From contig NZ_PNFP01000005.1 of assembly GCF_002940685.1 (NCBI RefSeq), forward strand, positions 248,001 to 312,000: a stretch of 64,000 nt of DNA. The letters run 5' to 3'. Positions 1-64,000 of the stretch are shown here, one piece after another. Position 1 is the stretch's first letter, and the number at the start of each line of letters is the position of its first letter. This DNA comes from Ensifer adhaerens (lineage in GTDB: Bacteria; Pseudomonadota; Alphaproteobacteria; Rhizobiales; Rhizobiaceae). A program made the position numbers and the translations under genes. The notes under the pieces were generated by a model that worked only from the letters and a program-made list of their open reading frames with translations, searched no databases and was not told the origin of the DNA.

Positions 1-323
1 ACCGCCGGGTCGAGGTCGTCGAGACAGGCGACGTTGACCGAATAATAGGCGCCCCCGATTTCCTCGATATAGCCGTGACCGAAGGCGGCGACGCCGCAGG
101 TCCTGCAGAAGCGGTGGTGCACGCTGTTGCTGCCGAACTGGTAGTCGGCGATGTCGGCCTCGTCGCACTGCAGCCGGAAGGAATCGGGCTTCACGATCGC
201 TCCCCAATAGCGCCGTTTCCAGCAGATCGAGCAGTTGCATTTTCCGGTGCCGGCATCGAGGTCGATATCGGCCTCATAGCGGATGTTTCCGCAATGGCAG
301 CTTCCTTTGTAGGTCAGTTTCAT
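1..323 (-). CDS. GFA-family (Mss4-fold) protein, C-terminus cut by window edge
   Basis: The gene starts at the ATG complementary to 321-323, behind an AGGAG ribosome site, and runs off the left edge. The visible 107 residues show the zinc/thiol signature of the GFA (glutathione-dependent formaldehyde-activating, CENP-V/GFA) family: SCHCG at residues 8-12, CNCSIC at 29-34 and a later CRTCG. The family binds zinc through these cysteines; most members have no proven substrate, so formaldehyde detoxification is only one possibility. It is a close paralogue of the next gene (467-874), with the same motif order and near-identical spacing, so the pair looks like a tandem duplication. A palindromic operator-like sequence at 423-440 lies in its promoter region and matches one near the MarR gene at 971. 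Confidence 0.9.
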   Translation of the reverse strand, partial: MKLTYKGSCHCGNIRYEADIDLDAGTGKCNCSICWKRRYWGAIVKPDSFRLQCDEADIADYQFGSNSVHHRFCRTCGVAAFGHGYIEEIGGAYYSVNVACLDDLDPA

Positions 324-422
324 AGCCGTCGCTCCTGCTTTTCGGGGCCAGCCAGGCCCATATCGCCGTCACCCGGTTGACAATGTGCTGCCAGATGAAG
401 CCCATGCAGTGCATGTGCCACA

Positions 423-440
423 TTGACAACATATTGTCAA
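423..440. promoter_or_regulatory. MarR-type operator candidate upstream of the first GFA gene
   Basis: TTGACAACATATTGTCAA is an 18-bp palindrome with 16 of 18 positions symmetric. Read on the minus strand it contains TTGACA, so it would overlap a -35 element for the leftward GFA gene. The same core, TGACAACAT followed by TGTCA, recurs at 920-937 between the second GFA gene and the MarR gene. A degenerate half copy, TTGACAATGTGCTG, lies at 377-390. Confidence 0.65.
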
Positions 441-466
441 ATAAAAGCAAGATCCCGATGTGCCGG

Positions 467-874
467 TCAGAGATGACGAAACGCGGCGGGGGTTTCATCC
501 CACCGGTCGTTGCGGCCATCAAGATATTGCACCGACACCGCGGCGAGGACGGACGGATCGACATCGTCGAGGGTCGCGACATTGATGCTGCAATAGGCGC
601 CGCCGAGTTCCTCGACGTATCCATGGCTATAGGAAACGACGCCGCAGGTCGGGCAGAAGCGATGATGGCCGACCTTGGCGCCGAACTGATAGAGCCCAAC
701 CTGGTCCTCCGTCGACAGGAGGCGAAAATCCTCCGGCCGAACCTGCGCACCCCAGTAGCGGGCCTTGGCACAGAACGAGCAGTTGCATCTTGTCGTCCCG
801 TCATCAAGATCGAACGTCGCCTCGTATCGCACCTTGCCGCAATGGCAGCCGCCCGTGTAAGTCCTTCTCGCCAT
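467..874 (-). CDS. GFA-family (Mss4-fold) protein
   Basis: A complete 135-residue GFA-family protein. The cysteine ladder is GCHCG at residues 9-13, CNCSFC at 30-35 and CPTCG in the middle; these would bind the structural zinc and, in the type enzyme, the glutathione adduct. The start at 874 follows a GGGAGAAGAG ribosome site. It reads leftward in tandem with its truncated paralogue at 1-323, separated by 143 bases that carry a palindromic operator candidate, so the two may be transcribed separately under one regulator. The MarR-family gene at 971 is divergent. The substrate is unknown; thiol-linked detoxification is an inference from the family name. Confidence 0.9.
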   Translation of the reverse strand: MARRTYTGGCHCGKVRYEATFDLDDGTTRCNCSFCAKARYWGAQVRPEDFRLLSTEDQVGLYQFGAKVGHHRFCPTCGVVSYSHGYVEELGGAYCSINVATLDDVDPSVLAAVSVQYLDGRNDRWDETPAAFRHL

Positions 875-919
875 GCTCTCTTCTCCCTTGCTGAAATGAC
901 TTGCTCAAACGAACTCTAA

Positions 920-937
920 ATGACAACATGATGTCAT
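920..937. promoter_or_regulatory. MarR operator candidate in the GFA/marR divergent promoter
   Basis: ATGACAACATGATGTCAT is an imperfect palindrome (16 of 18 positions symmetric) in the 96-base gap between the leftward GFA gene (start 874) and the rightward MarR gene (start 971). It shares the core TGACAACAT-N2-TGTCA with 423-440. MarR regulators usually sit on such palindromes in their own divergent promoter, so autoregulation plus control of both GFA genes is the simplest reading. Confidence 0.65.
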
Positions 938-970
938 ATAGAACATCCACACAAAGGTGGTGCTGTCAAT

Positions 971-1444
971 ATGAAAGACCCTGACCGGACGCCCGCCGGC
1001 GACGCCTTTGCGGAGTTTGCCATATCCGTTCTGCGGCTTGCCGGCCCGCTGACGCAGGCGGGCGACGCGCTCGCCAAGCCTTCCGGACAGACGAGCGCCC
1101 GCTGGCAGGTGCTCGCCGCGGCAAACCACGCCCCGATGTCGGTTGCCGATGCCGCCCGCGCACTCGGCCTTGCGCGCCAGGGCGTGCAGCGCATTGCCGA
1201 TCTGCTGGAGGCGGAAGGCCTGATCGCCTACAGGGACAACCCGACCCACCAGAGAGCAAAGCTCATGGTCCTGACTGCGACCGGCGAAACGGCGCTGCAC
1301 GAAATCAAGGAGCGGCAGGCGAGCTGGGCGGACAGCCTTGGCGGGGCGCTGGGCGAAAGACGGCTGCGGCAGGCCTCCGCCCTGATCGCGGAGGTGATCG
1401 AGGTGCTCAAGGAGCGCCCATCGCCAGAGGCGCCGGAGGACTGA
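971..1444 (+). CDS. MarR-family transcriptional regulator
   Basis: 157 residues, usual for a MarR dimer subunit. A winged helix-turn-helix spans about residues 35-105: SARWQVLAAA (helix 2), MSVADAARALGLARQGVQRI (helix-turn-helix), then the wing DNPTHQRAKLMVLTATG. The C-terminal helix is a typical dimerisation arm. The start follows AAGGTGG. It is divergent from the GFA gene at 467-874, and the intervening palindrome at 920-937 is its probable operator; a second copy upstream of the other GFA gene suggests a small local regulon. The inducing ligand cannot be read from the sequence; an electrophile or aldehyde would fit the GFA context. Confidence 0.88.
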   Translation: MKDPDRTPAGDAFAEFAISVLRLAGPLTQAGDALAKPSGQTSARWQVLAAANHAPMSVADAARALGLARQGVQRIADLLEAEGLIAYRDNPTHQRAKLMVLTATGETALHEIKERQASWADSLGGALGERRLRQASALIAEVIEVLKERPSPEAPED

Positions 1445-1455
1445 CCCGGCGCCGG

Positions 1456-1902
1456 TCAAGCGAGGCTGAGGAGATCTGCGCGCAGGCGATCCGGGCCACC
1501 GTCACCGAGCACCGGATCGATCGCCGTATGCAGGTCCCGCCAGATCGGCACGGCACGCGCCAGCAGCGCCTGTCCCTCCGGCGTCAGCCGCAACCGCCGC
1601 GACCGCCGGTCGTCGGCATCCGGAAAACTCTCCACCAGGCTGCGCCGCTCCAGCGGCTTCAGGGCCGCCGTCAATGTCGTCCGGTCCATGGCCAGCAGCG
1701 ATGCCACCGCGCCCATGTTTGGCGGCGCCGGGCGGTTGAGCGACATCATGAGGGAGAACTGTCCGTTGGTGATATCGAGCGGGCGCAGCGCCTCGTCGAA
1801 ACGGCGGGCAAGGGCGCGAGCGGCGCGCTGCACATGCAGACAAAGACAAGTGTCCTTCACATGCAGGGTGGTATCGAACGAAACGAGCGGCATCTTTGAC
1901 AT
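1456..1902 (-). CDS. MarR-family transcriptional regulator
   Basis: A 148-residue MarR protein: the N-terminal dimer helix carries LCLHVQRAARALARRFDEAL, the recognition region MGAVASLLAMDRTTLTAALKPLERR, and the wing PDADDRRSRRLRLTPEG. Several cysteines (CLCLH, near residues 18-20) lie close to the dimer interface, as in redox-sensing MarR proteins; that role is an inference. It converges on the preceding MarR gene (12 bases between stops) and is divergent from the DUF899 gene at 1964. A perfect 16-bp palindrome lies 10 bases upstream of its start, so it probably represses itself and the DUF899 gene. Confidence 0.88.
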   Translation of the reverse strand: MSKMPLVSFDTTLHVKDTCLCLHVQRAARALARRFDEALRPLDITNGQFSLMMSLNRPAPPNMGAVASLLAMDRTTLTAALKPLERRSLVESFPDADDRRSRRLRLTPEGQALLARAVPIWRDLHTAIDPVLGDGGPDRLRADLLSLA

Positions 1903-1911
1903 GCCCGATTA

Positions 1912-1927
1912 ATGTTGATATCAACAT
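1912..1927. promoter_or_regulatory. Perfect 16-bp palindrome, probable MarR operator
   Basis: ATGTTGATATCAACAT is perfectly self-complementary and lies in the 61-base gap between the divergent MarR gene (start 1902) and the DUF899 gene (start 1964). The size and TTGATATCAA core suit a MarR-family dimer. It does not resemble the operator of the neighbouring GFA-linked MarR, so the two regulators should have separate targets. Confidence 0.7.
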
Positions 1928-1963
1928 AAATAGTCAAGTGCAACGTTGGAAGGAGGAACGGGC

Positions 1964-2692
1964 ATGAGACAGGACCACGCAGTGGTATCGCCTGGAGAGT
2001 GGCTGAAAGCGCGCAAAGATCTGCTTGCGCTGGAAAAGGAACACACCCATGCGCGCGACAGGGTCAATGCCGCCCGGCTGGCTTTGCCCTGGGTGAAGAT
2101 GGAAAAGACCTACGTCTTCCACGCGCCGGCGGGCCCGAAGTCGCTGTCCGAGCTTTTCGACGGTCGCAGCCAGCTCATGGTCTACCATTTCATGTTCGGC
2201 CCCACCTGGGAGGCCGGCTGCCCGGGCTGCTCCTTCCTGGTCGATCACTTCGACGGCATGCTGTCGCACCTCAACCACCATGACGTGACGCTGATCGCCG
2301 CATCGAATGCGCCGCTGGCAAAAATCGAAGCCTACAGGAAACGCATGGGCTGGCACTTCCCTTGGGTCTCGGCGGAAGGCAACGGCTTCAACCACGATTT
2401 CCATGTCGCCTTTTCGGCGGACGAGCTTTCAAGCGGCAGGGTCGGCTACAACTTCACGGACATCGAAAGCGCCAATGCGCATGAGGAACTGCCCGGCCTC
2501 AGCGCCTTCCAGAAAGCCGAGGACGGCACGATCTACCACACCTACTCGTGCTATGCCCGCGGGCTCGAGGAACTGGTGGGTACGCTGATGCTGCTCGACC
2601 GTGCGCCGAAGGGCCGCAACGAGGACGGCACCATGAGCTTCGTCCGCCGTCACGACGAATACGATCGGGAACCCGGGCGCAAGGCGGGCTGA
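1964..2692 (+). CDS. DUF899 thioredoxin-like family protein
   Basis: 242 residues. The family (DUF899, a thioredoxin-fold group) is recognised from LMVYHFMFGPTWEAGCPGCS, the FLVDHFDG that follows, and HFPWVSAEGNGFNHDF. The pair C86-x-x-C89 sits where a thioredoxin active site would be. A TTG at 1946 is in frame, but it lies within the ribosome site GGAAGGAGG, so the ATG at 1964 is the start. The divergent MarR gene and the perfect palindrome between them suggest induction by a stress signal. Thiol-disulfide or peroxide chemistry is plausible but unproven for the family. Confidence 0.88.
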   Translation: MRQDHAVVSPGEWLKARKDLLALEKEHTHARDRVNAARLALPWVKMEKTYVFHAPAGPKSLSELFDGRSQLMVYHFMFGPTWEAGCPGCSFLVDHFDGMLSHLNHHDVTLIAASNAPLAKIEAYRKRMGWHFPWVSAEGNGFNHDFHVAFSADELSSGRVGYNFTDIESANAHEELPGLSAFQKAEDGTIYHTYSCYARGLEELVGTLMLLDRAPKGRNEDGTMSFVRRHDEYDREPGRKAG

Positions 2693-2706
2693 CCTCGGCA
2701 TTGTCG

Positions 2707-2728
2707 GCGGGCGGAACCTTTCGCCCGC
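2707..2728 (+). terminator. Weak hairpin after the DUF899 gene
   Basis: GCGGGCG at 2707-2713 pairs with CGCCCGC at 2722-2728 around an 8-base loop; only a broken T run (GTTTTG) follows about 7 bases later. It may attenuate read-through into the DUF1579 gene. Confidence 0.35.
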
Positions 2729-2795
2729 GAGATCGTTTTGACAACGCTCGCATGCCGGGTCGATGACCTGCGCCCGGCTCCAAGAAGGAAATCCC

Positions 2796-3272
2796 GTGGA
2801 AGCAGAACCGGAAGAAGCGCACCGCTGGCTCGAACAATTGCTGGGCGACTGGCACATTCGCTCGGCCGGCTCCGACGGCAAGCCCGATGGCAGCGGCCCC
2901 TGGACCGAGCACGTCCGTTCGCTCGAAGGCATGTGGATCGTCTGCGAGGGTCAGGGAACGATGCCGGGCGGGAGTTTCGGCCGGACGCTGATGACCCTCG
3001 GCTACAATCCGCAGACGCGGCGCTACGTCGGCACCTGGGTCGGCTCGATGATGAGCCATATGTGGGTCTATGACGGTGAACTGGACCCAGACGGAACGTC
3101 CCTGTCCCTCTATTGCGAGGGGCCGGACTTCGAGAACGCCGGCAGGACCGCGCGCTATCGCGACGTCATCACCCTCGCCGGCCAATCCCGTCGCCTGCTG
3201 ACGTCGCAGGTGCAGTCAGCGGACGGAAGCTGGAAAGGCATGATGACCGCGGAATACACGCGTCGGGATTGA
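2796..3272 (+). CDS. DUF1579 domain protein
   Basis: About 158 residues with the DUF1579 pattern: an N-terminal HRWLEQLLGDWHIR, a central MTLGYNPQTRRYVGTWVGSM, then MWVYDGELDPDG. The domain is a small beta-barrel, lipocalin-like fold of unknown activity, often beside VOC/glyoxalase proteins, as here. An in-frame ATG at 2763 exists, but GTG at 2796 is better placed behind AAGAAGGA and gives the usual family N-terminus, so I use it. It sits 103 bases after the DUF899 gene and 134 before the VOC gene, possibly in one transcription unit. Confidence 0.8.
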   Translation: MEAEPEEAHRWLEQLLGDWHIRSAGSDGKPDGSGPWTEHVRSLEGMWIVCEGQGTMPGGSFGRTLMTLGYNPQTRRYVGTWVGSMMSHMWVYDGELDPDGTSLSLYCEGPDFENAGRTARYRDVITLAGQSRRLLTSQVQSADGSWKGMMTAEYTRRD

Positions 3273-3406
3273 AGGCGGGGCCCGGCCTGACCACGGCCCT
3301 CGGCTTTCCGTCCGCGCCCTCTGTGACCCTGACCCGAAGACAGTTCACTCGAACAGGAAACAAGCGGCACCAGATACGCCGCGCCAGACCAACCCGGAGG
3401 AAGGCA

Positions 3407-4174
3407 ATGGCAGATCACGGCAAATTCGTTTGGTACGAACTGATGACCACCGACATGGCGGCCGCCGAAACGTTCTACAAGGACGTGGTCGGCTGGGACG
3501 CCAGCGATGCCGGCATGGCCGGCATCAGCTACACGCTGTTCAACGTCGGCGAGATCCCGGTGGCGGGACTGATGACGATGCCGGAAGGCGCGCTCGAAAT
3601 GAAGGTGCCGCCGGCCTGGCTCGGCTATGTCGGCGTCGACGATGTCGATGCGACCGCCGCCAACATCGCCGCCAAGGGCGGCAAGGTGCACCGGGCGCCG
3701 GACGATATCCCGGGCATCGGGCGCTTTGCCGTCGTCACCGACCCGCACGGTGCAGTGTTCGCGATCTTCAAGGGCACGGGCGATCCGCCGCCGGTCACCG
3801 ACCCGATGGCGCCCGGGCTGATCGGCTGGCACGAACTCGCCTCGGGCGATCTCGACACCGCCTTTCCCTTCTATTCCGAACTCTTTGGCTGGACGAAGGA
3901 TCAGGGCATGGACATGGGCGAGATGGGCATCTACCAGATCTTCGCCCATGGCGGCGCCCCGATCGGTGGGATGATGACCAAGCCGAAGGAAGTGCCCGCG
4001 CCTTACTGGCTCTACTATATCAACGTGCCGGCCATCGATGCCGCCATCGAACGCATCAAGGCCGGCGGCGGTAAGATCGTGCTGGAGCCGATGGAAGTCC
4101 CCGGCGGGGCCTGGATCATTCAGGCGCTCGACCCGCAAGGCGCCCTCTTCGCACTGGTCGGAGCGAAGCGCTGA
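3407..4174 (+). CDS. Two-domain VOC (glyoxalase/bleomycin-resistance fold) protein
   Basis: 255 residues made of two VOC domains in tandem, about residues 5-122 and 128-253. Each begins with the family pattern: KFVWYELMTTDMAAAETFYK and GLIGWHELASGDLDTAFPFY. Each ends with a DPHGAVFAIFK or DPQGALFALVG strand. The family binds metals or small hydrophobic ligands and includes glyoxalase I and dioxygenases; tandem forms like this are usually annotated only as VOC proteins. The ATG at 3407 follows CGGAGGAAGG; the longer open frame upstream has no ribosome site. Its place after DUF1579 is a recurrent rhizobial pairing as far as I recall. Confidence 0.88.
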   Translation: MADHGKFVWYELMTTDMAAAETFYKDVVGWDASDAGMAGISYTLFNVGEIPVAGLMTMPEGALEMKVPPAWLGYVGVDDVDATAANIAAKGGKVHRAPDDIPGIGRFAVVTDPHGAVFAIFKGTGDPPPVTDPMAPGLIGWHELASGDLDTAFPFYSELFGWTKDQGMDMGEMGIYQIFAHGGAPIGGMMTKPKEVPAPYWLYYINVPAIDAAIERIKAGGGKIVLEPMEVPGGAWIIQALDPQGALFALVGAKR

Positions 4175-4242
4175 GGCCAGGCGGCAGCACAGATCACGTT
4201 GCCGTGAAGAGTTGCTGAAGTAAAATGACAGCAGACAAAGTC

Positions 4243-4281
4243 CAGGCCCGCTTTCCGCAAGAAAACGGGCCTGATTTGTTG
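4243..4281 (+). terminator. Hairpin terminator candidate after the VOC gene
   Basis: CAGGCCCG at 4243-4250 pairs perfectly with CGGGCCTG at 4266-4273 around a 15-base loop and is followed by ATTTGTT. The T run is imperfect. The rest of 4282-4522, up to the diguanylate cyclase start, is relatively AT-rich near 4375-4420 and probably holds that gene's promoter. Confidence 0.5.
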
Positions 4282-4522
4282 CGATCATGGACCGGAAAGC
4301 GAACACCGAGGTGGCCAAAGCCGAGGCCTGCCGTGCGCCGGGCGCATCCCTCGGTTGCGGATTGGCCCCTAGTATTTCAGGGTATTTCAAGCTTATTTAA
4401 CATCTTATACGATAACAGGGGTGGCAAGCACACTGATTTCGGATGGGTTTCTTGCCGGGGCAAGAATTTGTCGCGATTGTCGAGCAGACGAGCGGCGACA
4501 TGAGTGGAGCAACTTCGCGCAC

Positions 4523-6340
4523 ATGAGCAACAAGGGCAGCAGCTATGCGTCCCCTCAAAAGGGCGCTGGGGAAGCGCGCACGGCCAAGGCCCTGCGACGC
4601 AAGCTGCAATGGCTGGTGGCCATCGTCGTTGCCTGCACGGGCATTCTTGCCACCGAAATCATCGCCGCATCCTATAGCGATTTTGTCATCGCGCGCCGCA
4701 ACCTGACAGAGGTCATGGCTTTTTGCCGTGTGCTCGACGCCGCCAACTATCTGTCGGCCGAGCGCGGCCCCTCCAACGGCGTGCTTGGCATCGGGGTCGC
4801 GCCCGGGTCTCCGGTCGAGGCGCGCCTTGCAGAGTTCCGTGCCCGCAGCGATGCGGCACTTGCCCAGCTCACCGCCGACATCGACAATTCCAGCCGCTCG
4901 GAGCCTGCCGGCGCGCTTTCGCCTATCCTTGCCGAGGTCCATCGGCGGCTGACGCTTGCGCGGGCCGAGGTGGACCGTATTGCCGCACTCCCTCCCGAGA
5001 AGCGGAACCTTGCCGAAATCCAGGCGACGATCGAAGCGATGTTCGGCGTGATCGACGCGCTTCGCCCCGCGATCGACTGGAACGTTCAGCGCCTGACCAA
5101 CACGGACCCGAACCTTGCCGGCATCGCCCTTGCAGCCCAGATGCTTTCCAATCTGCGTGAAGACGGCGGCCGGCTCGGCTCGCACGTCATGGCGCCGGTT
5201 GCCGTCGGTCAGCCGCTTGCGGCGAAGAACCTGGCCGACAGCGAACGCACGCGTGGCAGGCTGCAGGAAGTCTGGGCCATCGTCGGCAAGCCGGGCGCGC
5301 TTCCGGGTCTCGACCCGGTGAAGATCGGCGACCTCGCCAAGATCGACCGCGAGTTCTTCGGCGAAGGCTTCGCGATCATCGACGGCATCGTCGCCGTGGG
5401 CAAGCACTCTGGCGCTTACCCGATGACGGCCGAGCGACTGACCGACCTCTTCGTTCCGAAAATGAAGCCGCTCGAGGATCTGCGTCGCGCCTTCATGGAT
5501 TCGACCGTCGAGCGCCTGTCCACCAACAAGACGCGGGCGTCGATCAAGCTCGCAGTCGCGAGCCTTGCGACATTCTCGCTCTTCCTGGTGCTGTTGATCT
5601 TGATGCGACGCGCCCGCTCGCTGGTCTTCGAACCCTTGCTGATCGCCCGCCACAGCATCATCGAGCTTGCAAACGATCGCCCGATCACGCGCCTTCAGGG
5701 CAAGGGCGGAGAAGGCGAGATGGGGCGCCTGTTCGATGCAATCGACATTCTGCGCCAGCGCCTCGACGAGCGCACCCTGCTGATGCAGCATCTGGAACGC
5801 CAGGCGGAAACGGACGAGCTGACCGGCCTGCTCAACCGCCGCGCCCTGGAACTCATCGGCGGCGCGGAAGAGGCGGCCGGCAAGGATCAGGACGCCTGTC
5901 TGATCCTGATGGACATCGACCACTTCAAGCAGATCAACGATACCCATGGGCACCTGATCGGCGACATCGTTCTTCAGGAAACCGCCCGCATTATCCGCAA
6001 CTCCGTGCGCAACTCCGATCTTGTCGCCCGTTTCGGCGGCGAGGAGTTTGCCGTGATCACGCCCGGCGACAGCATCGAGTCCGCCCTTGCCCTTGCGGAA
6101 AGGATCAGGGTCAACCTGGCACGCGAGCCGATCGTCCTTGCCGACGGACAGGAGCTGAAGGTCACCGCCAGCTTCGGCGTGGCCGAAGGGCGCAGCGCGA
6201 ACGGTGGCTGGAAGCACCTGATCGAACTCGCCGACACGCAGCTCTATCGCGCCAAATCCGAAGGTCGCAATCGGGTCTGCGGCCAACCGGACGAAGCGAC
6301 CGGCACACCTTTCAAGGCGATGAAATCCGCCCGCGCGTAG
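4523..6340 (+). CDS. Membrane-anchored GGDEF diguanylate cyclase
   Basis: About 605 residues. One membrane helix lies near residues 28-49 (LQWLVAIVVACTGILATEII) and a second near 345-367, enclosing a roughly 290-residue periplasmic sensor region without a family I recognise. A short HAMP-like linker leads to the GGDEF domain. The active-site motif is GGEEF at 505-509, a competent variant, and an RNSD I-site lies exactly five residues upstream, so product inhibition by cyclic-di-GMP is expected. The start could also be GTG at 4421, adding 34 residues; ATG at 4523 gives a normal positive N-terminus before the first helix. Its 3-prime end overlaps the convergent LysR gene by 29 bases. Confidence 0.9.
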   Translation: MSNKGSSYASPQKGAGEARTAKALRRKLQWLVAIVVACTGILATEIIAASYSDFVIARRNLTEVMAFCRVLDAANYLSAERGPSNGVLGIGVAPGSPVEARLAEFRARSDAALAQLTADIDNSSRSEPAGALSPILAEVHRRLTLARAEVDRIAALPPEKRNLAEIQATIEAMFGVIDALRPAIDWNVQRLTNTDPNLAGIALAAQMLSNLREDGGRLGSHVMAPVAVGQPLAAKNLADSERTRGRLQEVWAIVGKPGALPGLDPVKIGDLAKIDREFFGEGFAIIDGIVAVGKHSGAYPMTAERLTDLFVPKMKPLEDLRRAFMDSTVERLSTNKTRASIKLAVASLATFSLFLVLLILMRRARSLVFEPLLIARHSIIELANDRPITRLQGKGGEGEMGRLFDAIDILRQRLDERTLLMQHLERQAETDELTGLLNRRALELIGGAEEAAGKDQDACLILMDIDHFKQINDTHGHLIGDIVLQETARIIRNSVRNSDLVARFGGEEFAVITPGDSIESALALAERIRVNLAREPIVLADGQELKVTASFGVAEGRSANGGWKHLIELADTQLYRAKSEGRNRVCGQPDEATGTPFKAMKSARA

Positions 6341-7223
6341 CCAGGAAATCGAGCACCGCACGCATGCGCGCCGGCAGCGCCCCACCCTGCCCATGAAACA
6401 CCGCGTGGAAGGATTCGGTGTCGCCCGGGTTCAGATGCTCGGCAACCGCCACCAGGCGGCCGCAACGGATATCCTCCTTGACCGTGAAGGCCGGCAGCCG
6501 CGCCAGGCCCACACCGGCGAGCGCGAGCTGGCGCAAGCCCTCGCCGTCGCTGACGCGAACCCGCTCCGTCGGCGCCAGCGTGACCGGCTCCCCGTTCGAC
6601 ATGAGCGGCCAGCCATCGACCGAACGCGCGTAGCTGTGGCTCAGCCTGTTCATCGCTTCGAGGTCGCCGACGCTCTCGGGGGCGCCGAACGGTTCGAGAT
6701 AGGACGGCGCGCCGACGATCATCTTCGACGTGCTGCCGAGCTTGCGCGCAATCAGGCCCGACGACTTCAACGGGCCGGCACGCACGGCGATATCGGCCCG
6801 CTCCGTCATCAGGTCGACCACGGCGTCCGTCTGCAGAATATCGATCGAGACCGACGGAAAGGCCGAGAGAAACGCCGGCAGTACCGGCATCAGCACATGG
6901 GTCGCATAGGAAGCACTGACGTTCAGGCGCACCCGCCCTTCCGGCACCTCGCCAGCGCCCGCCTCGCGCTCCGCCTCGTCGATGTCGGCAAGGATGCGCA
7001 CCGCCCGTTCGTAGAAGGCGCAGCCTTCCGCCGTCATCTGCAGCCGGCGTGTCGACCGGTTGACGAGCCGGACGCCGAGCCTTTCCTCCAGCCTCTGGAC
7101 GAGTTTGCTGACGGCAGAGGGCGTCATGCAGAAGGCTGCGGCCGCGGCGGAGAAACCGCCGAGCTCCACCACCTTGGCAAAGACCGCCATCTCTCCCGAA
7201 CGATTGATCGGCAATCGCGACAT
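6312..7223 (-). CDS. LysR-family transcriptional regulator
   Basis: 303 residues with a standard LysR layout. The N-terminal winged helix covers about residues 5-65 (FAKVVELGGFSAAAAAFCMT then PSAVSKLVQRLEERLGVRL), and a periplasmic-binding-protein-like effector domain covers 90-300. It belongs to the group that includes DNA-binding regulators of short-chain dehydrogenases and aldo-keto reductases. It is divergent from the aldo-keto reductase at 7356 across 132 bases, which strongly suggests that it regulates that gene. The effector is not predictable. Confidence 0.9.
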   Translation of the reverse strand: MSRLPINRSGEMAVFAKVVELGGFSAAAAAFCMTPSAVSKLVQRLEERLGVRLVNRSTRRLQMTAEGCAFYERAVRILADIDEAEREAGAGEVPEGRVRLNVSASYATHVLMPVLPAFLSAFPSVSIDILQTDAVVDLMTERADIAVRAGPLKSSGLIARKLGSTSKMIVGAPSYLEPFGAPESVGDLEAMNRLSHSYARSVDGWPLMSNGEPVTLAPTERVRVSDGEGLRQLALAGVGLARLPAFTVKEDIRCGRLVAVAEHLNPGDTESFHAVFHGQGGALPARMRAVLDFLATRGRISSP

Positions 7224-7355
7224 GTGACTTCAACTCACAAATGATGTTCTTTCATTCGGTCTACATCGCAAATGGCCGCAACACCACCTTCTCCTCATCG
7301 GCGCGTGGCCGACATCTGGTCTCGCAAAGGCAAAACCAACGAGGAGTTTGACGAC

Positions 7356-8390
7356 ATGGAATACAGACGGCTTGGATCATCCGGATTGAAGGTGCCGGCC
7401 TTGAGCTTTGGCGCAGGCACGTTCGGCGGCAAGGGGCCGCTCTTCAGCGCCTGGGGCAACAGCGACGAGACGGAAGCCCGGCGGCTGATCGACATCTCGC
7501 TGGACGCCGGCGTCAACCTCTTCGACACGGCCGACGTCTATTCCGACGGGGCGTCCGAGAGCGTGCTCGGCGCGGCGATCAAGGGACGGCGCGATGCCGT
7601 GCTTCTCTCCACCAAGATGGCATTGCCCATGGGCGACGGGCCGAATGACGCCGGCACGTCGCGCGCGCGTCTGGTCAAGGGTGTCGACAATGCCCTGAGG
7701 CGGCTCGGCACTGACTATATCGACCTGTTGCAACTGCACGCCTTCGACGCCGGAACGCCGGTCGAGGAAACCCTCTCGGCCCTCGACGGTCTCGTAACCG
7801 CCGGCAAGCTGCGCTACGTCGGCGCTTCCAACTTCGCCGGCTGGCAATTGATGAAGTCCCTGGCGGCCTCCGAAAAGCACGGCCTCGTGCGCCATGTCGC
7901 CCACCAGGTCTACTATTCGCTCGTCGGCCGCGACTACGAATGGGAATTGATGCCGCTTGCCGCCGACCAGGGCGTCGGCGCACTCGTCTGGAGCCCGCTT
8001 GGCTGGGGACGCCTGACCGGCAAGATCAGGCGCGGCAAGCCCTGGCCTGAAGGCAGCCGCCTGCACGACACTGCGGCCTTCGGCCCGCCGGTCGATGACG
8101 AGAAACTCTACGATGTCGTCGACGTGCTCGATCAACTCGCGGAGGAAACCGGCCGAACGGTCCCGCAGATCGCCATCAACTGGCTCTTGCAGCGCCCGAC
8201 GGTGTCGAGCGTCATCATCGGCGCGCGCAACGAAGAACAGCTCCGCCAGAACCTCGGCGCCGTCGGCTGGTCGCTGTCTGCGGACCAGATCGCCCGCCTC
8301 GACGAGGCGAGCAAAACGACTCCGGCCTATCCCTACTTCCCCTACTATCGCCAGGAAGGTTTTGCGCGGATCAACCCACCGATTGTCTGA
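7356..8390 (+). CDS. Aldo/keto reductase
   Basis: 344 residues, TIM-barrel aldo/keto reductase. The catalytic tetrad is visible: D57 and Y62 in DTADVYSDG, K87 in STKMA and H128 in LLQLHAFD. The NADPH-binding end shows SVIIGARNEEQLRQNLGAVG. It reduces aldehydes or ketones with NADPH, substrate unknown; it resembles the YajO/Tas-type branch rather than the xylose reductases. The start follows GAGGAG; the upstream in-frame ATG at 7272 has no such site. The divergent LysR gene is the likely regulator. Confidence 0.92.
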   Translation: MEYRRLGSSGLKVPALSFGAGTFGGKGPLFSAWGNSDETEARRLIDISLDAGVNLFDTADVYSDGASESVLGAAIKGRRDAVLLSTKMALPMGDGPNDAGTSRARLVKGVDNALRRLGTDYIDLLQLHAFDAGTPVEETLSALDGLVTAGKLRYVGASNFAGWQLMKSLAASEKHGLVRHVAHQVYYSLVGRDYEWELMPLAADQGVGALVWSPLGWGRLTGKIRRGKPWPEGSRLHDTAAFGPPVDDEKLYDVVDVLDQLAEETGRTVPQIAINWLLQRPTVSSVIIGARNEEQLRQNLGAVGWSLSADQIARLDEASKTTPAYPYFPYYRQEGFARINPPIV

Positions 8391-8407
8391 ACGAGAACGG
8401 CCGATAT

Positions 8408-8433
8408 TTCGCACGCCCGTCCGGGCGTGCGAA
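8408..8433. repeat. Perfect 12-bp inverted repeat between the reductase and transglutaminase genes
   Basis: TTCGCACGCCCG at 8408-8419 and CGGGCGTGCGAA at 8422-8433 are separated by only TC. It would form a very stable hairpin 18 bases after the reductase stop, but there is no T run on either side. It may be a factor-dependent terminator, an mRNA-stabilising hairpin or an operator for the following operon. Confidence 0.6.
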
Positions 8434-8552
8434 AGCGTTGTGGCGCCTCGATTTTCCCTGCGCTCTTTCGCGCTTGCTTTCTCGATTTGCATTGCACAAA
8501 CTTCGTGACGATGGAGGGCGCAAGACCCGCCACGAAGGGGATCAAGTCCGGC

Positions 8553-11500
8553 ATGTCGATCAAGGCCAGCATCTATCACCTGACCCACTATACCTATGAC
8601 CGTCCCGTCAGGCTTTCGCCGCAGATCATCCGGCTGAAGCCCGCGGCCCATTCCAAGACCAAGGTCATCAGCCACTCGCTGAAGGTTTCGCCCGGCAATC
8701 ATTTCGTCAACCTGCAGCAGGACCCGTACGGCAACTATCTCGCCCGTTTCGTCTTTCCCGATCCGGTCAGCGAATTGAAGATCGAGGTCGACCTCGTCGC
8801 CGACATGACGGTCTACAATCCCTTCGACTTCTTCGTCGAAGAGGAGGCCGAGCACTGGCCCTTCGCTTACCCCGAAGATCTGAGCGACGACCTGAAGATC
8901 TACATGACGCCGGAGGCGATGGGGCCGGCGCTCGCCGCTTTCATGGCGACGGTCGATCGCTCCCGCCAGCGCACCGTCGATATGGTCGTGGGCTTGAACG
9001 CGCGTCTTCAGCAGGAAATCGGCTACGTCATCCGAATGGAGCCGGGCGTACAGAGCCCGGAACAGACGTTGACGTCGGCTAGGGGATCCTGCCGCGATTC
9101 CAGCTGGCTGCTCGTGCAGATCCTGCGCAATCTTGGCTTGGCCGCCCGTTTCGTCTCCGGTTATCTCATCCAGCTCACACCAGACCTCAAGGCGCTCGAC
9201 GGCCCCTCCGGCACCGACCATGACTTTACCGACCTGCATGCCTGGGCCGAGGTTTATCTGCCCGGCGCCGGTTGGGTCGGTCTCGACCCGACCTCGGGCC
9301 TGCTGACCGGCGAGAGCCACATTCCGCTTGCCGCCACGCCCCATTACCGCAACGCCGCCCCGATCTCCGGCGGCTTCTTCGGCGATCCCGAAACCCGCAC
9401 CGACTTCGCCTTCGACATGAAGGTGAGGCGCGTCGCCGAGCATCCGCGCATCACCAAACCCTTCTCCGACGAGAGCTGGGAGGCGCTGAATGCGCTCGGC
9501 GAGACAGTCGATCGGGTGCTTGAGGAAAACGACATCCGCCTGACGATGGGCGGCGAGCCGACCTTCGTTTCCATCGACGACTTCGAATCCGAGGAATGGA
9601 ACACTGGTGCCGTCGGTCCGACCAAGCGCGAGAAGGCGGATGCCTTGATCCGCCGTCTGCGCGAGCGCTTCGCGCCCGGTGGCTTCCTGCATTACGGCCA
9701 GGGCAAGTGGTATCCGGGCGAAAGCCTGCCGCGCTGGACCTTCTCGCTCTACTGGCGCAAGGACGGTCTGCCGATCTGGCGCCGGCCCGATCTCATCGCC
9801 GAGGAGGCAGGCCGCCACGACGTCACCGAGAAGGACGCCGAACGGCTGCTGAAGGCGATTGCCGGCGACTTGCAGGTGGACACTGACATGGTCGTTCCCG
9901 CCTTCGAAGACCCGGCCGAGTGGCTGCTGAAGGAGGCAAACCTCCCCGACAATGTCGACCCGGCCAATTCCAAGCTCAAGGATCCCGAAGAGCGCAGCCG
10001 CATGGCCCGCGTCTTCGAGCGCGGCCTGACGACGCCGACCGGCTACGTGCTGCCGGTGCAGGCCTGGAACGCCCGGGCTTCGGGACGACAATGGATGAGC
10101 GAGAAGTGGCAGACGCGCCGCGGCCGCATCTTCCTCGTTCCCGGTGACAGCCCCGTCGGCTATCGTCTGCCGCTCGGCGCCTTGCCCTATGTCGCGCCCT
10201 CCGCCTACCCCTATATCCATCCGGTCGACCCGACCGTCCTTAGAGACGACCTGCCGGACTTCTCCGAAGCGATCAGCCGGCCGCAGCAGGCGCGTTTCCA
10301 GCCCGCGCAGACGCCGGAAACACCGCTGCCGGCGGCACGCGACGAGATCGCCGGTCTGGTGCGGACGGCCATCAGCGTCGAGCCGCGCGACGGCCGGCTC
10401 TGCGTCTTCATGCCGCCGACGACGAGTATCGAGGAGTATCTCGACCTGATCGCGTCTGCGGAACGCGCAGCCGCCGCCATCGGCCTGCCCGTCCATATCG
10501 AGGGCTACGCGCCGCCGCAGGATGAGCGCATCAACGTCATCCGCGTGGCACCCGACCCGGGCGTGATCGAGGTCAACATCCATCCGGCCGCCCATTGGCG
10601 CGACTGCGTCGACATCACCACCGCAGTCTACGAGGAAGCGCGGCAGAGCCGGCTCGGCGCCGACAAGTTCATGATCGACGGGCGCCACACCGGCACCGGG
10701 GGCGGCAACCACGTGGTTGTCGGCGGCGCCAATCCGAACGACAGCCCGTTCCTGCGTCGCCCGGACCTGCTGAAGAGCATGGTGCTGCACTGGCAGCGCC
10801 ACCCCTCGCTCTCCTACCTGTTCTCCGGCCTGTTCATCGGCCCGACGTCGCAGGCGCCGCGCATCGACGAAGCCCGCCACGACCAGCTCTATGAACTCGA
10901 GATCGCGCTCGCCCAGGTGCCGATGCCCGGTTCGGCGACACCACCGCCCCTGCCCTGGCTGATCGACCGGCTGTTCCGCAACCTGCTCGTCGACGTCACC
11001 GGCAACACCCACCGGGCGGAGATCTGCATCGACAAGCTGTTCTCGCCCGACGGCCCGACCGGTCGCCTCGGCCTCGTCGAGTTCCGCGGTTTCGAGATGC
11101 CGCCCAACGCCCGCATGTCGCTTGCCCAGCAATTGCTCGTGCGCGCCCTCATCGCCCGCTTCTGGAAACACCCTGTCGATGGCCGCTTCGTGCGCTGGGG
11201 CACGGCGCTGCACGACCGCTTCATGCTGCCGCACCACGTCTGGCAGGATTTTCTCGAAGTGCTCGCCGACCTCCGGGCGCATGGTTTCGACCTCAAGCGC
11301 GAATGGTTCGAGGCACAGCTCGAGTTCCGCTTCCCCTTCTGCGGCGAGGTGGAATACGAAGGCGCAAGGCTCGAAATCCGCCAGGCGCTCGAACCCTGGC
11401 ATGTGATGGGCGAGCAGGGCGCGATCGGTGGCACGGTGCGCTATGTCGACAGCTCCGTCGAACGCCTGCAGGTCAAGCTCGATACCGCCAATCCCGAGCG

Positions 11501-11879
11501 TTACACGGTTGCCTGCAACGGCCGGCCGGTGCCGCTGACGCGCACCGGTTCGAACGGTACGGCGGTCGCCGGCGTGCGCTACAAGGCCTGGCAGCCGGCC
11601 TCGGGCCTGCATCCGGTGCTGCCGGTCAACACTCCCCTTACATTCGACATCTATGATACATGGTCGAATCGGGCGATTGGCGGATGCATCTACCATGTTG
11701 CCCATCCGGGTGGGCGCAACTACGACACGTTTCCGGTCAACGGCAACGAGGCGGAGGCGCGCCGCCTGGCGCGGTTCGAGCCCTGGGGCCACACAGCCGG
11801 CGGCTACCCGCTTCGCCCGGAATGCCCTTCGATGGAATTCCCGATGACGCTGGATCTCCGGCGTCCGCCAGGAGCGTAA
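8553..11879 (+). CDS. Large transglutaminase-like / DUF2126 protein
   Basis: About 1108 residues. Residues 1-100 form the N-terminal beta domain of bacterial transglutaminase-like proteins. A transglutaminase core follows with all three catalytic residues: C180 in GSCRDSS, H229 in DLHAWAEVY and D245 in GLDPTSG. From about residue 320 the rest matches the large COG4196/DUF2126 region ([12 protein letters not shown], then [17 protein letters not shown] and [11 protein letters not shown]), which comparative studies link to glutamine-synthetase/GCS-like amidoligases. The family is predicted to make or edit amide bonds in peptides, but I know of no demonstrated substrate. ATG at 8553 follows AAGGGG; an in-frame ATG at 8511 is the alternative. 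The next gene starts directly after its stop. Confidence 0.9.
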
Positions 11880-14288
11880 ATGCCGAAGAAGCAGACAGCG
11901 GCCGCGGACCATCCGGGCACCGACGACGACCCGGTCTTCGGCTACCGTGCCCTTCCGGGCATTGCCGACGAAATGCTCGACCAGGAGGGCAATGTCCGCC
12001 CGGTCTGGCAGCGGCTGCTTGCGACGCTTGGGCGGCTCGACGAGACCGAGCTTGCCAACCGCTTCGCGCGTGCCGATCGCTATCTGCGCGATGCCGGCGT
12101 CTTCTATCGGGTGTACGGCGCCAAGGAGAGTTCCGAGCGAAGCTGGCCGCTCTCCCACATCCCGGTCCTGATCGACGAGAAGGAATGGGCGCACGTCTCG
12201 CAAGGGCTCGTGCAGCGCGCCGAGCTTCTGGAAAAGGTGGTCGCCGACATCTACGGCGAGAACCGGCTGGTCGAGGAGGGACTGCTGCCGCCGGCGCTCG
12301 TCGCCTCCAATCCGGAATTCCTGCGCCCGCTCGTCGGTGTGAAGCCGGCCGACGGCCACTTCTTGCATTTCGTCTCCTTCGAGATCGGCCGTGGTCCTGA
12401 CGGCAACTGGTGGGTCCTGTCCGACCGCACCGAGGCCCCCTCGGGTGCCGGCTTCGCGCTGGAGAACCGGGTGGCGACCACGCGCGCCTTCTCCAATCTC
12501 TATGCCGAAAGTCACGTCCACCGGCTGGCCGGCTTCTTCGGCGAGTTCCGCGACACGCTTCAAAGCCGCCGGCTGCATCCGGACGACCGCATCGCCGTTC
12601 TGTCGCCCGGCATCGCCAACGAGACCTATTTCGAGCATGCCTATATCGCCCGTTATCTGGGCTTCATGCTGCTCGAAGGCGAGGATCTGACCGTCGTCGG
12701 CGGCCGCGTGATGGTGCGCACCGTTGCCGGCCTCAAGCCGATCGGCGTGCTCTGGCGCCGCCTCGACGCCGCCTTTGCCGATCCGCTGGAGCTCAACCAG
12801 TCCTCGCACATCGGCACGCCCGGCATCGTCGAGGCGCTGCGGGCCGGTTCCGTCTCGATCGTCAATGCGCTCGGCTCCGGCATCGTCGAAACCCGCGCCT
12901 TCCTCGCCTTCATGCCGGCGATCTGCCGCCATCTGCTCGGCGAGGAGCAGAAACTGCCCTCGATCGCCACCTGGTGGTGCGGCCAGAGTGCCGAACGCCA
13001 GCAGGTCGCCGCCAATCTCGACCGTATGGTCATCGGCCCCGCCTACCAGACCCGCCCGTTCTTCGACGACAACGGCCAGTCCGTGCTCGGCCGCACGCTT
13101 GATGAAGAGGCACGGGCCTCGATCGCGGACTGGCTCGACGCCGAAGGCGGCAAGCTCGTCGGCCAGGAAGCCGTGACGCTTTCGACCACGCCGGCCTGGG
13201 TGCGCGGCCGGCTGGCCCCCCGGCCGATGAGCCTGCGCGTTTTTGCGGCACGCAGCCGTGACGGCTGGCACATCATGCCGGGCGGCTTTGCGCGCATCGG
13301 CTCCGGCGACGACGTCGCGGCGATCGCCATGCAGGCCGGCGGCACCGCCGCCGACGTCTGGATCGTCAGCGACCGGCCGGTCGAGCGCACGACGCTGCTT
13401 CCGGCCGAGGAGAGCTTTACCCGCAACATGCCGGGGAGCCTGCCGAGCCGGGCCGCCGACAATCTCTTCTGGCTCGGCCGCTACATCGAGCGCGCGGAAG
13501 GGGCGCTGCGCATCCTGCGCGCCTGGCATGGCCGCTTCGCCGAAACGGCGGATCCGGACCTGCCGCTCTTGAAGGATGTCAGCGACTATCTCTCCGCCCT
13601 CGACATCGATGCGCGCCAGCCGGTACCCGACAGCCTGCTTGCCAATATCTCCAGCGCCCTTTTCAGCGCCGGCAACATCCGCGACCGGTTCTCGCCGGAT
13701 GGCTGGCTGGCGCTCAACGACCTCTCGCAGACGGCCCGCAAGTTCCACGCGACGGTGCAGGCCGGCGACGACGCGACCCGGGCGATCACCGTGCTCCTGC
13801 GCAAGCTTGCCGGCTTTGCCGGTCTCGTTCACGAAAACATGTACCGCTTCACCGGCTGGCGCTTCCTTTCGATCGGCCGTTACATCGAGCGCGGCCTGCA
13901 CATGACGCGGCTGCTCGGCCACATGTCGGGGCCGGATGCGCCCGATGGCGCCTATGACATGCTGCTTGAAATCGGCGACAGCGTCATGACCCACCGCCGG
14001 CGCTACAATGTCAGCACTGCCGCCTTGACCGTCACCGACCTTTTGGCGCTCGACGCCCTCAATCCGCGCTCGGTGCTCTATCAGGTGAACGAGATCAAGA
14101 CCGAGGTGGAACTGCTGCCGAATGCGCTCGTCAACGGCCAGATGTCGCCCTTCTATCGCGAAGCGATGCGCCTGCATTCGGGCCTGGCGGTGATGACCCC
14201 GGAAGCAATGAACCTCGACGTCTACAACCGGTTGGAACGAGACCTCGAAAACCTGTCCGACCTGCTCGCGCGAACCTATCTCGGCTAG
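11880..14288 (+). CDS. Circularly permuted ATP-grasp / alpha-E fusion protein
   Basis: 802 residues joining two domains that are often separate genes. Residues about 20-500 are the permuted ATP-grasp region (DUF404/DUF407, COG2308), seen from VFYRVYGAKESSERSWPLSH, VLSPGIANETYFEHAYIARY and the GLKPIGVLWRRLD stretch. Residues about 517-800 are the alpha-E domain (DUF403, COG2307), starting at LPSRAADNLFWLGRYIERAE. ATP-grasp enzymes activate carboxylates with ATP to form amide bonds; with alpha-E and transglutaminase partners, the set is predicted to synthesise and process a small peptide. The ATG directly follows the preceding TAA, and the next gene begins two bases after this stop, so the three are an operon. 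Confidence 0.92.
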   Translation: MPKKQTAAADHPGTDDDPVFGYRALPGIADEMLDQEGNVRPVWQRLLATLGRLDETELANRFARADRYLRDAGVFYRVYGAKESSERSWPLSHIPVLIDEKEWAHVSQGLVQRAELLEKVVADIYGENRLVEEGLLPPALVASNPEFLRPLVGVKPADGHFLHFVSFEIGRGPDGNWWVLSDRTEAPSGAGFALENRVATTRAFSNLYAESHVHRLAGFFGEFRDTLQSRRLHPDDRIAVLSPGIANETYFEHAYIARYLGFMLLEGEDLTVVGGRVMVRTVAGLKPIGVLWRRLDAAFADPLELNQSSHIGTPGIVEALRAGSVSIVNALGSGIVETRAFLAFMPAICRHLLGEEQKLPSIATWWCGQSAERQQVAANLDRMVIGPAYQTRPFFDDNGQSVLGRTLDEEARASIADWLDAEGGKLVGQEAVTLSTTPAWVRGRLAPRPMSLRVFAARSRDGWHIMPGGFARIGSGDDVAAIAMQAGGTAADVWIVSDRPVERTTLLPAEESFTRNMPGSLPSRAADNLFWLGRYIERAEGALRILRAWHGRFAETADPDLPLLKDVSDYLSALDIDARQPVPDSLLANISSALFSAGNIRDRFSPDGWLALNDLSQTARKFHATVQAGDDATRAITVLLRKLAGFAGLVHENMYRFTGWRFLSIGRYIERGLHMTRLLGHMSGPDAPDGAYDMLLEIGDSVMTHRRRYNVSTAALTVTDLLALDALNPRSVLYQVNEIKTEVELLPNALVNGQMSPFYREAMRLHSGLAVMTPEAMNLDVYNRLERDLENLSDLLARTYLG

Positions 14289-14290
14289 CC

Positions 14291-15169
14291 ATGCTCTACG
14301 ATATCAGCCTGAAGATCACCTATGACTACGAAGTGCCAGTATCCGGCGGGCGCCACCTCGTGCGCGTGCTGCCGGCGACGCTGCCGGGCCGCCAGCGCCT
14401 CGTCGTCGGCTCGCTGAGCTGCCACCCGGCGCCGGCCGAGCGCACCGAGAGCATCGACTTCTTCGCCAACCCGTTTACGTCGATCCTCTTTCGCGCCTCC
14501 CATGCCGACCTGACGATCCGCATGCAGGCGCGCGTGCAGGTGGAGGCGCAAGCCTTGACCGCGGACTTTTCCCCTGACCTTGCCGGCCTGCCGGCCGAGC
14601 TTGCTGCCTGCTGGTCCGTCGATGCGGAGGCGCCGCATCACTTCGCCGGCCCGAGCCCGCTCTTGCCCGAGGCCGCCGACATTGCCGCCTACGCGCGCGA
14701 CACCGCCACCGACACGATGACCGTGCGCCAGATCGCCGTGGCGCTGTGTGATCGCATCCATCGGGACTTCACCTATGACGGCGAGGCGACGACCGTGAAC
14801 ACGACGCCGGCAGAAGCGTTCAAGCTGAAACGCGGCGTCTGCCAGGATTTCGCCCATGTCATGATCGTGGCGCTCCGCAGTCTTGGCATCCCTGCCGGCT
14901 ATGTTAGCGGTTTCCTAAGGACGATTCCCCCACCCGGAAAGGAACGCCTGGAAGGCGCCGATGCCATGCACGCCTGGGTGAGCGTCTGGTGCGGCACAAC
15001 CGCTGGCTGGATCGAACTCGATCCGACCAACAACATTCCGGCTGGAACCGACCACATCGTCGTCGGCCATGGACGCGACTATGGCGACGTCGCACCCGTG
15101 ATCGGGATCCTGAAGAGCTATGGCAGCCAGAAGACCAAGCAGGCGGTCGACGTCATTCCGGTACCGTGA
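14291..15169 (+). CDS. Transglutaminase-like cysteine peptidase/transferase
   Basis: 292 residues: a beta-rich N-terminal domain (about 1-85) and a transglutaminase core with C184 in RGVCQDFAH, H227 in DAMHAWVSVW and D244 in ELDPTNN, so the catalytic triad is intact. No signal peptide is visible, so it should act in the cytoplasm. It is the third gene of the operon with the ATP-grasp/alpha-E and DUF2126 proteins; in related bacteria these four domain types recur together. It could cleave or ligate the amide bond made by its partners. The substrate is unknown. Confidence 0.92.
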   Translation: MLYDISLKITYDYEVPVSGGRHLVRVLPATLPGRQRLVVGSLSCHPAPAERTESIDFFANPFTSILFRASHADLTIRMQARVQVEAQALTADFSPDLAGLPAELAACWSVDAEAPHHFAGPSPLLPEAADIAAYARDTATDTMTVRQIAVALCDRIHRDFTYDGEATTVNTTPAEAFKLKRGVCQDFAHVMIVALRSLGIPAGYVSGFLRTIPPPGKERLEGADAMHAWVSVWCGTTAGWIELDPTNNIPAGTDHIVVGHGRDYGDVAPVIGILKSYGSQKTKQAVDVIPVP

Positions 15170-15348
15170 CCCGATTTGAGACAGCCCATTTCCCGTTTTC
15201 ACACACGGCAATTGCCGCAGAACCCGCTGTAAGCACTGGTTTTCCCGAATTCCGTTAAAATTGCAGCGATTGGCGGAACGATATCGTAAGCCATCGCCGC
15301 TATTGATGCCCCCCAAGCTTGCAACGTGTTCCTCTGGGGTGTGCAAAG

Positions 15349-16581
15349 ATGGGAAGACGATACACTGTAGGCCGGTCCTTCTTGGCTATGCTCAAGGACC
15401 GGGGTGGCAATTTCGGCATTATGGCAGCGCTCGCCGCGCCATTGGTATTGGGCGCTGGCGGCGTCGCCGTCGATTTGGCCAGCATGATGACCATGAAAAC
15501 CCGCATGCAGGACGAAGCGGATGCCGCCGCGCTGGCGGCGGCATCGGCCCTGGTGACGATGACCTCGACGACGCCGGAGAAGGCCAAGGAGGACGCCACA
15601 AAAATCGCGCTGAACTTCCTTAAGGCACAATCTGCAGCCACTCCGACAGATGGCGTCAGCAAGAGCGCGGCCGCTGCAAGCGTGGGCGATACCGACACAG
15701 CAAACCGGGCAACGGTCGATATCGCCGAAAGCGCCAACGGCGCCACCGGCAAGATCTTCAAGGTGACCGTTCTCAACAAGCAAACGCTCCAGTTCAATGC
15801 GCTGACGCGCCTGCTTGGACAGGAATCGATCGCTATTGAAACCCGCGCCACTGCTGAAAGCGCTACCGAGAGCAAGAATGCGCTCTCCATGTATCTGGTG
15901 CTCGACCGGTCCGGTTCGATGGCCTGGAAAACCAATACGCCAAACACCGCGAAATCGTCCTGCCCGAACTACACGGAATCGAACTGGAGCAAGTATCCCA
16001 ACCTGAAGGCAACCAGCCCCTGCTACGTGACGAAGATCGACGCGCTGAAGACCGCCGTCGGCGATCTGCTGAAGCAGTTGAACACCGCCGACCCGACTAC
16101 GCTCTACGTCCGCACGGCAGCCGTTTCCTACAACTCCGCTCAGGACACAGCCGGCAACATGGCCTGGGGTACGTCTGGAACCTCGACCTACGTGAACGCC
16201 CTCGTTGCAACGGGCGGCACGGCATCCGGCAACGCGTTCAAGACGGCCTATAGCCGCGTAACCGCAACGACCGAAGACACGGCCCACAAGGCCAAGAACG
16301 GCCAGGTTCCGACGAAGTACATCGTATTCATGACCGACGGCGACAACAACAACACGAGCGACGACACGACGACGCTGGCCTGGTGCGATACGGCTCGCAA
16401 GAACAAAGTGCAGGTTTATACCGTCGCCTTCATGGCGCCCGACCGCGGCAAGTCGCTGCTCAAGGCCTGCGCCACGACCGAAGCCAACTACTTCCAGGCG
16501 GAAGAAGCCGCCGATCTGATCGCAGCCTTCAAGGCGATCGGCGAGCGGGCATCGGCCATGGCGACGCGCCTGACCAAGTAA
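15349..16581 (+). CDS. Tad/TadG-like protein with von Willebrand factor A domain
   Basis: About 410 residues. The N-terminus has a Tad-type secretion/anchor segment (NFGIMAALAAPLVLGAGGVA then VDLASMM) with the conserved DEADAAALAAAS repeat-like helix that follows in TadG/RcpC-associated proteins. A von Willebrand A domain fills the C-terminal half, with a MIDAS beginning at D186 in DRSGS and a later TDGDNNN. In Flp pilus systems such proteins are pseudopilin-like surface proteins. No other tad/cpa gene is present, so it is an orphan here. ATG at 15349 is preferred over the upstream TTG at 15319; neither has a strong ribosome site. A strong terminator follows. Confidence 0.85.
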   Translation: MGRRYTVGRSFLAMLKDRGGNFGIMAALAAPLVLGAGGVAVDLASMMTMKTRMQDEADAAALAAASALVTMTSTTPEKAKEDATKIALNFLKAQSAATPTDGVSKSAAAASVGDTDTANRATVDIAESANGATGKIFKVTVLNKQTLQFNALTRLLGQESIAIETRATAESATESKNALSMYLVLDRSGSMAWKTNTPNTAKSSCPNYTESNWSKYPNLKATSPCYVTKIDALKTAVGDLLKQLNTADPTTLYVRTAAVSYNSAQDTAGNMAWGTSGTSTYVNALVATGGTASGNAFKTAYSRVTATTEDTAHKAKNGQVPTKYIVFMTDGDNNNTSDDTTTLAWCDTARKNKVQVYTVAFMAPDRGKSLLKACATTEANYFQAEEAADLIAAFKAIGERASAMATRLTK

Positions 16582-16605
16582 TGGAAAAGATCTGAGACCT
16601 ACCAC

Positions 16606-16632
16606 GCCGCCCGGTTCGCCGGGCGGCATTTT
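16606..16632 (+). terminator. Rho-independent terminator of the vWA gene
   Basis: GCCGCCCGG (16606-16614), a TTCG tetraloop and CCGGGCGGC (16619-16627) form a perfect 9-bp stem followed by ATTTTT. It isolates the vWA gene from the glycogen operon. Confidence 0.93.
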
Positions 16633-16694
16633 TCAGTTTCGCGGCGGTCGCAATCCACCGTTTGAGACAAGTCTAATCCATTTAAAAACATCTA

Positions 16695-16722
16695 TTGCAA
16701 GCGCTTCGGATCGATGCATAAA
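16695..16722 (+). promoter_or_regulatory. Candidate glgP promoter with overlapping LacI-type palindrome
   Basis: TTGCAA at 16695-16700 and CATAAA at 16717-16722 are spaced 16 bases apart, about 65 bases before the glgP start. AAGCGCTT at 16699-16706, a perfect palindrome with a central CG pair, overlaps the -35. Palindromes of this kind are typical LacI/GalR-family operators in alphaproteobacteria, so sugar-responsive control of the glycogen operon is possible. Confidence 0.4.
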
Positions 16723-16786
16723 TTGCCTTTATCCCCGGTCGGGTCCGGCCTGCGATCTCCCAACGCAAAAGGGTAAAGACAGTTTC

Positions 16787-19252
16787 ATGATGAACAGGCT
16801 CTCCACCAACGACGTGCCGCAGCCAGCCCCACGGTCGTCAGAACCCGGTCAGCTCGCCGTCGAAATCCTCGAACGCCTGAAGTACCGCATCGGCAAGGAT
16901 CCGAAGGTCGCAAAGCCTCACGACTGGCTGACTGCGGCGATTCTCGTTGCGCGCGACCGCATCACCGACAAGTGGATGGACTCCACCCGGAAAACCTACG
17001 CGACCGGCGCCAAGCGTGTTTATTACCTCTCGCTCGAATTCCTCATCGGCCGGCTGATGCGCGATGCCATGACCAATATCGGCCTGATGGACGAGATGCG
17101 CGATGCGCTCGCTTCCCTCGGGGTCGATATCGACGTCGTCGCCCAGCTCGAGCCGGACGCAGCACTCGGCAATGGCGGCCTCGGCCGCCTTGCCGCCTGT
17201 TTCATGGAATCGATGGCGACCGTCGACGTGCCGGCCTATGGCTACGGCATCCGCTACATGCACGGCCTCTTCCGCCAGCAGATGGCGGACGGCTGGCAGG
17301 TGGAATTGCCGGAGACCTGGCTTGCCCACGGCAACCCCTGGGAATTCGAGCGGCGCGAAAGCTCCTACGAAATCGGCTTCGGCGGCGTGGTCGAAACCGC
17401 CAATATTGACGAGGAGATCCAGCGCTTCGTCTGGAAGCCGGCCGAGCGCGTAATCGCCACCGCCTTCGATACGCCCGCCGTCGGCTGGCGGGCCAAACGC
17501 GTCAACACGCTGCGCCTATGGACAGCCCAGCCGATCGATCCGATCCTGCTTGCCGCCTTCAACGCCGGCGACCACATCGGCGCCCTCAAGGAAAGCAACA
17601 AGGCGGAAAGCCTGACGCGCGTTCTTTATCCGGCCGACGCGACGCCGGCCGGCCAGGAACTGCGGCTGCGCCAGGAGTATTTCTTCTCCTCCGCCTCGCT
17701 GCAGGACATCCTGCGCCGCCACCTGCAACAGTATCCGGATTTCAACTCGCTGCCGGACGCGGTCGCCATCCAGCTCAACGACACCCATCCGGCCATCTCG
17801 GTCGCCGAACTGGTGCGACTCTTGACGGACCTGCACGGCCTCGATTTCGAACAGGCCTGGGACATCACCCGCCGCACGATCTCCTACACCAACCACACGC
17901 TTCTACCCGAGGCGCTCGAAAGCTGGCCGGTGCCGCTGATCGAGCGGCTGCTGCCGCGCCACATGCAGATCGTCTATGCGATCAACGCCAAGATCCTGAT
18001 CGAGGCCCGCCGCCAGAAGGGCGCCACCGACGACGAGATCCGCAACATCTCGCTGATCGACGAAAGCGGCGAACGGCGGGTGCGCATGGGCAACCTCGCC
18101 TTCGTCGGCTCGCACTCGATCAACGGCGTTTCGGCGCTGCACACGGAGCTGATGAAGGAAACGGTCTTTGCCGACTTGCACAAGCTCTATCCGGACCGCA
18201 TCAACAACAAGACCAACGGCATTACCCCGCGCCGCTGGCTGATGCAGTGCAATCCCGGGCTCTTCGGGCTGATCCGTGATGCGATCGGCGACGAGTTCAT
18301 GGACAACACCGAGGCGCTGCAGGCGCTCGATGCCTTCGCCGACAAGCCCGATTTCCAGGAGCATTTCGCCGCCGTCAAGCGCGCCAACAAGGTGCGTCTT
18401 GCACAGCTCGTGCAGAGCCGGCTCGGCATCCGGCTCGATCCGTCGGCGATGTTCGACATCCAGATCAAGCGCATCCACGAATACAAGCGCCAGCTCCTCA
18501 ACATCATCGAGGCGGTGGCGCTCTACGACCAGATCCGCTCGCATCCGGAGCTCGACTGGGTGCCGCGCGTCAAGCTCTTCGCCGGCAAGGCGGCGCCGAG
18601 CTATCACAATGCCAAGCTGATCATCAAGCTCGCCAACGACGTCGCCCGCGTCGTCAACAACGACCCGGCCGTGCGCGGCCTCTTGAAGATCGTCTTCGTG
18701 CCGAACTACAACGTCTCGCTCGCCGAGATCATGGTTCCGGCCGCCGATCTCTCCGAGCAGATCTCGACCGCCGGCATGGAAGCGTCCGGCACCGGCAACA
18801 TGAAATTCGCGCTGAACGGCGCCTTGACGATCGGCACGCTCGACGGCGCCAATGTCGAGATGCGCGACTGGATCGGCGAGGAAAACATCAAGATCTTCGG
18901 CATGACCGCCGAGGAGGTGACCAAGGCACGCGCCGAGGGCCACAATCCGCGCGCGATCATTGAAGGTTCGCGCGAACTGTCGCAGGCGCTGCAGGCGATT
19001 GCCTCGGGCGTGTTCTCGCCCGATGACCGCAACCGCTTCTCGGGCCTCGTCGACGGCATCTACAATCACGACTGGTTCATGGTCGCGGCCGACTTCGAGG
19101 CCTATGCCAAGGCCCAGCGCGAGATCGACCAGCTCTGGACGACGCCGTCCGACTGGTATGCGCAGGCCATCCGCAACACGGCACGGATGGGCTGGTTCTC
19201 GTCCGATCGCACCATCCGGCAATATGCCGGGGAAATCTGGAGAGCCGGATGA
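16787..19252 (+). CDS. glgP: Glycogen/starch/alpha-glucan phosphorylase
   Basis: 821 residues, normal for a GT35 phosphorylase. It releases glucose-1-phosphate from glycogen ends using pyridoxal phosphate; the PLP site is in EASGTGNMKFALNGALTIG (lysine near residue 672). Other signatures are YYLSLEFLIGRLMRDAM, ALGNGGLGRLAACFMESMAT and the KRIHEYKRQLLN stretch. It opens the run glgP-glgB-glgC-glgA-pgm and overlaps glgB by four bases (ATGA), so the two are translationally coupled. Two adjacent ATG codons (16787 and 16790) are possible starts. Confidence 0.98.
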   Translation: MMNRLSTNDVPQPAPRSSEPGQLAVEILERLKYRIGKDPKVAKPHDWLTAAILVARDRITDKWMDSTRKTYATGAKRVYYLSLEFLIGRLMRDAMTNIGLMDEMRDALASLGVDIDVVAQLEPDAALGNGGLGRLAACFMESMATVDVPAYGYGIRYMHGLFRQQMADGWQVELPETWLAHGNPWEFERRESSYEIGFGGVVETANIDEEIQRFVWKPAERVIATAFDTPAVGWRAKRVNTLRLWTAQPIDPILLAAFNAGDHIGALKESNKAESLTRVLYPADATPAGQELRLRQEYFFSSASLQDILRRHLQQYPDFNSLPDAVAIQLNDTHPAISVAELVRLLTDLHGLDFEQAWDITRRTISYTNHTLLPEALESWPVPLIERLLPRHMQIVYAINAKILIEARRQKGATDDEIRNISLIDESGERRVRMGNLAFVGSHSINGVSALHTELMKETVFADLHKLYPDRINNKTNGITPRRWLMQCNPGLFGLIRDAIGDEFMDNTEALQALDAFADKPDFQEHFAAVKRANKVRLAQLVQSRLGIRLDPSAMFDIQIKRIHEYKRQLLNIIEAVALYDQIRSHPELDWVPRVKLFAGKAAPSYHNAKLIIKLANDVARVVNNDPAVRGLLKIVFVPNYNVSLAEIMVPAADLSEQISTAGMEASGTGNMKFALNGALTIGTLDGANVEMRDWIGEENIKIFGMTAEEVTKARAEGHNPRAIIEGSRELSQALQAIASGVFSPDDRNRFSGLVDGIYNHDWFMVAADFEAYAKAQREIDQLWTTPSDWYAQAIRNTARMGWFSSDRTIRQYAGEIWRAG

Positions 19253-21459
19253 CGCCTTCGGCCGGCAAGGACCCGGAACCCGCAGCTTCAGGTCTGCTGT
19301 CAGCGCCGGAAATCGCGGCCATCCTTCAGGGCATGCATGACGACCCCTTCGCGGTTCTCGGCTTGCACCCCGCTGGCAAGGTCATCCTTGCCCGCTGCTT
19401 CGTCCCCGATGCCGAGACCGTGGCGGTCGAGACACTCGCCGGCAAGGAGCTGGGCACGCTTGAACGGCGCGACGATGCCGGCTTCTTCGAAGGCCCGGTC
19501 GCGCTGAAGAAACCCCAGCCGGTGCGCTACCGCGCCCGCAACGAGGGCGGCGAATGGGTCGTCGTCGATCCCTACAGCTTCGGGCCGGTGCTCGGGCCGA
19601 TGGATGACTACTACATCCGCGAAGGGTCGCACCTCCGCTTGTTCGACAAGATGGGTGCGCATCCGATCCATCACGACGGTGCCGACGGCTATCACTTCGC
19701 CGTCTGGGCGCCGAACGCAAAGCGCGTCTCGGTCGTCGGGCAGTTCAACGACTGGGACGGCCGGCGCCACGTGATGCGGCTGCGGGCCGACACCGGCATC
19801 TGGGAAATCTTCATTCCCGGCGTCGAAGGCGGGCTTGCCTACAAATACGAGATCCTCGACCGCAACGGCACGCTGCTGCCGCTGAAGGCCGATCCCTTTG
19901 CCCGGCGCTCCGAGCTTCGCCCGAACACCGCCTCGATGACGACCCCGGAGATCGCCCAGACCTGGGAAGACGAGGCACATCGCAAGCATTGGGCCTCGGC
20001 CGACGCAAGACGGCAGCCGATCTCGATCTATGAGGTCCACGCCGGCTCCTGGCAGCGCCGCGACAATGGCGATATGCTCTCTTGGGACGAGCTTGCCGAC
20101 CGGCTGATCCCCTACTGCGTCGACATGGGTTTTACCCATATCGAGTTCCTGCCGATCTCGGAATTCCCATTCGATCCGTCCTGGGGCTACCAGACAACGG
20201 GTCTCTACGCCCCGACCGCCCGCTTCGGCGAGCCGGAGGGCTTTGCCCGTTTCGTCAACGGCTGCCACAAGGTCGGCCTTGGCGTCATCCTCGACTGGGT
20301 GCCGGCGCATTTCCCGACCGACGAGCACGGGCTTCGCTGGTTCGACGGCACCGCCCTCTACGAGCACGAAGACCCGCGCCAGGGCTTCCACCCTGACTGG
20401 AACACGGCGATCTACAATTTCGGCCGCCAGGAAGTGCTGTCGTTCCTCGTCAACAACGCGCTCTATTGGGCCGAAAAATTCCACGTCGACGGCCTGCGCG
20501 TCGATGCGGTCGCCTCGATGCTCTATCTCGACTATTCGCGCAAGCACGGCGAGTGGGTGCCGAATGAGTATGGCGGCAACGAGAACTTCGAAGCTGTCCG
20601 CTTCCTGCAGACGATGAACACCCAGATCTACGGCCTGCATGGCGGCATCCTGACGATCGCCGAGGAATCGACCTCCTGGCCGAAGGTCTCCCACCCGGTC
20701 CATGCCGGGGGCCTTGGCTTCGGCTTCAAGTGGAACATGGGCTTCATGCACGACACGCTGCAATATCTGTCGCGTGAACCGGTACATCGCAAGTTCCATC
20801 ACAACGACCTGACCTTCGGCCTGCTCTACGCCTTCAGCGAGAACTTCGTGCTGCCGCTCTCCCATGACGAAGTCGTGCACGGCAAGGGCTCGCTGATTGC
20901 CAAGATGGCCGGCGACGACTGGCAGAAGTTCGCCAATCTCCGCGCCTATTACACCTTCATGTGGGGCTACCCCGGCAAGAAGCTTTTGTTCATGGGTCAG
21001 GAATTCGCGCAATGGCGCGAATGGTCTGAGGACCGCGCGCTCGACTGGAACCTGCTCGAATACCACCTGCACGAGGGCATGCGGCGGCTGGTGCGTGACC
21101 TCAACGGCACCTACCGCGCCAAGCCCGCCCTCCATGCGCGTGACTGCGAGGGCGAAGGTTTCGAGTGGCTGCTGGCCGACGACCGCGACAACTCCATCTT
21201 TGCCTGGCTACGCAAGGCGCCCGGCGAGAAGCTCGTCGCCGTCATCACCAATTTCACCCCCGTCTACCGGGAGAGCTACGCCATTCCGCTGCCGGTCACG
21301 GGTCGCTGGAAGGAGATCCTCAACAGCGACGCGGAAATCTATGGAGGAAGCGGCAAGGGCAACGGCGGCGCCGTTTTTGCCGAGAAGAACAGCACGGGAG
21401 CGATAATGGCCAACATCACGCTGCCGCCTTTGGCGACGCTGATGCTGGAGCAAGAGTAA
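19249..21459 (+). CDS. glgB: 1,4-alpha-glucan branching enzyme
   Basis: 736 residues, close to the usual 730. It makes alpha-1,6 branches in glycogen. The layout is an N-terminal extension and CBM48 modules (residues about 20-220), then the GH13 barrel. Catalytic features are visible: the nucleophile region GLRVDAVASMLYLDYSR, the acid in LTIAEESTSWPKV and the transition-state stabiliser in PLSHDEVVHGKGSL. The start overlaps the glgP stop as ATGA. A 78-base gap with GGGGAGG leads to glgC. Confidence 0.98.
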   Translation: MTPSAGKDPEPAASGLLSAPEIAAILQGMHDDPFAVLGLHPAGKVILARCFVPDAETVAVETLAGKELGTLERRDDAGFFEGPVALKKPQPVRYRARNEGGEWVVVDPYSFGPVLGPMDDYYIREGSHLRLFDKMGAHPIHHDGADGYHFAVWAPNAKRVSVVGQFNDWDGRRHVMRLRADTGIWEIFIPGVEGGLAYKYEILDRNGTLLPLKADPFARRSELRPNTASMTTPEIAQTWEDEAHRKHWASADARRQPISIYEVHAGSWQRRDNGDMLSWDELADRLIPYCVDMGFTHIEFLPISEFPFDPSWGYQTTGLYAPTARFGEPEGFARFVNGCHKVGLGVILDWVPAHFPTDEHGLRWFDGTALYEHEDPRQGFHPDWNTAIYNFGRQEVLSFLVNNALYWAEKFHVDGLRVDAVASMLYLDYSRKHGEWVPNEYGGNENFEAVRFLQTMNTQIYGLHGGILTIAEESTSWPKVSHPVHAGGLGFGFKWNMGFMHDTLQYLSREPVHRKFHHNDLTFGLLYAFSENFVLPLSHDEVVHGKGSLIAKMAGDDWQKFANLRAYYTFMWGYPGKKLLFMGQEFAQWREWSEDRALDWNLLEYHLHEGMRRLVRDLNGTYRAKPALHARDCEGEGFEWLLADDRDNSIFAWLRKAPGEKLVAVITNFTPVYRESYAIPLPVTGRWKEILNSDAEIYGGSGKGNGGAVFAEKNSTGAIMANITLPPLATLMLEQE

Positions 21460-21537
21460 CAGCTGAAAATCGAGGGCCGCAAGGCGTCGCCGAAAAGCCG
21501 CCTTGACGACCCCGAGGTCAATGTATGGGGAGGACAA

Positions 21538-22800
21538 ATGGTGGAAAAGCGCACGCAACCTCTGGCACGTGATGCCATGGCCTATGTTCTCGCTGGCGGT
21601 CGCGGCAGTCGCCTGAAGGAACTGACCGACCGACGGGCGAAGCCGGCGGTCTACTTCGGCGGCAAGGCCCGTATCATCGACTTCGCGCTTTCGAATGCGC
21701 TCAACTCCGGTATCCGCCGCATCGGCGTCGCCACCCAGTACAAGGCGCATTCGCTGATCCGCCACCTGCAGCGCGGCTGGAACTTCTTCCGCCCCGAGCG
21801 AAACGAAAGCTTCGACATCCTGCCCGCCAGCCAGCGCGTTTCCGAGACGCAATGGTACGAAGGCACGGCCGACGCCGTCTACCAGAACATCGACATCATC
21901 GAGGACCATGGCGTCGAGTACATGGTGATCCTGGCCGGCGACCATATCTACAAGATGGACTACGAGTTGATGCTGCAGCAGCACGTCGATTCCGGCGCCG
22001 ACGTCACCATCGGCTGCCTGGAAGTGCCGCGCATGGAAGCGACCGGCTTCGGCGTCATGCATGTCGACGAAAAGGACCGCATCATCGCCTTCGTCGAAAA
22101 ACCCGCCGATCCGCCGGGCATTCCCGGCAATCCGGAGATGGCCCTCGCCTCGATGGGCATCTATGTCTTCCACACGAAGTTCCTGATGGATCTTCTGCGC
22201 CGCGACGCCGCCGATCCGAAATCGAGCCGCGACTTCGGCAAGGACATCATTCCCTACATCGTCGACAACGGCAAAGCGGTTGCGCACCGCTTCGCGCAGT
22301 CCTGCGTGCGCTCCGATTTCGAGCGTGAGGCCTACTGGCGCGACGTCGGCACGATCGATGCCTACTGGCAGGCCAATATCGACCTCACCCATGTGACGCC
22401 GGAACTCGACATCTACGACAGCACCTGGCCGATCTGGACCTTTGCCGAGATCAAGCCGCCGGCGAAATTCGTGCATGACGACGAGAACCGCCGCGGCTCC
22501 GCGACATCGTCGCTGATCTCAGGCGACTGCATCATCTCCGGCGCTGCGCTTAACCGCAGCCTGTTGTTCACAGGTGTCCGGGTAAATTCATATTCCCGTC
22601 TGGAGAATGCCGTAGTTCTTCCCGATGTGAAGATCGGTCGCCATGCGACGCTGCGCAACGTGGTCATCGACAGCCGTGTCGTGATCCCGGAGGGCCTCGT
22701 CGTCGGCGACGATCCGGAGCTAGACGCCAAGCGTTTCCGGCGCTCGGAAAACGGCGTCTGCCTGATCACGCAAACGATGATCGACAAGTTGGGAATGTAG
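21538..22800 (+). CDS. glgC: Glucose-1-phosphate adenylyltransferase (ADP-glucose pyrophosphorylase)
   Basis: 420 residues. It forms ADP-glucose from ATP and glucose-1-phosphate, the committed step of glycogen synthesis. The nucleotidyltransferase motif is [20 protein letters not shown]; the substrate loops [15 protein letters not shown] and [18 protein letters not shown] are present, and the C-terminal part is a left-handed beta-helix used for allosteric control. In rhizobia this enzyme is typically activated by fructose-6-phosphate and pyruvate; that is family knowledge. The ATG at 21538 follows GGGGAGGAC. glgA begins seven bases after its stop. Confidence 0.98.
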
Positions 22801-22807
22801 GCACTTC

Positions 22808-24250
22808 ATGAACGTCCTGTCCGTTGCGTCCGAAGTCTATCCGCTGATCAAGACCGGGGGGCTCGCCGATGTCGTCGGCGCGCTTCCGGCAGCGCTTTTG
22901 CCGCACGGCGTCAAGACCCGCACTCTGGTGCCCGGCTATCCGGCCGTGCTGCAGAAGCTCAAGAAGAAAAAGAAGGTCGGCAGTTTCGACAACCTGTTCG
23001 GCAAACCGGCCGCCATCCTTCAGGCAGAGATCGACGGGCTGGATCTGCTCGTCCTCGACCAACCGGCGCTCTATGCACGCGACGGCGGTCCTTATGTCGA
23101 CGCGACCGGCCTCGATTACGCCGACAATTTCCGCCGTTTCGCAGCGCTTTCGCTGGCGGCCGCGGAGATTGCCGCCGGCGACATCGTCCCCGGCTGGAAA
23201 CCCGATATCGTCCACGCCCATGACTGGCAGACGGCACTGACGCCGGTCTACATGCATTTCGGCCGCGCGGCCGGAACCCCGACGGTCATGACGATCCACA
23301 ACATCGCCTTCCAGGGCCAGTTCGGCGCCTCGGTGTTCCCTGAGCTTGCCCTCCCTCCGGAAGCCTTCTCGATGCAGTTCGTCGAATATTATGGCGACGT
23401 CGGTTTCCTGAAGGGCGGCCTGCAGACTGCCGACGCCATTACCACCGTCAGCCCCTCCTATGCGCAGGAGATCCTGACGCCGGAATTCGGCATGGGTCTC
23501 GAAGGCCTGTTGAAGAGCCGCGTCGCCGACCTCTCGGGCATCGTCAACGGCATCGACGCCGACATCTGGGACCCTCAGACCGACCCGCATATCGCCCAGC
23601 ATTTCACTGGCACGAGCCTGAAGCAGCGTGCCGGCAACCGGCGCGCGCTCGAGGAACGCTTCGGCCTTGAAAGGGGCAACGGCCCGATCTTCTGTATCGT
23701 CAGCCGGCTCACCTGGCAGAAGGGCATGGATCTGGTCGCCGAGGTGGCCGATGAAATCGTCGCCATGGGCGGCAAACTTGTCGTGCTCGGCTCCGGCGAC
23801 GCGGCGCTCGAAGGCGCGCTGCTCGCCGCCGCATCCCGCCATCGCGGCCATATCGGCATGGTCACGGGCTACAACGAACCGCTGTCGCATCTGATGCAGG
23901 CAGGCTCGGACGCCATTCTCATCCCGTCGCGGTTCGAGCCCTGCGGGCTCACCCAGCTCTATGGCCTGCGCTACGGCTGCGTGCCGGTCGTCGCTCGCAC
24001 CGGCGGCCTGGCCGATACGATCATCGATGCGAACGAAGCAGGGCTTGCGGCCAAGGTCGCCACCGGTTTCCAGTTCACCCCTGTCAATGCCGACGGGCTG
24101 CGGCTTGCGATCCGGCGCGTGCTGCGTGCATACAGCGAGCCCAAGGTCTGGTCGAAAATTCAGACCCAGGGCATGAAATCGGACGTTTCCTGGGCCACAA
24201 GTGCCGAGCGTTACGTCTCTCTCTATTCCGGACTTCTCGGGAAAGGTTAA
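22808..24250 (+). CDS. glgA: Glycogen synthase (ADP-glucose-dependent)
   Basis: 480 residues, GT5 family. It transfers glucose from ADP-glucose to the non-reducing end of glycogen. The ADP-binding loop [13 protein letters not shown] lies at residues 15-27, the acceptor region includes [13 protein letters not shown], and the C-terminal GT-B half has [12 protein letters not shown] and [18 protein letters not shown] with the catalytic-site glutamate. It lies 7 bases after glgC and 6 before pgm, in one operon. Confidence 0.98.
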
Positions 24251-25885
<1,635 letters not shown>

Positions 25886-25899
25886 GATGCTGAACGATC

Positions 25900-25927
25900 G
25901 GGCCGCTTGATGCGGCCCTTTCTTTTT
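25900..25927 (+). terminator. Intrinsic terminator between pgm and glgX
   Basis: GGGCCGC (25900-25906), loop TTGAT and GCGGCCC (25912-25918) are followed by TTTCTTTTT. It lies 15 bases after the pgm stop, ending the glgPBCA-pgm transcript or attenuating read-through to glgX. Confidence 0.93.
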
Positions 25928-25984
25928 GCCGCTTACCCTCCTCTGCCCCGCCGGGCACATCCCAAGAACAAGAGGGCCGCCACG

Positions 25985-27949
<1,965 letters not shown>

Positions 27950-28022
27950 AGCTTTTCCGGCGCTTGCAGGTTGCAACGGGCAGGCCTATATCGTTTCGGG
28001 GGGCTTGTTTCGGGGCGTTCAC

Positions 28023-28511
28023 ATGCTTGAACACATTTCACTTTCTGAGATCAAAGTTCTGGTCGGCAAGGAGGTCGGCGTTTCCGACTGGATCACGGTC
28101 AGCCAGGAAACGATCGACAAGTTCGCCGAGGCGACCAGGGATTACCAGTACATCCACGTCGACCCGGTGCGGGCCGCTGCCGAAACGCCCTTCGGCGGCA
28201 CGATCGCGCATGGCTTCCTGTCGCTCTCGCTGCTTTCGGCGATGAACTACAATTGCCTGCCGAAGATCCGCGAACAGACCATGGGCATCAACTACGGCTT
28301 CGAGAAGGTGCGCTTCATCGCGCCGGTGAAAAGCGGCGCCAGGGTGCGCGGCCACTTCACCATGGCCGACGCACGCTTCCGCGGCGCCAGCATGCTGATG
28401 ATCACCTACGACGTCAGCGTCGAGATCGAAGGCGAACGCAAGCCGGCGCTGACGGCCACCTGGCAGACGATCATCCAGTTCGATCCCAAGGATCGGCCCG
28501 CCGATGCCTGA
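28023..28511 (+). CDS. MaoC-like (R)-specific enoyl-CoA hydratase
   Basis: 162 residues with a single hot-dog fold. The hydratase-2 motif is present: the catalytic aspartate and histidine fall in YQYIHVDPVRAAAETPFGGT and AHGFLSLSLLSAM. The family hydrates short enoyl-CoAs, sometimes supplying (R)-3-hydroxyacyl-CoA for polyhydroxyalkanoate, and is often annotated as NodN-like in rhizobia. It is alone in its role here, 73 bases after glgX and 23 before the acetyltransferase, with which it may be co-transcribed. Confidence 0.9.
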   Translation: MLEHISLSEIKVLVGKEVGVSDWITVSQETIDKFAEATRDYQYIHVDPVRAAAETPFGGTIAHGFLSLSLLSAMNYNCLPKIREQTMGINYGFEKVRFIAPVKSGARVRGHFTMADARFRGASMLMITYDVSVEIEGERKPALTATWQTIIQFDPKDRPADA

Positions 28512-28534
28512 CGCGGCTTGAGCGAACGGACCCC

Positions 28535-29074
28535 ATGACAACAACAGTCATCGTCGAGCCGGCCGACGCGCGCTTCGTCAGCGATTTTGCCGGTTGCGAT
28601 TTTTCCTTCGAGATCACGTCCGAGGCACTGCCGCCCTTCACCGGCCCCGGCCTTGGCGCCATCGCTTTCGTCGAGAGCTATATCAAGAGCTATCAGTCCG
28701 ATCCGCAAGAGCTTGTGGACGCTGCCGCGGAACCGGATACCACCCTCCTTGCCGCACGCATCGACGGCAGGCTCGCCGGCTACATCGCGCTGTCGAAGGC
28801 ATGGAACGGCTTTGCCGAGGTGGACGACATCACCGTCGACAAGGATGCACGTCGAGCCGGCGTCGCCCGGGCGCTCATGGATCGAGCCGTGGTATGGGCA
28901 AAGGACCGGGACCTGCCGGGGCTCCGGCTCGAAACCCAGTCGAACAATGTCGCCGCCTGCCGCTTCTACGAGCGCTACGGCTTCGAGCTTTCCGGCTACG
29001 ATCGCCATCTCTATTCCGCGCTCACGCCCGGAACCCGCGAGATCGCGCTCTACTGGTATTTCCATTTCGTCTGA
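28535..29074 (+). CDS. GNAT acetyltransferase, streptothricin-acetyltransferase-like
   Basis: 179 residues. The acetyl-CoA loop is in [20 protein letters not shown], followed by [20 protein letters not shown] and [20 protein letters not shown], then the terminal ALYWYFHF. The combination of the [15 protein letters not shown] motif and a C-terminal REIALYWY resembles Sat/SatA streptothricin acetyltransferases from memory; other GNAT proteins share parts of it. If so, it would acetylate the beta-lysine of streptothricin and confer resistance. It sits between a MaoC gene and nudI with no mobile element, so it looks like a resident gene. Confidence 0.85.
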
Positions 29075-29142
29075 GAAAATCAAACAGGCGTCCGAAAGCC
29101 AACTCGGCTGTCGTGGTCGCCAGATCAGTTAAGGAGAGGCAA

Positions 29143-29577
29143 GTGCGCCAGCGTATCATCGTGTGCCCGCTCATTCAGAACCAAGGTGCTTACCTGCTCT
29201 GCAAGATGCCGCTCGATCGCGGCGTGTTTCCCGGACAATGGGCCCTTTCCGGCGGCGGCCTCGAGCCGGGGGAACGTCTCGAAGAAGGCCTGCGCCGTGA
29301 AATACGGGAAGAACTTGGCGACCGCCTGGAGATCGGAGCCATCAAGCCATGGACGTTCCGGGACGACATCAGGACAAAAACCTATGCCGATGGCTCAACC
29401 GAAGAGCTTCACATGATCTATCTGATCTTTGACTGCGAGGCCGAAAATCGCGACGTCACCCTCAACGACGAATTCGTCGAACATGCCTGGGTCGAACCGG
29501 AAGACCTTCGGGACTACGACCTGAACGAGGCGACGAGGCGCACGTTTCTGGAAAAAGGCATGCTGCTGGCCGAGTAA
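29143..29577 (+). CDS. nudI: Nudix hydrolase, NudI-like nucleoside triphosphatase
   Basis: 144 residues. The Nudix box starts at G38: G-x5-E44-x7-R52-E53 followed by EELG, all catalytic positions intact. The flanking sequence ([35 protein letters not shown], then [20 protein letters not shown]) is, from memory, very like enterobacterial NudI, which hydrolyses pyrimidine deoxynucleoside triphosphates. GTG at 29143 follows AAGGAGAGG. It is the last gene before a bidirectional terminator. Confidence 0.88.
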
Positions 29578-29606
29578 TGGGAGCCAGCCTTTACCGGTAG
29601 TCTTGG

Positions 29607-29645
29607 AAGGCCGGGAAGCGCTTGCACGCACCCCCGGCCTTTTCA
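29607..29645. terminator. Bidirectional terminator between nudI and soxG
   Basis: AAGGCCGGG (29607-29615) pairs with CCCGGCCTT (29633-29641) around a 17-base loop; TTTCATTT follows on the plus strand, and the A-containing 5-prime flank serves weakly in the other direction. It separates convergent genes. Confidence 0.75.
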
Positions 29646-29646
29646 T

Positions 29647-30198
29647 TTAGTGGCCGGCGTCGGCAGCACCTTCAGACAGCAGCCCGAAGACGAAGGGCGA
29701 GAACGACCGCCAGCACTCGACCCGGAACTGGTCTTCGGCCGTGCGGAAGAGGATGATCTCCGCCTTGCCGAAGATGGTGCGCGAGCAGGCTCCAACAGGA
29801 AAGATCGGCAGCGACAGATCCTGCGGGCAGCCGCTGTTGATGGCCACGTCCACGCCCGGACCGCTGACGATGACGGCAACGTTGCGATGCGAGATGTCGA
29901 CCGCGGAATGCAGCGTGCCGCTGGAGGCGGCGGCCGCCATCAGGTCGGCTTCGCCTTCGTCGAACACCAGCCACTCGTCGGGTCCGATCCACAGTGCATG
30001 ACGCTGGCCTGAGGACGCCGAGGTCTTCGGCCGCGTCGGCAGCGTTACGCCGAGTGCGGCCGAAAGTGCCGGCAGCGCGTCGGCGCCGGCCCGCAGCGAG
30101 ATGCGCGTTGCCGCCGGTGCCGGCGTCAGGATCGCTTCGGCCGAGCCGCCGCGCGCGGTAAGCGCCGCCTTGCGGCTTGCAGTAACCTGGTCAGCCAT
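29647..30198 (-). CDS. soxG: Sarcosine oxidase gamma subunit
   Basis: 183 residues from the ATG complementary to 30196-30198. The gamma subunit is a GcvT-like structural partner of heterotetrameric sarcosine oxidase; the family core is GQRHALWIGPDEWLVF, HSAVDISHRNVAVIVSGPG and LFRTAEDQFRVECWRSF. It overlaps the end of soxA by eight bases (ATGGCTGA), so translation is coupled. A longer frame starts at 30222 but lies within soxA. Confidence 0.95.
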   Translation of the reverse strand: MADQVTASRKAALTARGGSAEAILTPAPAATRISLRAGADALPALSAALGVTLPTRPKTSASSGQRHALWIGPDEWLVFDEGEADLMAAAASSGTLHSAVDISHRNVAVIVSGPGVDVAINSGCPQDLSLPIFPVGACSRTIFGKAEIILFRTAEDQFRVECWRSFSPFVFGLLSEGAADAGH

Positions 30199-33184
30199 GG
30201 AGGCGGCCCCCTTCCTTGTCAAAGAACACCATGTCGCTCACTTCGACAGCGATGGTGCGATCGGTCATCGGCACATAGAGCGTCTGTCCGAGACGCGCGC
30301 GGCCGCCGGCGACCATGGCGAGCGCGATCGAACGGCCGCAGTTTTCGGACCAGTAGGACGACGTCACGTGGCCGAGCATTGTCATCGGCTTCGGCTGGTT
30401 CGGATCGGCGACGATCTGTGCGCCCTCCTCCAGCACCACCTTCGGGTCCTTGGTGAGAAGACCCACAAGCTGCTTGCGGTCGTCCTTGACGAGATCCGGG
30501 CGCTTCAGGCCGCGGATGCCGACGAAGTCGGGCTTCTTCTTGGAAACCGCCCAGGAGAGGCCGGCATCGTCGGGCGTGAGCGTCCCATCGGTGTCCTGGC
30601 CGACGATGATGTAGCCCTTTTCGGCGCGCAGCACGTGCATGGTTTCCGTGCCGTAGGCGCAGGCGCCCATCGACTCGGCCCGTGCCCAGATCGCTTCCCA
30701 GACGGCCTGGCCGTAGTCGGCCGGGACGTTGACTTCGAAGCCGAGCTCGCCGGTGAACGACATGCGGAAGAGCCTTGTCGGCACGCCGCAGATCTTGCCC
30801 TCGGCAACGCTCATATGCGGGAAGGCCTCGTTCGAGAGGTCGATGCCTTCGACGAGCGGCGCAATGATCTCGCGCGCCTTCGGTCCCTGAACGGCGATGA
30901 CCGCCCACTGTTCCGTCGTCGAGGTCAGCCACACCTTCAGATGCGGGAACTCGGTCTGCAGATAGTCTTCCATGTGGTTCATGACGCGCGGCGCACCGCC
31001 GGTGGTCGTCGTCACGTGGAAGCGATCCTCGGCCAGGCGGCCGACAACGCCGTCGTCATAGACGAAACCGTCGTCGCGCAGCATGATGCCGTAGCGGCAG
31101 CGGCCGGGCTTCAGGTTGTCCCAGGCGTTGGTGTACATCAGGTTCAGGAACTGCGCCGCATCCGGCCCGACCACTTCGATCTTGCCGAGCGTCGAGGCAT
31201 CGAAGACACCGGCGACGTCACGCACCGTCTTGCATTCGCGGGCGACTGCCTCATGCATGCCTTCGCCGGAGCGCGGATAGAACCAGGCGCGCTTCCAGTT
31301 TCCGACATCCTCGAACTCGGCGCCATGCGCTTCTTCCCAGGCGTGCATCGGTGTCTTGCGCGCCGGATCGAAGAGGGGCCCACGCGAATGGTTGACGATG
31401 GCGCCGAAGGTCACCGGCGTATAGGGCTGGCGGAAGGTGGTGAGGCCCACCTGCGGGATGTCCTTTCCGAGCGCTTCCGCGGCGATCGCCAGGCCATGCA
31501 TGTTGGAAAGCTTGCCTTGGTCGGAGGCCATGCCGTTGGTGGTAAAGCGCTTGATGTGCTCGATCGAGTGCATGCCTTCGCGCACCGCCAGGCGAATGTC
31601 CTTGGCGCAGACGTCGTGCTGGAAGTCGATGAAGGCCTTGACCGTCGTGTCCGGGCCGGCGCCCTCGGCAGCGCCGATCATGCCGCCGGTCCAGCCGAAG
31701 CGGTTTTCGCCTGACAGAGCCACCTGCGCACCGCCTTCGGCACCGGCCGCCCGTGCGGTCAGTTCGCCTGCGGCCAGCGCCTCGTCGATGGTGGCCTGCA
31801 GGTCGTCGGTGCCGTTGCAGGCGCCGATCGACAGGCAATCCTGCAGATAGGTGCCCGGCAGGAAGCGCTGCGTCGCCGCGTCGAATTTCACCTTGCCGCG
31901 CGACTGCGAGAACAGATGCACCGACGGCGTCCAGCCGGCCGAGACCAGCAGCGCGTCGACGGCGATCTTGCGCGCCGAGCCGCCGCCATTGCGGGCAACG
32001 CTGATCGAGTTGACCCTGAGCTTGCCGCCGGCCTTGATGACAGAGTGGCCGGTCAGCACTTCGATGCCGAGCTTGCGTGCTTCCGAGAGCACCGCCTCGC
32101 CGGGGTTCTCGCGGCAATCGACGATGACAGGAACCGAGACACCGGCACGCTTGAGGTCGAAGGCGGCTTCATAGGCCGAGTCATGGGCGGTGTAGACGCC
32201 GACCTTCGAGCCGACGGCAACGCCGAAATGGTTGAGGTAGGTGCGGCCGGCCGAAGCGAGCATGATGCCCGGACGGTCGTTGTTGGCAAACACCATGTGC
32301 CGCTCGATCTGGCCGTTGGCAAGGATCACCTTCTTGGCGCGCACCTGCCACAGCCGCTCGCGCGGCAGCGACTTGTCGAGCGCTGCGAGATGATCGGTCA
32401 CCCGTTCGACCAGGCCGACGAAATTGTGGTTGTAGTAGCCAAAGCCGGTGGTGCGGGTGAGAAGCGTGACATTGTCCATGGCGGCAAGCGCCTTGGCGGT
32501 GTCCTGCGCCCAGTCCCAGCCGTCCTTGCCGTCGATCGTCGTGCCGCTTTCATAGCGAAGCGCGCCGCCGACTTCCGGCTGCTCGTCGCAGATGATCACC
32601 TTGGCGCCGGCCTTGGCCGCGGCAAGCGCTGCCGAAAGGCCTGCGACACCCGCTCCGATGACGAGCACGTCGCAATGGGCGTAGCGGCTGGCATAGTGAT
32701 CCGGGTCGGCTTCCGTCGGCGCGACGCCGAGACCGGCGGCACGGCGGATGAAGGGCTCATAGATCGCGTGCCAGGCCGCCTTCGGCCACATGAAGGTCTT
32801 GTAGTAGAAACCGGCGGCAAAGAACGGCGACAGGAGATCGTTGAAACCGCCGACGTCGAAGGCGAGCGACGGCCAGCGGTTCTGCGATTCCACCTTCATG
32901 CCGTCGAAGACTTCCTGAACCGTTGCGCGCACGTTCGGCTGGCGCCGGGCGGCATCCCGCGACACGTCGATCAGCGCATTCGGCTCCTCGGCGCCGGCCG
33001 ACAGGATGCCGCGCGGGCGGTGATACTTGAACGAGCGGCCGACGAGGTGAATGCCGTTGGCAAGCAGCGCCGAGGCGACCGTGTCGCCTTCGAGCGCCGT
33101 CAGCGTGCGGCCGTCGAAGGTAAAGCGCGCGGTGCGGGCGGGTGTCAGGCGGCCGACGCCTGGAATGCGATTGGCCCCCATCAT
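30191..33184 (-). CDS. soxA: Sarcosine oxidase alpha subunit
   Basis: 997 residues, the expected size. It has an N-terminal [2Fe-2S]-like fold region without the cluster, an NAD-binding Rossmann domain (DVLVIGAGVAGLSAALAAAKAG near residue 175), and a C-terminal GcvT-type tetrahydrofolate domain (from about residue 600). The enzyme oxidatively demethylates sarcosine to glycine and passes the one-carbon unit to tetrahydrofolate, with FAD, FMN and NAD across the four subunits. It overlaps soxD upstream by four bases and soxG downstream by eight. Confidence 0.97.
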   Translation of the reverse strand: MMGANRIPGVGRLTPARTARFTFDGRTLTALEGDTVASALLANGIHLVGRSFKYHRPRGILSAGAEEPNALIDVSRDAARRQPNVRATVQEVFDGMKVESQNRWPSLAFDVGGFNDLLSPFFAAGFYYKTFMWPKAAWHAIYEPFIRRAAGLGVAPTEADPDHYASRYAHCDVLVIGAGVAGLSAALAAAKAGAKVIICDEQPEVGGALRYESGTTIDGKDGWDWAQDTAKALAAMDNVTLLTRTTGFGYYNHNFVGLVERVTDHLAALDKSLPRERLWQVRAKKVILANGQIERHMVFANNDRPGIMLASAGRTYLNHFGVAVGSKVGVYTAHDSAYEAAFDLKRAGVSVPVIVDCRENPGEAVLSEARKLGIEVLTGHSVIKAGGKLRVNSISVARNGGGSARKIAVDALLVSAGWTPSVHLFSQSRGKVKFDAATQRFLPGTYLQDCLSIGACNGTDDLQATIDEALAAGELTARAAGAEGGAQVALSGENRFGWTGGMIGAAEGAGPDTTVKAFIDFQHDVCAKDIRLAVREGMHSIEHIKRFTTNGMASDQGKLSNMHGLAIAAEALGKDIPQVGLTTFRQPYTPVTFGAIVNHSRGPLFDPARKTPMHAWEEAHGAEFEDVGNWKRAWFYPRSGEGMHEAVARECKTVRDVAGVFDASTLGKIEVVGPDAAQFLNLMYTNAWDNLKPGRCRYGIMLRDDGFVYDDGVVGRLAEDRFHVTTTTGGAPRVMNHMEDYLQTEFPHLKVWLTSTTEQWAVIAVQGPKAREIIAPLVEGIDLSNEAFPHMSVAEGKICGVPTRLFRMSFTGELGFEVNVPADYGQAVWEAIWARAESMGACAYGTETMHVLRAEKGYIIVGQDTDGTLTPDDAGLSWAVSKKKPDFVGIRGLKRPDLVKDDRKQLVGLLTKDPKVVLEEGAQIVADPNQPKPMTMLGHVTSSYWSENCGRSIALAMVAGGRARLGQTLYVPMTDRTIAVEVSDMVFFDKEGGRLHG

Positions 33185-33501
33185 TTCGCGGCTCCCTTGT
33201 TCTGCTCGCTCTGAAGAATGTCCGATATGTCCGGCTTCGGCTCACCGGCCTTGTAGGTGGTGTAGAAGCGGTCGCTGACCGTGTCGCGCGCGGCATTGAA
33301 GAAACGGCCGCAGCCGTGGATATGGCGCCAGCGTTCGAAGATCAGACCCTTCGGGTTCTGACGCAGGAAGAAGTACTCCTCGAACTCTTCGTCGGTGATG
33401 TCGGCGATGTTTTCCGGGCGGGCGATATGCGCGTCGCCGGCGCCGCGGAATTCGAGCTCGGAGCGCTCTTCCTCGCAATAGGGGCAGTAGATCAGAAGCA
33501 T
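33181..33501 (-). CDS. soxD: Sarcosine oxidase delta subunit
   Basis: 106 residues. The zinc-binding N-terminus MLLIYCPYCEEERSELEF shows C6 and C9, and later RWRHIHGCGRFF supplies the remaining ligands. It caps the soxA/soxB interface in the heterotetramer. The ATG complementary to 33499-33501 is the start that gives the family N-terminus. It lies 10 bases after soxB and overlaps soxA by four. Confidence 0.96.
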   Translation of the reverse strand: MLLIYCPYCEEERSELEFRGAGDAHIARPENIADITDEEFEEYFFLRQNPKGLIFERWRHIHGCGRFFNAARDTVSDRFYTTYKAGEPKPDISDILQSEQNKGAAK

Positions 33502-33511
33502 CTCGAAATCC

Positions 33512-34765
33512 TCAGTGCGCAACGGCGGCAGCAGCCGCCTCGTCGATGAGCCGGCCGGTGCGGAAGCGCTCCAGCGTCAGTCCTGCGGCGAGACGATGTG
33601 GTTCGCCCTTGGCGATCAGATGGGCGAAGAGGTGAGCCGAGCCAGGCGTTGCCTTGAAGCCGCCCGTACCCCAGCCGGCATTCAGGTAGAGGCCCGGTAC
33701 CGGCGTGACGCCCTGGATCGGCGAGCGGTCCTGGGTGACATCGACGATGCCGCCCCACTGCCGCATCATCTTGACCCGGCGGAACATCGGGAAGAGCTCG
33801 CAGATCGCGTCCAGCGTATGGGTGATGATCTGCAGGCCGCCGGTCTGCGAATAGGAGTTGTACTGGTCGGTGCCGGCGCCGATGACGAACTCGCCCTTAT
33901 CCGACTGCGAGATATAGGCATGCACCGAGTTCGACATGACGACACAGGGGAAGATCGGCTTCAGCGGCTCGGAGACCAGCGCCTGCAGCGGCTGGCTCTG
34001 CAACGGCACGCGCACGTCGGCCATCTGCATCAGTACCGAGCTGTGGCCCGCGGCGGAAATGCCAACCTTCTTCGCGCCGATATAGCCGCGATTGGTATCG
34101 ACGCCGACCACCCGGCCGGTCTCGTCGCGGCGGATGCCGGTCACTTCGCAGTTCTGGATGATATGCACGCCGCGGTCGGAGGCGGCACGCGCATAGCCCC
34201 AGGCGACGGCGTCGTGGCGGGCCGTGCCGCCGCGGCGCTGCAGCGCTGCGCCGTTGATCGGGTAGCGCGCCGTCTTTGCGATATCGAGCGGCGGGCAATA
34301 GGCCTTGGCCTGCTCCGGCGTCAGCCATTCGTTGTCGATGCCGTAGAGACGGTTGGCATTGATATGGCGCTTGAACGACTGCTGGTCATGGATGTTGTGC
34401 GAGAGCATCATGACGCCGCGCGGCGAATACATGACGTTGTAGTTCAGATCCTGCGACAGGTTTTCCCAGAGCTTCAGCGAATGCTCGTAGATGTCCATGC
34501 TCTCTTCATAGAGATAGTTGGACCGGATGATCGTGGTGTTGCGGCCGGTATTGCCGCCGCCGATCCAGCCCTTTTCGAGCACCGCGACATTGGTGATGCC
34601 GTGTTCCTTGGCGAGATAATAGGCGGCACCCAGGCCGTGGCCGCCGCCGCCGATGATGATCGCATCATACTCCTTGCGCGGCTCAGGCGACGCCCAGTGC
34701 GGGCCCCATCCCTTGTGGCCGCGCAACGCCTCGCGCGCCACGGCGAAAACTGAATATTTGCGCAT
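33512..34765 (-). CDS. soxB: Sarcosine oxidase beta subunit
   Basis: 417 residues, FAD-dependent oxidoreductase. The dinucleotide-binding loop is AIIIGGGGHGLGAAYYLA near residue 36, followed by GWIGGGNTGRNTTIIRSNYL and, at the C-terminus, the flavin-contacting LYLNAGWGTGGFKATPGS. This subunit oxidises sarcosine and transfers electrons to the FMN at the alpha/beta interface. It is the first gene of the soxBDAG operon; the 330 bases upstream hold a peculiar array of TTGCG palindromes that may be its control region. Confidence 0.97.
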   Translation of the reverse strand: MRKYSVFAVAREALRGHKGWGPHWASPEPRKEYDAIIIGGGGHGLGAAYYLAKEHGITNVAVLEKGWIGGGNTGRNTTIIRSNYLYEESMDIYEHSLKLWENLSQDLNYNVMYSPRGVMMLSHNIHDQQSFKRHINANRLYGIDNEWLTPEQAKAYCPPLDIAKTARYPINGAALQRRGGTARHDAVAWGYARAASDRGVHIIQNCEVTGIRRDETGRVVGVDTNRGYIGAKKVGISAAGHSSVLMQMADVRVPLQSQPLQALVSEPLKPIFPCVVMSNSVHAYISQSDKGEFVIGAGTDQYNSYSQTGGLQIITHTLDAICELFPMFRRVKMMRQWGGIVDVTQDRSPIQGVTPVPGLYLNAGWGTGGFKATPGSAHLFAHLIAKGEPHRLAAGLTLERFRTGRLIDEAAAAAVAH

Positions 34766-34768
34766 CGC

Positions 34769-35035
34769 CTAAACTCCATGAACCCCGGTAATCATTCTCT
34801 TGGGCGTTAGAAATCGCAAATCCGAGACCTGCGCAACGTTTCTTTTGCGACGCAATTGCGCGGACTTGCGCGCAGTTGCGACATGACCATGGATCGATTG
34901 AGCGGCAGACGCGAAGCAGCGCCAGGCCTGCATCTCAGGATTTTTCAGCGCCTCCTCATGTCGTCGCTGGACTTTCACCTGACGATCTGGTATCCGCTCA
35001 CCTAATCGTAAAGCTTCCAGCTTAGCGAATGTCAT
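34769..35035 (-). CDS. Possible small leader ORF ahead of soxB (doubtful)
   Basis: An 88-codon frame starts at an ATG behind GGAGGCAAAAGA, a good ribosome site, and its TAG ends three bases before the soxB ATG. Against a real gene: third-position GC is only about half, far below the neighbours, and the sequence ([20 protein letters not shown] and so on) matches no family I know. The array of TTGCG palindromes also lies inside it. It may be a translated leader, a decayed gene or simply promoter DNA. Confidence 0.2.
34845..34881. promoter_or_regulatory. Helically phased TTGCG palindrome array upstream of soxB
   Basis: TTGCG occurs at 34845, 34856, 34866 and 34876, spaced 11, 10 and 10 bases, that is on one face of the helix. 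The array forms overlapping perfect palindromes: TTGCGACGCAA (34845-34855), CGCAATTGCG (34851-34860) and TGCGCGCA (34867-34874). The array is about 80 bases upstream of soxB and 215 upstream of rpsU. A GlxA/GntR-type regulator of sarcosine use is a possible binder; nothing identifies it. Confidence 0.45.
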
Positions 35036-35095
35036 TCTTTTGCCTCCGCACCTGACGGAGCTGCAAAACAACTCGAACTAAGGAACGGGATTCAC

Positions 35096-35308
35096 GTGCA
35101 GGTACTTGTCCGCGATAACAATGTCGATCAGGCGCTCCGCGCTCTCAAGAAGAAGATGCAGCGCGAAGGCATTTTCCGCGAAATGAAGATGCGTGACTAC
35201 TACGAAAAGCCGTCCCAGAAGCGCGCCCGCGAAAAGGCTGAAGCTGTTCGCCGCGTACGCAAGCTGGCACGCAAGCGTGCACAGCGCGAAGGCCTCCTGG
35301 CCCGCTGA
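35096..35308 (+). CDS. rpsU: 30S ribosomal protein S21
   Basis: 70 residues: [20 protein letters not shown], then [19 protein letters not shown] and a basic tail [16 protein letters not shown], all typical of S21. It binds the platform of the small subunit near the anti-Shine-Dalgarno region. The start is GTG, behind AAGGAACG. It is divergent from soxB and is a single-gene unit with its own terminator. Confidence 0.98.
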
Positions 35309-35344
35309 TTTGTCGTTTTTTCGACGCTATTCGATGTAAGTCGT

Positions 35345-35377
35345 GGCGGGGGCGAAATATCGCCACCGCCTTTTTTT
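35345..35377 (+). terminator. Intrinsic terminator of rpsU
   Basis: GGCGG (35345-35349) and GGCGA (35351-35355) pair with TCGCC (35360-35364) and CCGCC (35366-35370), with one internal mismatch, followed by seven Ts. Confidence 0.92.
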
Positions 35378-35586
35378 GGTATGGACATCTTTTCCGCCGA
35401 CAGGCTAGCGTGCTCGACGCTGCCAACGGCGGACGACCGACCGGAGTGTTTGGACCGGTGGTCTGCCACGGCCGACTTTGGCCCGGCTTGAGGAGCCCGC
35501 GGGGAGTTCAGCGGCTCCAGAAACGGAAAGCCGATGGCTTTCGAGACCTTGTCGATTTGAGGGATCAACCTTTGACACTTGCTGCC

Positions 35587-36459
35587 ATGACTGCGGACGT
35601 CTCCGGTTTTAATGTCCATGAGGCGTCTCGCCGCCACCAGCGCAAGCCGCGGCTTGCCGCCATGCTGCTTCTCGGTTCGGCCCTTCTCATCGCCGGTTGC
35701 ACGACCGATGGTCCGGACTCCGTCACCAACAAGGTTGAGCGCGAACAGGGATCGCAGGAAAACATCGCCTCGCTCTCGAGCGTGATCGCCTCCAATCCGA
35801 GCGATCCGGAAGGCTACAACGTCCGTGGATCGGCCTACGGCCGCGCTGGCGAATATCGCCGCGCCATTGCCGATTTCGACCAGGCGATCCAGCTGAACTC
35901 GCGCTTCTACCAGGCCTATGCCAACCGGGCGTTGGTTCACCGCAACATGGGCAACACCCAGGCAGCGCTTGCCGACTACAACATGGCGCTGCAGCTCAAC
36001 GCCAACTATGACGTCGCCTATATCGGTCGCGGCAATCTCTATCGCCAGGCCGGCCAGCTCGATTCCGCCTTCAACGATTTCAACAAGGCGATCCAGCTCG
36101 ACACGACCGATCCGCGCGCCTACCACAATCGCGGCCTGATCTATCAGGCGCGCAACCAGCACGGTCAGGCGATCGAGGACTTCTCCACCGCGATCTCGCT
36201 GTCGCCGAGTTCGCCCGAACCCTATAACGGCCGCGGCATTTCCTATGTCGCTCAAGGGGACGACGACAACGCGTTTTCCGACTTCAACACCGCGATCAAC
36301 CTCAACGGCAAGGTTGCCGAGTCCTGGGCCAACCAGGCGCTGGTCTACGAGCGCAAGGGCGACAAGGCCAAGGCCTCGAAGTCCTATTCGCATGCGCTGC
36401 AGCTCGACCCGAAATACGAGCCGGCGCGCGCCGGCCTTGCCCGCGTCAAGGCGTCTTAA
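35587..36459 (+). CDS. TPR-repeat lipoprotein (NlpI-like)
   Basis: 290 residues. A lipoprotein signal ends in LLIAGC with the lipidated cysteine at residue 38, followed by about five to six tetratricopeptide repeats (for example AGEYRRAIADFDQAIQLNS and MGNTQAALADYNMALQLNA). It should be anchored in the inner leaflet of the outer membrane and act as a protein adaptor; E. coli NlpI, of similar design, scaffolds peptidoglycan endopeptidase turnover. An open frame extends upstream to 35410, but the region is an intergenic spacer with no ribosome site. Confidence 0.9.
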   Translation: MTADVSGFNVHEASRRHQRKPRLAAMLLLGSALLIAGCTTDGPDSVTNKVEREQGSQENIASLSSVIASNPSDPEGYNVRGSAYGRAGEYRRAIADFDQAIQLNSRFYQAYANRALVHRNMGNTQAALADYNMALQLNANYDVAYIGRGNLYRQAGQLDSAFNDFNKAIQLDTTDPRAYHNRGLIYQARNQHGQAIEDFSTAISLSPSSPEPYNGRGISYVAQGDDDNAFSDFNTAINLNGKVAESWANQALVYERKGDKAKASKSYSHALQLDPKYEPARAGLARVKAS

Positions 36460-36480
36460 CCGCTCCAATCCCTTATTGTG

Positions 36481-36510
36481 AACGCCCGCGATCGACCCGC
36501 GGGCGTTTTT
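36481..36510 (+). terminator. Intrinsic terminator of the TPR gene
   Basis: AACGCCCGCG (36481-36490) pairs perfectly with CGCGGGCGTT (36498-36507) around a 7-base loop and leads into a T run. Confidence 0.92.
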
Positions 36511-36605
36511 GTTTGCGCAGGAGCGACCCGTTCTCTTACGCCGGCAACGGAACATTCCGGGCCATCGTCCGTTTGCCAACAGGCATCAAGAACGGAGACT
36601 GAGCC

Positions 36606-37082
36606 ATGATCAAACGAACCCTCGTCACCGCGCTGGCGCTCGCCGCGCTTGCCACGGGCCCGGCCGCCGCGCAGAACTATGTCGCGCTCGGCCGCCTCGT
36701 CTGCGGCTCCGAAGGCGGCACCGGCATGATTGTGACCTCGACGAAAAACCTGATGTGCACCTTCACGCCCGCCAATGGCGCACCGAAGGCCGTCTACGCC
36801 GGCACGATCCGCAAGATCGGCATCGACATCGGCAAGACCGGCAAGAGCACCATGATCTGGGATGTCTTTGCCAAGACCGGCACGCCGATCAGCGAATTCG
36901 CCCTTGCCGGTGAGTATTACGGGGTCGGTGCCGATGCGAGCCTCGCCGTCGGCGGCGGCGCCAAGGTCATCGGCGGCGGCACCAACAAGGCCTTCATGCT
37001 GCAGCCGGTCAATGTCCAGGTCCAGGAAGGCGTGAACGTCGCGGTCGGCATCGACGAACTGACGCTGGCGCCCGCCGGCTGA
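36606..37082 (+). CDS. DUF992 secreted protein
   Basis: 158 residues. A Sec signal peptide (MIKRTLVTALALAALATGPAA then AQ) is cleaved near residue 22. The mature part begins YVALGRLVCGSEGGTGMIVT and shows the DUF992 pattern LMCTFTP, YAGTIRKIGIDIG, EYYGVGADASLAVGGGAKV. The family is periplasmic, alphaproteobacterial and of unknown function; the two cysteines could form a disulfide. The ATG follows an ACGGAGAC site. Confidence 0.88.
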   Translation: MIKRTLVTALALAALATGPAAAQNYVALGRLVCGSEGGTGMIVTSTKNLMCTFTPANGAPKAVYAGTIRKIGIDIGKTGKSTMIWDVFAKTGTPISEFALAGEYYGVGADASLAVGGGAKVIGGGTNKAFMLQPVNVQVQEGVNVAVGIDELTLAPAG

Positions 37083-37108
37083 GGCACGTTCAGGACCGCC
37101 CGAAACGA

Positions 37109-37136
37109 AAACGCCCGCCGGATGGCGGGCGTTTCA
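37109..37136. terminator. Bidirectional terminator between the DUF992 gene and pntB
   Basis: AAACGCCCGCC (37109-37119) pairs perfectly with GGCGGGCGTTT (37124-37134) around GGAT. The A-rich and T-rich arm ends serve both converging transcripts. Confidence 0.88.
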
Positions 37137-37156
37137 GCATTCTCTGTGTGATGGGT

Positions 37157-38557
37157 TCAGGCGTGCAGCGCCTTGACGATGTCTTCCGTCACCTTCTTGG
37201 CGTCGCCGAGCAGCATCATCGTGCCGTCCTTGTAGAACAGCGTGTTGTCGATGCCGGCATAGCCGGAGCCGAGCGAGCGCTTGACGAAGAGGCAGGTCTT
37301 GGCCTTGTCGACGTCGAGGATCGGCATGCCGTAGATCGGCGAGGACTTGTCGTCGCGCGCCGCCGGGTTGGTGACGTCGTTGGCGCCGATGACATAGGCG
37401 ACATCGGCCTGCGCGAACTCGGAGTTGATGTCCTCGAGTTCGAACACTTCGTCGTAAGGCACGTTCGCTTCGGCGAGCAGAACGTTCATGTGGCCGGGCA
37501 TGCGGCCCGCGACCGGATGGATCGCGTACTTGACCTCGACGCCGGCGGCCTTGAGCTGGTCGCCCATTTCGCGCAGCGCATGCTGCGCCTGGGCGACCGC
37601 CATGCCGTAGCCCGGCACGATGATCACCTTGGAGGCGTTCGCCATCAGGAAGGCCGCGTCATCAGCCGAGCCCTGCTTGACCGTGCGCTGGACACCGTCG
37701 TCGCCGCCGGCCACCGCCGTCTCGCCGCCAAAGCCGCCGAGGATGACCGAGATGAACGAGCGGTTCATGCCCTTGCACATGATGTAGGAGAGGATCGCAC
37801 CGGAGGAGCCGACGAGCGCACCGGTGATGATCAGCGCCAGATTGCCGAGCGTGAAGCCGATACCGGCTGCCGCCCAACCCGAATAGGAGTTGAGCATCGA
37901 GACCACCACCGGCATGTCGGCGCCGCCGATCGGGATGATGATCAGCACGCCGAGAACCAGCGACAGCGCAACGATCAGCCAGAACACCGTGGTGCTCTGG
38001 GTGAACACCAGCATGACCACCAGCACGACGAGCGCGATCGCGAGCCCCGCATTGATGGCGTGACGGCCCGCAAGCATGATCGGCTTGCCGGACATGCGGC
38101 CGTCGAGCTTCAGGAAGGCGATGACCGAGCCGGTGAAGGTGATCGCACCGATGGCGACGCCGAGCGACATTTCCACCAGCGCCTGCGCATGGATGTCGCC
38201 GATCGTGCCGATGCCAAAGCTTTCCGGCGCATACATGGCGGCAGCCGCCACCATGACGGCGGCAAGACCAACCAGCGAGTGGAAGGCTGCGACGAGCTGC
38301 GGCATCGAGGTCATGGCGATGCGGCGCGCAATCACCGCGCCGATACCGCCGCCGATGGCAAGGCCGAGCACGATCAGCATCAGGCCGCCGAAGCTCGGCT
38401 TGGCGAGCAGCAGCGTCGTGACGATGGCGATGCCCATGCCGACCATGCCGTAGGTGTTGCCCTTGCGGCTGGTGGTCGGGTGCGAAAGGCCGCGCAGCGC
38501 CATGATGAACAGGACGCCCGAGACGAGATAGAGGAAGGCTGCGAAGTTAGCGTTCAT
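37157..38557 (-). CDS. pntB: NAD(P) transhydrogenase beta subunit
   Basis: 466 residues. The first 270 or so carry about nine membrane helices; the C-terminal domain III binds NADP (KVIIVPGYGMAVAQAQHALR, AYVIGANDVTNPAARDDKSS). With PntAA and PntAB it couples proton entry to hydride transfer from NADH to NADP. The start is the ATG complementary to 38555-38557; the longer frame to 38713 overlaps pntAB in another frame and is rejected. Ten bases separate it from pntAB. Confidence 0.96.
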   Translation of the reverse strand: MNANFAAFLYLVSGVLFIMALRGLSHPTTSRKGNTYGMVGMGIAIVTTLLLAKPSFGGLMLIVLGLAIGGGIGAVIARRIAMTSMPQLVAAFHSLVGLAAVMVAAAAMYAPESFGIGTIGDIHAQALVEMSLGVAIGAITFTGSVIAFLKLDGRMSGKPIMLAGRHAINAGLAIALVVLVVMLVFTQSTTVFWLIVALSLVLGVLIIIPIGGADMPVVVSMLNSYSGWAAAGIGFTLGNLALIITGALVGSSGAILSYIMCKGMNRSFISVILGGFGGETAVAGGDDGVQRTVKQGSADDAAFLMANASKVIIVPGYGMAVAQAQHALREMGDQLKAAGVEVKYAIHPVAGRMPGHMNVLLAEANVPYDEVFELEDINSEFAQADVAYVIGANDVTNPAARDDKSSPIYGMPILDVDKAKTCLFVKRSLGSGYAGIDNTLFYKDGTMMLLGDAKKVTEDIVKALHA

Positions 38558-38567
38558 CGTGCCGGCC

Positions 38568-38981
38568 TCACTTGTCTTTTTTCTTGTACATGGCGAGCAT
38601 GCGCTGGGTGACGAGGAAGCCGCCGAAGATGTTGACGGCGGCCAGCACCAGCGCGACGAAGCCGAAGCCGGTTGCAAGGCCCGAGGCCGAGATGCCGACC
38701 GCAAGCAGCGCACCGACGACGATGACCGAGGAGATCGCGTTGGTGACTGCCATCAGCGGCGTGTGCAGGGCCGGCGTCACCGACCAGACGACGTAGTAAC
38801 CGACGAAGATCGCCAGCACGAAGATCGCCAGGCGAAAGACGAAGGGATCGATCGCGCCGCCGGTGGCGCCATGGGCAACCGCGCCGGCCGCATCGGGCAG
38901 GTATTCGGCAGCGGTGCGGACCGCTTCCACCGCCCGGTCGAGATCGGCGAGCGCCTTGTCGAGAAGTTCATTCGCCATCAC
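38568..38981 (-). CDS. pntAB: NAD(P) transhydrogenase alpha subunit part 2 (membrane segment)
   Basis: 137 residues with three to four membrane helices (FRLAIFVLAIFVGYYVVWSV, then MAVTNAISSVIVVGALLAVG and FVALVLAAVNIFGGFLVTQR). It is the domain II half of the alpha subunit; the split into two genes is usual in alphaproteobacteria. It overlaps the end of pntAA by four bases. Confidence 0.95.
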   Translation of the reverse strand: MMANELLDKALADLDRAVEAVRTAAEYLPDAAGAVAHGATGGAIDPFVFRLAIFVLAIFVGYYVVWSVTPALHTPLMAVTNAISSVIVVGALLAVGISASGLATGFGFVALVLAAVNIFGGFLVTQRMLAMYKKKDK

Positions 38982-40123
38982 TTGTCCCCCTTGCTGGCGC
39001 CGAAGTTCGGATGCACGACCTGACCGCCATGGGTAAGCGCCGTCGCCTTGACGAGCTCATCTTCCATGTTGAGCGCGAGCGCCTTGGTCTCCTTGGAAAC
39101 CATGGTCTCCAGGAAGGTGACGAGGTTCTTGGCATAAAGGCCGGAGGCGGAAGCCGCGATGCGGCTCGGAACGTTGAGATGGCCGATGACCTTGACGCCT
39201 TCGACTTGCGCGACCTTGCCGGCCTCGGCGCCTTCGACGTTGCCGCCGCGCTCGACCGCCAGGTCGACCGCGATCGAACCGGGCTTCATGTTCTTCAGCA
39301 TCTCGCGGGTGACGAGCCGCGGGGCCGGACGGCCCGGGATCAGCGCCGTGGTGATGACGATGTCCTGCTTGGCGATATGCTCGGCGACGAGCGCCGCTTG
39401 CTTCACCTGATACTCCCTGGACATTTCCTTGGCGTAGCCGCCGGCGGTTTCGGCCGCCTTGAACTCCTCGTCCTCGACGGCGATGAACTTGGCGCCGAGC
39501 GAGGCGACCTGTTCCTTGGCCGCGGGACGAACGTCGGTCGCCGAAACCACGGCGCCGAGACGACGCGCTGTCGCGATCGCCTGCAGACCGGCAACGCCGG
39601 CCCCCATGACGAAGACCTTGGCGGCCGGAACCGTACCTGCCGCTGTCATCATCATCGGCAGCGCCCGATCATATTCACAGGCCGCGTCGATCACCGCCTG
39701 ATAGCCGGCAAGGTTGGCCTGGCTCGACAGCACGTCCATCGATTGCGCGCGGGTGATGCGCGGCATCAGCTCCATGGCAAAGGCGCTCAGGCCCGCACTT
39801 GCCATCTCGGCGATCGCCGCCTCGTTGCCGTAGGGATCCATGATCGCGATGACGATCGCCCCGGACTTGTAGCCGGCGATCTCGGCGCTGGTCGGCCGTC
39901 GCACCTTGAGCACGACATCGGCGGTCTTGGCGTCGGCGATCGCGCCGATGCGGGCTCCCGCCTTCTCATACTCAGCGTCCGGGATACGCGACAAAAAACC
40001 GGCATCCGCCTCGACGATGACGTCGAAGCCGAGCGCTTTCAGTTTCTTCACGGTATCCGGTGATGCGGCAACGCGACCCTCGTTCGGGTCCGTCTCCTTG
40101 GCGACAAAAACAATCTCGCTCAC
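38978..40123 (-). CDS. pntAA: NAD(P) transhydrogenase alpha subunit part 1 (NAD-binding)
   Basis: 381 residues from the GTG complementary to 40121-40123, placed behind AGGAGGGGG. It is the soluble domain I: FVAKETDPNEGRVAASPDTV, MELMPRITRAQSMDVLSSQA, and the Rossmann loop KVFVMGAGVAGLQAIATARR followed by GAVVSATDVRPAAKEQV. A longer open frame starts at 40348 but has no family similarity. The three pnt genes are overlapping or nearly touching and form an operon. Confidence 0.95.
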   Translation of the reverse strand: MSEIVFVAKETDPNEGRVAASPDTVKKLKALGFDVIVEADAGFLSRIPDAEYEKAGARIGAIADAKTADVVLKVRRPTSAEIAGYKSGAIVIAIMDPYGNEAAIAEMASAGLSAFAMELMPRITRAQSMDVLSSQANLAGYQAVIDAACEYDRALPMMMTAAGTVPAAKVFVMGAGVAGLQAIATARRLGAVVSATDVRPAAKEQVASLGAKFIAVEDEEFKAAETAGGYAKEMSREYQVKQAALVAEHIAKQDIVITTALIPGRPAPRLVTREMLKNMKPGSIAVDLAVERGGNVEGAEAGKVAQVEGVKVIGHLNVPSRIAASASGLYAKNLVTFLETMVSKETKALALNMEDELVKATALTHGGQVVHPNFGASKGDK

Positions 40124-40342
40124 AAATCCCCCTCCTGGCCGCAATCGAGCCAGGGCCGGAATGCGGGCATTCTCTCCGACTGCAAAGCGGGCGGCCCTTA
40201 CCGAGCCAGCGCGCCCCCATGTGTCAGGCGCGGGCGCCCGGCACAATCTCCTGGAGCAAGCCATCGCCTGGATGCGCGGACCGTTGACGATCCGCCGGCA
40301 TCGAGCCTCGATCGGGCTCTGCGGGCCTGCTATCCACTCCTC

Positions 40343-40486
40343 CCTCACGCAGTGAGGATAATCTCCCCCTGCCCTTCGACGGGCTTCCGGGGCTCAAGCC
40401 ACATGCGTCGGCGCCTCCAGCCGGCGACATGCAGCTTCATCCGGGCAAGCGCCCGGTCGCCGAGGGAGCACGTTCAGGGCTCCCTC
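40343..40486. repeat. Three perfect hairpins in the pntAA upstream region
   Basis: The 386-base gap between pntAA and the cytochrome oxidase subunit IV gene holds three perfect inverted repeats: CCTCAC/GTGAGG at 40343-40357, CCGGGC/GCCCGG at 40441-40456 and GAGGGAGC/GCTCCCTC at 40462-40486. None has a T run. The last two are downstream of the subunit IV gene and may end or protect its mRNA; the first is about 220 bases ahead of pntAA. I see nothing else in this gap. Confidence 0.5.
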
Positions 40487-40509
40487 AACGGTGGGTTCGG
40501 TCGCGCCGA

Positions 40510-40734
40510 TTAGCGAAGGAAAAAGAAACCGGCGACGTTGAGCAGGATGAAAAGCACGATCGAGGAGAACAGGCCCATCGTCGTGAAGAAGCCGGCAGCC
40601 ATGGCGATCAGCAGGGCGACGCAGAAAAGCGTGCCGTACTTCGATGCGCTCAGGAACATGAGGTAGGTCTTCTCGTGTTCCGGATAGTCCATCGGCGCGC
40701 CCACATCGACCGGTCCGGAATGATGCTCAGCCAT
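40510..40734 (-). CDS. aa3-type cytochrome c oxidase subunit IV
   Basis: 74 residues with a soluble N-terminus (AEHHSGPVDVGAPMDYPEHE then KTYLMFLSASKYGT) and one or two membrane helices (LFCVALLIAMAAGFFTTMG, SSIVLFILLNVAGFFF). This matches the small bacterial subunit IV, which packs against the aa3 oxidase and has no catalytic role. It often sits near pnt genes in rhizobia, away from the ctaCDE cluster, as here. Confidence 0.9.
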   Translation of the reverse strand: MAEHHSGPVDVGAPMDYPEHEKTYLMFLSASKYGTLFCVALLIAMAAGFFTTMGLFSSIVLFILLNVAGFFFLR

Positions 40735-40965
40735 CGTTCAAATTCTCCCTGAATGCCACGGCGCGACCTCAAGGTCATCGCCGCCCCTATCGAAGCTGGG
40801 TCCGCGAAACGCGCGAAAACCCTTGTAGCTGCCCTTACACAATGCTTGAGCCCGGCGCAACGAAAACCCGTCCTTTAGCAGTGCCTGATGGGGCGAAATG
40901 TCGCGCCTTGCGGCAGGGGCGGCGCGCATGGGCGCGCGCCGATCCGGGAGCGCAATCCGAGCCGC

Positions 40966-41739
40966 CTACCGGAACACGGACGTCCGGTAGGAACGGCCGT
41001 AGCCGGTCTGCGCCATGCGCGCGGTCGGCAGGATCGTCAGCGGCGCGAACGGCACCTCGCTACGATCGGCAAACATCATGCGGCGCTCGAAAGGCTCCGA
41101 ATCGAAGATCGGGTAGCGGTCGAGGATCGACGGCCGTTGCCCCCGCACCTGCGCCACCAGAAGCGCGCCATCGGCATTGTAGACGCCAAGGTTCTCGCGC
41201 TTGGCAACGACCGTCTCCGAGGCAAAGATGCGCTTGTAGAAAGCCGTGTGGCGCGGACGGCAGGCCGTCAGGCAGCGATCGGCGGAGAAATACTCGCAGG
41301 CCATCGCCACCGGGCGCAGCGTCAAGTAGGGAAGCGCCCGCATCTCGTCGCCGATGACATCCGGATCGACCGCCAACCGGCCGGGATCCACCAGCACCAT
41401 GCCGGCATCGAGAAACGCGTCGATCTCCGGACCGAAGATCATGCCCGACGTGCTGGCGCGATGATCCGGCGTCACATGATGAACGCGCACCGTGCTGACG
41501 AGCACTTCGTCGAGATAGAGGCCGAAGACATAGGCGTGACTGTCGAAATCGAGATCGTCGATCAGCGTCGAGCCGGTCAACTCCATCAGATTGACGGACT
41601 TGTAGGACTTGTAGCGCAGCCGCGCGATGTCCTCCATGTCCTCGCCGGTTTCGACCCGCCGGTATTCGACGCGATCGAGCAATTGCATCAGTTTTTCAGA
41701 AAAACGCCCAGGCTCCGCCTGGTGGCCCGTCTCACCCAT
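40966..41739 (-). CDS. FeeM-like N-acyltransferase (acyl-homoserine-lactone-synthase fold)
   Basis: About 257 residues. The pattern RRVETGEDMEDIARLRYKSY, FGLYLDEVLVSTVRVHHVTP and YLTLRPVAMACEYFSADRCL then RPRHTAFYKRIF matches the N-acyl amino acid synthase FeeM / autoinducer-synthase-like branch of the GNAT superfamily. Such enzymes join an acyl group from acyl-ACP or acyl-CoA to an amine; the product here is unknown, and a lipid precursor or signal are both possible. ATG at 41739 follows a GAGG site; GTG at 41748 is an alternative. Two CtrA-type boxes at 41754-41837 lie just upstream. Confidence 0.82.
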   Translation of the reverse strand: MGETGHQAEPGRFSEKLMQLLDRVEYRRVETGEDMEDIARLRYKSYKSVNLMELTGSTLIDDLDFDSHAYVFGLYLDEVLVSTVRVHHVTPDHRASTSGMIFGPEIDAFLDAGMVLVDPGRLAVDPDVIGDEMRALPYLTLRPVAMACEYFSADRCLTACRPRHTAFYKRIFASETVVAKRENLGVYNADGALLVAQVRGQRPSILDRYPIFDSEPFERRMMFADRSEVPFAPLTILPTARMAQTGYGRSYRTSVFR

Positions 41740-41753
41740 ACTCAACACCTCAT

Positions 41754-41772
41754 GGTTAACGAATCGTTAACC
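41754..41772. promoter_or_regulatory. CtrA-type box 1 upstream of the FeeM-like gene
   Basis: GGTTAACGAATCGTTAACC fits TTAA-N7-TTAAC exactly on both strands and is a perfect palindrome around one central base. It lies 15 bases upstream of the ATG at 41739. CtrA is the cell-cycle master regulator of alphaproteobacteria and recognises this spacing. Confidence 0.7.
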
Positions 41773-41818
41773 TATTGAGCGGAAAGGGGGCTGCAACCAC
41801 AAAACGAAACAGTTCACC

Positions 41819-41837
41819 GTTAACTTTTTGTTAACCC
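41819..41837. promoter_or_regulatory. CtrA-type box 2 upstream of the FeeM-like gene
   Basis: GTTAACTTTTTGTTAACCC also fits TTAA-N7-TTAAC, about 80 bases upstream of the start and 64 bases from box 1. Two full sites in one short leader are unlikely by chance in such high-GC DNA. The rest of the 230-base gap up to the GGDEF/EAL stop is AT-rich and holds the promoter. Confidence 0.7.
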
Positions 41838-41969
41838 TAAAAATACGTGAACTTTTTCGGTCGATTTGGAATCAAGCGCGCCAAAGCGGGATGAATTTGC
41901 CGCGCCTGATCAATGGCTTGCCATCGGAGGGACGGTAGCAAAACAGGACGGATTCTGAAGATTTCAGCG

Positions 41970-44279
41970 TCAGGCGATACGCTTGCTGGTGGGCTTGGCG
42001 CCTCGTTTTGGCACACCATTCTTGCAAAGCGTGGCAATGGCCGAGGCCGGCATGGGCGCGGCGAAAACAAAGCCCTGTATCAGATCGGCACAGTTGTGCT
42101 CGTTGATCAGTTGCAACTGATCCGCGGTCTCGACGCCTTCGACGACGATGCGCAGACCGAGCGCGCGGGCAAGGTTGGCTGTCCCGCGCAGAAGCTTGAA
42201 GCGCCGCGAATCCTCGCGGATGTTGCGCACGAAGGAACGGTCGATCTTGATAATGTCCACGGGCAGAGCATCGAGATAGCTGAGGCTCGAATAGCCGGTG
42301 CCAAAATCGTCGATCGCGATGGTGATGCCGAGGCCGCGCAATTCGCGCAGAATCGCCTGCACCTTGAGCGGCTCGTCCATCAGGTAGCTCTCGGTCACTT
42401 CCAGATGCAGCCGCGCGGCGTCGAGACCGGTTACGCGAAGCGCGTCCGTCACCATGACCACGACGTCGCTGCTGCGAAGGTCGAGCACCGACAGGTTGAC
42501 CGACACGGACACGTCGCCCGGCCAGTCCATGCAGTCCCGGCACGCCTGGTCCAGCACGAAGCGGGTGATTTCCGTGACGAGACCAAGCTCTTCGGCAAGC
42601 TGGATGAACACGTTCGGCGGCACCGGCCCGCGCTCGGGATGCGTCCACCGCGCCAGCGCCTCGCAGCATTCGACGCGCCCGCCGTTCGGCGCGAACATCG
42701 GCTGGTAGGACAGCGTCAGGCTGCGGGCGTTGATCGCCTCGCGCAGGTCGGCTTTCAGCTTCTGGCGGTCGACGTAGCGGGCATCCATCTCGACTTCGAA
42801 GGCGGTGCAGCCGCCGCGATTGCGCAGCTTGGTTTCCGAAAGCGCAAGATCCGCCTTGATCTGCAGGTCTTCGAGCTTGGGGTCGGCGCTCGAAGCGATG
42901 ACGAAGCCGGCGCTCATCGTCATGCTGAAGGTGAAGCCGCCAGCTTCGTAGGTACCGCGCAGGTCGGCATGAAGTCCGCGCATCCGCTCTTCCAGTCCGG
43001 CCGCCTCGGTGGCGTTCGGAAAGAACACGACGAACTCATCGCCCATCAGCCGGGCGGCGATCGCATCGTCGCCGGCGAGCGCCTTCAGCCGGCCGGCAAT
43101 GGCCTGAAGCAGCTTGTCGCCGACAATGTGTCCGCGCATGTCGTTGACGTGCTTGAATTCCGTCACGTCGAGGACCATCAGCCCGACCAGTCGATCGCCC
43201 GTGTCGTCCGCGCTCATGGTCGCCTGCGCCAGTTCCCCGAAATAGTCGCGGCTCGGCAGCTGTGTCAGCTTGTCGAACCGCACCATATGCAGGATCTGCT
43301 TTTCCGCCTGGACGCGCGCTGTCACGTCTTCAAAGATCAGCACCGTATCGCCGTTGTCGCGGCGGCTTGCCGAGAACTCGAGATGCAGCTCTTCGCTGAC
43401 CGGGATCAGCACCTGCGGCCGCTTGCCCTTGAGCAGGAGGTCGAGCTGCCGCAGGATGGCCTTGGTCTTGTCCTGGTCGAGCCGCATGCGCCGCGCGCCA
43501 CGCCGGATCACGTCGTCGAGCAGCCAGCTCTTGAGTTCGGTCCGGTCGCCAAGGGCCAGCAATTCGCAGGCCCGCTCGTTGGCGACGACCACCCGGCCAT
43601 CGCCGTCGAGCATGAACAGCCCATGCGTCATGTTGTTGAGTGCGGTGTCGAACTGGCCGGCGATCGTCGCGATCTCGCGCGCCGCCATGACATTCTCATA
43701 GAGAAAGGCGCGAACGTTGTTGGCCATCATCCAGGTGGACAGGATGAAGGGCAGGATCAGCACGGCAAGCGCCAGCATGAACACGTCCTGCAGCGTGATC
43801 AGGCCGATGACGATCGGCAGGCAGGCCGAGGAGGACAAGAGGAGGACGGCCCGCTCCGAGCCGTAATTGCGGCCGACGAGCGAGATCATCGACGCAAGCG
43901 TCACCGAAATGATGGCGAGTTCGGAAAAGGAGTCCCGGCTGACGGCGATGGCGTAGCCGCAGGCGATCCCGCAGGTGAGCGTGACGCTGACGCCGCCGAC
44001 GATGTAGCGGTTCTCCCATTTGCGGACCATCGCCCGATCGGCATTGGAGAAATCCTGCCGGTCGAACCGCGCCATGTCGAGATTGCGCAGCGCCCAGAGG
44101 ACGAAGATCACGCCGGAGCAGGCGAGATAGAGCGGATCACTGGTCTTCAGATAGACGAGCAGGAACGTCACGACATGCGACAGCATGCCGATCACCAGCG
44201 TTTTGCGATGTTCGTAGAGCGAGCTCACGGATGACAGATACACGTCAGTCGGAAGAGCGCTCTGTCCAAGTCGCATCAT
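41970..44279 (-). CDS. Membrane GGDEF/EAL protein, probable cyclic-di-GMP phosphodiesterase
   Basis: 769 residues. Five to six membrane helices fill residues about 25-185, followed by a PAS domain (about 205-320), a GGDEF domain and an EAL domain (from about 505). The GGDEF signature is changed to MGDEF (412-416), so cyclase activity is doubtful. The EAL set looks complete: EAL at 540-542, SVNLSVLDLRS, LEVTESYLMD, AIDDFGTGYSSLSYL, DIIKIDRSF and EGVET, so phosphodiesterase activity is expected. It lies 230 bases upstream of the FeeM-like gene in the same direction. Two ATG codons (44279, 44276) are possible starts. Confidence 0.93.
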   Translation of the reverse strand: MMRLGQSALPTDVYLSSVSSLYEHRKTLVIGMLSHVVTFLLVYLKTSDPLYLACSGVIFVLWALRNLDMARFDRQDFSNADRAMVRKWENRYIVGGVSVTLTCGIACGYAIAVSRDSFSELAIISVTLASMISLVGRNYGSERAVLLLSSSACLPIVIGLITLQDVFMLALAVLILPFILSTWMMANNVRAFLYENVMAAREIATIAGQFDTALNNMTHGLFMLDGDGRVVVANERACELLALGDRTELKSWLLDDVIRRGARRMRLDQDKTKAILRQLDLLLKGKRPQVLIPVSEELHLEFSASRRDNGDTVLIFEDVTARVQAEKQILHMVRFDKLTQLPSRDYFGELAQATMSADDTGDRLVGLMVLDVTEFKHVNDMRGHIVGDKLLQAIAGRLKALAGDDAIAARLMGDEFVVFFPNATEAAGLEERMRGLHADLRGTYEAGGFTFSMTMSAGFVIASSADPKLEDLQIKADLALSETKLRNRGGCTAFEVEMDARYVDRQKLKADLREAINARSLTLSYQPMFAPNGGRVECCEALARWTHPERGPVPPNVFIQLAEELGLVTEITRFVLDQACRDCMDWPGDVSVSVNLSVLDLRSSDVVVMVTDALRVTGLDAARLHLEVTESYLMDEPLKVQAILRELRGLGITIAIDDFGTGYSSLSYLDALPVDIIKIDRSFVRNIREDSRRFKLLRGTANLARALGLRIVVEGVETADQLQLINEHNCADLIQGFVFAAPMPASAIATLCKNGVPKRGAKPTSKRIA

Positions 44280-44705
44280 GAACCAAGCTCCGGTTTACCG
44301 GATTGTTAGGGGTGATGACTTAACGAAAGATTTCGTCTAACGCCCCGAAAAATGTATCGAATCCCAGCAAAATCACGGGCTTTCGCCAGCATCACCCAAG
44401 AGTTCAACTCAGGTGTGCGAACCGCATGGGACAATACTCGGTTTCTACAACCAAACATAGGCATTCGCACAATAGAAGGGCTCGCCCGCAACTTCGGCAA
44501 TTCTGCGACGCCCGGAGATGATCCCAAACTTGCGCCCGTGATGGTTACCCGTTCTTGAAGAATTACCTGTGATTTCCTGCCGTTTCGGCTCGCTCCTCCT
44601 GTCTTTTCACCCTGGATCGGCGCGGCAACCGCGCTCACCACCTTCTCAGTTGACTTTCATCTGCAACTGAAGGCAAGGCTTTTCTCAAGCATCCAACGGA
44701 GCCTG
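44280..44705. other. 426-base spacer between two divergent genes
   Basis: This gap separates the leftward GGDEF/EAL gene from the rightward peptidase C26 gene. It has an ACGAAA-GA-TTTCGT inverted repeat at 44323-44336, 44 bases upstream of the GGDEF/EAL start, and another at 44646-44670. Short open frames on both strands show no family pattern. I see no RNA gene in it. Confidence 0.5.
44646..44670. promoter_or_regulatory. Inverted repeat upstream of the peptidase C26 gene
   Basis: TCAGTTG (44646-44652) and CAACTGA (44664-44670) are perfect 7-base arms around 11 bases, ending 36 bases before the start at 44706. The position and geometry fit a dimeric regulator binding over the promoter. Confidence 0.45.
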
Positions 44706-45467
44706 ATGATGTCGAAACCTGTCGTTGCCATCCCCTGCGATTTCCGCGAATTCGACGGCAATGTCTGGCATGTCGTTGCCCATCAATATGTGCGCGCCGC
44801 CGTCGAAGGCGCCGGCGTCATGCCCTTCCTCATCCCGGCGCTCGAAACCGGCAACGACATCGACGAGATCCTCGACCGCGTCGACGGCGTACTGGCAAGC
44901 GGCGCCCGCTCGAACGTCCATCCCTCGCTCTACGGCCGCGAGGCCAAGGAGAGTGACGGTCCCTTCGATCCCGGCCGCGATGCGACCAGCTTGCCGCTCA
45001 TCACCCGGGCAATCGAGCGCGGCGTGCCGCTGCTTGCCATCTGTCGCGGTATTCAGGAGCTGAACGTCGCTCTCGGCGGCACGCTTGCCACCGAAATCCA
45101 GGACCAACCGGGAATCTGGGATCACCGCAAGCCCGATGTGAAGGAACTCGACGCCGCCTATGGCATTCGCCAGGACGTGATCGTCAAGGAAGGAAGCTGC
45201 CTCGCACCGGTACTCGGCGCCGGCCGCATTCGCGTCAACTCGCTGCACCGCCAGGCGATCGGCGCGGCGGCACCCCGTCTTGCGGTCGAGGCGGTTGCCG
45301 ACGACGGCACGATCGAGGCGGTTTCAGTGATCGGCGCCAAGGCGTTTGCCGTCGGCGTGCAATGGCATCCGGAGTACTGGGTGCGCACGGATACGCCGTC
45401 CGCAAGCCTGTTCAAGGCATTCGGCGAAGCCGTCAGGACCTACGCCGCCGGCCGCCTGGCCGCCTGA
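44706..45467 (+). CDS. Gamma-glutamyl-GABA hydrolase / peptidase C26 family protein
   Basis: 253 residues, class I glutamine-amidotransferase fold. The nucleophile elbow is LLAICRGIQELNVALGGTL, with the cysteine of CRG, and the His-Glu pair is in GVQWHPEYW. The family includes PuuD, which releases GABA in the gamma-glutamylated putrescine pathway. No other puu gene is nearby, so the true substrate may be another gamma-glutamyl compound. Two ATG codons (44706 and 44709) fit equally. Confidence 0.9.
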   Translation: MMSKPVVAIPCDFREFDGNVWHVVAHQYVRAAVEGAGVMPFLIPALETGNDIDEILDRVDGVLASGARSNVHPSLYGREAKESDGPFDPGRDATSLPLITRAIERGVPLLAICRGIQELNVALGGTLATEIQDQPGIWDHRKPDVKELDAAYGIRQDVIVKEGSCLAPVLGAGRIRVNSLHRQAIGAAAPRLAVEAVADDGTIEAVSVIGAKAFAVGVQWHPEYWVRTDTPSASLFKAFGEAVRTYAAGRLAA

Positions 45468-45475
45468 GGCATAGG

Positions 45476-46197
45476 TTACGGTTTCATTGCACTCCGAATT
45501 TCTGCGATAACATCGCTCTTGGCCAGCGCTTCGTTTGGCGTCTTGTCCACGACATCAAGCACTGTGTGCCCAAGATTGTTTCTAGCCTCGATGTTAGCGC
45601 CAGCGTCGAGCAGAGTTCGTATGACCTCTGGACTTTTGCTGAACGCGGCTGCGATCAACAGCGAGGTATTTCCTTCCAATGGGCTGCGCGCTTCTGCGTC
45701 AGCACCGGCATCGATCAGCATTCGAACGACCATCGGATCTTCTTGATTTGCGGCAGCTGACATGAGCGCCGTCCAGCCGGCAGTGTTCTTGCCCCCAAAT
45801 CGACGCCAGCCTCTAATAGGATCTGTATAAGTGCAGGACTCACGTCCGAGCGCTCCAGTGCGCTCAACAACAGCGTATTGCCGAACAGTGGATCCTGCAC
45901 GTCAATTCTGCCACCAGCGTCAATCAAGTCTTTCACGACCGACGCATCTCCTTGTACTGCCACAGCAAACATGAGTGGTGTCCGGCCATAACGGTCCGAC
46001 GCGTTGACATCCGCCCCAGCTCGCAAAGCAGATCTTACGTCGTCGGCGGTCCCACTTCTGATGACTTCAAAGAAATCACCGCCGGCACGCGCCGGCCCAG
46101 ATAGAAAGGACAGCACAAGTAGAACCCACACGATAAATGGCAAGATGCTACCTCTGATAGATAGATTAGCTCCCGGAAAACGTGGGGGCTTCCGCAT
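45476..46197 (-). pseudogene. Secreted ankyrin-repeat protein with a frameshift
   Basis: Reading left from the ATG at 46197, a signal peptide (SILPFIVWVLLVLSFLSG then PARA) is followed by ankyrin repeats (GADVNASDRYGRTPLMFAVA, then SPALIQILLEAGVDLGA). At about 45792-45796, five Cs on the plus strand, the frame breaks; the repeats resume in another frame (NTAGWTALMSAAANQEDPMV, then VRMLIDAGADAEARSPLEGN) and end at 45476. One added base in the G/C run would restore a single protein of about 240 residues. The region is visibly richer in A and T than its neighbours, suggesting acquired DNA. It could be a decayed gene, a sequencing error or a phase-variable tract. Confidence 0.8.
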
Positions 46198-46292
46198 TTG
46201 GGATAGACACGCCAGCGGGTGCCTTGTCCCGACCCGCGACTGGGGGCGGCGAGCTGGCTGTTTTGACAACGCTCGGTCCATGGTGACGGATT

Positions 46293-47258
46293 TTAGGCGC
46301 TACGCCGCGTGAACGGCGTCTCCGGCACCGGCGTCAGCGCCCTGCCGGTTTCAAACCACGCCTCGATGTTATCGACGACGAGATCGGCCATGGCGTTGCG
46401 CGTGACCATCGAGGCCGAGGCCACATGCGGCAGGAGCGAAACATTCGGCAGTGCCATTAGCGCCTGGGGCACCTGCGGCTCACTTTCGAAGACATCGAGA
46501 CCGGCACCGGCGATCACGCCCGCCTGAAGCGCCGCGATCAAGGCCTGTTCGTCGACAGTCGAGCCGCGTCCGACATTGATCAGCACCCCATTGCCGCCAA
46601 GCGCGGCAAGAACCTCGGCATTGACCGTCCGCCGCGTCGCCTCGGTGCCGGGTACGATGACAACAAGCGTGTCGACCGCAGCTGCGAGCCCCGTCAGCGT
46701 CGAATGGTAGGCATAGGCAAGGCCTTCGCGCGGGCTGCGCGTATGATAGGCGATCGATACGCCGAAGGCTTCGAGCCGCTTGGCAATCGCGAGACCGATG
46801 CGTCCAAGACCGTAAAGACCGACACTTCGACCCCGCAGCGACAGTGGCGATAGCGGGAACGCGCCCTCGCGGCTCCAGCGACCTTGGCGCAGCCATTGCT
46901 CCGCCTGCGGCAATTGACGGAGCGTGTTGAGCAGCAACCCGACCGCGGTGTCGGCCACTTCTTCCGTCAGGACGTCGGGCGTATTGCTGACGGCAATTCC
47001 CTTGGACGCCGCGTGTCCAACCTCGACGCCGTCGTAACCGACGCCGAAATTGGCGATGATCTCAAGTTCAGGCAGGGCATCCATCAGCGCAGCCGGCACG
47101 CGCCCGGAAACGGCGATCGCCTTGACGGCCTGCATCTGCGGCGTCACCAGCGTCGCATCGGCACCTTCGATCCGCACCACCTCGAACCGGTCCGCCAGAC
47201 GATCGATCACTCGCGGATTGATTTTTCCGGGCACGAGAACGCGAATGCGGGCAGACAT
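46293..47258 (-). CDS. D-2-hydroxyacid dehydrogenase (NAD-dependent)
   Basis: 321 residues. The nucleotide loop is SVGLYGLGRIGLAIAKRL near residue 145; the catalytic set is the arginine in INVGRGS, the glutamate in DVFESEP and the histidine in LLPHVASAS. This is the glyoxylate/hydroxypyruvate-reductase-like branch. It reduces 2-oxoacids with NAD(P)H. It lies 27 bases after the LacI-family gene and probably shares its transcript, so that regulator may respond to a sugar acid. Confidence 0.93.
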   Translation of the reverse strand: MSARIRVLVPGKINPRVIDRLADRFEVVRIEGADATLVTPQMQAVKAIAVSGRVPAALMDALPELEIIANFGVGYDGVEVGHAASKGIAVSNTPDVLTEEVADTAVGLLLNTLRQLPQAEQWLRQGRWSREGAFPLSPLSLRGRSVGLYGLGRIGLAIAKRLEAFGVSIAYHTRSPREGLAYAYHSTLTGLAAAVDTLVVIVPGTEATRRTVNAEVLAALGGNGVLINVGRGSTVDEQALIAALQAGVIAGAGLDVFESEPQVPQALMALPNVSLLPHVASASMVTRNAMADLVVDNIEAWFETGRALTPVPETPFTRRSA

Positions 47259-47285
47259 GGCAATTTTCCTTGCGGGTGATGGACC

Positions 47286-48308
47286 TCAGGCGATGACCCG
47301 CAAGGGGCCCGTCGACTGCCGGATGCGCATCTCCGGCTTGATCAGGTGAATACCATCGGGCTCGTGGCTGCCGGAGAGCTTGTCGAGCAGCGCGCGGGCA
47401 GCACTGCGGCCGACGTCGGCCTGCCCATTCCAGACGGTGGTGAGCGCCGGTGTCGCGATCGACGCCTCTTCCAGGTCGTCGTAGCCGGTAACCGAGATGT
47501 CGACGCCCGGCACGAGACCGGCGCGCGCGATGCCGTTCATCATGCCGATCGCCACCAGGTCGTTCCAACAGACGACCGCGGTCGGCTTCTGCGGCAGCGA
47601 AAGCAGGTGCACGGCGGCTTCGAAGCCGCCCTGCTTCGTGCGAGGGCCGGGAATGCGCAGCTCCGGATCGACCTCGATATTGGCCTTGCGCAGCGCGTTG
47701 ACGTAGCCCTGGTATCGGTCGCGTCCGGTGGAGGTCTCGTCCGTGCCGCCGACCATGGCGATGCAGCGGTGGCCAAGGCCGATCAGGTGGTTGGCGGCAA
47801 GCGAGATGCCGTAGGCGTCGTCGCCGCGGAAGATCGGCACGTCCACGCCCTCAATCGAGCGGGCGATCAGGATCGCCGGCATGCCGTTGTCTTCGGCAAG
47901 CTGGATGTCCTCCAGCGGCGTGCCGATCGCCGGCGACATGATCACGCCGTCACCGCCGAGCTGCAGCAGCGTCTCGATGAAATCGCGCTGCTTGTCGACG
48001 GAATCGTAGTGATTGGAAAGAATGAAGGTCTGCTTGTCGCGGTCGAGTTCGGCCTCGATCGCCTTCAGGATTTCCCCGTAGAACGGGTTCATGATGTCGT
48101 GCACGACGACGCCGATGATGCCGGAGCGCGATGTTCTAAGGCTCGCGGCGCGGCGATTGTAGATATAGCCGAGCGCGCGCGCCTGTTCCTTGATCTTGTC
48201 GCGGGTGACCGTCGCCACCAACGGGCTGTCACGCAGGGCCAGGGATACCGTCGCCGTCGAAAGACCGAGTGTTTCCGCGATCGTCGAAAGCTTGACCTTT
48301 TGCGCCAC
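47286..48308 (-). CDS. LacI-family transcriptional regulator
   Basis: About 340 residues from the GTG complementary to 48306-48308, behind AGGGGG. The N-terminal helix-turn-helix is VKLSTIAETLGLSTATVSLA with the hinge helix near LGYIYNRRAASL, and a sugar-binding-protein-like domain (GIIGVVVHDIMNPFYGEILK onward) fills the rest. An ATG at 48338 is an alternative start. The 12-bp palindrome 96 bases upstream, with the central CG typical of LacI operators, suggests autoregulation together with the dehydrogenase gene. Confidence 0.92.
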   Translation of the reverse strand: MAQKVKLSTIAETLGLSTATVSLALRDSPLVATVTRDKIKEQARALGYIYNRRAASLRTSRSGIIGVVVHDIMNPFYGEILKAIEAELDRDKQTFILSNHYDSVDKQRDFIETLLQLGGDGVIMSPAIGTPLEDIQLAEDNGMPAILIARSIEGVDVPIFRGDDAYGISLAANHLIGLGHRCIAMVGGTDETSTGRDRYQGYVNALRKANIEVDPELRIPGPRTKQGGFEAAVHLLSLPQKPTAVVCWNDLVAIGMMNGIARAGLVPGVDISVTGYDDLEEASIATPALTTVWNGQADVGRSAARALLDKLSGSHEPDGIHLIKPEMRIRQSTGPLRVIA

Positions 48309-48403
48309 GATGCCCCCTGTAAGCCTGTTTCGCCCCATCCGCACGAACCCCAGCCAGGAGTGATGCGGCAAACCGTTCGGCATCCTTCGCGCGCCTTTGA
48401 GAC

Positions 48404-48415
48404 GGCACGCGTGCC
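48404..48415. promoter_or_regulatory. LacI-type operator candidate
   Basis: GGCACGCGTGCC is a perfect 12-bp palindrome with a central CG pair, in the promoter of the LacI-family gene. Three TTTAAA hexamers follow at 48421, 48433 and 48442, making a short AT-rich block that probably carries the -10/-35 region. Confidence 0.55.
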
Positions 48416-48476
48416 ATAATTTTAAATCCCTATTTAAACTGTTTAAATCGCCGCTGCAATATGCCGCAACGCCGGC

Positions 48477-48974
48477 TCAGTCGGCAGCGCGCGCAGCCTG
48501 GAGATTGCTGTCGACGGCGCGCAGCAGTTTCATCAGCGTGCGAACCTGCTTGTCGGTCAGGCCGCGTGTCGCGAGCTTTTCCGAATGCTGGCCAGCCTCG
48601 GCGATCGTCTGCAGCCGGTTGCGGCCGGGCTCGGTGAGATAGACCTTGGTGAGCCGTGCGTCATCGTCGTCCGGACGCCGCTCGAGAAAGCCCTGGGCTT
48701 CCATGCGGCCGATGGTGCGGGTCATGGTCGGCGCCTTGACGCCGAGCTTGGCGGCGAGCCCGCCGGCCGTCAGGCCATCGGTTTCGGCCAGCGCCAGCAT
48801 GACGCCATCCTGTCCGGCATAGAGGCCGCTTTCGAGCAAATTGCGGGAGAGCACGGTGCGCATGGACCGCGCAGCCTGGACAAGGACGGCGGCAAGATCG
48901 TGGGGCTCGATCAGGAGCTCGTCCTTCTTCTTGCCGTTCTTGCCCTTCTTTTCGGCCTTGTTCTTCTTGCCCAT
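48477..48974 (-). CDS. MarR-family transcriptional regulator with a lysine-rich N-terminus
   Basis: About 165 residues starting behind AGGAGGTCC. An unusually basic N-terminal tail (GKKNKAEKKGKNGKKKDELL) precedes the normal MarR fold; the helix-turn-helix is in LTAGGLAAKLGVKAPTMTRT, and the wing is RRPDDDDARLTKVYLTEPG. The tail may add nonspecific DNA contact. It is divergent from the creatininase-like gene at 49089, with an inverted repeat in the shared promoter. Confidence 0.88.
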   Translation of the reverse strand: MGKKNKAEKKGKNGKKKDELLIEPHDLAAVLVQAARSMRTVLSRNLLESGLYAGQDGVMLALAETDGLTAGGLAAKLGVKAPTMTRTIGRMEAQGFLERRPDDDDARLTKVYLTEPGRNRLQTIAEAGQHSEKLATRGLTDKQVRTLMKLLRAVDSNLQAARAAD

Positions 48975-49014
48975 TGGACCTCCTGCCGAATCCGCGTCTC
49001 GCACACTTATAACA

Positions 49015-49040
49015 ATACAGCTTGCGATTACGAACTGTAT
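49015..49040. promoter_or_regulatory. Operator candidate between the MarR and creatininase genes
   Basis: ATACAG (49015-49020) and CTGTAT (49035-49040) are perfect 6-base arms with partial symmetry inside the 14-base spacer, in the 114-base divergent promoter. The size suits a MarR dimer site. Confidence 0.5.
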
Positions 49041-49088
49041 GACTCAAATAACAATTTTACGACAATTGACGTGGAGGATCGAAGAGAA

Positions 49089-49880
49089 ATGTCGATGCCC
49101 GAGCCGCGATGGCAGGACAATCCGGCCGACCTTCCCGAGAGCGCCCGCCACGACTGGATCGCGGTGCTGCCGCTCGGCGCGCATGAGCAGCACGGGCCTC
49201 ATCTGCCCTTCGAAACCGACACGCTGATTGCCGAAGGCATCGTCTCGCGCGCGATCGCTGCCCTGCCCGCCGACCTGCCGGTGACTTTCCTTCCGGTCGA
49301 GCCGATCGGCTACTCGATCGAGCACATGGACGCTGCCGGCAGCCGCACGCTCGCCTATGGCGAGGCGGTCGAGCGCTGGCTCGGTATCGCCGCCAACGTC
49401 CATCGGCAAGGCATCCGCAAGTTCGTGATGCTGAACGCCCATGGCGGCAACGCGCCTTTGATGACGATCGTCGCCACCGAGGCGCGGGTGCGCTTCAACA
49501 TGCTGGCGGTCGCGACGAGCTGGACCCGCTTCGGCCAGCCGGACGGCTGGATTTCGCCCGAGGACAAGGCCCTCGATATCCATGGCGGCGATATCGAGAC
49601 ATCGGTGATGCTGGCGCTCCATCCCGACAAGGTCGACATGGCCAAGGCCGCACGCTTTTCCTCGCGCCAGCAGCAATTCGCGGAACGCTTCAGGCATCTG
49701 CGCGCCTACGGTCCCCACGCCTTCGGCTGGAAGATGCGCGACCTCAATCGCGACGGCGTTGCCGGCAATGCCGCCGCGGCGACGGCCGCGCGCGGCGAAA
49801 TCCTGATCGCCCACGCGGTCAGGGGGTTTATCGAACTTCTCGAAGACATCAGGGATTTCGATCCGGACGATCTGACCTGA
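49089..49880 (+). CDS. Creatininase-family amidohydrolase
   Basis: 263 residues. The metal-binding signature is PLGAHEQHGPHLPFETDTLI with E33, H35 and D44, followed by LNAHGGNAPL and the later GGDIETSVM glutamate. The family includes creatininase and mycofactocin-type peptidases (MftE); with no mycofactocin genes here, an amide or lactam substrate is likely but unknown. The ATG at 49089 follows GAAGAGAA; the open frame upstream crosses the MarR gene on the other strand and is not used. Confidence 0.9.
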   Translation: MSMPEPRWQDNPADLPESARHDWIAVLPLGAHEQHGPHLPFETDTLIAEGIVSRAIAALPADLPVTFLPVEPIGYSIEHMDAAGSRTLAYGEAVERWLGIAANVHRQGIRKFVMLNAHGGNAPLMTIVATEARVRFNMLAVATSWTRFGQPDGWISPEDKALDIHGGDIETSVMLALHPDKVDMAKAARFSSRQQQFAERFRHLRAYGPHAFGWKMRDLNRDGVAGNAAAATAARGEILIAHAVRGFIELLEDIRDFDPDDLT

Positions 49881-49957
49881 GGGGGCCGGCAAAACACTTT
49901 CTTTGCGCTTTTGCGCTATCAGAACTGCGAAGCTGACAGCGTCCGACAGAGAACCCC

Positions 49958-51349
49958 ATGGCGAAGATCATTGCGCTCGGCGCCTATTTCTACCAGGCCG
50001 TCATCGCCTTCGGCCTGCTGATCGTCGTCGCCCACTGGCTGGCACCGGTCGACTATGCCAGCTACTCGCTCTTCATCTCGATCTGCCAGTTCGCTGCCAT
50101 CGCCGCCTTCGAATGGGTGCGCTTCGCCTGCACGCGTTTCTACCCCGGACCGGACGCGACAAGCGAAGCGGCGGAACGGCGGGCGATCCTGGTCGAAGCG
50201 CTTGCCTGTGCCGTCCTGTGCCTGATCGCGGCGGGACTGTCGCTGCTCTTCGGCGTACCGCCCGTCGTCGCCCTTGTCGGCGGCCTCGTCTCGATCGCGC
50301 AAGGCGGCAGCGACCTGCATCTGACCATGCTGCGCTTCCGCCAGAATTTTCGCGCCTTCTCGGTGTTGCAGGGCTCGCGTGCCACCATTCTTGCCGCCGG
50401 CACGCTTGCGGGCGCGCTGGTCTCGCCCAGCTTCCTCTCGACGGTCGCCGGCCTTCTCGCCGGTTACGCCGCCTACGGCCTGCTCGCGCTTCTACTGTCG
50501 CGCCGCGCCGAGAGCCGCCCTGCCGCAGCGCTCGACAGCACCCGCGTCCGCAAGCACCTCGTCTATGGCAGCGTTTCTGCCGGCGCAGCGACGGCCGCCA
50601 TGTTTGCACCTTTGGCGCTGAAGGCCATCTTCACCACGGCGCTCGGCACGGCGGGTGCCGCCGGCGCGCTGCTTGCGCTCGACCTGCTGCAGCGCCCCTT
50701 CGTGCTGATCGTTTCCGCCCTGCAGGCGATCCAGTACCCGGAAATCGTTGCGGCGCACGACCGGAGCGAGGATCGCACCAGCCTTTCCCGCCAACTCGGA
50801 CACTACTACGCACTGCTGACGAGCTTTGCGCTGATGATGGCGGCCGGCATTTTTGCCGTCCTTCTGCCCGCGGCCTGGCTCGTCGTCAGTCCCGACCTGC
50901 AGCAAGGTTTTCTCGCCACCGCACCCGCCATCATCGTGCTTTCGCTCGTTCGCACGCTGACGCAGATCATGCTGCCGACGCCGCTGCACCTGAGGCAGCG
51001 CCTGGCGCTGATCCTGCTCCTGGCGGTAATCGACTGTGCGTTCCTCAATCTCGGCGCTTTGACCGCCCTCGTCGCGGTCGGGCCGGACGGTGCGGCGCTG
51101 GCCTGGGGCGGCGCCATCGGAGCCATCCTCGCCGCATTGGTTGGCGTGCGGCTGATGTCCTCACTCGATTTCGATTTTTCCTGGCCGCCCGTCCTCTTCG
51201 CCGCCGCCGGACTTGGCGCGGCGATGCTCGCCTTCTTCCTCTCCGGCGATGCCAGCTACGCGACGATCGGCGCCGGCATCCTCATCGGTGGCCTGCTCTG
51301 CCTGCTTTCGCTCAACCAGCTGCAGCTGATGATGCGAGTGCCGGCCTAG
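49958..51349 (+). CDS. Polysaccharide (Wzx-type) flippase
   Basis: 463 residues with 12 or so membrane helices, starting IIALGAYFYQAVIAFGLLIV. The pattern (HWLAPVDYASYSLFISICQF, EWVRFACTRFYPG) is that of the oligosaccharide flippase family of the MOP superfamily, which moves lipid-linked sugar units across the inner membrane. The next gene, a GT2 transferase, is 63 bases downstream in the same direction, and a GT4-type transferase converges, so this looks like a small surface-polysaccharide cluster without an obvious polymerase. Confidence 0.88.
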   Translation: MAKIIALGAYFYQAVIAFGLLIVVAHWLAPVDYASYSLFISICQFAAIAAFEWVRFACTRFYPGPDATSEAAERRAILVEALACAVLCLIAAGLSLLFGVPPVVALVGGLVSIAQGGSDLHLTMLRFRQNFRAFSVLQGSRATILAAGTLAGALVSPSFLSTVAGLLAGYAAYGLLALLLSRRAESRPAAALDSTRVRKHLVYGSVSAGAATAAMFAPLALKAIFTTALGTAGAAGALLALDLLQRPFVLIVSALQAIQYPEIVAAHDRSEDRTSLSRQLGHYYALLTSFALMMAAGIFAVLLPAAWLVVSPDLQQGFLATAPAIIVLSLVRTLTQIMLPTPLHLRQRLALILLLAVIDCAFLNLGALTALVAVGPDGAALAWGGAIGAILAALVGVRLMSSLDFDFSWPPVLFAAAGLGAAMLAFFLSGDASYATIGAGILIGGLLCLLSLNQLQLMMRVPA

Positions 51350-51412
51350 GCGCTAACAGAAACTGCACGAATTTCCGGTTAGATCGCCGTCGAAACGAGC
51401 GGGGAGCGCATC

Positions 51413-52291
51413 ATGAACATCGTCGTCGGCATAGCGACCGCGGGCCGCCGCGAAGTCCTGTCCGAGACCTTGCTGCATCTGACGCGGCAGGCGCGCCTGC
51501 CCGACGCGATCTTCGTCTGCCCGAGCGCGGCCGATGATGTCGACGCGGCATTCGCCAAGACGTTACCGGTCCCGGTCACCGTCGTTCGCGGCGAACGGGG
51601 GCTGACCAAACAGCGAAACGCCATTCTCGCGTGCGCCGGTGCCGCCGAACTGCTCGTGTTCTTCGACGACGACTTCCTGCCGCGCGGCGATTTTCTCGCA
51701 GAAGCTGAGAAGCTCTTCGAGGCAGCGCCCGATATCGTCGTTGCAACGGGGCTCGTTCTTGCCGACGGCATTCACGGCCCGGGCATTCCCGTCGGGGATG
51801 GTCTGGAAATCCTCCGACGCGACGGCGTGACAACCACAGGCAATCCGCCGGTCCCGGTCTACAACGCCTATGGCTGCAACATGGTCTTCCGCTTCTCGGC
51901 CATCGCGGCCGACGGAACCCGCTTCGACGAGCGTCTGCCGCTCTATGGCTGGCAGGAGGATGTCGATTTCTGCCGCCGTCTTGCCGAACGGGGGCGGATC
52001 GTGAAATCCGACGCCCTGCGCGGCGTGCATCTCGGCAACAAGCGCGGCCGCACCTCCGGCCTGCGGTTCGGCTACTCGCAGGTCGCCAACCCGCTCTATC
52101 TCTTCCGCAAGGGCACCGTCAGCCTGAAATGGGCCCTGCGCCTGATGGGCGGCAACATCGCCGCCAATCTCGCAGGCAGCCTCAAGCCGCAGGGCCTTGT
52201 CGATCGGCGCGGCCGCCTCAAGGGCAACGTCATCGCCTTTCTCGATCTCCTGCGCGGCCGCATGGATCCGCAACGCATGCTGGAGCTTTGA
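51413..52291 (+). CDS. Glycosyltransferase family 2
   Basis: 292 residues. A GT-A fold: VVGIATAGRREVLSETLLHL at the start, the metal-binding acidic motif LLVFFDDDFLP near residue 83, and the acceptor-side YGWQEDVDFCRRLAERG around 183. It transfers a sugar from a nucleotide donor, of unknown specificity, to a polysaccharide intermediate. It ends 24 bases from the convergent GT4-type gene. Confidence 0.9.
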   Translation: MNIVVGIATAGRREVLSETLLHLTRQARLPDAIFVCPSAADDVDAAFAKTLPVPVTVVRGERGLTKQRNAILACAGAAELLVFFDDDFLPRGDFLAEAEKLFEAAPDIVVATGLVLADGIHGPGIPVGDGLEILRRDGVTTTGNPPVPVYNAYGCNMVFRFSAIAADGTRFDERLPLYGWQEDVDFCRRLAERGRIVKSDALRGVHLGNKRGRTSGLRFGYSQVANPLYLFRKGTVSLKWALRLMGGNIAANLAGSLKPQGLVDRRGRLKGNVIAFLDLLRGRMDPQRMLEL

Positions 52292-52315
52292 TCGTTCCTG
52301 CCGTCGTCCGCAAGG

Positions 52316-53410
52316 CTATGACGACCGGCCAGCCGCCAGCATGTTGAGCAGCATCACCGCACTTCCGTCCCAGGAAAAGCGTTTGGCATTGTCGTAGCCG
52401 GCACGCGTCAGCGCGCGACGAAGATCTCCATCGGCCGAAATCGTCCGCATAGCCTCGACCAGCGTATCCGTCTTTGTCGGATCGAAGTAGCGGACCGCAT
52501 CGCCACAGGCCTCTCGCACCGGCGGAATGTCGGCGGCCAGCACCGGGCAGCCCTGTGTCATCGCCTCGAGCGGCGGAATGCCGAAACCTTCATAGAGGCT
52601 TGGGAAGACGAAGGCGACGGCGCGGCGCTGCAGCCCGGCGACCTCTTCGTCCGTCAGGCGCCCCGGAAAGATCAGGTTTCCCTTCGATGTCGGCGCGATG
52701 TCGCGAAACACCGTCGGGTCGGTGCCCCCGACGACGACGAGCTTGTGATCACCGGCACCAAACGCCTCGAAGGCCTTGACCGCGAACTCGACATTCTTGT
52801 TGGGCTTCAGCGTGCCAACCAGGAGGAAGAAGGGCGTATCGGCAAGCCCCAGCCGCGCGATGATGCCGTCGTCCGGCTGAAGTCCGGCAAAATGATCGGT
52901 CGCATTGTAGATCACGTCGATACCGACCGCCGGCACACGGAAGACCTCGGCGAGTTCGCGTCGCGAGAAGTTGGAAACCGTGCCGATCTTCGCCCGCCAC
53001 GTAAGAAGATAGCCCAACGTTCCATGGAACAGCCGGTAGCCGCGCCCGAACGAGGCCGGATGGCGAAACAAGGTGACATCGTGGATCACCACCACCTGAT
53101 CGCCATGCAGCACCGGTCCGCTACCGCCGAAACCGATGAGCGTGTCGCGTCGCGCGCGCCAGCAAAGCGGGCCCTGCTCCCAGACATGGCCAGGCCCTGC
53201 GCCAAAACGCTCGAGCGAAATCGCCTTGAGGCCGAGATCGTCAACCGCCTTGCCCGGCGCAAGCAGCCGCCAGCGCACATCCTTCAGCGCATGCGGCACG
53301 GCGCCGGAGGCGATGCGGGCATCAAGTGCCCGGGTCATCTCCCGGGCAAAACGCTGCACGCCGGTAAGCGGCTGGGTCAGGAACCGGCCATTGATGGAAA
53401 TCGTCTTCAC
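52316..53410 (-). CDS. Glycosyltransferase family 1/GT4-type
   Basis: 364 residues, GT-B fold. The N-terminus SINGRFLTQPLTGVQRFAREMT and the C-terminal donor site (FFLLVGTLKPNKNVEFAVKA, then FPSLYEGFGIPPLEAMTQGC with the E-x7-E motif) are typical of mannosyl- or rhamnosyltransferases in polysaccharide synthesis. The ATG complementary to 53408-53410 is the only good start. The 183 bases to the divergent CobW gene show no clear operator. Confidence 0.92.
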   Translation of the reverse strand: MKTISINGRFLTQPLTGVQRFAREMTRALDARIASGAVPHALKDVRWRLLAPGKAVDDLGLKAISLERFGAGPGHVWEQGPLCWRARRDTLIGFGGSGPVLHGDQVVVIHDVTLFRHPASFGRGYRLFHGTLGYLLTWRAKIGTVSNFSRRELAEVFRVPAVGIDVIYNATDHFAGLQPDDGIIARLGLADTPFFLLVGTLKPNKNVEFAVKAFEAFGAGDHKLVVVGGTDPTVFRDIAPTSKGNLIFPGRLTDEEVAGLQRRAVAFVFPSLYEGFGIPPLEAMTQGCPVLAADIPPVREACGDAVRYFDPTKTDTLVEAMRTISADGDLRRALTRAGYDNAKRFSWDGSAVMLLNMLAAGRSS

Positions 53411-53593
53411 GCACGCCCCCTCGATGTGCCCGCACTGTCGCCGATCTTGATGAAGGGACGGTTATCGGCGCGGCAGCAGAGGCCCGTTCCAGCCGGCAAA
53501 ATCGTCGGCGCCATTTGCGCATCGTCGCCGCATCTCCTATATGAAACGCAACTAGGATGCCCGCTCCCGCATCCGGAAATCCCAGAGGTTCCC

Positions 53594-54715
53594 ATGACCG
53601 AAACATCCCCGCAGAAGCCGATCCCCGTCACCGTGCTCACCGGCTATCTCGGCGCCGGCAAGACGACGCTTTTGAACCGCATCCTCAGCGAGAACCACGG
53701 CCGCAAATACGCCGTCATCGTCAACGAGTTCGGCGAGATCGGCATCGACAACGACCTGATCGTGGAATCCGACGAGGAAATCTACGAGATGAACAACGGC
53801 TGCGTCTGCTGCACCGTGCGCGGCGACCTGATCCGCGTGGTGGAAGGCCTGATGCGCCGCCCCGGCCGCTTCGACGCGATCATCGTCGAAACCACCGGCC
53901 TTGCCGACCCGGTGCCGGTCGCCCAGACCTTCTTCATGGATGACGATGTTCGCGCCAAGACCGAGCTCGACGCCGTCGTCGCCCTCGTCGACGCCAAGCA
54001 CCTGCCGCTCCGCCTCAAGGACAGCCGCGAGGCCGAAGATCAGATCGCCTTTGCCGATGTCGTTCTGCTCAACAAGACCGACCTCGTCACCCCCGAGGAG
54101 CTGGAGCGCATCGAAGCGACCGTGCGCGTCATCAATCCGTCGGCCCGCATCTACCGCACGCAGCGCTCCGACATCGATCTCGCCAAGGTCCTCGATCAGG
54201 GTGCCTTCAACCTCGAACGGGCGCTGGAAAACGATCCGCATTTCCTCGACCAGGACGAGCACGAACACGACCACACTTGCGGTCCGGACTGCGGCCACGA
54301 CCATCATCACCACCATGATCACGATCACCACCACCATGATCATGATCATGATCATGACCACGATCACGACCATCATCACCATCACCACGACGCCCCCTCG
54401 CCGATCCATGACGTGACGGTGCAGTCGATCTCGCTGCGCGGCGGCGAGATGAACCCGGACCGCTTCTTCCCCTGGATCCAGAAGATCACCCAGACAGACG
54501 GCCCGAACATCCTGCGCCTGAAGGGCATCATCGCCTTTGCCGGCGACGCCGAGCGCTATGTCGTCCAGGGCGTGCACATGATCATCGAAGGCGATCACCA
54601 GCGTGCGTGGAAGGAAGGCGAGAAGCGCGAAAGCCGCCTCGTCTTCATCGGCCGGGATCTCGACCGTGAAAAGCTCGAGCGCACCTTCAAGGCCTGCGAG
54701 GCGCAGCCGAACTGA
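53594..54715 (+). CDS. CobW/COG0523 GTPase with a long His/Asp-rich loop
   Basis: 373 residues. Walker A GYLGAGKT is at residues 17-24, the metal-binding CVCC at 70-73, and the guanine motif NKTD near 157-160; the C-terminal CobW domain follows. Between them, about residues 235-265, is a run of nearly thirty His and Asp residues, a metal store or sensor seen in zinc-linked COG0523 proteins. The family hands zinc, cobalt or other metals to client proteins. ATG at 53594 lies seven bases after AGAGG. The next gene overlaps the stop by one base. Confidence 0.93.
   Translation: MTETSPQKPIPVTVLTGYLGAGKTTLLNRILSENHGRKYAVIVNEFGEIGIDNDLIVESDEEIYEMNNGCVCCTVRGDLIRVVEGLMRRPGRFDAIIVETTGLADPVPVAQTFFMDDDVRAKTELDAVVALVDAKHLPLRLKDSREAEDQIAFADVVLLNKTDLVTPEELERIEATVRVINPSARIYRTQRSDIDLAKVLDQGAFNLERALENDPHFLDQDEHEHDHTCGPDCGHDHHHHHDHDHHHHDHDHDHDHDHDHHHHHHDAPSPIHDVTVQSISLRGGEMNPDRFFPWIQKITQTDGPNILRLKGIIAFAGDAERYVVQGVHMIIEGDHQRAWKEGEKRESRLVFIGRDLDREKLERTFKACEAQPN
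54290..54390 (+). repeat. CAY/GAY microsatellite-like tract coding for His and Asp
   Basis: The stretch is built of CATCAY, GATCAT and GACCAC units (for example GATCATGATCATGATCATGA) within the CobW gene. Such repeats can expand or shrink in steps of three or six bases without a frameshift, changing the metal-binding loop length. Confidence 0.75.
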
Positions 54716-55704
54716 TGCCGACTGTCGCTCCCCTCGATCTCGAAGGTCACGTCGTCGGCGTGACCTTTCTCAGAGGCGTCCCCTTCTTCGCCGAAGCCAC
54801 CGGTGCCATTCACCGCCTCGACCTCGGTCACAAGACGACCAAGGTTCACGAAGGCCTTTTGTCGCTCGTCGTCGACGAAGCGAACGATACGCTTTTGACC
54901 GGCGGTGAAGACGGCAAGGTCATGCGCACCGCCGCTGACGGCACGACGGCACTCGTCGCCGAGGCACCACGCAAGTGGATCGCCCAGGTTGCCGCCGGCC
55001 CGCAAGGCGCCGTTGCCTACGCCTATGGCAAGACCAGCCATGTTCGTCTCGCCGATGGCACCACCAAGGAATTTGCCGAGGAACGCACCGTCGAGGGGCT
55101 CGCCTTTGCGCCAAAGGGCCTGCGTGTTGCCGCAGCCCGCTACAATGGCGTCTCCTTGCATTGGGTCGGCACATCCGGCCAGCCGATCGACCTCGAATGG
55201 AAGGGCGCCCATACCGGCGTCACCTTCTCGCCGGACGGCCGCTTCCTCGTCACGACGATGCAGGAAAACGCGCTGCATGGCTGGAAGCTCGACGCCAAGC
55301 CCGGTGCCGAGGCGCGCCACATGCGCATGACCGGCTATCCGGCCAAGGTGAAATCGCTCTCCTGGTCGGCCAAGGGCAAGTGGCTCGCCTCCTCAGGCGC
55401 ACCGGCGGCCATCGTCTGGCCCTTCCAGGGCAAGGACGGTCCGATGGGCAAGGCGCCGCTGGAACTCGGGACACGCGCCGACATCATGGTGACATCCGTC
55501 TGCTGCCATCCGGCCGAAGACATCGTCGCAATCGGCTATCAGGATGGCATGATCCTCGGCGCGCGCTTTGCCGACAGCAAGGAAGTGCTGCTGCGCCGTC
55601 CGGGCAAGGGCGCCATCACCGCGATGGCCTGGAACAAAGACGGCAAGCAGCTCGCCTTCGGCTCGGCCGAGGGCGACTGCGGTGTCGTCGATATCGCCGG
55701 ATAG
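54715..55704 (+). CDS. WD40-repeat protein linked to the CobW gene
   Basis: 329 residues forming a seven-bladed beta propeller; blade ends are visible as LDLGHKTTKVHEGLL, HTGVTFSPDGRFLVTTMQEN then ALHGWKLD, and SWSAKGKWLASSGAPAAIVW. No signal peptide is seen, so it is cytoplasmic. It shares its first base with the CobW stop codon, implying translational coupling; a scaffold for metal delivery by the GTPase is an inference from that coupling. Confidence 0.88.
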   Translation: MPTVAPLDLEGHVVGVTFLRGVPFFAEATGAIHRLDLGHKTTKVHEGLLSLVVDEANDTLLTGGEDGKVMRTAADGTTALVAEAPRKWIAQVAAGPQGAVAYAYGKTSHVRLADGTTKEFAEERTVEGLAFAPKGLRVAAARYNGVSLHWVGTSGQPIDLEWKGAHTGVTFSPDGRFLVTTMQENALHGWKLDAKPGAEARHMRMTGYPAKVKSLSWSAKGKWLASSGAPAAIVWPFQGKDGPMGKAPLELGTRADIMVTSVCCHPAEDIVAIGYQDGMILGARFADSKEVLLRRPGKGAITAMAWNKDGKQLAFGSAEGDCGVVDIAG

Positions 55705-55714
55705 CGGGTGGCGC

Positions 55715-56542
55715 ATGACCGCATTGATTGAGACCCAGCGCTACGAAGGCGCGCTCGCCGCACCGCTCGCCGATGGCCAGGTCTGGAGCCTGATCCGGTT
55801 GGAGGCACGCGCGCTTGCCGCACGTGAGCCGGTCATGGCGCAGGCTCTGGCGCTGGTCACCGATGCCGGGTCCGATGCCGCGCTGCTGGCTGGCGTTCTC
55901 GCCGCCCCGCTCGCCGTCGCGCGCGTGGACGAGCTGGCGCTTGCGTCCCTGCTTGCGGAGGTTTTCAGCGCCAACCCGCAGGTTCTGCTTGCAACCGAGG
56001 CCGATCTCCAGGCGGTCAAAGAGCGCGACCCGGCCTGCCCGGGGCTCTTGCATGTCCTCTTGAACCTCAAGGGTTTCCAGGCGCTGCAAACCTATCGGGC
56101 GGCCCACCAGCTCTGGTCGGAGGACCGCAGGGAGGTGGCCAGTTGGTTGTCCAACCTCGCCTCGCTCGTTTTCGGCCCGGACATTCATCCGGCCGCCTGC
56201 ATCGGCAAGGCCGTGATGCTGGATCACGGTTCCGGCATCGTCATCGGCGAGACCTCCATCATCGAGGACCAGGTCTCGATCCTGCAGAATGTCACCCTCG
56301 GCGGCACCGGCAAGGAAACCGGCGACCGGCATCCGAAGATCCGCCGCGGCGTGATGATCGGCGCCGGCGCCGAGATCCTCGGCAATATCGAGGTCGGCGC
56401 CTATAGCAAGGTCGCGGCCGGAAGCGTCGTCCTGAAATCCGTGCCGCCGCGCACCACGGTCGCAGGTGTGCCGGCGACGGTCGTTCGCATCCACCGCGTC
56501 GACGAGGTACCGGCGGCCGAAATGGATCAGACGATCGTCTGA
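55715..56542 (+). CDS. cysE: Serine O-acetyltransferase
   Basis: 275 residues. An alpha-helical N-terminal domain carries RDPACPGLLHVLLNLKGFQA, then the left-handed beta-helix with hexapeptide repeats: HPAACIGKAVMLDHGSGIVI, GETSIIEDQVSILQNVTLGG, and KIRRGVMIGAGAEILGN. It acetylates serine with acetyl-CoA, the first step of cysteine synthesis. The catalytic His/Asp pair lies in DHGSG. It begins 10 bases after the WD40 gene, so cysteine supply may be co-expressed with the metal chaperone. It lacks a recognisable end signal before the MFS gene. Confidence 0.93.
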   Translation: MTALIETQRYEGALAAPLADGQVWSLIRLEARALAAREPVMAQALALVTDAGSDAALLAGVLAAPLAVARVDELALASLLAEVFSANPQVLLATEADLQAVKERDPACPGLLHVLLNLKGFQALQTYRAAHQLWSEDRREVASWLSNLASLVFGPDIHPAACIGKAVMLDHGSGIVIGETSIIEDQVSILQNVTLGGTGKETGDRHPKIRRGVMIGAGAEILGNIEVGAYSKVAAGSVVLKSVPPRTTVAGVPATVVRIHRVDEVPAAEMDQTIV

Positions 56543-56710
56543 TCCGAGGCGAGACCGCACGCCGGCGTCGCAGGCTATGGCATGGCGACCGGTGGTCCGG
56601 TGAAGGCGCGCCCCAAGGGCGCTGTGCCAGCCGGTTGCCCCCTCGCGCAACACGCGATAACTGGAGTTCCTGACCTCCCGAAATCTCTGCCGCTTTGATC
56701 AGGATCACCG

Positions 56711-57919
56711 ATGACGCTTGCCTCCCAACGCTCCCGTTCGGCTCCATCGATCCCGGGCACCGTGTGGTTGCTCGGTTTCGTCAGCATGCTCATGGACATC
56801 TCCTCGGAGATGGTCCAGACGCTGCTGCCGCTCTACCTCGTCAGCGGTCTCGGCGCGTCGGCTGCCATGGTCGGGCTGATCGAGGGCCTGTCTGTTGCGG
56901 TGGCGACCGTGACAAAGTTCTTTTCCGGCGCCTTCTCCGACATCACCCGCAACCGCAAGCACCTGGCAACCTTGGGCTACGGCCTGGCGGCGCTATCGAA
57001 GCCGCTCATTCCGCTTGCGGATTCGCTGACGATGGTCGCCGGCGCCAAGTTTCTCGACCGGGTCGGCAAGGGCATTCGCGGTGCGCCGCGCGACGCGCTG
57101 ATCGCCGATGTCACGCCGCCGGAGATCCGTGGCGCAAGTTTCGGCCTGCGCAAGTCGCTCGACACCGTCGGCGGCTTCGTCGGCCCGTTGGTCGCAATCG
57201 GCCTGATGCTGGCCACCGGCGGCAGCTTCACCACGGTCTTCTGGATCGCCGTCGTGCCGGCGTTTCTCGCCGTCTTCCTGCTCGCCGTGGCCGTGCGCGA
57301 ACCGAAAGCCTCGGAGGGCATGCGCAAGCCAGCACCCGGTTTCAAGGATATCGCCTTGCTGGCACCGGCCGTATGGCTCGTCATCGCCGTTTCTTCGGTG
57401 CTGACGCTTGCCCGTTTCAGCGAGGCGTTCCTGCTGTTGCGCGCCGGCGAGGTCGGCTTCTCGCTCGCCTGGATCCCGATCACCATGGTCATCATGCATC
57501 TGGTCTACGGGCTTGCCGCCTACCCGGTCGGCATCCTCTCGGACCGTGTCGGCCGGCGCGGCCTGCTTGCCGTCAGCCTCGTCTTTCTCGTTGCCGCAGA
57601 TCTCCTGCTGGCAACGACCGAAAGCGTCGGCTTCTTCCTGGTGGCGATCGTGCTCTGGGGCCTGCACATGGGCTTCTCCCAGGGCATACTGGCAACGCTC
57701 GTCGCCGACACCGCTCCCGCCAATCTGCGCGGCAGCGCCTTTGGCCTGTTCAACCTCACGACCGGGGCAGCCGTGGTCGTCGCCAATCTCGCGGCCGGGC
57801 TTCTGTGGGACGGATATGGCGCCGCCGCCACCTTCGTCATGGGTGCGATTTTCAGCGCTGCCGCGCTGCTTGCCCTTCCGCTTCTGCCACGGAGCAATCG
57901 CAACATTCACCACCCCTGA
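56711..57919 (+). CDS. MFS transporter
   Basis: 402 residues with about 11-12 membrane helices. The inter-helix motif is FSGAFSDITRNRKHL, and the DRVGKGIRGAPRDALIADVT loop marks the MFS branch often annotated as staphyloferrin/bacteriochlorophyll-like or unknown drug exporters. The substrate cannot be told. It lies 168 bases after cysE and converges on the ZIP-like gene with 15 bases between stops. Confidence 0.9.
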   Translation: MTLASQRSRSAPSIPGTVWLLGFVSMLMDISSEMVQTLLPLYLVSGLGASAAMVGLIEGLSVAVATVTKFFSGAFSDITRNRKHLATLGYGLAALSKPLIPLADSLTMVAGAKFLDRVGKGIRGAPRDALIADVTPPEIRGASFGLRKSLDTVGGFVGPLVAIGLMLATGGSFTTVFWIAVVPAFLAVFLLAVAVREPKASEGMRKPAPGFKDIALLAPAVWLVIAVSSVLTLARFSEAFLLLRAGEVGFSLAWIPITMVIMHLVYGLAAYPVGILSDRVGRRGLLAVSLVFLVAADLLLATTESVGFFLVAIVLWGLHMGFSQGILATLVADTAPANLRGSAFGLFNLTTGAAVVVANLAAGLLWDGYGAAATFVMGAIFSAAALLALPLLPRSNRNIHHP

Positions 57920-57934
57920 TCGAGGCGGAACACC

Positions 57935-59122
57935 TCAGATCTTCACGAGCGCCGCCGTCAGATACATGAAGGCGGCACCGGCCGCGAGCCCGGCCAGAAC
58001 CGGCGGCGTCAGGAAGACGTCGCGCCCGCGATCGCTCTGGCGCATCAGATAGGCACCGACCTCGATGATCACCTGCAGGATCGCGCCCGCGCCGACCGCC
58101 AGCGCCAGCGCCGACCATTGCGCCGAGGTCGCCAGGCTCCCGAGCCACATGCCGATGACAGCCGGACCACCGGCAAGCAGCGTCAGGCCGACAAAAACCC
58201 CGGCAGACGGCCTCTTGTTCAGGATGGGAGCGGCAATGCCGATGCCTTCGGTGACGTTGTGAAGCGCAAAGCCGAGCACCAGGAAAGTGCCGAGCCCGGC
58301 CGAGCCCGCGGCAAAGGCGGCACCAATCGCCAGCCCCTCGCCGAGATTGTGCAGCCCGATGCCGAGCGCGATATAGGTGGAGAGCGCCAGCCCCGCCGGA
58401 GCGCCGCTTCGCCTGCCGATCGCCATCAAGAGGAGGAAGCTGCTCAAGCCCGCCAGCACCACCATGACCGGCCCCTGGAAGACCGCTGCCGCCTCGCCGG
58501 CAAGCTCGAGCGCCTCGCCGCTGGCATCGACCAGCAGGAAGCCGAGCAGGCCGATCGTCAGCGACAGCAGGAAGGCCATGCCTTCGCGGCCGACCCCGCG
58601 CAGCACCGGGTAGAACATCAGGCCGACGGCCACAGGCACGATGCCGACGATGATGCCGACCAGAGCCTGCAACCGCAACTGGCCTGACATCGCCTGCGGC
58701 GTCGGCACGGCGACGGCAATGTCATGCGCAAAGGTGGCGCCGGTGTTGGTTACCACCTTCACCGCATGCGCTTCACCGAGCATCCAGGGGAACGGCAGCT
58801 TCAGCCACGCAGCCCTCCCCCGCGCGATCGGACCCGGCGGGTCCTGGGTGAATTGCCAGTAGGCGTCGTCCACCTGGACCTGCGCCACCGTCATCGGTTC
58901 CGATCCGCCGGCGCGAACAAGAAGGCTGAGGCCGCTTTCGTCGAGCACCGTCCGTTCGAAGGTCAGGTTTTCGACGGGGGGTGCACCGTTGCGGAAGCCC
59001 GACAACGGATCGGTCGACAGAATCCAGGCAACGGCGATGCCGAAGACGATGAGGGGCAGCGCCAGCCACACCAGGTTGGTCCTCGCCGCGCGGAAGGCGG
59101 CTCTCGGCAGGGTCTCGTTCAT
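57935..59122 (-). CDS. ZIP-like metal permease with N-terminal periplasmic domain
   Basis: 395 residues. A membrane anchor (about 17-36) is followed by a periplasmic beta-rich domain (about 45-142, no family recognised) and a ZIP-type bundle of about seven helices (150-395). Two ZIP signatures are exact: HNLGEG at 258-263 and HNVTEG at 288-293, the metal-coordinating helices 4 and 5. ZIP proteins import divalent metals such as zinc, iron or manganese. The start overlaps the multicopper oxidase stop by four bases (ATGA), so the two are translationally coupled. The longer frame to 59659 is inside the oxidase gene. Confidence 0.85.
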   Translation of the reverse strand: MNETLPRAAFRAARTNLVWLALPLIVFGIAVAWILSTDPLSGFRNGAPPVENLTFERTVLDESGLSLLVRAGGSEPMTVAQVQVDDAYWQFTQDPPGPIARGRAAWLKLPFPWMLGEAHAVKVVTNTGATFAHDIAVAVPTPQAMSGQLRLQALVGIIVGIVPVAVGLMFYPVLRGVGREGMAFLLSLTIGLLGFLLVDASGEALELAGEAAAVFQGPVMVVLAGLSSFLLLMAIGRRSGAPAGLALSTYIALGIGLHNLGEGLAIGAAFAAGSAGLGTFLVLGFALHNVTEGIGIAAPILNKRPSAGVFVGLTLLAGGPAVIGMWLGSLATSAQWSALALAVGAGAILQVIIEVGAYLMRQSDRGRDVFLTPPVLAGLAAGAAFMYLTAALVKI

Positions 59123-60246
59123 GCCAGCGCCTCCACCACATCGAACATGCCGACCCAGCCGAGTTCTGTGAACTCGGTCTGGTGCGGGTGGAACATGTAA
59201 AGTCCGGGTTCGTGCTCGGCGAAGGTAAACTCCAGAATGCCACGCTGCGCCTGGCACTGGGTGATGAGATCGACGGTCTTCAAGGTCGGCGTCAGCGTCG
59301 TGCCCTGATCGAAGTAGTCGAAGAAATTGGCGTGCAGGTGGAACGAGTTGATCGGGTCGAACTCGATGACGTTGATGAGATAGATGCGCACCGGCTTGCC
59401 CTTCACGATCCGGATCGGACGCTTCATGAAGGCGTGGGCGACGGTGTTGACGGCATAGAACTCGTTCTCGGCATCGAAGTTGGTGTCGAAGGCGTTCATC
59501 ACCATCACCAGTTCCTGCCAGCCGGCATTCTCCGGCGTGCCGAGCAATCGCGACCGGGCGACGTCGGCATGCTCCGGCCGGCGCTCCGGATCCGGGTCGA
59601 TGACGAAGGCGCCGTACATGCCCTTGTGGATGTGCCGGCGCAGCGGCATGGCGTGGCAATGATAGAGATGGCAGCCGAAGGGCTTGGCATCGAATTCATA
59701 AGTAAACTCGTCACCGGGATCGACCATGCCGGCGCCCGGCACGCCGTCCATGCGCGCCGCGTGAATGCCGTGAAAATGGATCGAATGCGGATGCGAGGCG
59801 TAATTGCGAAAGACGATCCTCAGCCGCTCGCCCTCCTTCGCCCGGAGCGCCGGCCCCGGTACGCGACCGTTGTAGGTCCAGGCGGGGAACTTGATGCCGG
59901 GCGCGATCTCGATCTCGCGGTCCTCGGCCGTCATTTCGAAGGTGCGTAGCGTGCGCCCGTCCGGCAGCGTCGAAACGGTGCCCGTGTCCCAATCGGTCAG
60001 CATCTCCGTCGGATCGAAACCATTGACGGCGCTATCGACCTCGCCGACCGTCATCATCGCGCCATGCCCCATGGCCGGCATCGGCTCCTGGCCCGTCGCT
60101 CCCGATGGCGCGGCATGACCGACATGGCTCGCCTGCTGCTGGCCCAAGGCGGCGCTGGTACAGATCGCCGTCCCGCCTGCTGCAGCCAGCCCGCCCATCA
60201 GCAGACTGCGCCTTCGCAGCAGATCCGGTCTCGTCGGCTTGTCCAT
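59119..60246 (-). CDS. Two-domain multicopper oxidase with Tat signal
   Basis: 375 residues. A Tat signal (RRRSLLMGGLAAAGGTA, residues about 11-28) exports the folded enzyme, as expected for a copper protein. Two cupredoxin domains follow. The first holds HPHSIHFHG and HLYHCHAMPLRRHIHKGMYG, a full type-1 ligand set with Cys, His and Met plus trinuclear histidines; the second holds HLHANFF and MFHPHQTEF, lacking the type-1 cysteine. A Met/His-rich stretch (MPAMGHGAMM) lies after the signal. It may oxidise Fe(II), Mn(II) or Cu(I). It is coupled to the ZIP-like gene, and two Fur/Mur-like boxes lie 77-124 bases upstream. Confidence 0.92.
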   Translation of the reverse strand: MDKPTRPDLLRRRSLLMGGLAAAGGTAICTSAALGQQQASHVGHAAPSGATGQEPMPAMGHGAMMTVGEVDSAVNGFDPTEMLTDWDTGTVSTLPDGRTLRTFEMTAEDREIEIAPGIKFPAWTYNGRVPGPALRAKEGERLRIVFRNYASHPHSIHFHGIHAARMDGVPGAGMVDPGDEFTYEFDAKPFGCHLYHCHAMPLRRHIHKGMYGAFVIDPDPERRPEHADVARSRLLGTPENAGWQELVMVMNAFDTNFDAENEFYAVNTVAHAFMKRPIRIVKGKPVRIYLINVIEFDPINSFHLHANFFDYFDQGTTLTPTLKTVDLITQCQAQRGILEFTFAEHEPGLYMFHPHQTEFTELGWVGMFDVVEALA

Positions 60247-60322
60247 GTTCGCCCCTCTTCCTCATTGAATGACGCGCCCCGCACAACGCCTGACCGAGGC
60301 CAGCAAAGCGCCCAGATGCTTC

Positions 60323-60337
60323 TGCAAATCATTTGCA
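60323..60337. promoter_or_regulatory. Fur/Mur-like box 1 upstream of the multicopper oxidase
   Basis: TGCAAATCATTTGCA is a perfect palindrome around a central C and matches the general TGCAAAT-N-ATTTGCA shape of Fur-family sites in proteobacteria. It lies 77 bases upstream of the oxidase start. In rhizobia the Fur homologue is often Mur, which responds to manganese. Confidence 0.6.
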
Positions 60338-60355
60338 TCACATCTTCAATGCAAA

Positions 60356-60370
60356 TGCAACTCATTCGCA
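60356..60370. promoter_or_regulatory. Fur/Mur-like box 2 upstream of the multicopper oxidase
   Basis: TGCAACTCATTCGCA keeps the same outline with two asymmetric pairs. Its centre is 33 bases from that of box 1, about three helical turns, so two dimers would lie on the same face. The whole 306-base gap (60247-60552) is otherwise unremarkable apart from the hairpin at 60456-60488. Confidence 0.5.
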
Positions 60371-60455
60371 ACTAACTTGGAGCGTGATTTCCCGGTCCGG
60401 GGGCCGGCAGGGCCACTCCGCCAACGCGCCGCCCTGCCATCGACCCTGAAGCAAG

Positions 60456-60488
60456 AACGTCCCCGAAAGGCGCTGGCCCGGGGACGTT
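60456..60488 (-). terminator. Hairpin downstream of the 60553-60999 gene
   Basis: AACGTCCCCG (60456-60465) pairs perfectly with CGGGGACGTT (60479-60488) around a 13-base loop. Read leftward it is followed by TCTTGCTT, a poor T run, so termination is probable but not certain. Confidence 0.5.
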
Positions 60489-60552
60489 GAGCGGAACCCG
60501 GCCCATGGACCGGAAAAGGCGGCCGCGTGGCCAGGGCGAGCGGCCGCCGGCC

Positions 60553-60999
60553 TCACCATTCGAGTTCGAGTTGCGGTCGCCCGTTCGAGGTCTTCTCGAG
60601 CGTTCGTCCCGTTTCGTCGACGGTCGCGACCACCCTCTGGCGAAAAGCCGAAAAGCTTTCGAAGGTGACGACGTCGACCGGCTCGTCGAATTTCATCGTC
60701 AGGCGGTAGCGTCCCGGCTGCGCCGCGATCGCCTGGACGCCCAGGATCTCGCCTTCAAAGGGCTGGCCGAGATAATGGCCCTTGACCCGGGATCCGAGCA
60801 TCCAGGGATTGAAGGGTGGCCGGTTGCCGACAGCGGCATGCAGCGTGTTCCAGTCGCGATAGCCGTATTGCGCGGCGACGAGCTCGAGCGCGCGAGAATG
60901 GCCGATGGTTTCGCCTTCGGATGCAAGGCGGGCGCGCAGGCGTTTTGCCTGGTCTTTCAGGGCGTCGAGCGAGGGAAGCGTGGTTGATCCGCGCGTCAT
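60553..60999 (-). CDS. Small conserved protein of the glyoxalase-superfamily-like group
   Basis: 148 residues behind GAGGAGACC. The N-terminal 60 residues (SLDALKDQAKRLRARLASEG, then HSRALELVAAQYGYRDWNTL) form a helical module I have seen in proteins annotated loosely as glyoxalase-superfamily or DUF; the rest (PFNPWMLGSRVKGHYLGQPF, RYRLTMKFDEPVDVVTFESF) is beta-rich. The function is unknown. It is divergent from the LysE-type gene at 61271 across 271 bases in which I see no clear operator. Confidence 0.75.
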   Translation of the reverse strand: MTRGSTTLPSLDALKDQAKRLRARLASEGETIGHSRALELVAAQYGYRDWNTLHAAVGNRPPFNPWMLGSRVKGHYLGQPFEGEILGVQAIAAQPGRYRLTMKFDEPVDVVTFESFSAFRQRVVATVDETGRTLEKTSNGRPQLELEW

Positions 61000-61270
61000 G
61001 AGAAGGTCTCCTCAGGCGGCATGCATTCCTTGAAGATGGGAGCCCGCATTGCCACCGGTTCGCATGCCGTTTCGGCTGACCGTGTCTCGAAAGAAGGACT
61101 TCACCAAAGCATGACGCTCGCGGACGGCAGGGACCTTCACCCTGCGGTCTCCATAGGGGATGCCGCCCTGCCTGTCAAACCTGCCGCGGAACTGGCACCC
61201 CCGCGCGAAAGGCGATTGCGCACGCGCAAAAGCTGTGGGACGACTACCGGAGACCACGAGGGAGGACATC

Positions 61271-61903
61271 ATGACCGACATGACGATACTCGCATTCGCA
61301 CTGGTTGCCTTCATCGGCATCGCGACACCGGGCCCGACGGTCCTGCTCGCGCTCACCAACGGCTCACGCTACGGCGTGCGGCGCGCAACCGCCGGCATGG
61401 TCGGCGCCGTGCTGTCGGATTTCGTGCTGATCGGGGCGGTCGCGCTTGGCCTTGGCGCGCTGCTGGCGGCTTCCGAATTCTGGTTCACCGTCGTCAAATG
61501 GCTGGGCGCCGCCTATCTCGCCTTTCTTGGCATCATGCTGCTCAGGTCGAAGGGGACGATCCAGGTTTCGGGCGCGTCCGGCAGCTCCAGTCCCGTTTCC
61601 TCTGGCGCGATCTTCCTCAAAAGCTTTCTCGTTGCCGTCACCAATCCCAAGGGCTACCTGTTCTTCACCGCCTTCCTGCCGCAGTTCATCGACCCGGCAG
61701 CACCACAGGCGTCGCAATACGCCATGCTTGCGCTCGTCTTTGCCACCGTCGATTTCATCGTGATGTTCGGCTATGCGCTGCTCGGCGCGAAAGCCGCGGC
61801 GTTCCTCAAGCGCTCCGGCGCCATCTGGCTCGACCGCCTCTGCGGCGGCGCATTGCTAGCGCTGGCTGGTTCGCTCGCCCTCTATCGCCGCGCCACCGCC
61901 TGA
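61271..61903 (+). CDS. LysE-family amino-acid exporter
   Basis: 210 residues with six membrane helices. The family signature at the N-terminus is FIGIATPGPTVLLALTNGSR, then GVRRATAGMVGAVLSDF. LysE/RhtB proteins export basic amino acids, homoserine or similar. The ATG follows GGGAGGAC. The next gene starts two bases after the stop, so the two form an operon. A second LysE member lies at 63023. Confidence 0.92.
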   Translation: MTDMTILAFALVAFIGIATPGPTVLLALTNGSRYGVRRATAGMVGAVLSDFVLIGAVALGLGALLAASEFWFTVVKWLGAAYLAFLGIMLLRSKGTIQVSGASGSSSPVSSGAIFLKSFLVAVTNPKGYLFFTAFLPQFIDPAAPQASQYAMLALVFATVDFIVMFGYALLGAKAAAFLKRSGAIWLDRLCGGALLALAGSLALYRRATA

Positions 61904-61904
61904 G

Positions 61905-62477
61905 ATGCTGCTTCGCCAAAACGTGCTCGCCAGCATTGCCAGCGGCGACGTGACCTTGGCCTTCCGGCGCTGGACCAAGCCGACGGTCAAGGCCGGCGGT
62001 CGCTTGCGCACCGCAATCGGGGTTCTCGCCATCGATGCCGTCGACGAGATCGAGCAGGGCGCGATCATCGACAGCGACGCCCACAAGGCCGGCTTTGCCG
62101 ATCTCGGCGATCTCTTGAAAGAGCTTGCCGCTCGCCCGGAAGGGCGCTGCTATCGCATCGCCTTCCACCGGATCGGCGACGATCCACGCATCGCCCTGCG
62201 CCAAGCGGCAGACCTCGACCGTGAAGGGCGGGCAGAGATCGGTCGCAAGCTCGCTCGTTTCGACCACAGCGCCGGCCTGGCCTGGACCGGTCCGGTGCTG
62301 CGGCTGATCGCCGCCCGCGACGGAACGACGGCGGCGGAGTTGAGTGCCGCCATCGGCATGGAAAAACTGAAACTCAAGGCACTGATCCGCAAATTGAAGG
62401 AGCTCGGCCTGACCGAAAGCCTTGAGGTCGGCTACCGCCTGTCCGGGCGCGGGCGCGCCTATCTCGACGGCGAATAG
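61905..62477 (+). CDS. ASCH-like plus winged-helix protein
   Basis: 190 residues. The first 105 or so (LLRQNVLASIASGDVTLAFR, RWTKPTVKAGGRLRTAIGVL, AIDAVDEI) look like an ASCH/PUA-fold domain, which binds RNA or modified nucleotides. Residues about 125-190 (TGPVLRLIAARDGTTAAELS then LKALIRKLKELGLTESLEVG) look like a winged helix. The combination suggests a nucleic-acid-binding regulator. It starts one base after the LysE-type gene's stop, implying co-transcription. The domain assignment is by pattern memory and moderately sure. Confidence 0.7.
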   Translation: MLLRQNVLASIASGDVTLAFRRWTKPTVKAGGRLRTAIGVLAIDAVDEIEQGAIIDSDAHKAGFADLGDLLKELAARPEGRCYRIAFHRIGDDPRIALRQAADLDREGRAEIGRKLARFDHSAGLAWTGPVLRLIAARDGTTAAELSAAIGMEKLKLKALIRKLKELGLTESLEVGYRLSGRGRAYLDGE

Positions 62478-62608
62478 CCGGCAGGAGAAAGTGGACGGTG
62501 GCGAGGGACACCGTCGGTCAAACCTCCCAATCCCGATCGCCGCTGTTGCACCGCCGATAGAGGTGTGAGACGACTTGCCACCCCATCAGGCAAGGCGAGG
62601 AGACAGGC

Positions 62609-63016
62609 ATGATCGGCTACACCATGGTCGGGACGACGGACCTGAGGCGAGCGGAGCGCTTCTACGATCCGGTGATGGCGCTGATCGGCCAGGAGCGCTG
62701 CTATTGCGACGAGCAGGTTTCGTCCTGGGGCCGAAAGCACGACGGCACGGCGCCGCGTTTCTTTGCGTGCCACCCGTTCGATGGAAAACCCGCCTCCATC
62801 GGTAACGGCGCCATGACCGCCTTCCTGGTGGATAGCGCCGAGGTCATCGATCGCGTGTTCGAGACCGCCATGGCGCGCGGCGGCAGCGAAGAGGGAAAAC
62901 CGGGCTTCCGCCCGCAATATGGCGAAGGTTTCTACGCTGCCTATGTGCGCGACCCCGACGGCAACAAGCTTGCCTTCGTCTGCTACGACGCCCGCAAGGC
63001 CGGGAGCACGTCCTGA
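62609..63016 (+). CDS. VOC-family (glyoxalase/dioxygenase fold) protein
   Basis: 135 residues, single VOC domain: MIGYTMVGTTDLRRAERFYD at the start, FFACHPFDGKPASIGNGAMT in the middle, and the terminal YAAYVRDPDGNKLAFVCYDA, where the DPDGN-x2-F motif is typical. Metal ligands are not all evident, so it may be a binding protein rather than an enzyme. The ATG follows GAGGAGACAGGC. Confidence 0.9.
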   Translation: MIGYTMVGTTDLRRAERFYDPVMALIGQERCYCDEQVSSWGRKHDGTAPRFFACHPFDGKPASIGNGAMTAFLVDSAEVIDRVFETAMARGGSEEGKPGFRPQYGEGFYAAYVRDPDGNKLAFVCYDARKAGSTS

Positions 63017-63022
63017 CCGGTC

Positions 63023-63649
63023 CTAGCGGCGCGTCGACCAGCCAAACCAGATCGCCACGGCCGCGAGCATCAGTGCCAGCACGCGCCGCACCAGCCGTTC
63101 GCGCGCCGGCGAGTTGAGGACCGGCTCCAGCGTCCCGGCCAGAAGCACGATCGCGGCATGCACCGCGGTCGCGACGCCCACATAGAGTGCGGCAAGCGTC
63201 AGGTTCTGCGGCAGCAGCGGCCGGGTATCGTCGACGAAGGTCGGAAGCACCGTGACGAAGAACAGCGCCGCCTTCGGATTGAGCAGATTGGTGATCAGGC
63301 CGCGCCGGAAATAGAAGGTTGCGGGCTTGCCGCTCGGCCCCGCCTCCTCGCCGTCGCCATTCCAGGCCTCGAAGGCGAGATAGAGCAGGAAGCCGACGCC
63401 GGCCCAGCGAAGCGCCCCATAGAGCATGTCCGACTGGCCGACGAACTCGGCAACGCCGAAGGAGGCGGCAAGACCCACGAGCGCGAGGCCGAGCGCCACG
63501 CCGGCAACGGTCGCCATGCCCGGCCGGCGCCCCTCCGAGGCAGCAACCATGGCGAGGTAGGCCATGTTCGGCCCTGGCGTCAGTTCGATGATGAAGGATG
63601 TCAAGAGAAAGGGCAGCAGGGTCGCTACCCCGAAAATGAACGGATCCAT
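63023..63649 (-). CDS. LysE-family translocator
   Basis: 208 residues with six membrane helices. The signature IIELTPGPNMAYLAMVAASE is present, followed by GRRPGMATVAGVALGLALVG and LITNLLNPKAALFFVTVLPT. It converges on the VOC gene with six bases between stops. The start at 63649 gives the usual N-terminus, though a second ATG at 63664 would add five residues; neither has a strong ribosome site. Its substrate is unknown. Confidence 0.9.
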   Translation of the reverse strand: MDPFIFGVATLLPFLLTSFIIELTPGPNMAYLAMVAASEGRRPGMATVAGVALGLALVGLAASFGVAEFVGQSDMLYGALRWAGVGFLLYLAFEAWNGDGEEAGPSGKPATFYFRRGLITNLLNPKAALFFVTVLPTFVDDTRPLLPQNLTLAALYVGVATAVHAAIVLLAGTLEPVLNSPARERLVRRVLALMLAAVAIWFGWSTRR

Positions 63650-63805
63650 GCGCGAGATTTCCATCCGCTTGCAACAAGGCCTTGCCCGCAAGCACAGGTC
63701 AGCGCGGCGATGTTGTCAAGCGAGACCGGTGATCCGGGAGGAGATCCTCCGCTGATGGGCGCAACCGCCCCCTCCCCGGCCGGTTCGCCTGGAGAGGGGG
63801 CGGCG

Positions 63806-63835
63806 AAAAATCCGCCCCCGCAGGGTTGGAGGCGG
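63806..63835 (-). terminator. Intrinsic terminator of the gene entering from the right edge
   Basis: Read leftward, GGAGGCGG (plus coordinates 63828-63835, complementary CCGCCTCC) pairs with CCGCCCCC (63812-63819) through an 8-bp stem with one G-T pair, followed by ATTTTT at 63806-63811. Confidence 0.8.
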
Positions 63836-63841
63836 AAAGCG

Positions 63842-64000
63842 TCAGGCCGCCCGGCGAACCGGCGGCATCGCAAGCTTGCGACCGCTGGCGACGATCAGGC
63901 CGGCCGCACCTTCGAGCCAGTTGTCCTTGAGTTCGAGCGCCAGGAAGCGGTCGCGCTCGAACGGGCCCGGCATGACAAGGTGCTGGGTGCGGCTGGCGAA
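63842..64000 (-). CDS. C-terminal fragment of an unidentified protein, cut by window edge
   Basis: The last 52 codons of a leftward gene are visible, ending in TGA at 63842-63844. The fragment reads FASRTQHLVMPGPFERDRFL, then ALELKDNWLEGAAGLIVASG and a basic tail RKLAMPPVRRAA. Codon usage is strongly GC-rich at third positions and a terminator follows, so it is real coding sequence. I do not recognise the family. Confidence 0.7.
   Translation of the reverse strand, partial: FASRTQHLVMPGPFERDRFLALELKDNWLEGAAGLIVASGRKLAMPPVRRAA

Follow-up and report, generated by a model that had tools for sequence, protein, structure and literature searches.

What could a bacterium gain from an exported multicopper oxidase whose gene is joined to that of a ZIP-type permease behind Fur-like boxes? 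Such a gene pair lies on the minus strand of the window, a stretch of 64,000 nucleotides from Ensifer adhaerens (contig NZ_PNFP01000005.1, positions 248,001 to 312,000). The mco gene (59119..60246, 375 aa) encodes a two-domain multicopper oxidase, zip (57935..59122, 395 aa) encodes a ZIP-fold metal permease, and in the sequence the two are joined by an ATGA start/stop overlap (59119..59122). The neighbors of this copy, as named by Pfam, are MFS, cysE, glyoxalase family and LysE genes, and the copy sits outside any resistance island. A Zur-like box was also searched for 5′ of the CobW gene, at 53380-53620, and none is there. We suggest that mco-zip is likely an oxidase-coupled metal uptake system with manganese as its metal, and, judging from sequence evidence, we find it somewhat probable that the pair forms a manganese-repressed metal-acquisition unit in which the oxidase guards or feeds the permease.

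The oxidase was identified by Pfam and by its PDB matches (3gdc, 7rab). Its signal holds a twin-arginine stretch of the Tat type, RRRSLLM (60196..60216, minus strand), seen by eye in the translation, which points to export by the Tat pathway. Going by MCO/NirK family motifs, the T1 copper is presumably bound by H154, C197, H205 and M210, all in domain 1, and the trinuclear site by eight histidines (157, 159, 196, 198, 303, 305, 353 and 355). No change is seen at H154, C197, H205 or any of the eight trinuclear histidines in 20/20 oxidase representatives (six phyla, window included); at the axial position 210, M and L occur in 10 each. With two cupredoxin domains, a T1 site in the N-terminal one only and the full set of trinuclear histidines, the protein is a two-domain multicopper oxidase of type C (type names as used in passages of PMC13151041). 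Two other identities were ruled out, namely NirK (NCBIfam equivalog TIGR02376, 85 bits against a cut-off of 296.3) and a CueO/CopA copper-resistance oxidase (NF008205, 42.9 against 525 bits; TIGR01480, 94.8 against 478.95 bits). The paired oxidase on a plasmid of Arthrobacter sp. FB24 has, in its residues 88-375, exactly the sequence of chain 3gdc_A, and a crystal structure therefore exists for a member of this oxidase family. The type C structures 3GDC and 7RAB/7RAC have the T1 site in domain 1 and the trinuclear site in common with the oxidase described here, whereas our case adds an obligate ZIP partner and regulators of the Mn type; no printed function was found for these structures, as our literature search returned no paper for 7RAB/7RAC and none giving 3GDC a role.

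The permease has an N-terminal TM helix and a beta-sandwich (residues about 49-138; 58709..58978, minus strand) in addition to its ZIP fold. The beta-sandwich resembles the archaellum stator proteins FlaF/FlaG and would lie on the periplasmic side. In the ZIP fold, the TM4 motif HNLGEG (258-263; 58334..58351, minus strand) has H258, N259 and E262 invariant in 20/20 representatives, and the TM5 motif HNVTEG (288-293; 58244..58261, minus strand) has N289 and E292 in 20/20 and H288 in 18/20; these residues are given their presumed roles from family motifs. The fold together with the conserved TM4 and TM5 metal motifs places the protein in the ZIP family, and it scores 34.2 bits against Pfam PF02535, which has a gathering score of 35.1. 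Pfam reports Zip alone at E up to 0.01, with no match to Ftr1 (FTR1/EfeU), and assignment to the ZupT equivalog was ruled out (NCBIfam NF003243, 29 bits against a cut-off of 252). The permease differs from BbZIP/ZupT by its additional TM helix and FlaF-like domain, and also in that its gene comes after an oxidase gene in every locus examined, one remnant excepted. The sequence-only reading of this DNA had described a Tat-type two-domain oxidase gene overlapping, by ATGA, the gene of a permease with ZIP motifs and an extra domain; this description is borne out by the sequence, by TM4/TM5 motif residues kept in 18 to 20 of 20 representatives and by the beta-sandwich.

Conserved oxidase/ZIP pairs, which the same reading had proposed to look for, were found in large numbers. 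A search of 61 genomes (60 relatives plus the window's own) gave a permease match at E < 1e-90 in 23, and the same 23 have an oxidase match at E < 1e-140 whose gene adjoins the permease gene on one strand; all 16 genomes of the genus that were searched belong to these 23. Of 398 genomes across the phylum, own included, 5 hold the permease profile at E up to 1e-10; 4 of the 5 also hold the oxidase profile (E up to 1e-60). A scan of a species-level collection gave at least 524 permease relatives, of which the best 80 were kept, and the oxidase gene lies directly 5′ of the permease gene in 80/80 of these loci. In plasmids, a permease relative (E up to 1e-5) was detected in 146 records and an oxidase relative (E up to 1e-60) in 144, the commonest genera giving near-equal tallies for the two; the genes are side by side in 21/21 plasmid regions read, which span Pseudomonadota, Cyanobacteriota, Deinococcota, Actinomycetota, Bacillota and haloarchaea. 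The one phylum genome with the permease profile alone (L038) holds the remnant: the final ~45 residues of mntR and the final 176 of the permease meet head to head at a junction near base 1507, and no oxidase match is seen. We are almost certain that mco-zip is a conserved unit.

Which metal could the pair respond to? Upstream of mco lie a proximal Mur/Fur-type palindrome (TGCAAATNATTTGCA, 60323..60337), which is exact, rare genome-wide and in register in 13 same-genus loci, and a distal putative Mur operator (TTGCGAATGAGTTGCATTTGCA, 60350..60371, minus strand), which the genome's sitA-type promoter shares. Within the genus, operator block and second palindrome both keep their register in 13/13 loci of this type, and the flanks have diverged. 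The oxidase and sitA promoters share AGTTGCGAATG..T..CATTTGCATTGA, with 24/28 bases identical, and in this resemblance to a sitABCD-type operator the mco site looks like a member of the Mur regulon. When 1704 window tiles were compared on both strands with the sitA upstream region, 24/28 was reached by just two minus-strand tiles, both holding the mco promoter; the next four tiles scored 20, and two of these again overlie the mco promoter. The shared 22-bp pattern has two mismatch-free sites in the 7.5 Mb genome, the mco and sitA-type promoters; as the pattern was derived from these two sites, this demonstrates its rarity and is not an independent discovery. The same pattern read backwards, used as a control, gave zero genome sites even at three mismatches. 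A chance test of the box within the window was not significant alone; as the origin of the boxes, chance is rejected by their register, their genome-wide rarity and the counts across loci. The paired Fur-like palindromes 5′ of mco pointed out by the sequence-only reading are a conserved feature, kept in register within the genus, and its proposal that oxidase and permease are a functional unit under a Fur-family operator is strongly supported by the pairing and by the operator shared with sitA.

The genome holds three Fur-family genes, which we read as Mur (divergent from the sitA-type gene), Irr and Zur (next to a znuABC-like operon). The DtxR-family C-terminal domain PF02742 has no match in the genome, and the same model does match E. 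coli among the controls. Passages of PMC6386902, PMC5575495 and PMC10315480 describe the Fur homologue of S. meliloti and R. leguminosarum as Mn-responsive; in those of PMC6386902 and PMC5575495 it was renamed Mur, and iron is controlled by RirA and Irr. Iron as the main metal was rejected, Mur being the sole Fur-type candidate and PF02742 having no match in the genome. The sequence-only reading had left the choice between Fur and Mur, and between iron and manganese; for this genome the choice narrows to manganese, because Mur is the sole Fur-type candidate, the operator is common with sitA, and relatives use MntR.

This use of MntR was seen among the best 80 of the at least 524 relatives, where an mntR gene lies divergent and directly beside the oxidase gene in 35/80 loci; annotators name this regulator as manganese-binding MntR. 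Boxes were counted in 77 of the 80, three being skipped since the oxidase N-terminus was uncovered. A TAGC-N4-GCTA palindrome, which we take to resemble the E. coli MntR box, occurs with at most one mismatch in 34/34 scanned mntR-adjacent loci (2.35 expected from shuffles) and exactly in 26/34 (0.05 expected). In 11/34, all of the Rhodobacteraceae kind, positions -7 to +5 of a predicted promoter (TTGACT-17-GATTAT, with TTGACA as the -35 in one of the 11) fall within the palindrome, a placement that would suit a repressor; two further loci have the palindrome elsewhere, and 17/34 gave no good promoter prediction. Fur/Mur boxes with up to two mismatches, which the sequence-only reading had suggested to search for in other genomes, are found in 0/34 loci with mntR and 30/43 without (Fisher 1.8e-11, a value inflated by related sequences, since both the shuffle controls and the test ignore the relatedness of loci). 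Some of the 77 scanned loci speak against a clean division: 4 lack mntR as well as any box, both kinds of box occur in 2, and in 9 an MntR-type box stands where no mntR gene adjoins. A quick tree was built from 65 concatenated sequences, those of the window and of 64 loci (13 of the 77 were left out, 12 as near-copies and one for a stop in the oxidase frame); on it, the regulator type needs at least four changes between Mur and MntR. That two unrelated Mn sensors replace each other at the pair is our strongest argument that the pair serves manganese. From the boxes and regulators, the alphaproteobacterial pair very probably is under Mn-type regulation, and the regulating metal in Alphaproteobacteria is most likely manganese, not iron.

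DtxR-type neighbors of the pair occur in Pseudomonadota, Actinomycetota, Deinococcota and one haloarchaeon. Among the 21 plasmid regions, a DtxR-family regulator is a direct neighbor in 10, four of them alphaproteobacterial, and lies one gene further in one more; regions with such a regulator include Arthrobacter, Paenarthrobacter, Rubrobacter, one Rhodococcus, Deinococcus and the archaeon Halobaculum. Nramp genes lie near the pair in three loci (L128, L142 and L111). The other 10/21 plasmid regions (Rhodococcus PR4, R. ruber, Nocardia, cyanobacteria, Bacillota and two haloarchaea) list no DtxR-family regulator close by in gene tables that are incomplete. For seven of the ten, genes of the ArsR, P-type ATPase, CDF, RND, cadmium or copper kind are found nearby, and because of these surroundings the metal of the pair may differ from manganese there. 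Actinobacterial relatives of DtxR can also sense iron. In five plasmid regions the pair is followed by a Rieske protein gene (in Rubrobacter with another gene in between), in two by a plastocyanin gene and in two by a TatA gene; no Rieske relative was matched in the 80 alphaproteobacteria-dominated loci (best 80 of at least 524). In the 64 loci remaining after these were thinned, mntR adjoins the oxidase in 23. Other neighbors in the 64, counted roughly by ORF clustering with families named by eye, are P-type ATPases (14), SCO-like proteins (12), an exported protein without assigned identity (11), MerR-type regulators (10) and PCu(A)C (8); the mntR cluster of this procedure (27 loci) included antisense ORFs.

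How could such a pair work? Mn-loaded Mur would block the mco promoter, and when Mn is scarce Mur would leave the two operators and mco and zip would be co-expressed. The oxidase would be folded and loaded with copper before its export by the Tat pathway and would act in the periplasm, probably as a trimer by analogy with other two-domain oxidases. The permease would bring in a divalent ion, most likely Mn(II), via a ZIP site made up of H258, E262, H288 and E292; that it imports is, from its sequence and regulation, fairly probable. Partners, perhaps the oxidase among them, are probably held or placed by the FlaF-like periplasmic domain. ZIP proteins with such motifs have a broad specificity, a point that counts against this reading; the likely competitors of Mn(II) are Fe(II) and Cu(I). 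We suggest that the oxidase could control which ions reach the permease, using O2 to oxidize Fe(II) or Cu(I) at the permease mouth; we favor this task since a ZIP permease needs no trivalent ion, and direct oxidation of Mn(II) would be our second choice. The role of a selectivity filter is nevertheless one that we put forward with reserve. We give limited credence to a general scheme of widespread and mobile Mn acquisition in which the oxidase clears Fe(II)/Cu(I) and so makes a broad ZIP permease Mn-selective under oxic, Mn-poor conditions, or takes part in Mn valence cycling with the adjoining Rieske protein/plastocyanin.

Alternatively, the pair could oxidize and channel its metal in the manner of yeast Fet3-Ftr1, Mn(II) or Fe(II) being converted into a trivalent ion that passes to the periplasmic domain of the permease and is then imported. 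The strict pairing of oxidase and permease across two domains of life, the full MCO copper site and the extra domain would all suit such a scheme, but the permease is a ZIP fold with a His/Glu motif site and no Pfam Ftr1 match, and its extra domain has no evident family-wide metal site among the 20 representatives (the candidate metal histidines H119 and H133 of the beta-sandwich are kept in 10/20 and 11/20). ZIP proteins are known for divalent ions, which leaves the direct hand-over inferred by the sequence-only reading as one of several possibilities, and we consider the scheme rather unlikely. The sequence-only reading had mentioned detoxification as its own alternative. In such a module, excess Mn(II), Cu(I) or Fe(II) would be oxidized outside the cytoplasm and the permease would remove or reclaim metal. 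Many relatives do sit among heavy-metal genes, with P-type ATPase, SCO, PCu(A)C and CDF genes beside the pair (the first three at the rough counts given above), and 74 of the 146 plasmid records with a permease relative are conjugative plasmids. However, Mn-repressor-type operators common with the uptake operon sitA predict expression at low Mn, and the window's copy is not within a resistance island; a resistance module is thus less likely here, and we judge it improbable.

An iron acquisition system, in which a Fur-type box would control an Fe(II) oxidase and its permease, would agree with the Fur-like appearance of the boxes and with DtxR-family regulators of Actinobacteria, which can sense Fe. 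Against this, the alternative regulator of the relatives is annotated as manganese-binding MntR, and in the rhizobia covered by passages of PMC6386902 Mur, the Fur homologue, senses Mn and iron is left to RirA and Irr, so that we find iron acquisition very unlikely. A cuprous oxidase with a permease handling periplasmic copper would agree with the copper genes near several plasmid copies, and an operon of Haloferax mediterranei for an oxidase, a membrane protein and plastocyanin looks similar; in passages of PMC11218638 that operon is strongly raised under denitrifying conditions and regarded by the authors as probably copper-related. However, no H. mediterranei plasmid is among the best 40 of 151 records, the Haloferax operon was not tied to the mco-zip family, and in Alphaproteobacteria the pair's own regulator is of the Mn type; we give copper homeostasis hardly any weight. 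Manganese uptake remains the reading that we favor.

Iron uptake by an oxidase and a permease is known from yeast Fet3-Ftr1 and bacterial FtrABCD and EfeUOB, and mco-zip is like these in that an oxidase would work with a permease, both made together under metal control. It differs in its two-domain MCO, in a ZIP-fold permease unrelated to Ftr1 and in operators of the Mn type instead of iron control, and it is not a member of the Fet3-Ftr1 group because its permease lacks an Ftr1 match. With SitABCD and MntH of rhizobia it shares the sensor families Mur and MntR, and its Mur operator is like that of the genome's sitA-type gene, whereas mco-zip is another transporter class with an O2-using oxidase partner. 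MnxG, CotA and MoxA are likewise multicopper oxidases tied to manganese and make Mn oxides; to our knowledge, neither a permease partner nor Mn repression is known for them. In the literature searched, which did not extend to Rodionov et al. (2006), a key regulon paper, Platero (2007) or Chao (2004), the pair is undescribed as a system and is given no function. This agrees with the earlier statement that no characterized system is known to have this exact architecture, with Rodionov et al. (2006) outside its scope.

If mco-zip acts as we propose, rhizobia and many other microbes would gain a further Mn route beside SitABCD and MntH; according to passages of PMC5575495, Mn transport is of importance to nitrogen fixation in the nodules of some legumes. 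The proposal would also give a physiological setting to the two-domain multicopper oxidase clade with the structure 3GDC, and the selectivity of broad ZIP permeases, an old question, would become directly testable. In conclusion, the pair is found in many bacteria and in salt-loving archaea, and its manganese-sensor control sites in Alphaproteobacteria point to unstudied manganese handling.

The first 138 residues of the permease (window 58709-59122) comprise a transmembrane helix and a beta-sandwich, and resemble archaeal archaellin/stator proteins. The joining of such an N-terminal part to a ZIP core is unusual. We consider that this fusion may hint at an archaeal source. Among the plasmid regions carrying relatives of the oxidase-permease pair, five (L121, L122, L142, L143 and L150) have a gene for a Rieske iron-sulphur protein behind the permease, and two from haloarchaea (L123 and L145) have a plastocyanin gene there, which suggests that these proteins are electron carriers serving the oxidase.

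Two to three kilobases from the pair in the window, a CobW/COG0523-type GTPase gene (53594-54715) touches a WD40-repeat gene (54715-55704), and the two products are likely a metal chaperone pair. The GTPase contains a His-rich run of great length. A Zur-like box was sought directly 5' of its gene (53380-53620) and was not found. Far from the pair, TCTTATACGATAACA (4403-4417) differs at one position from a TGTTATANNATAACA palindrome and is a possible metal-regulator box.

In a remnant locus (L038, G234:C15), the end of mntR, encoding a DtxR-family manganese sensor, and the last 176 permease residues lie head to head near base 1507, and no oxidase was seen; the arrangement looks as it might after a deletion. 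Neither mntR nor a clear Mur box was found upstream of the oxidase in four loci (L041, L042, L060 and L106). The three Mesorhizobium loci among them carry a degenerate TAAGC-N4-GCTATA element 5' of the oxidase, and L106 carries a Fur-like TTGCAATTAATTCCTAATTGCA element there. Pseudaminobacter manganicus JH-7 (L057), whose name hints at a link to manganese, has the pair together with mntR, and could possibly serve as a natural test strain for it.
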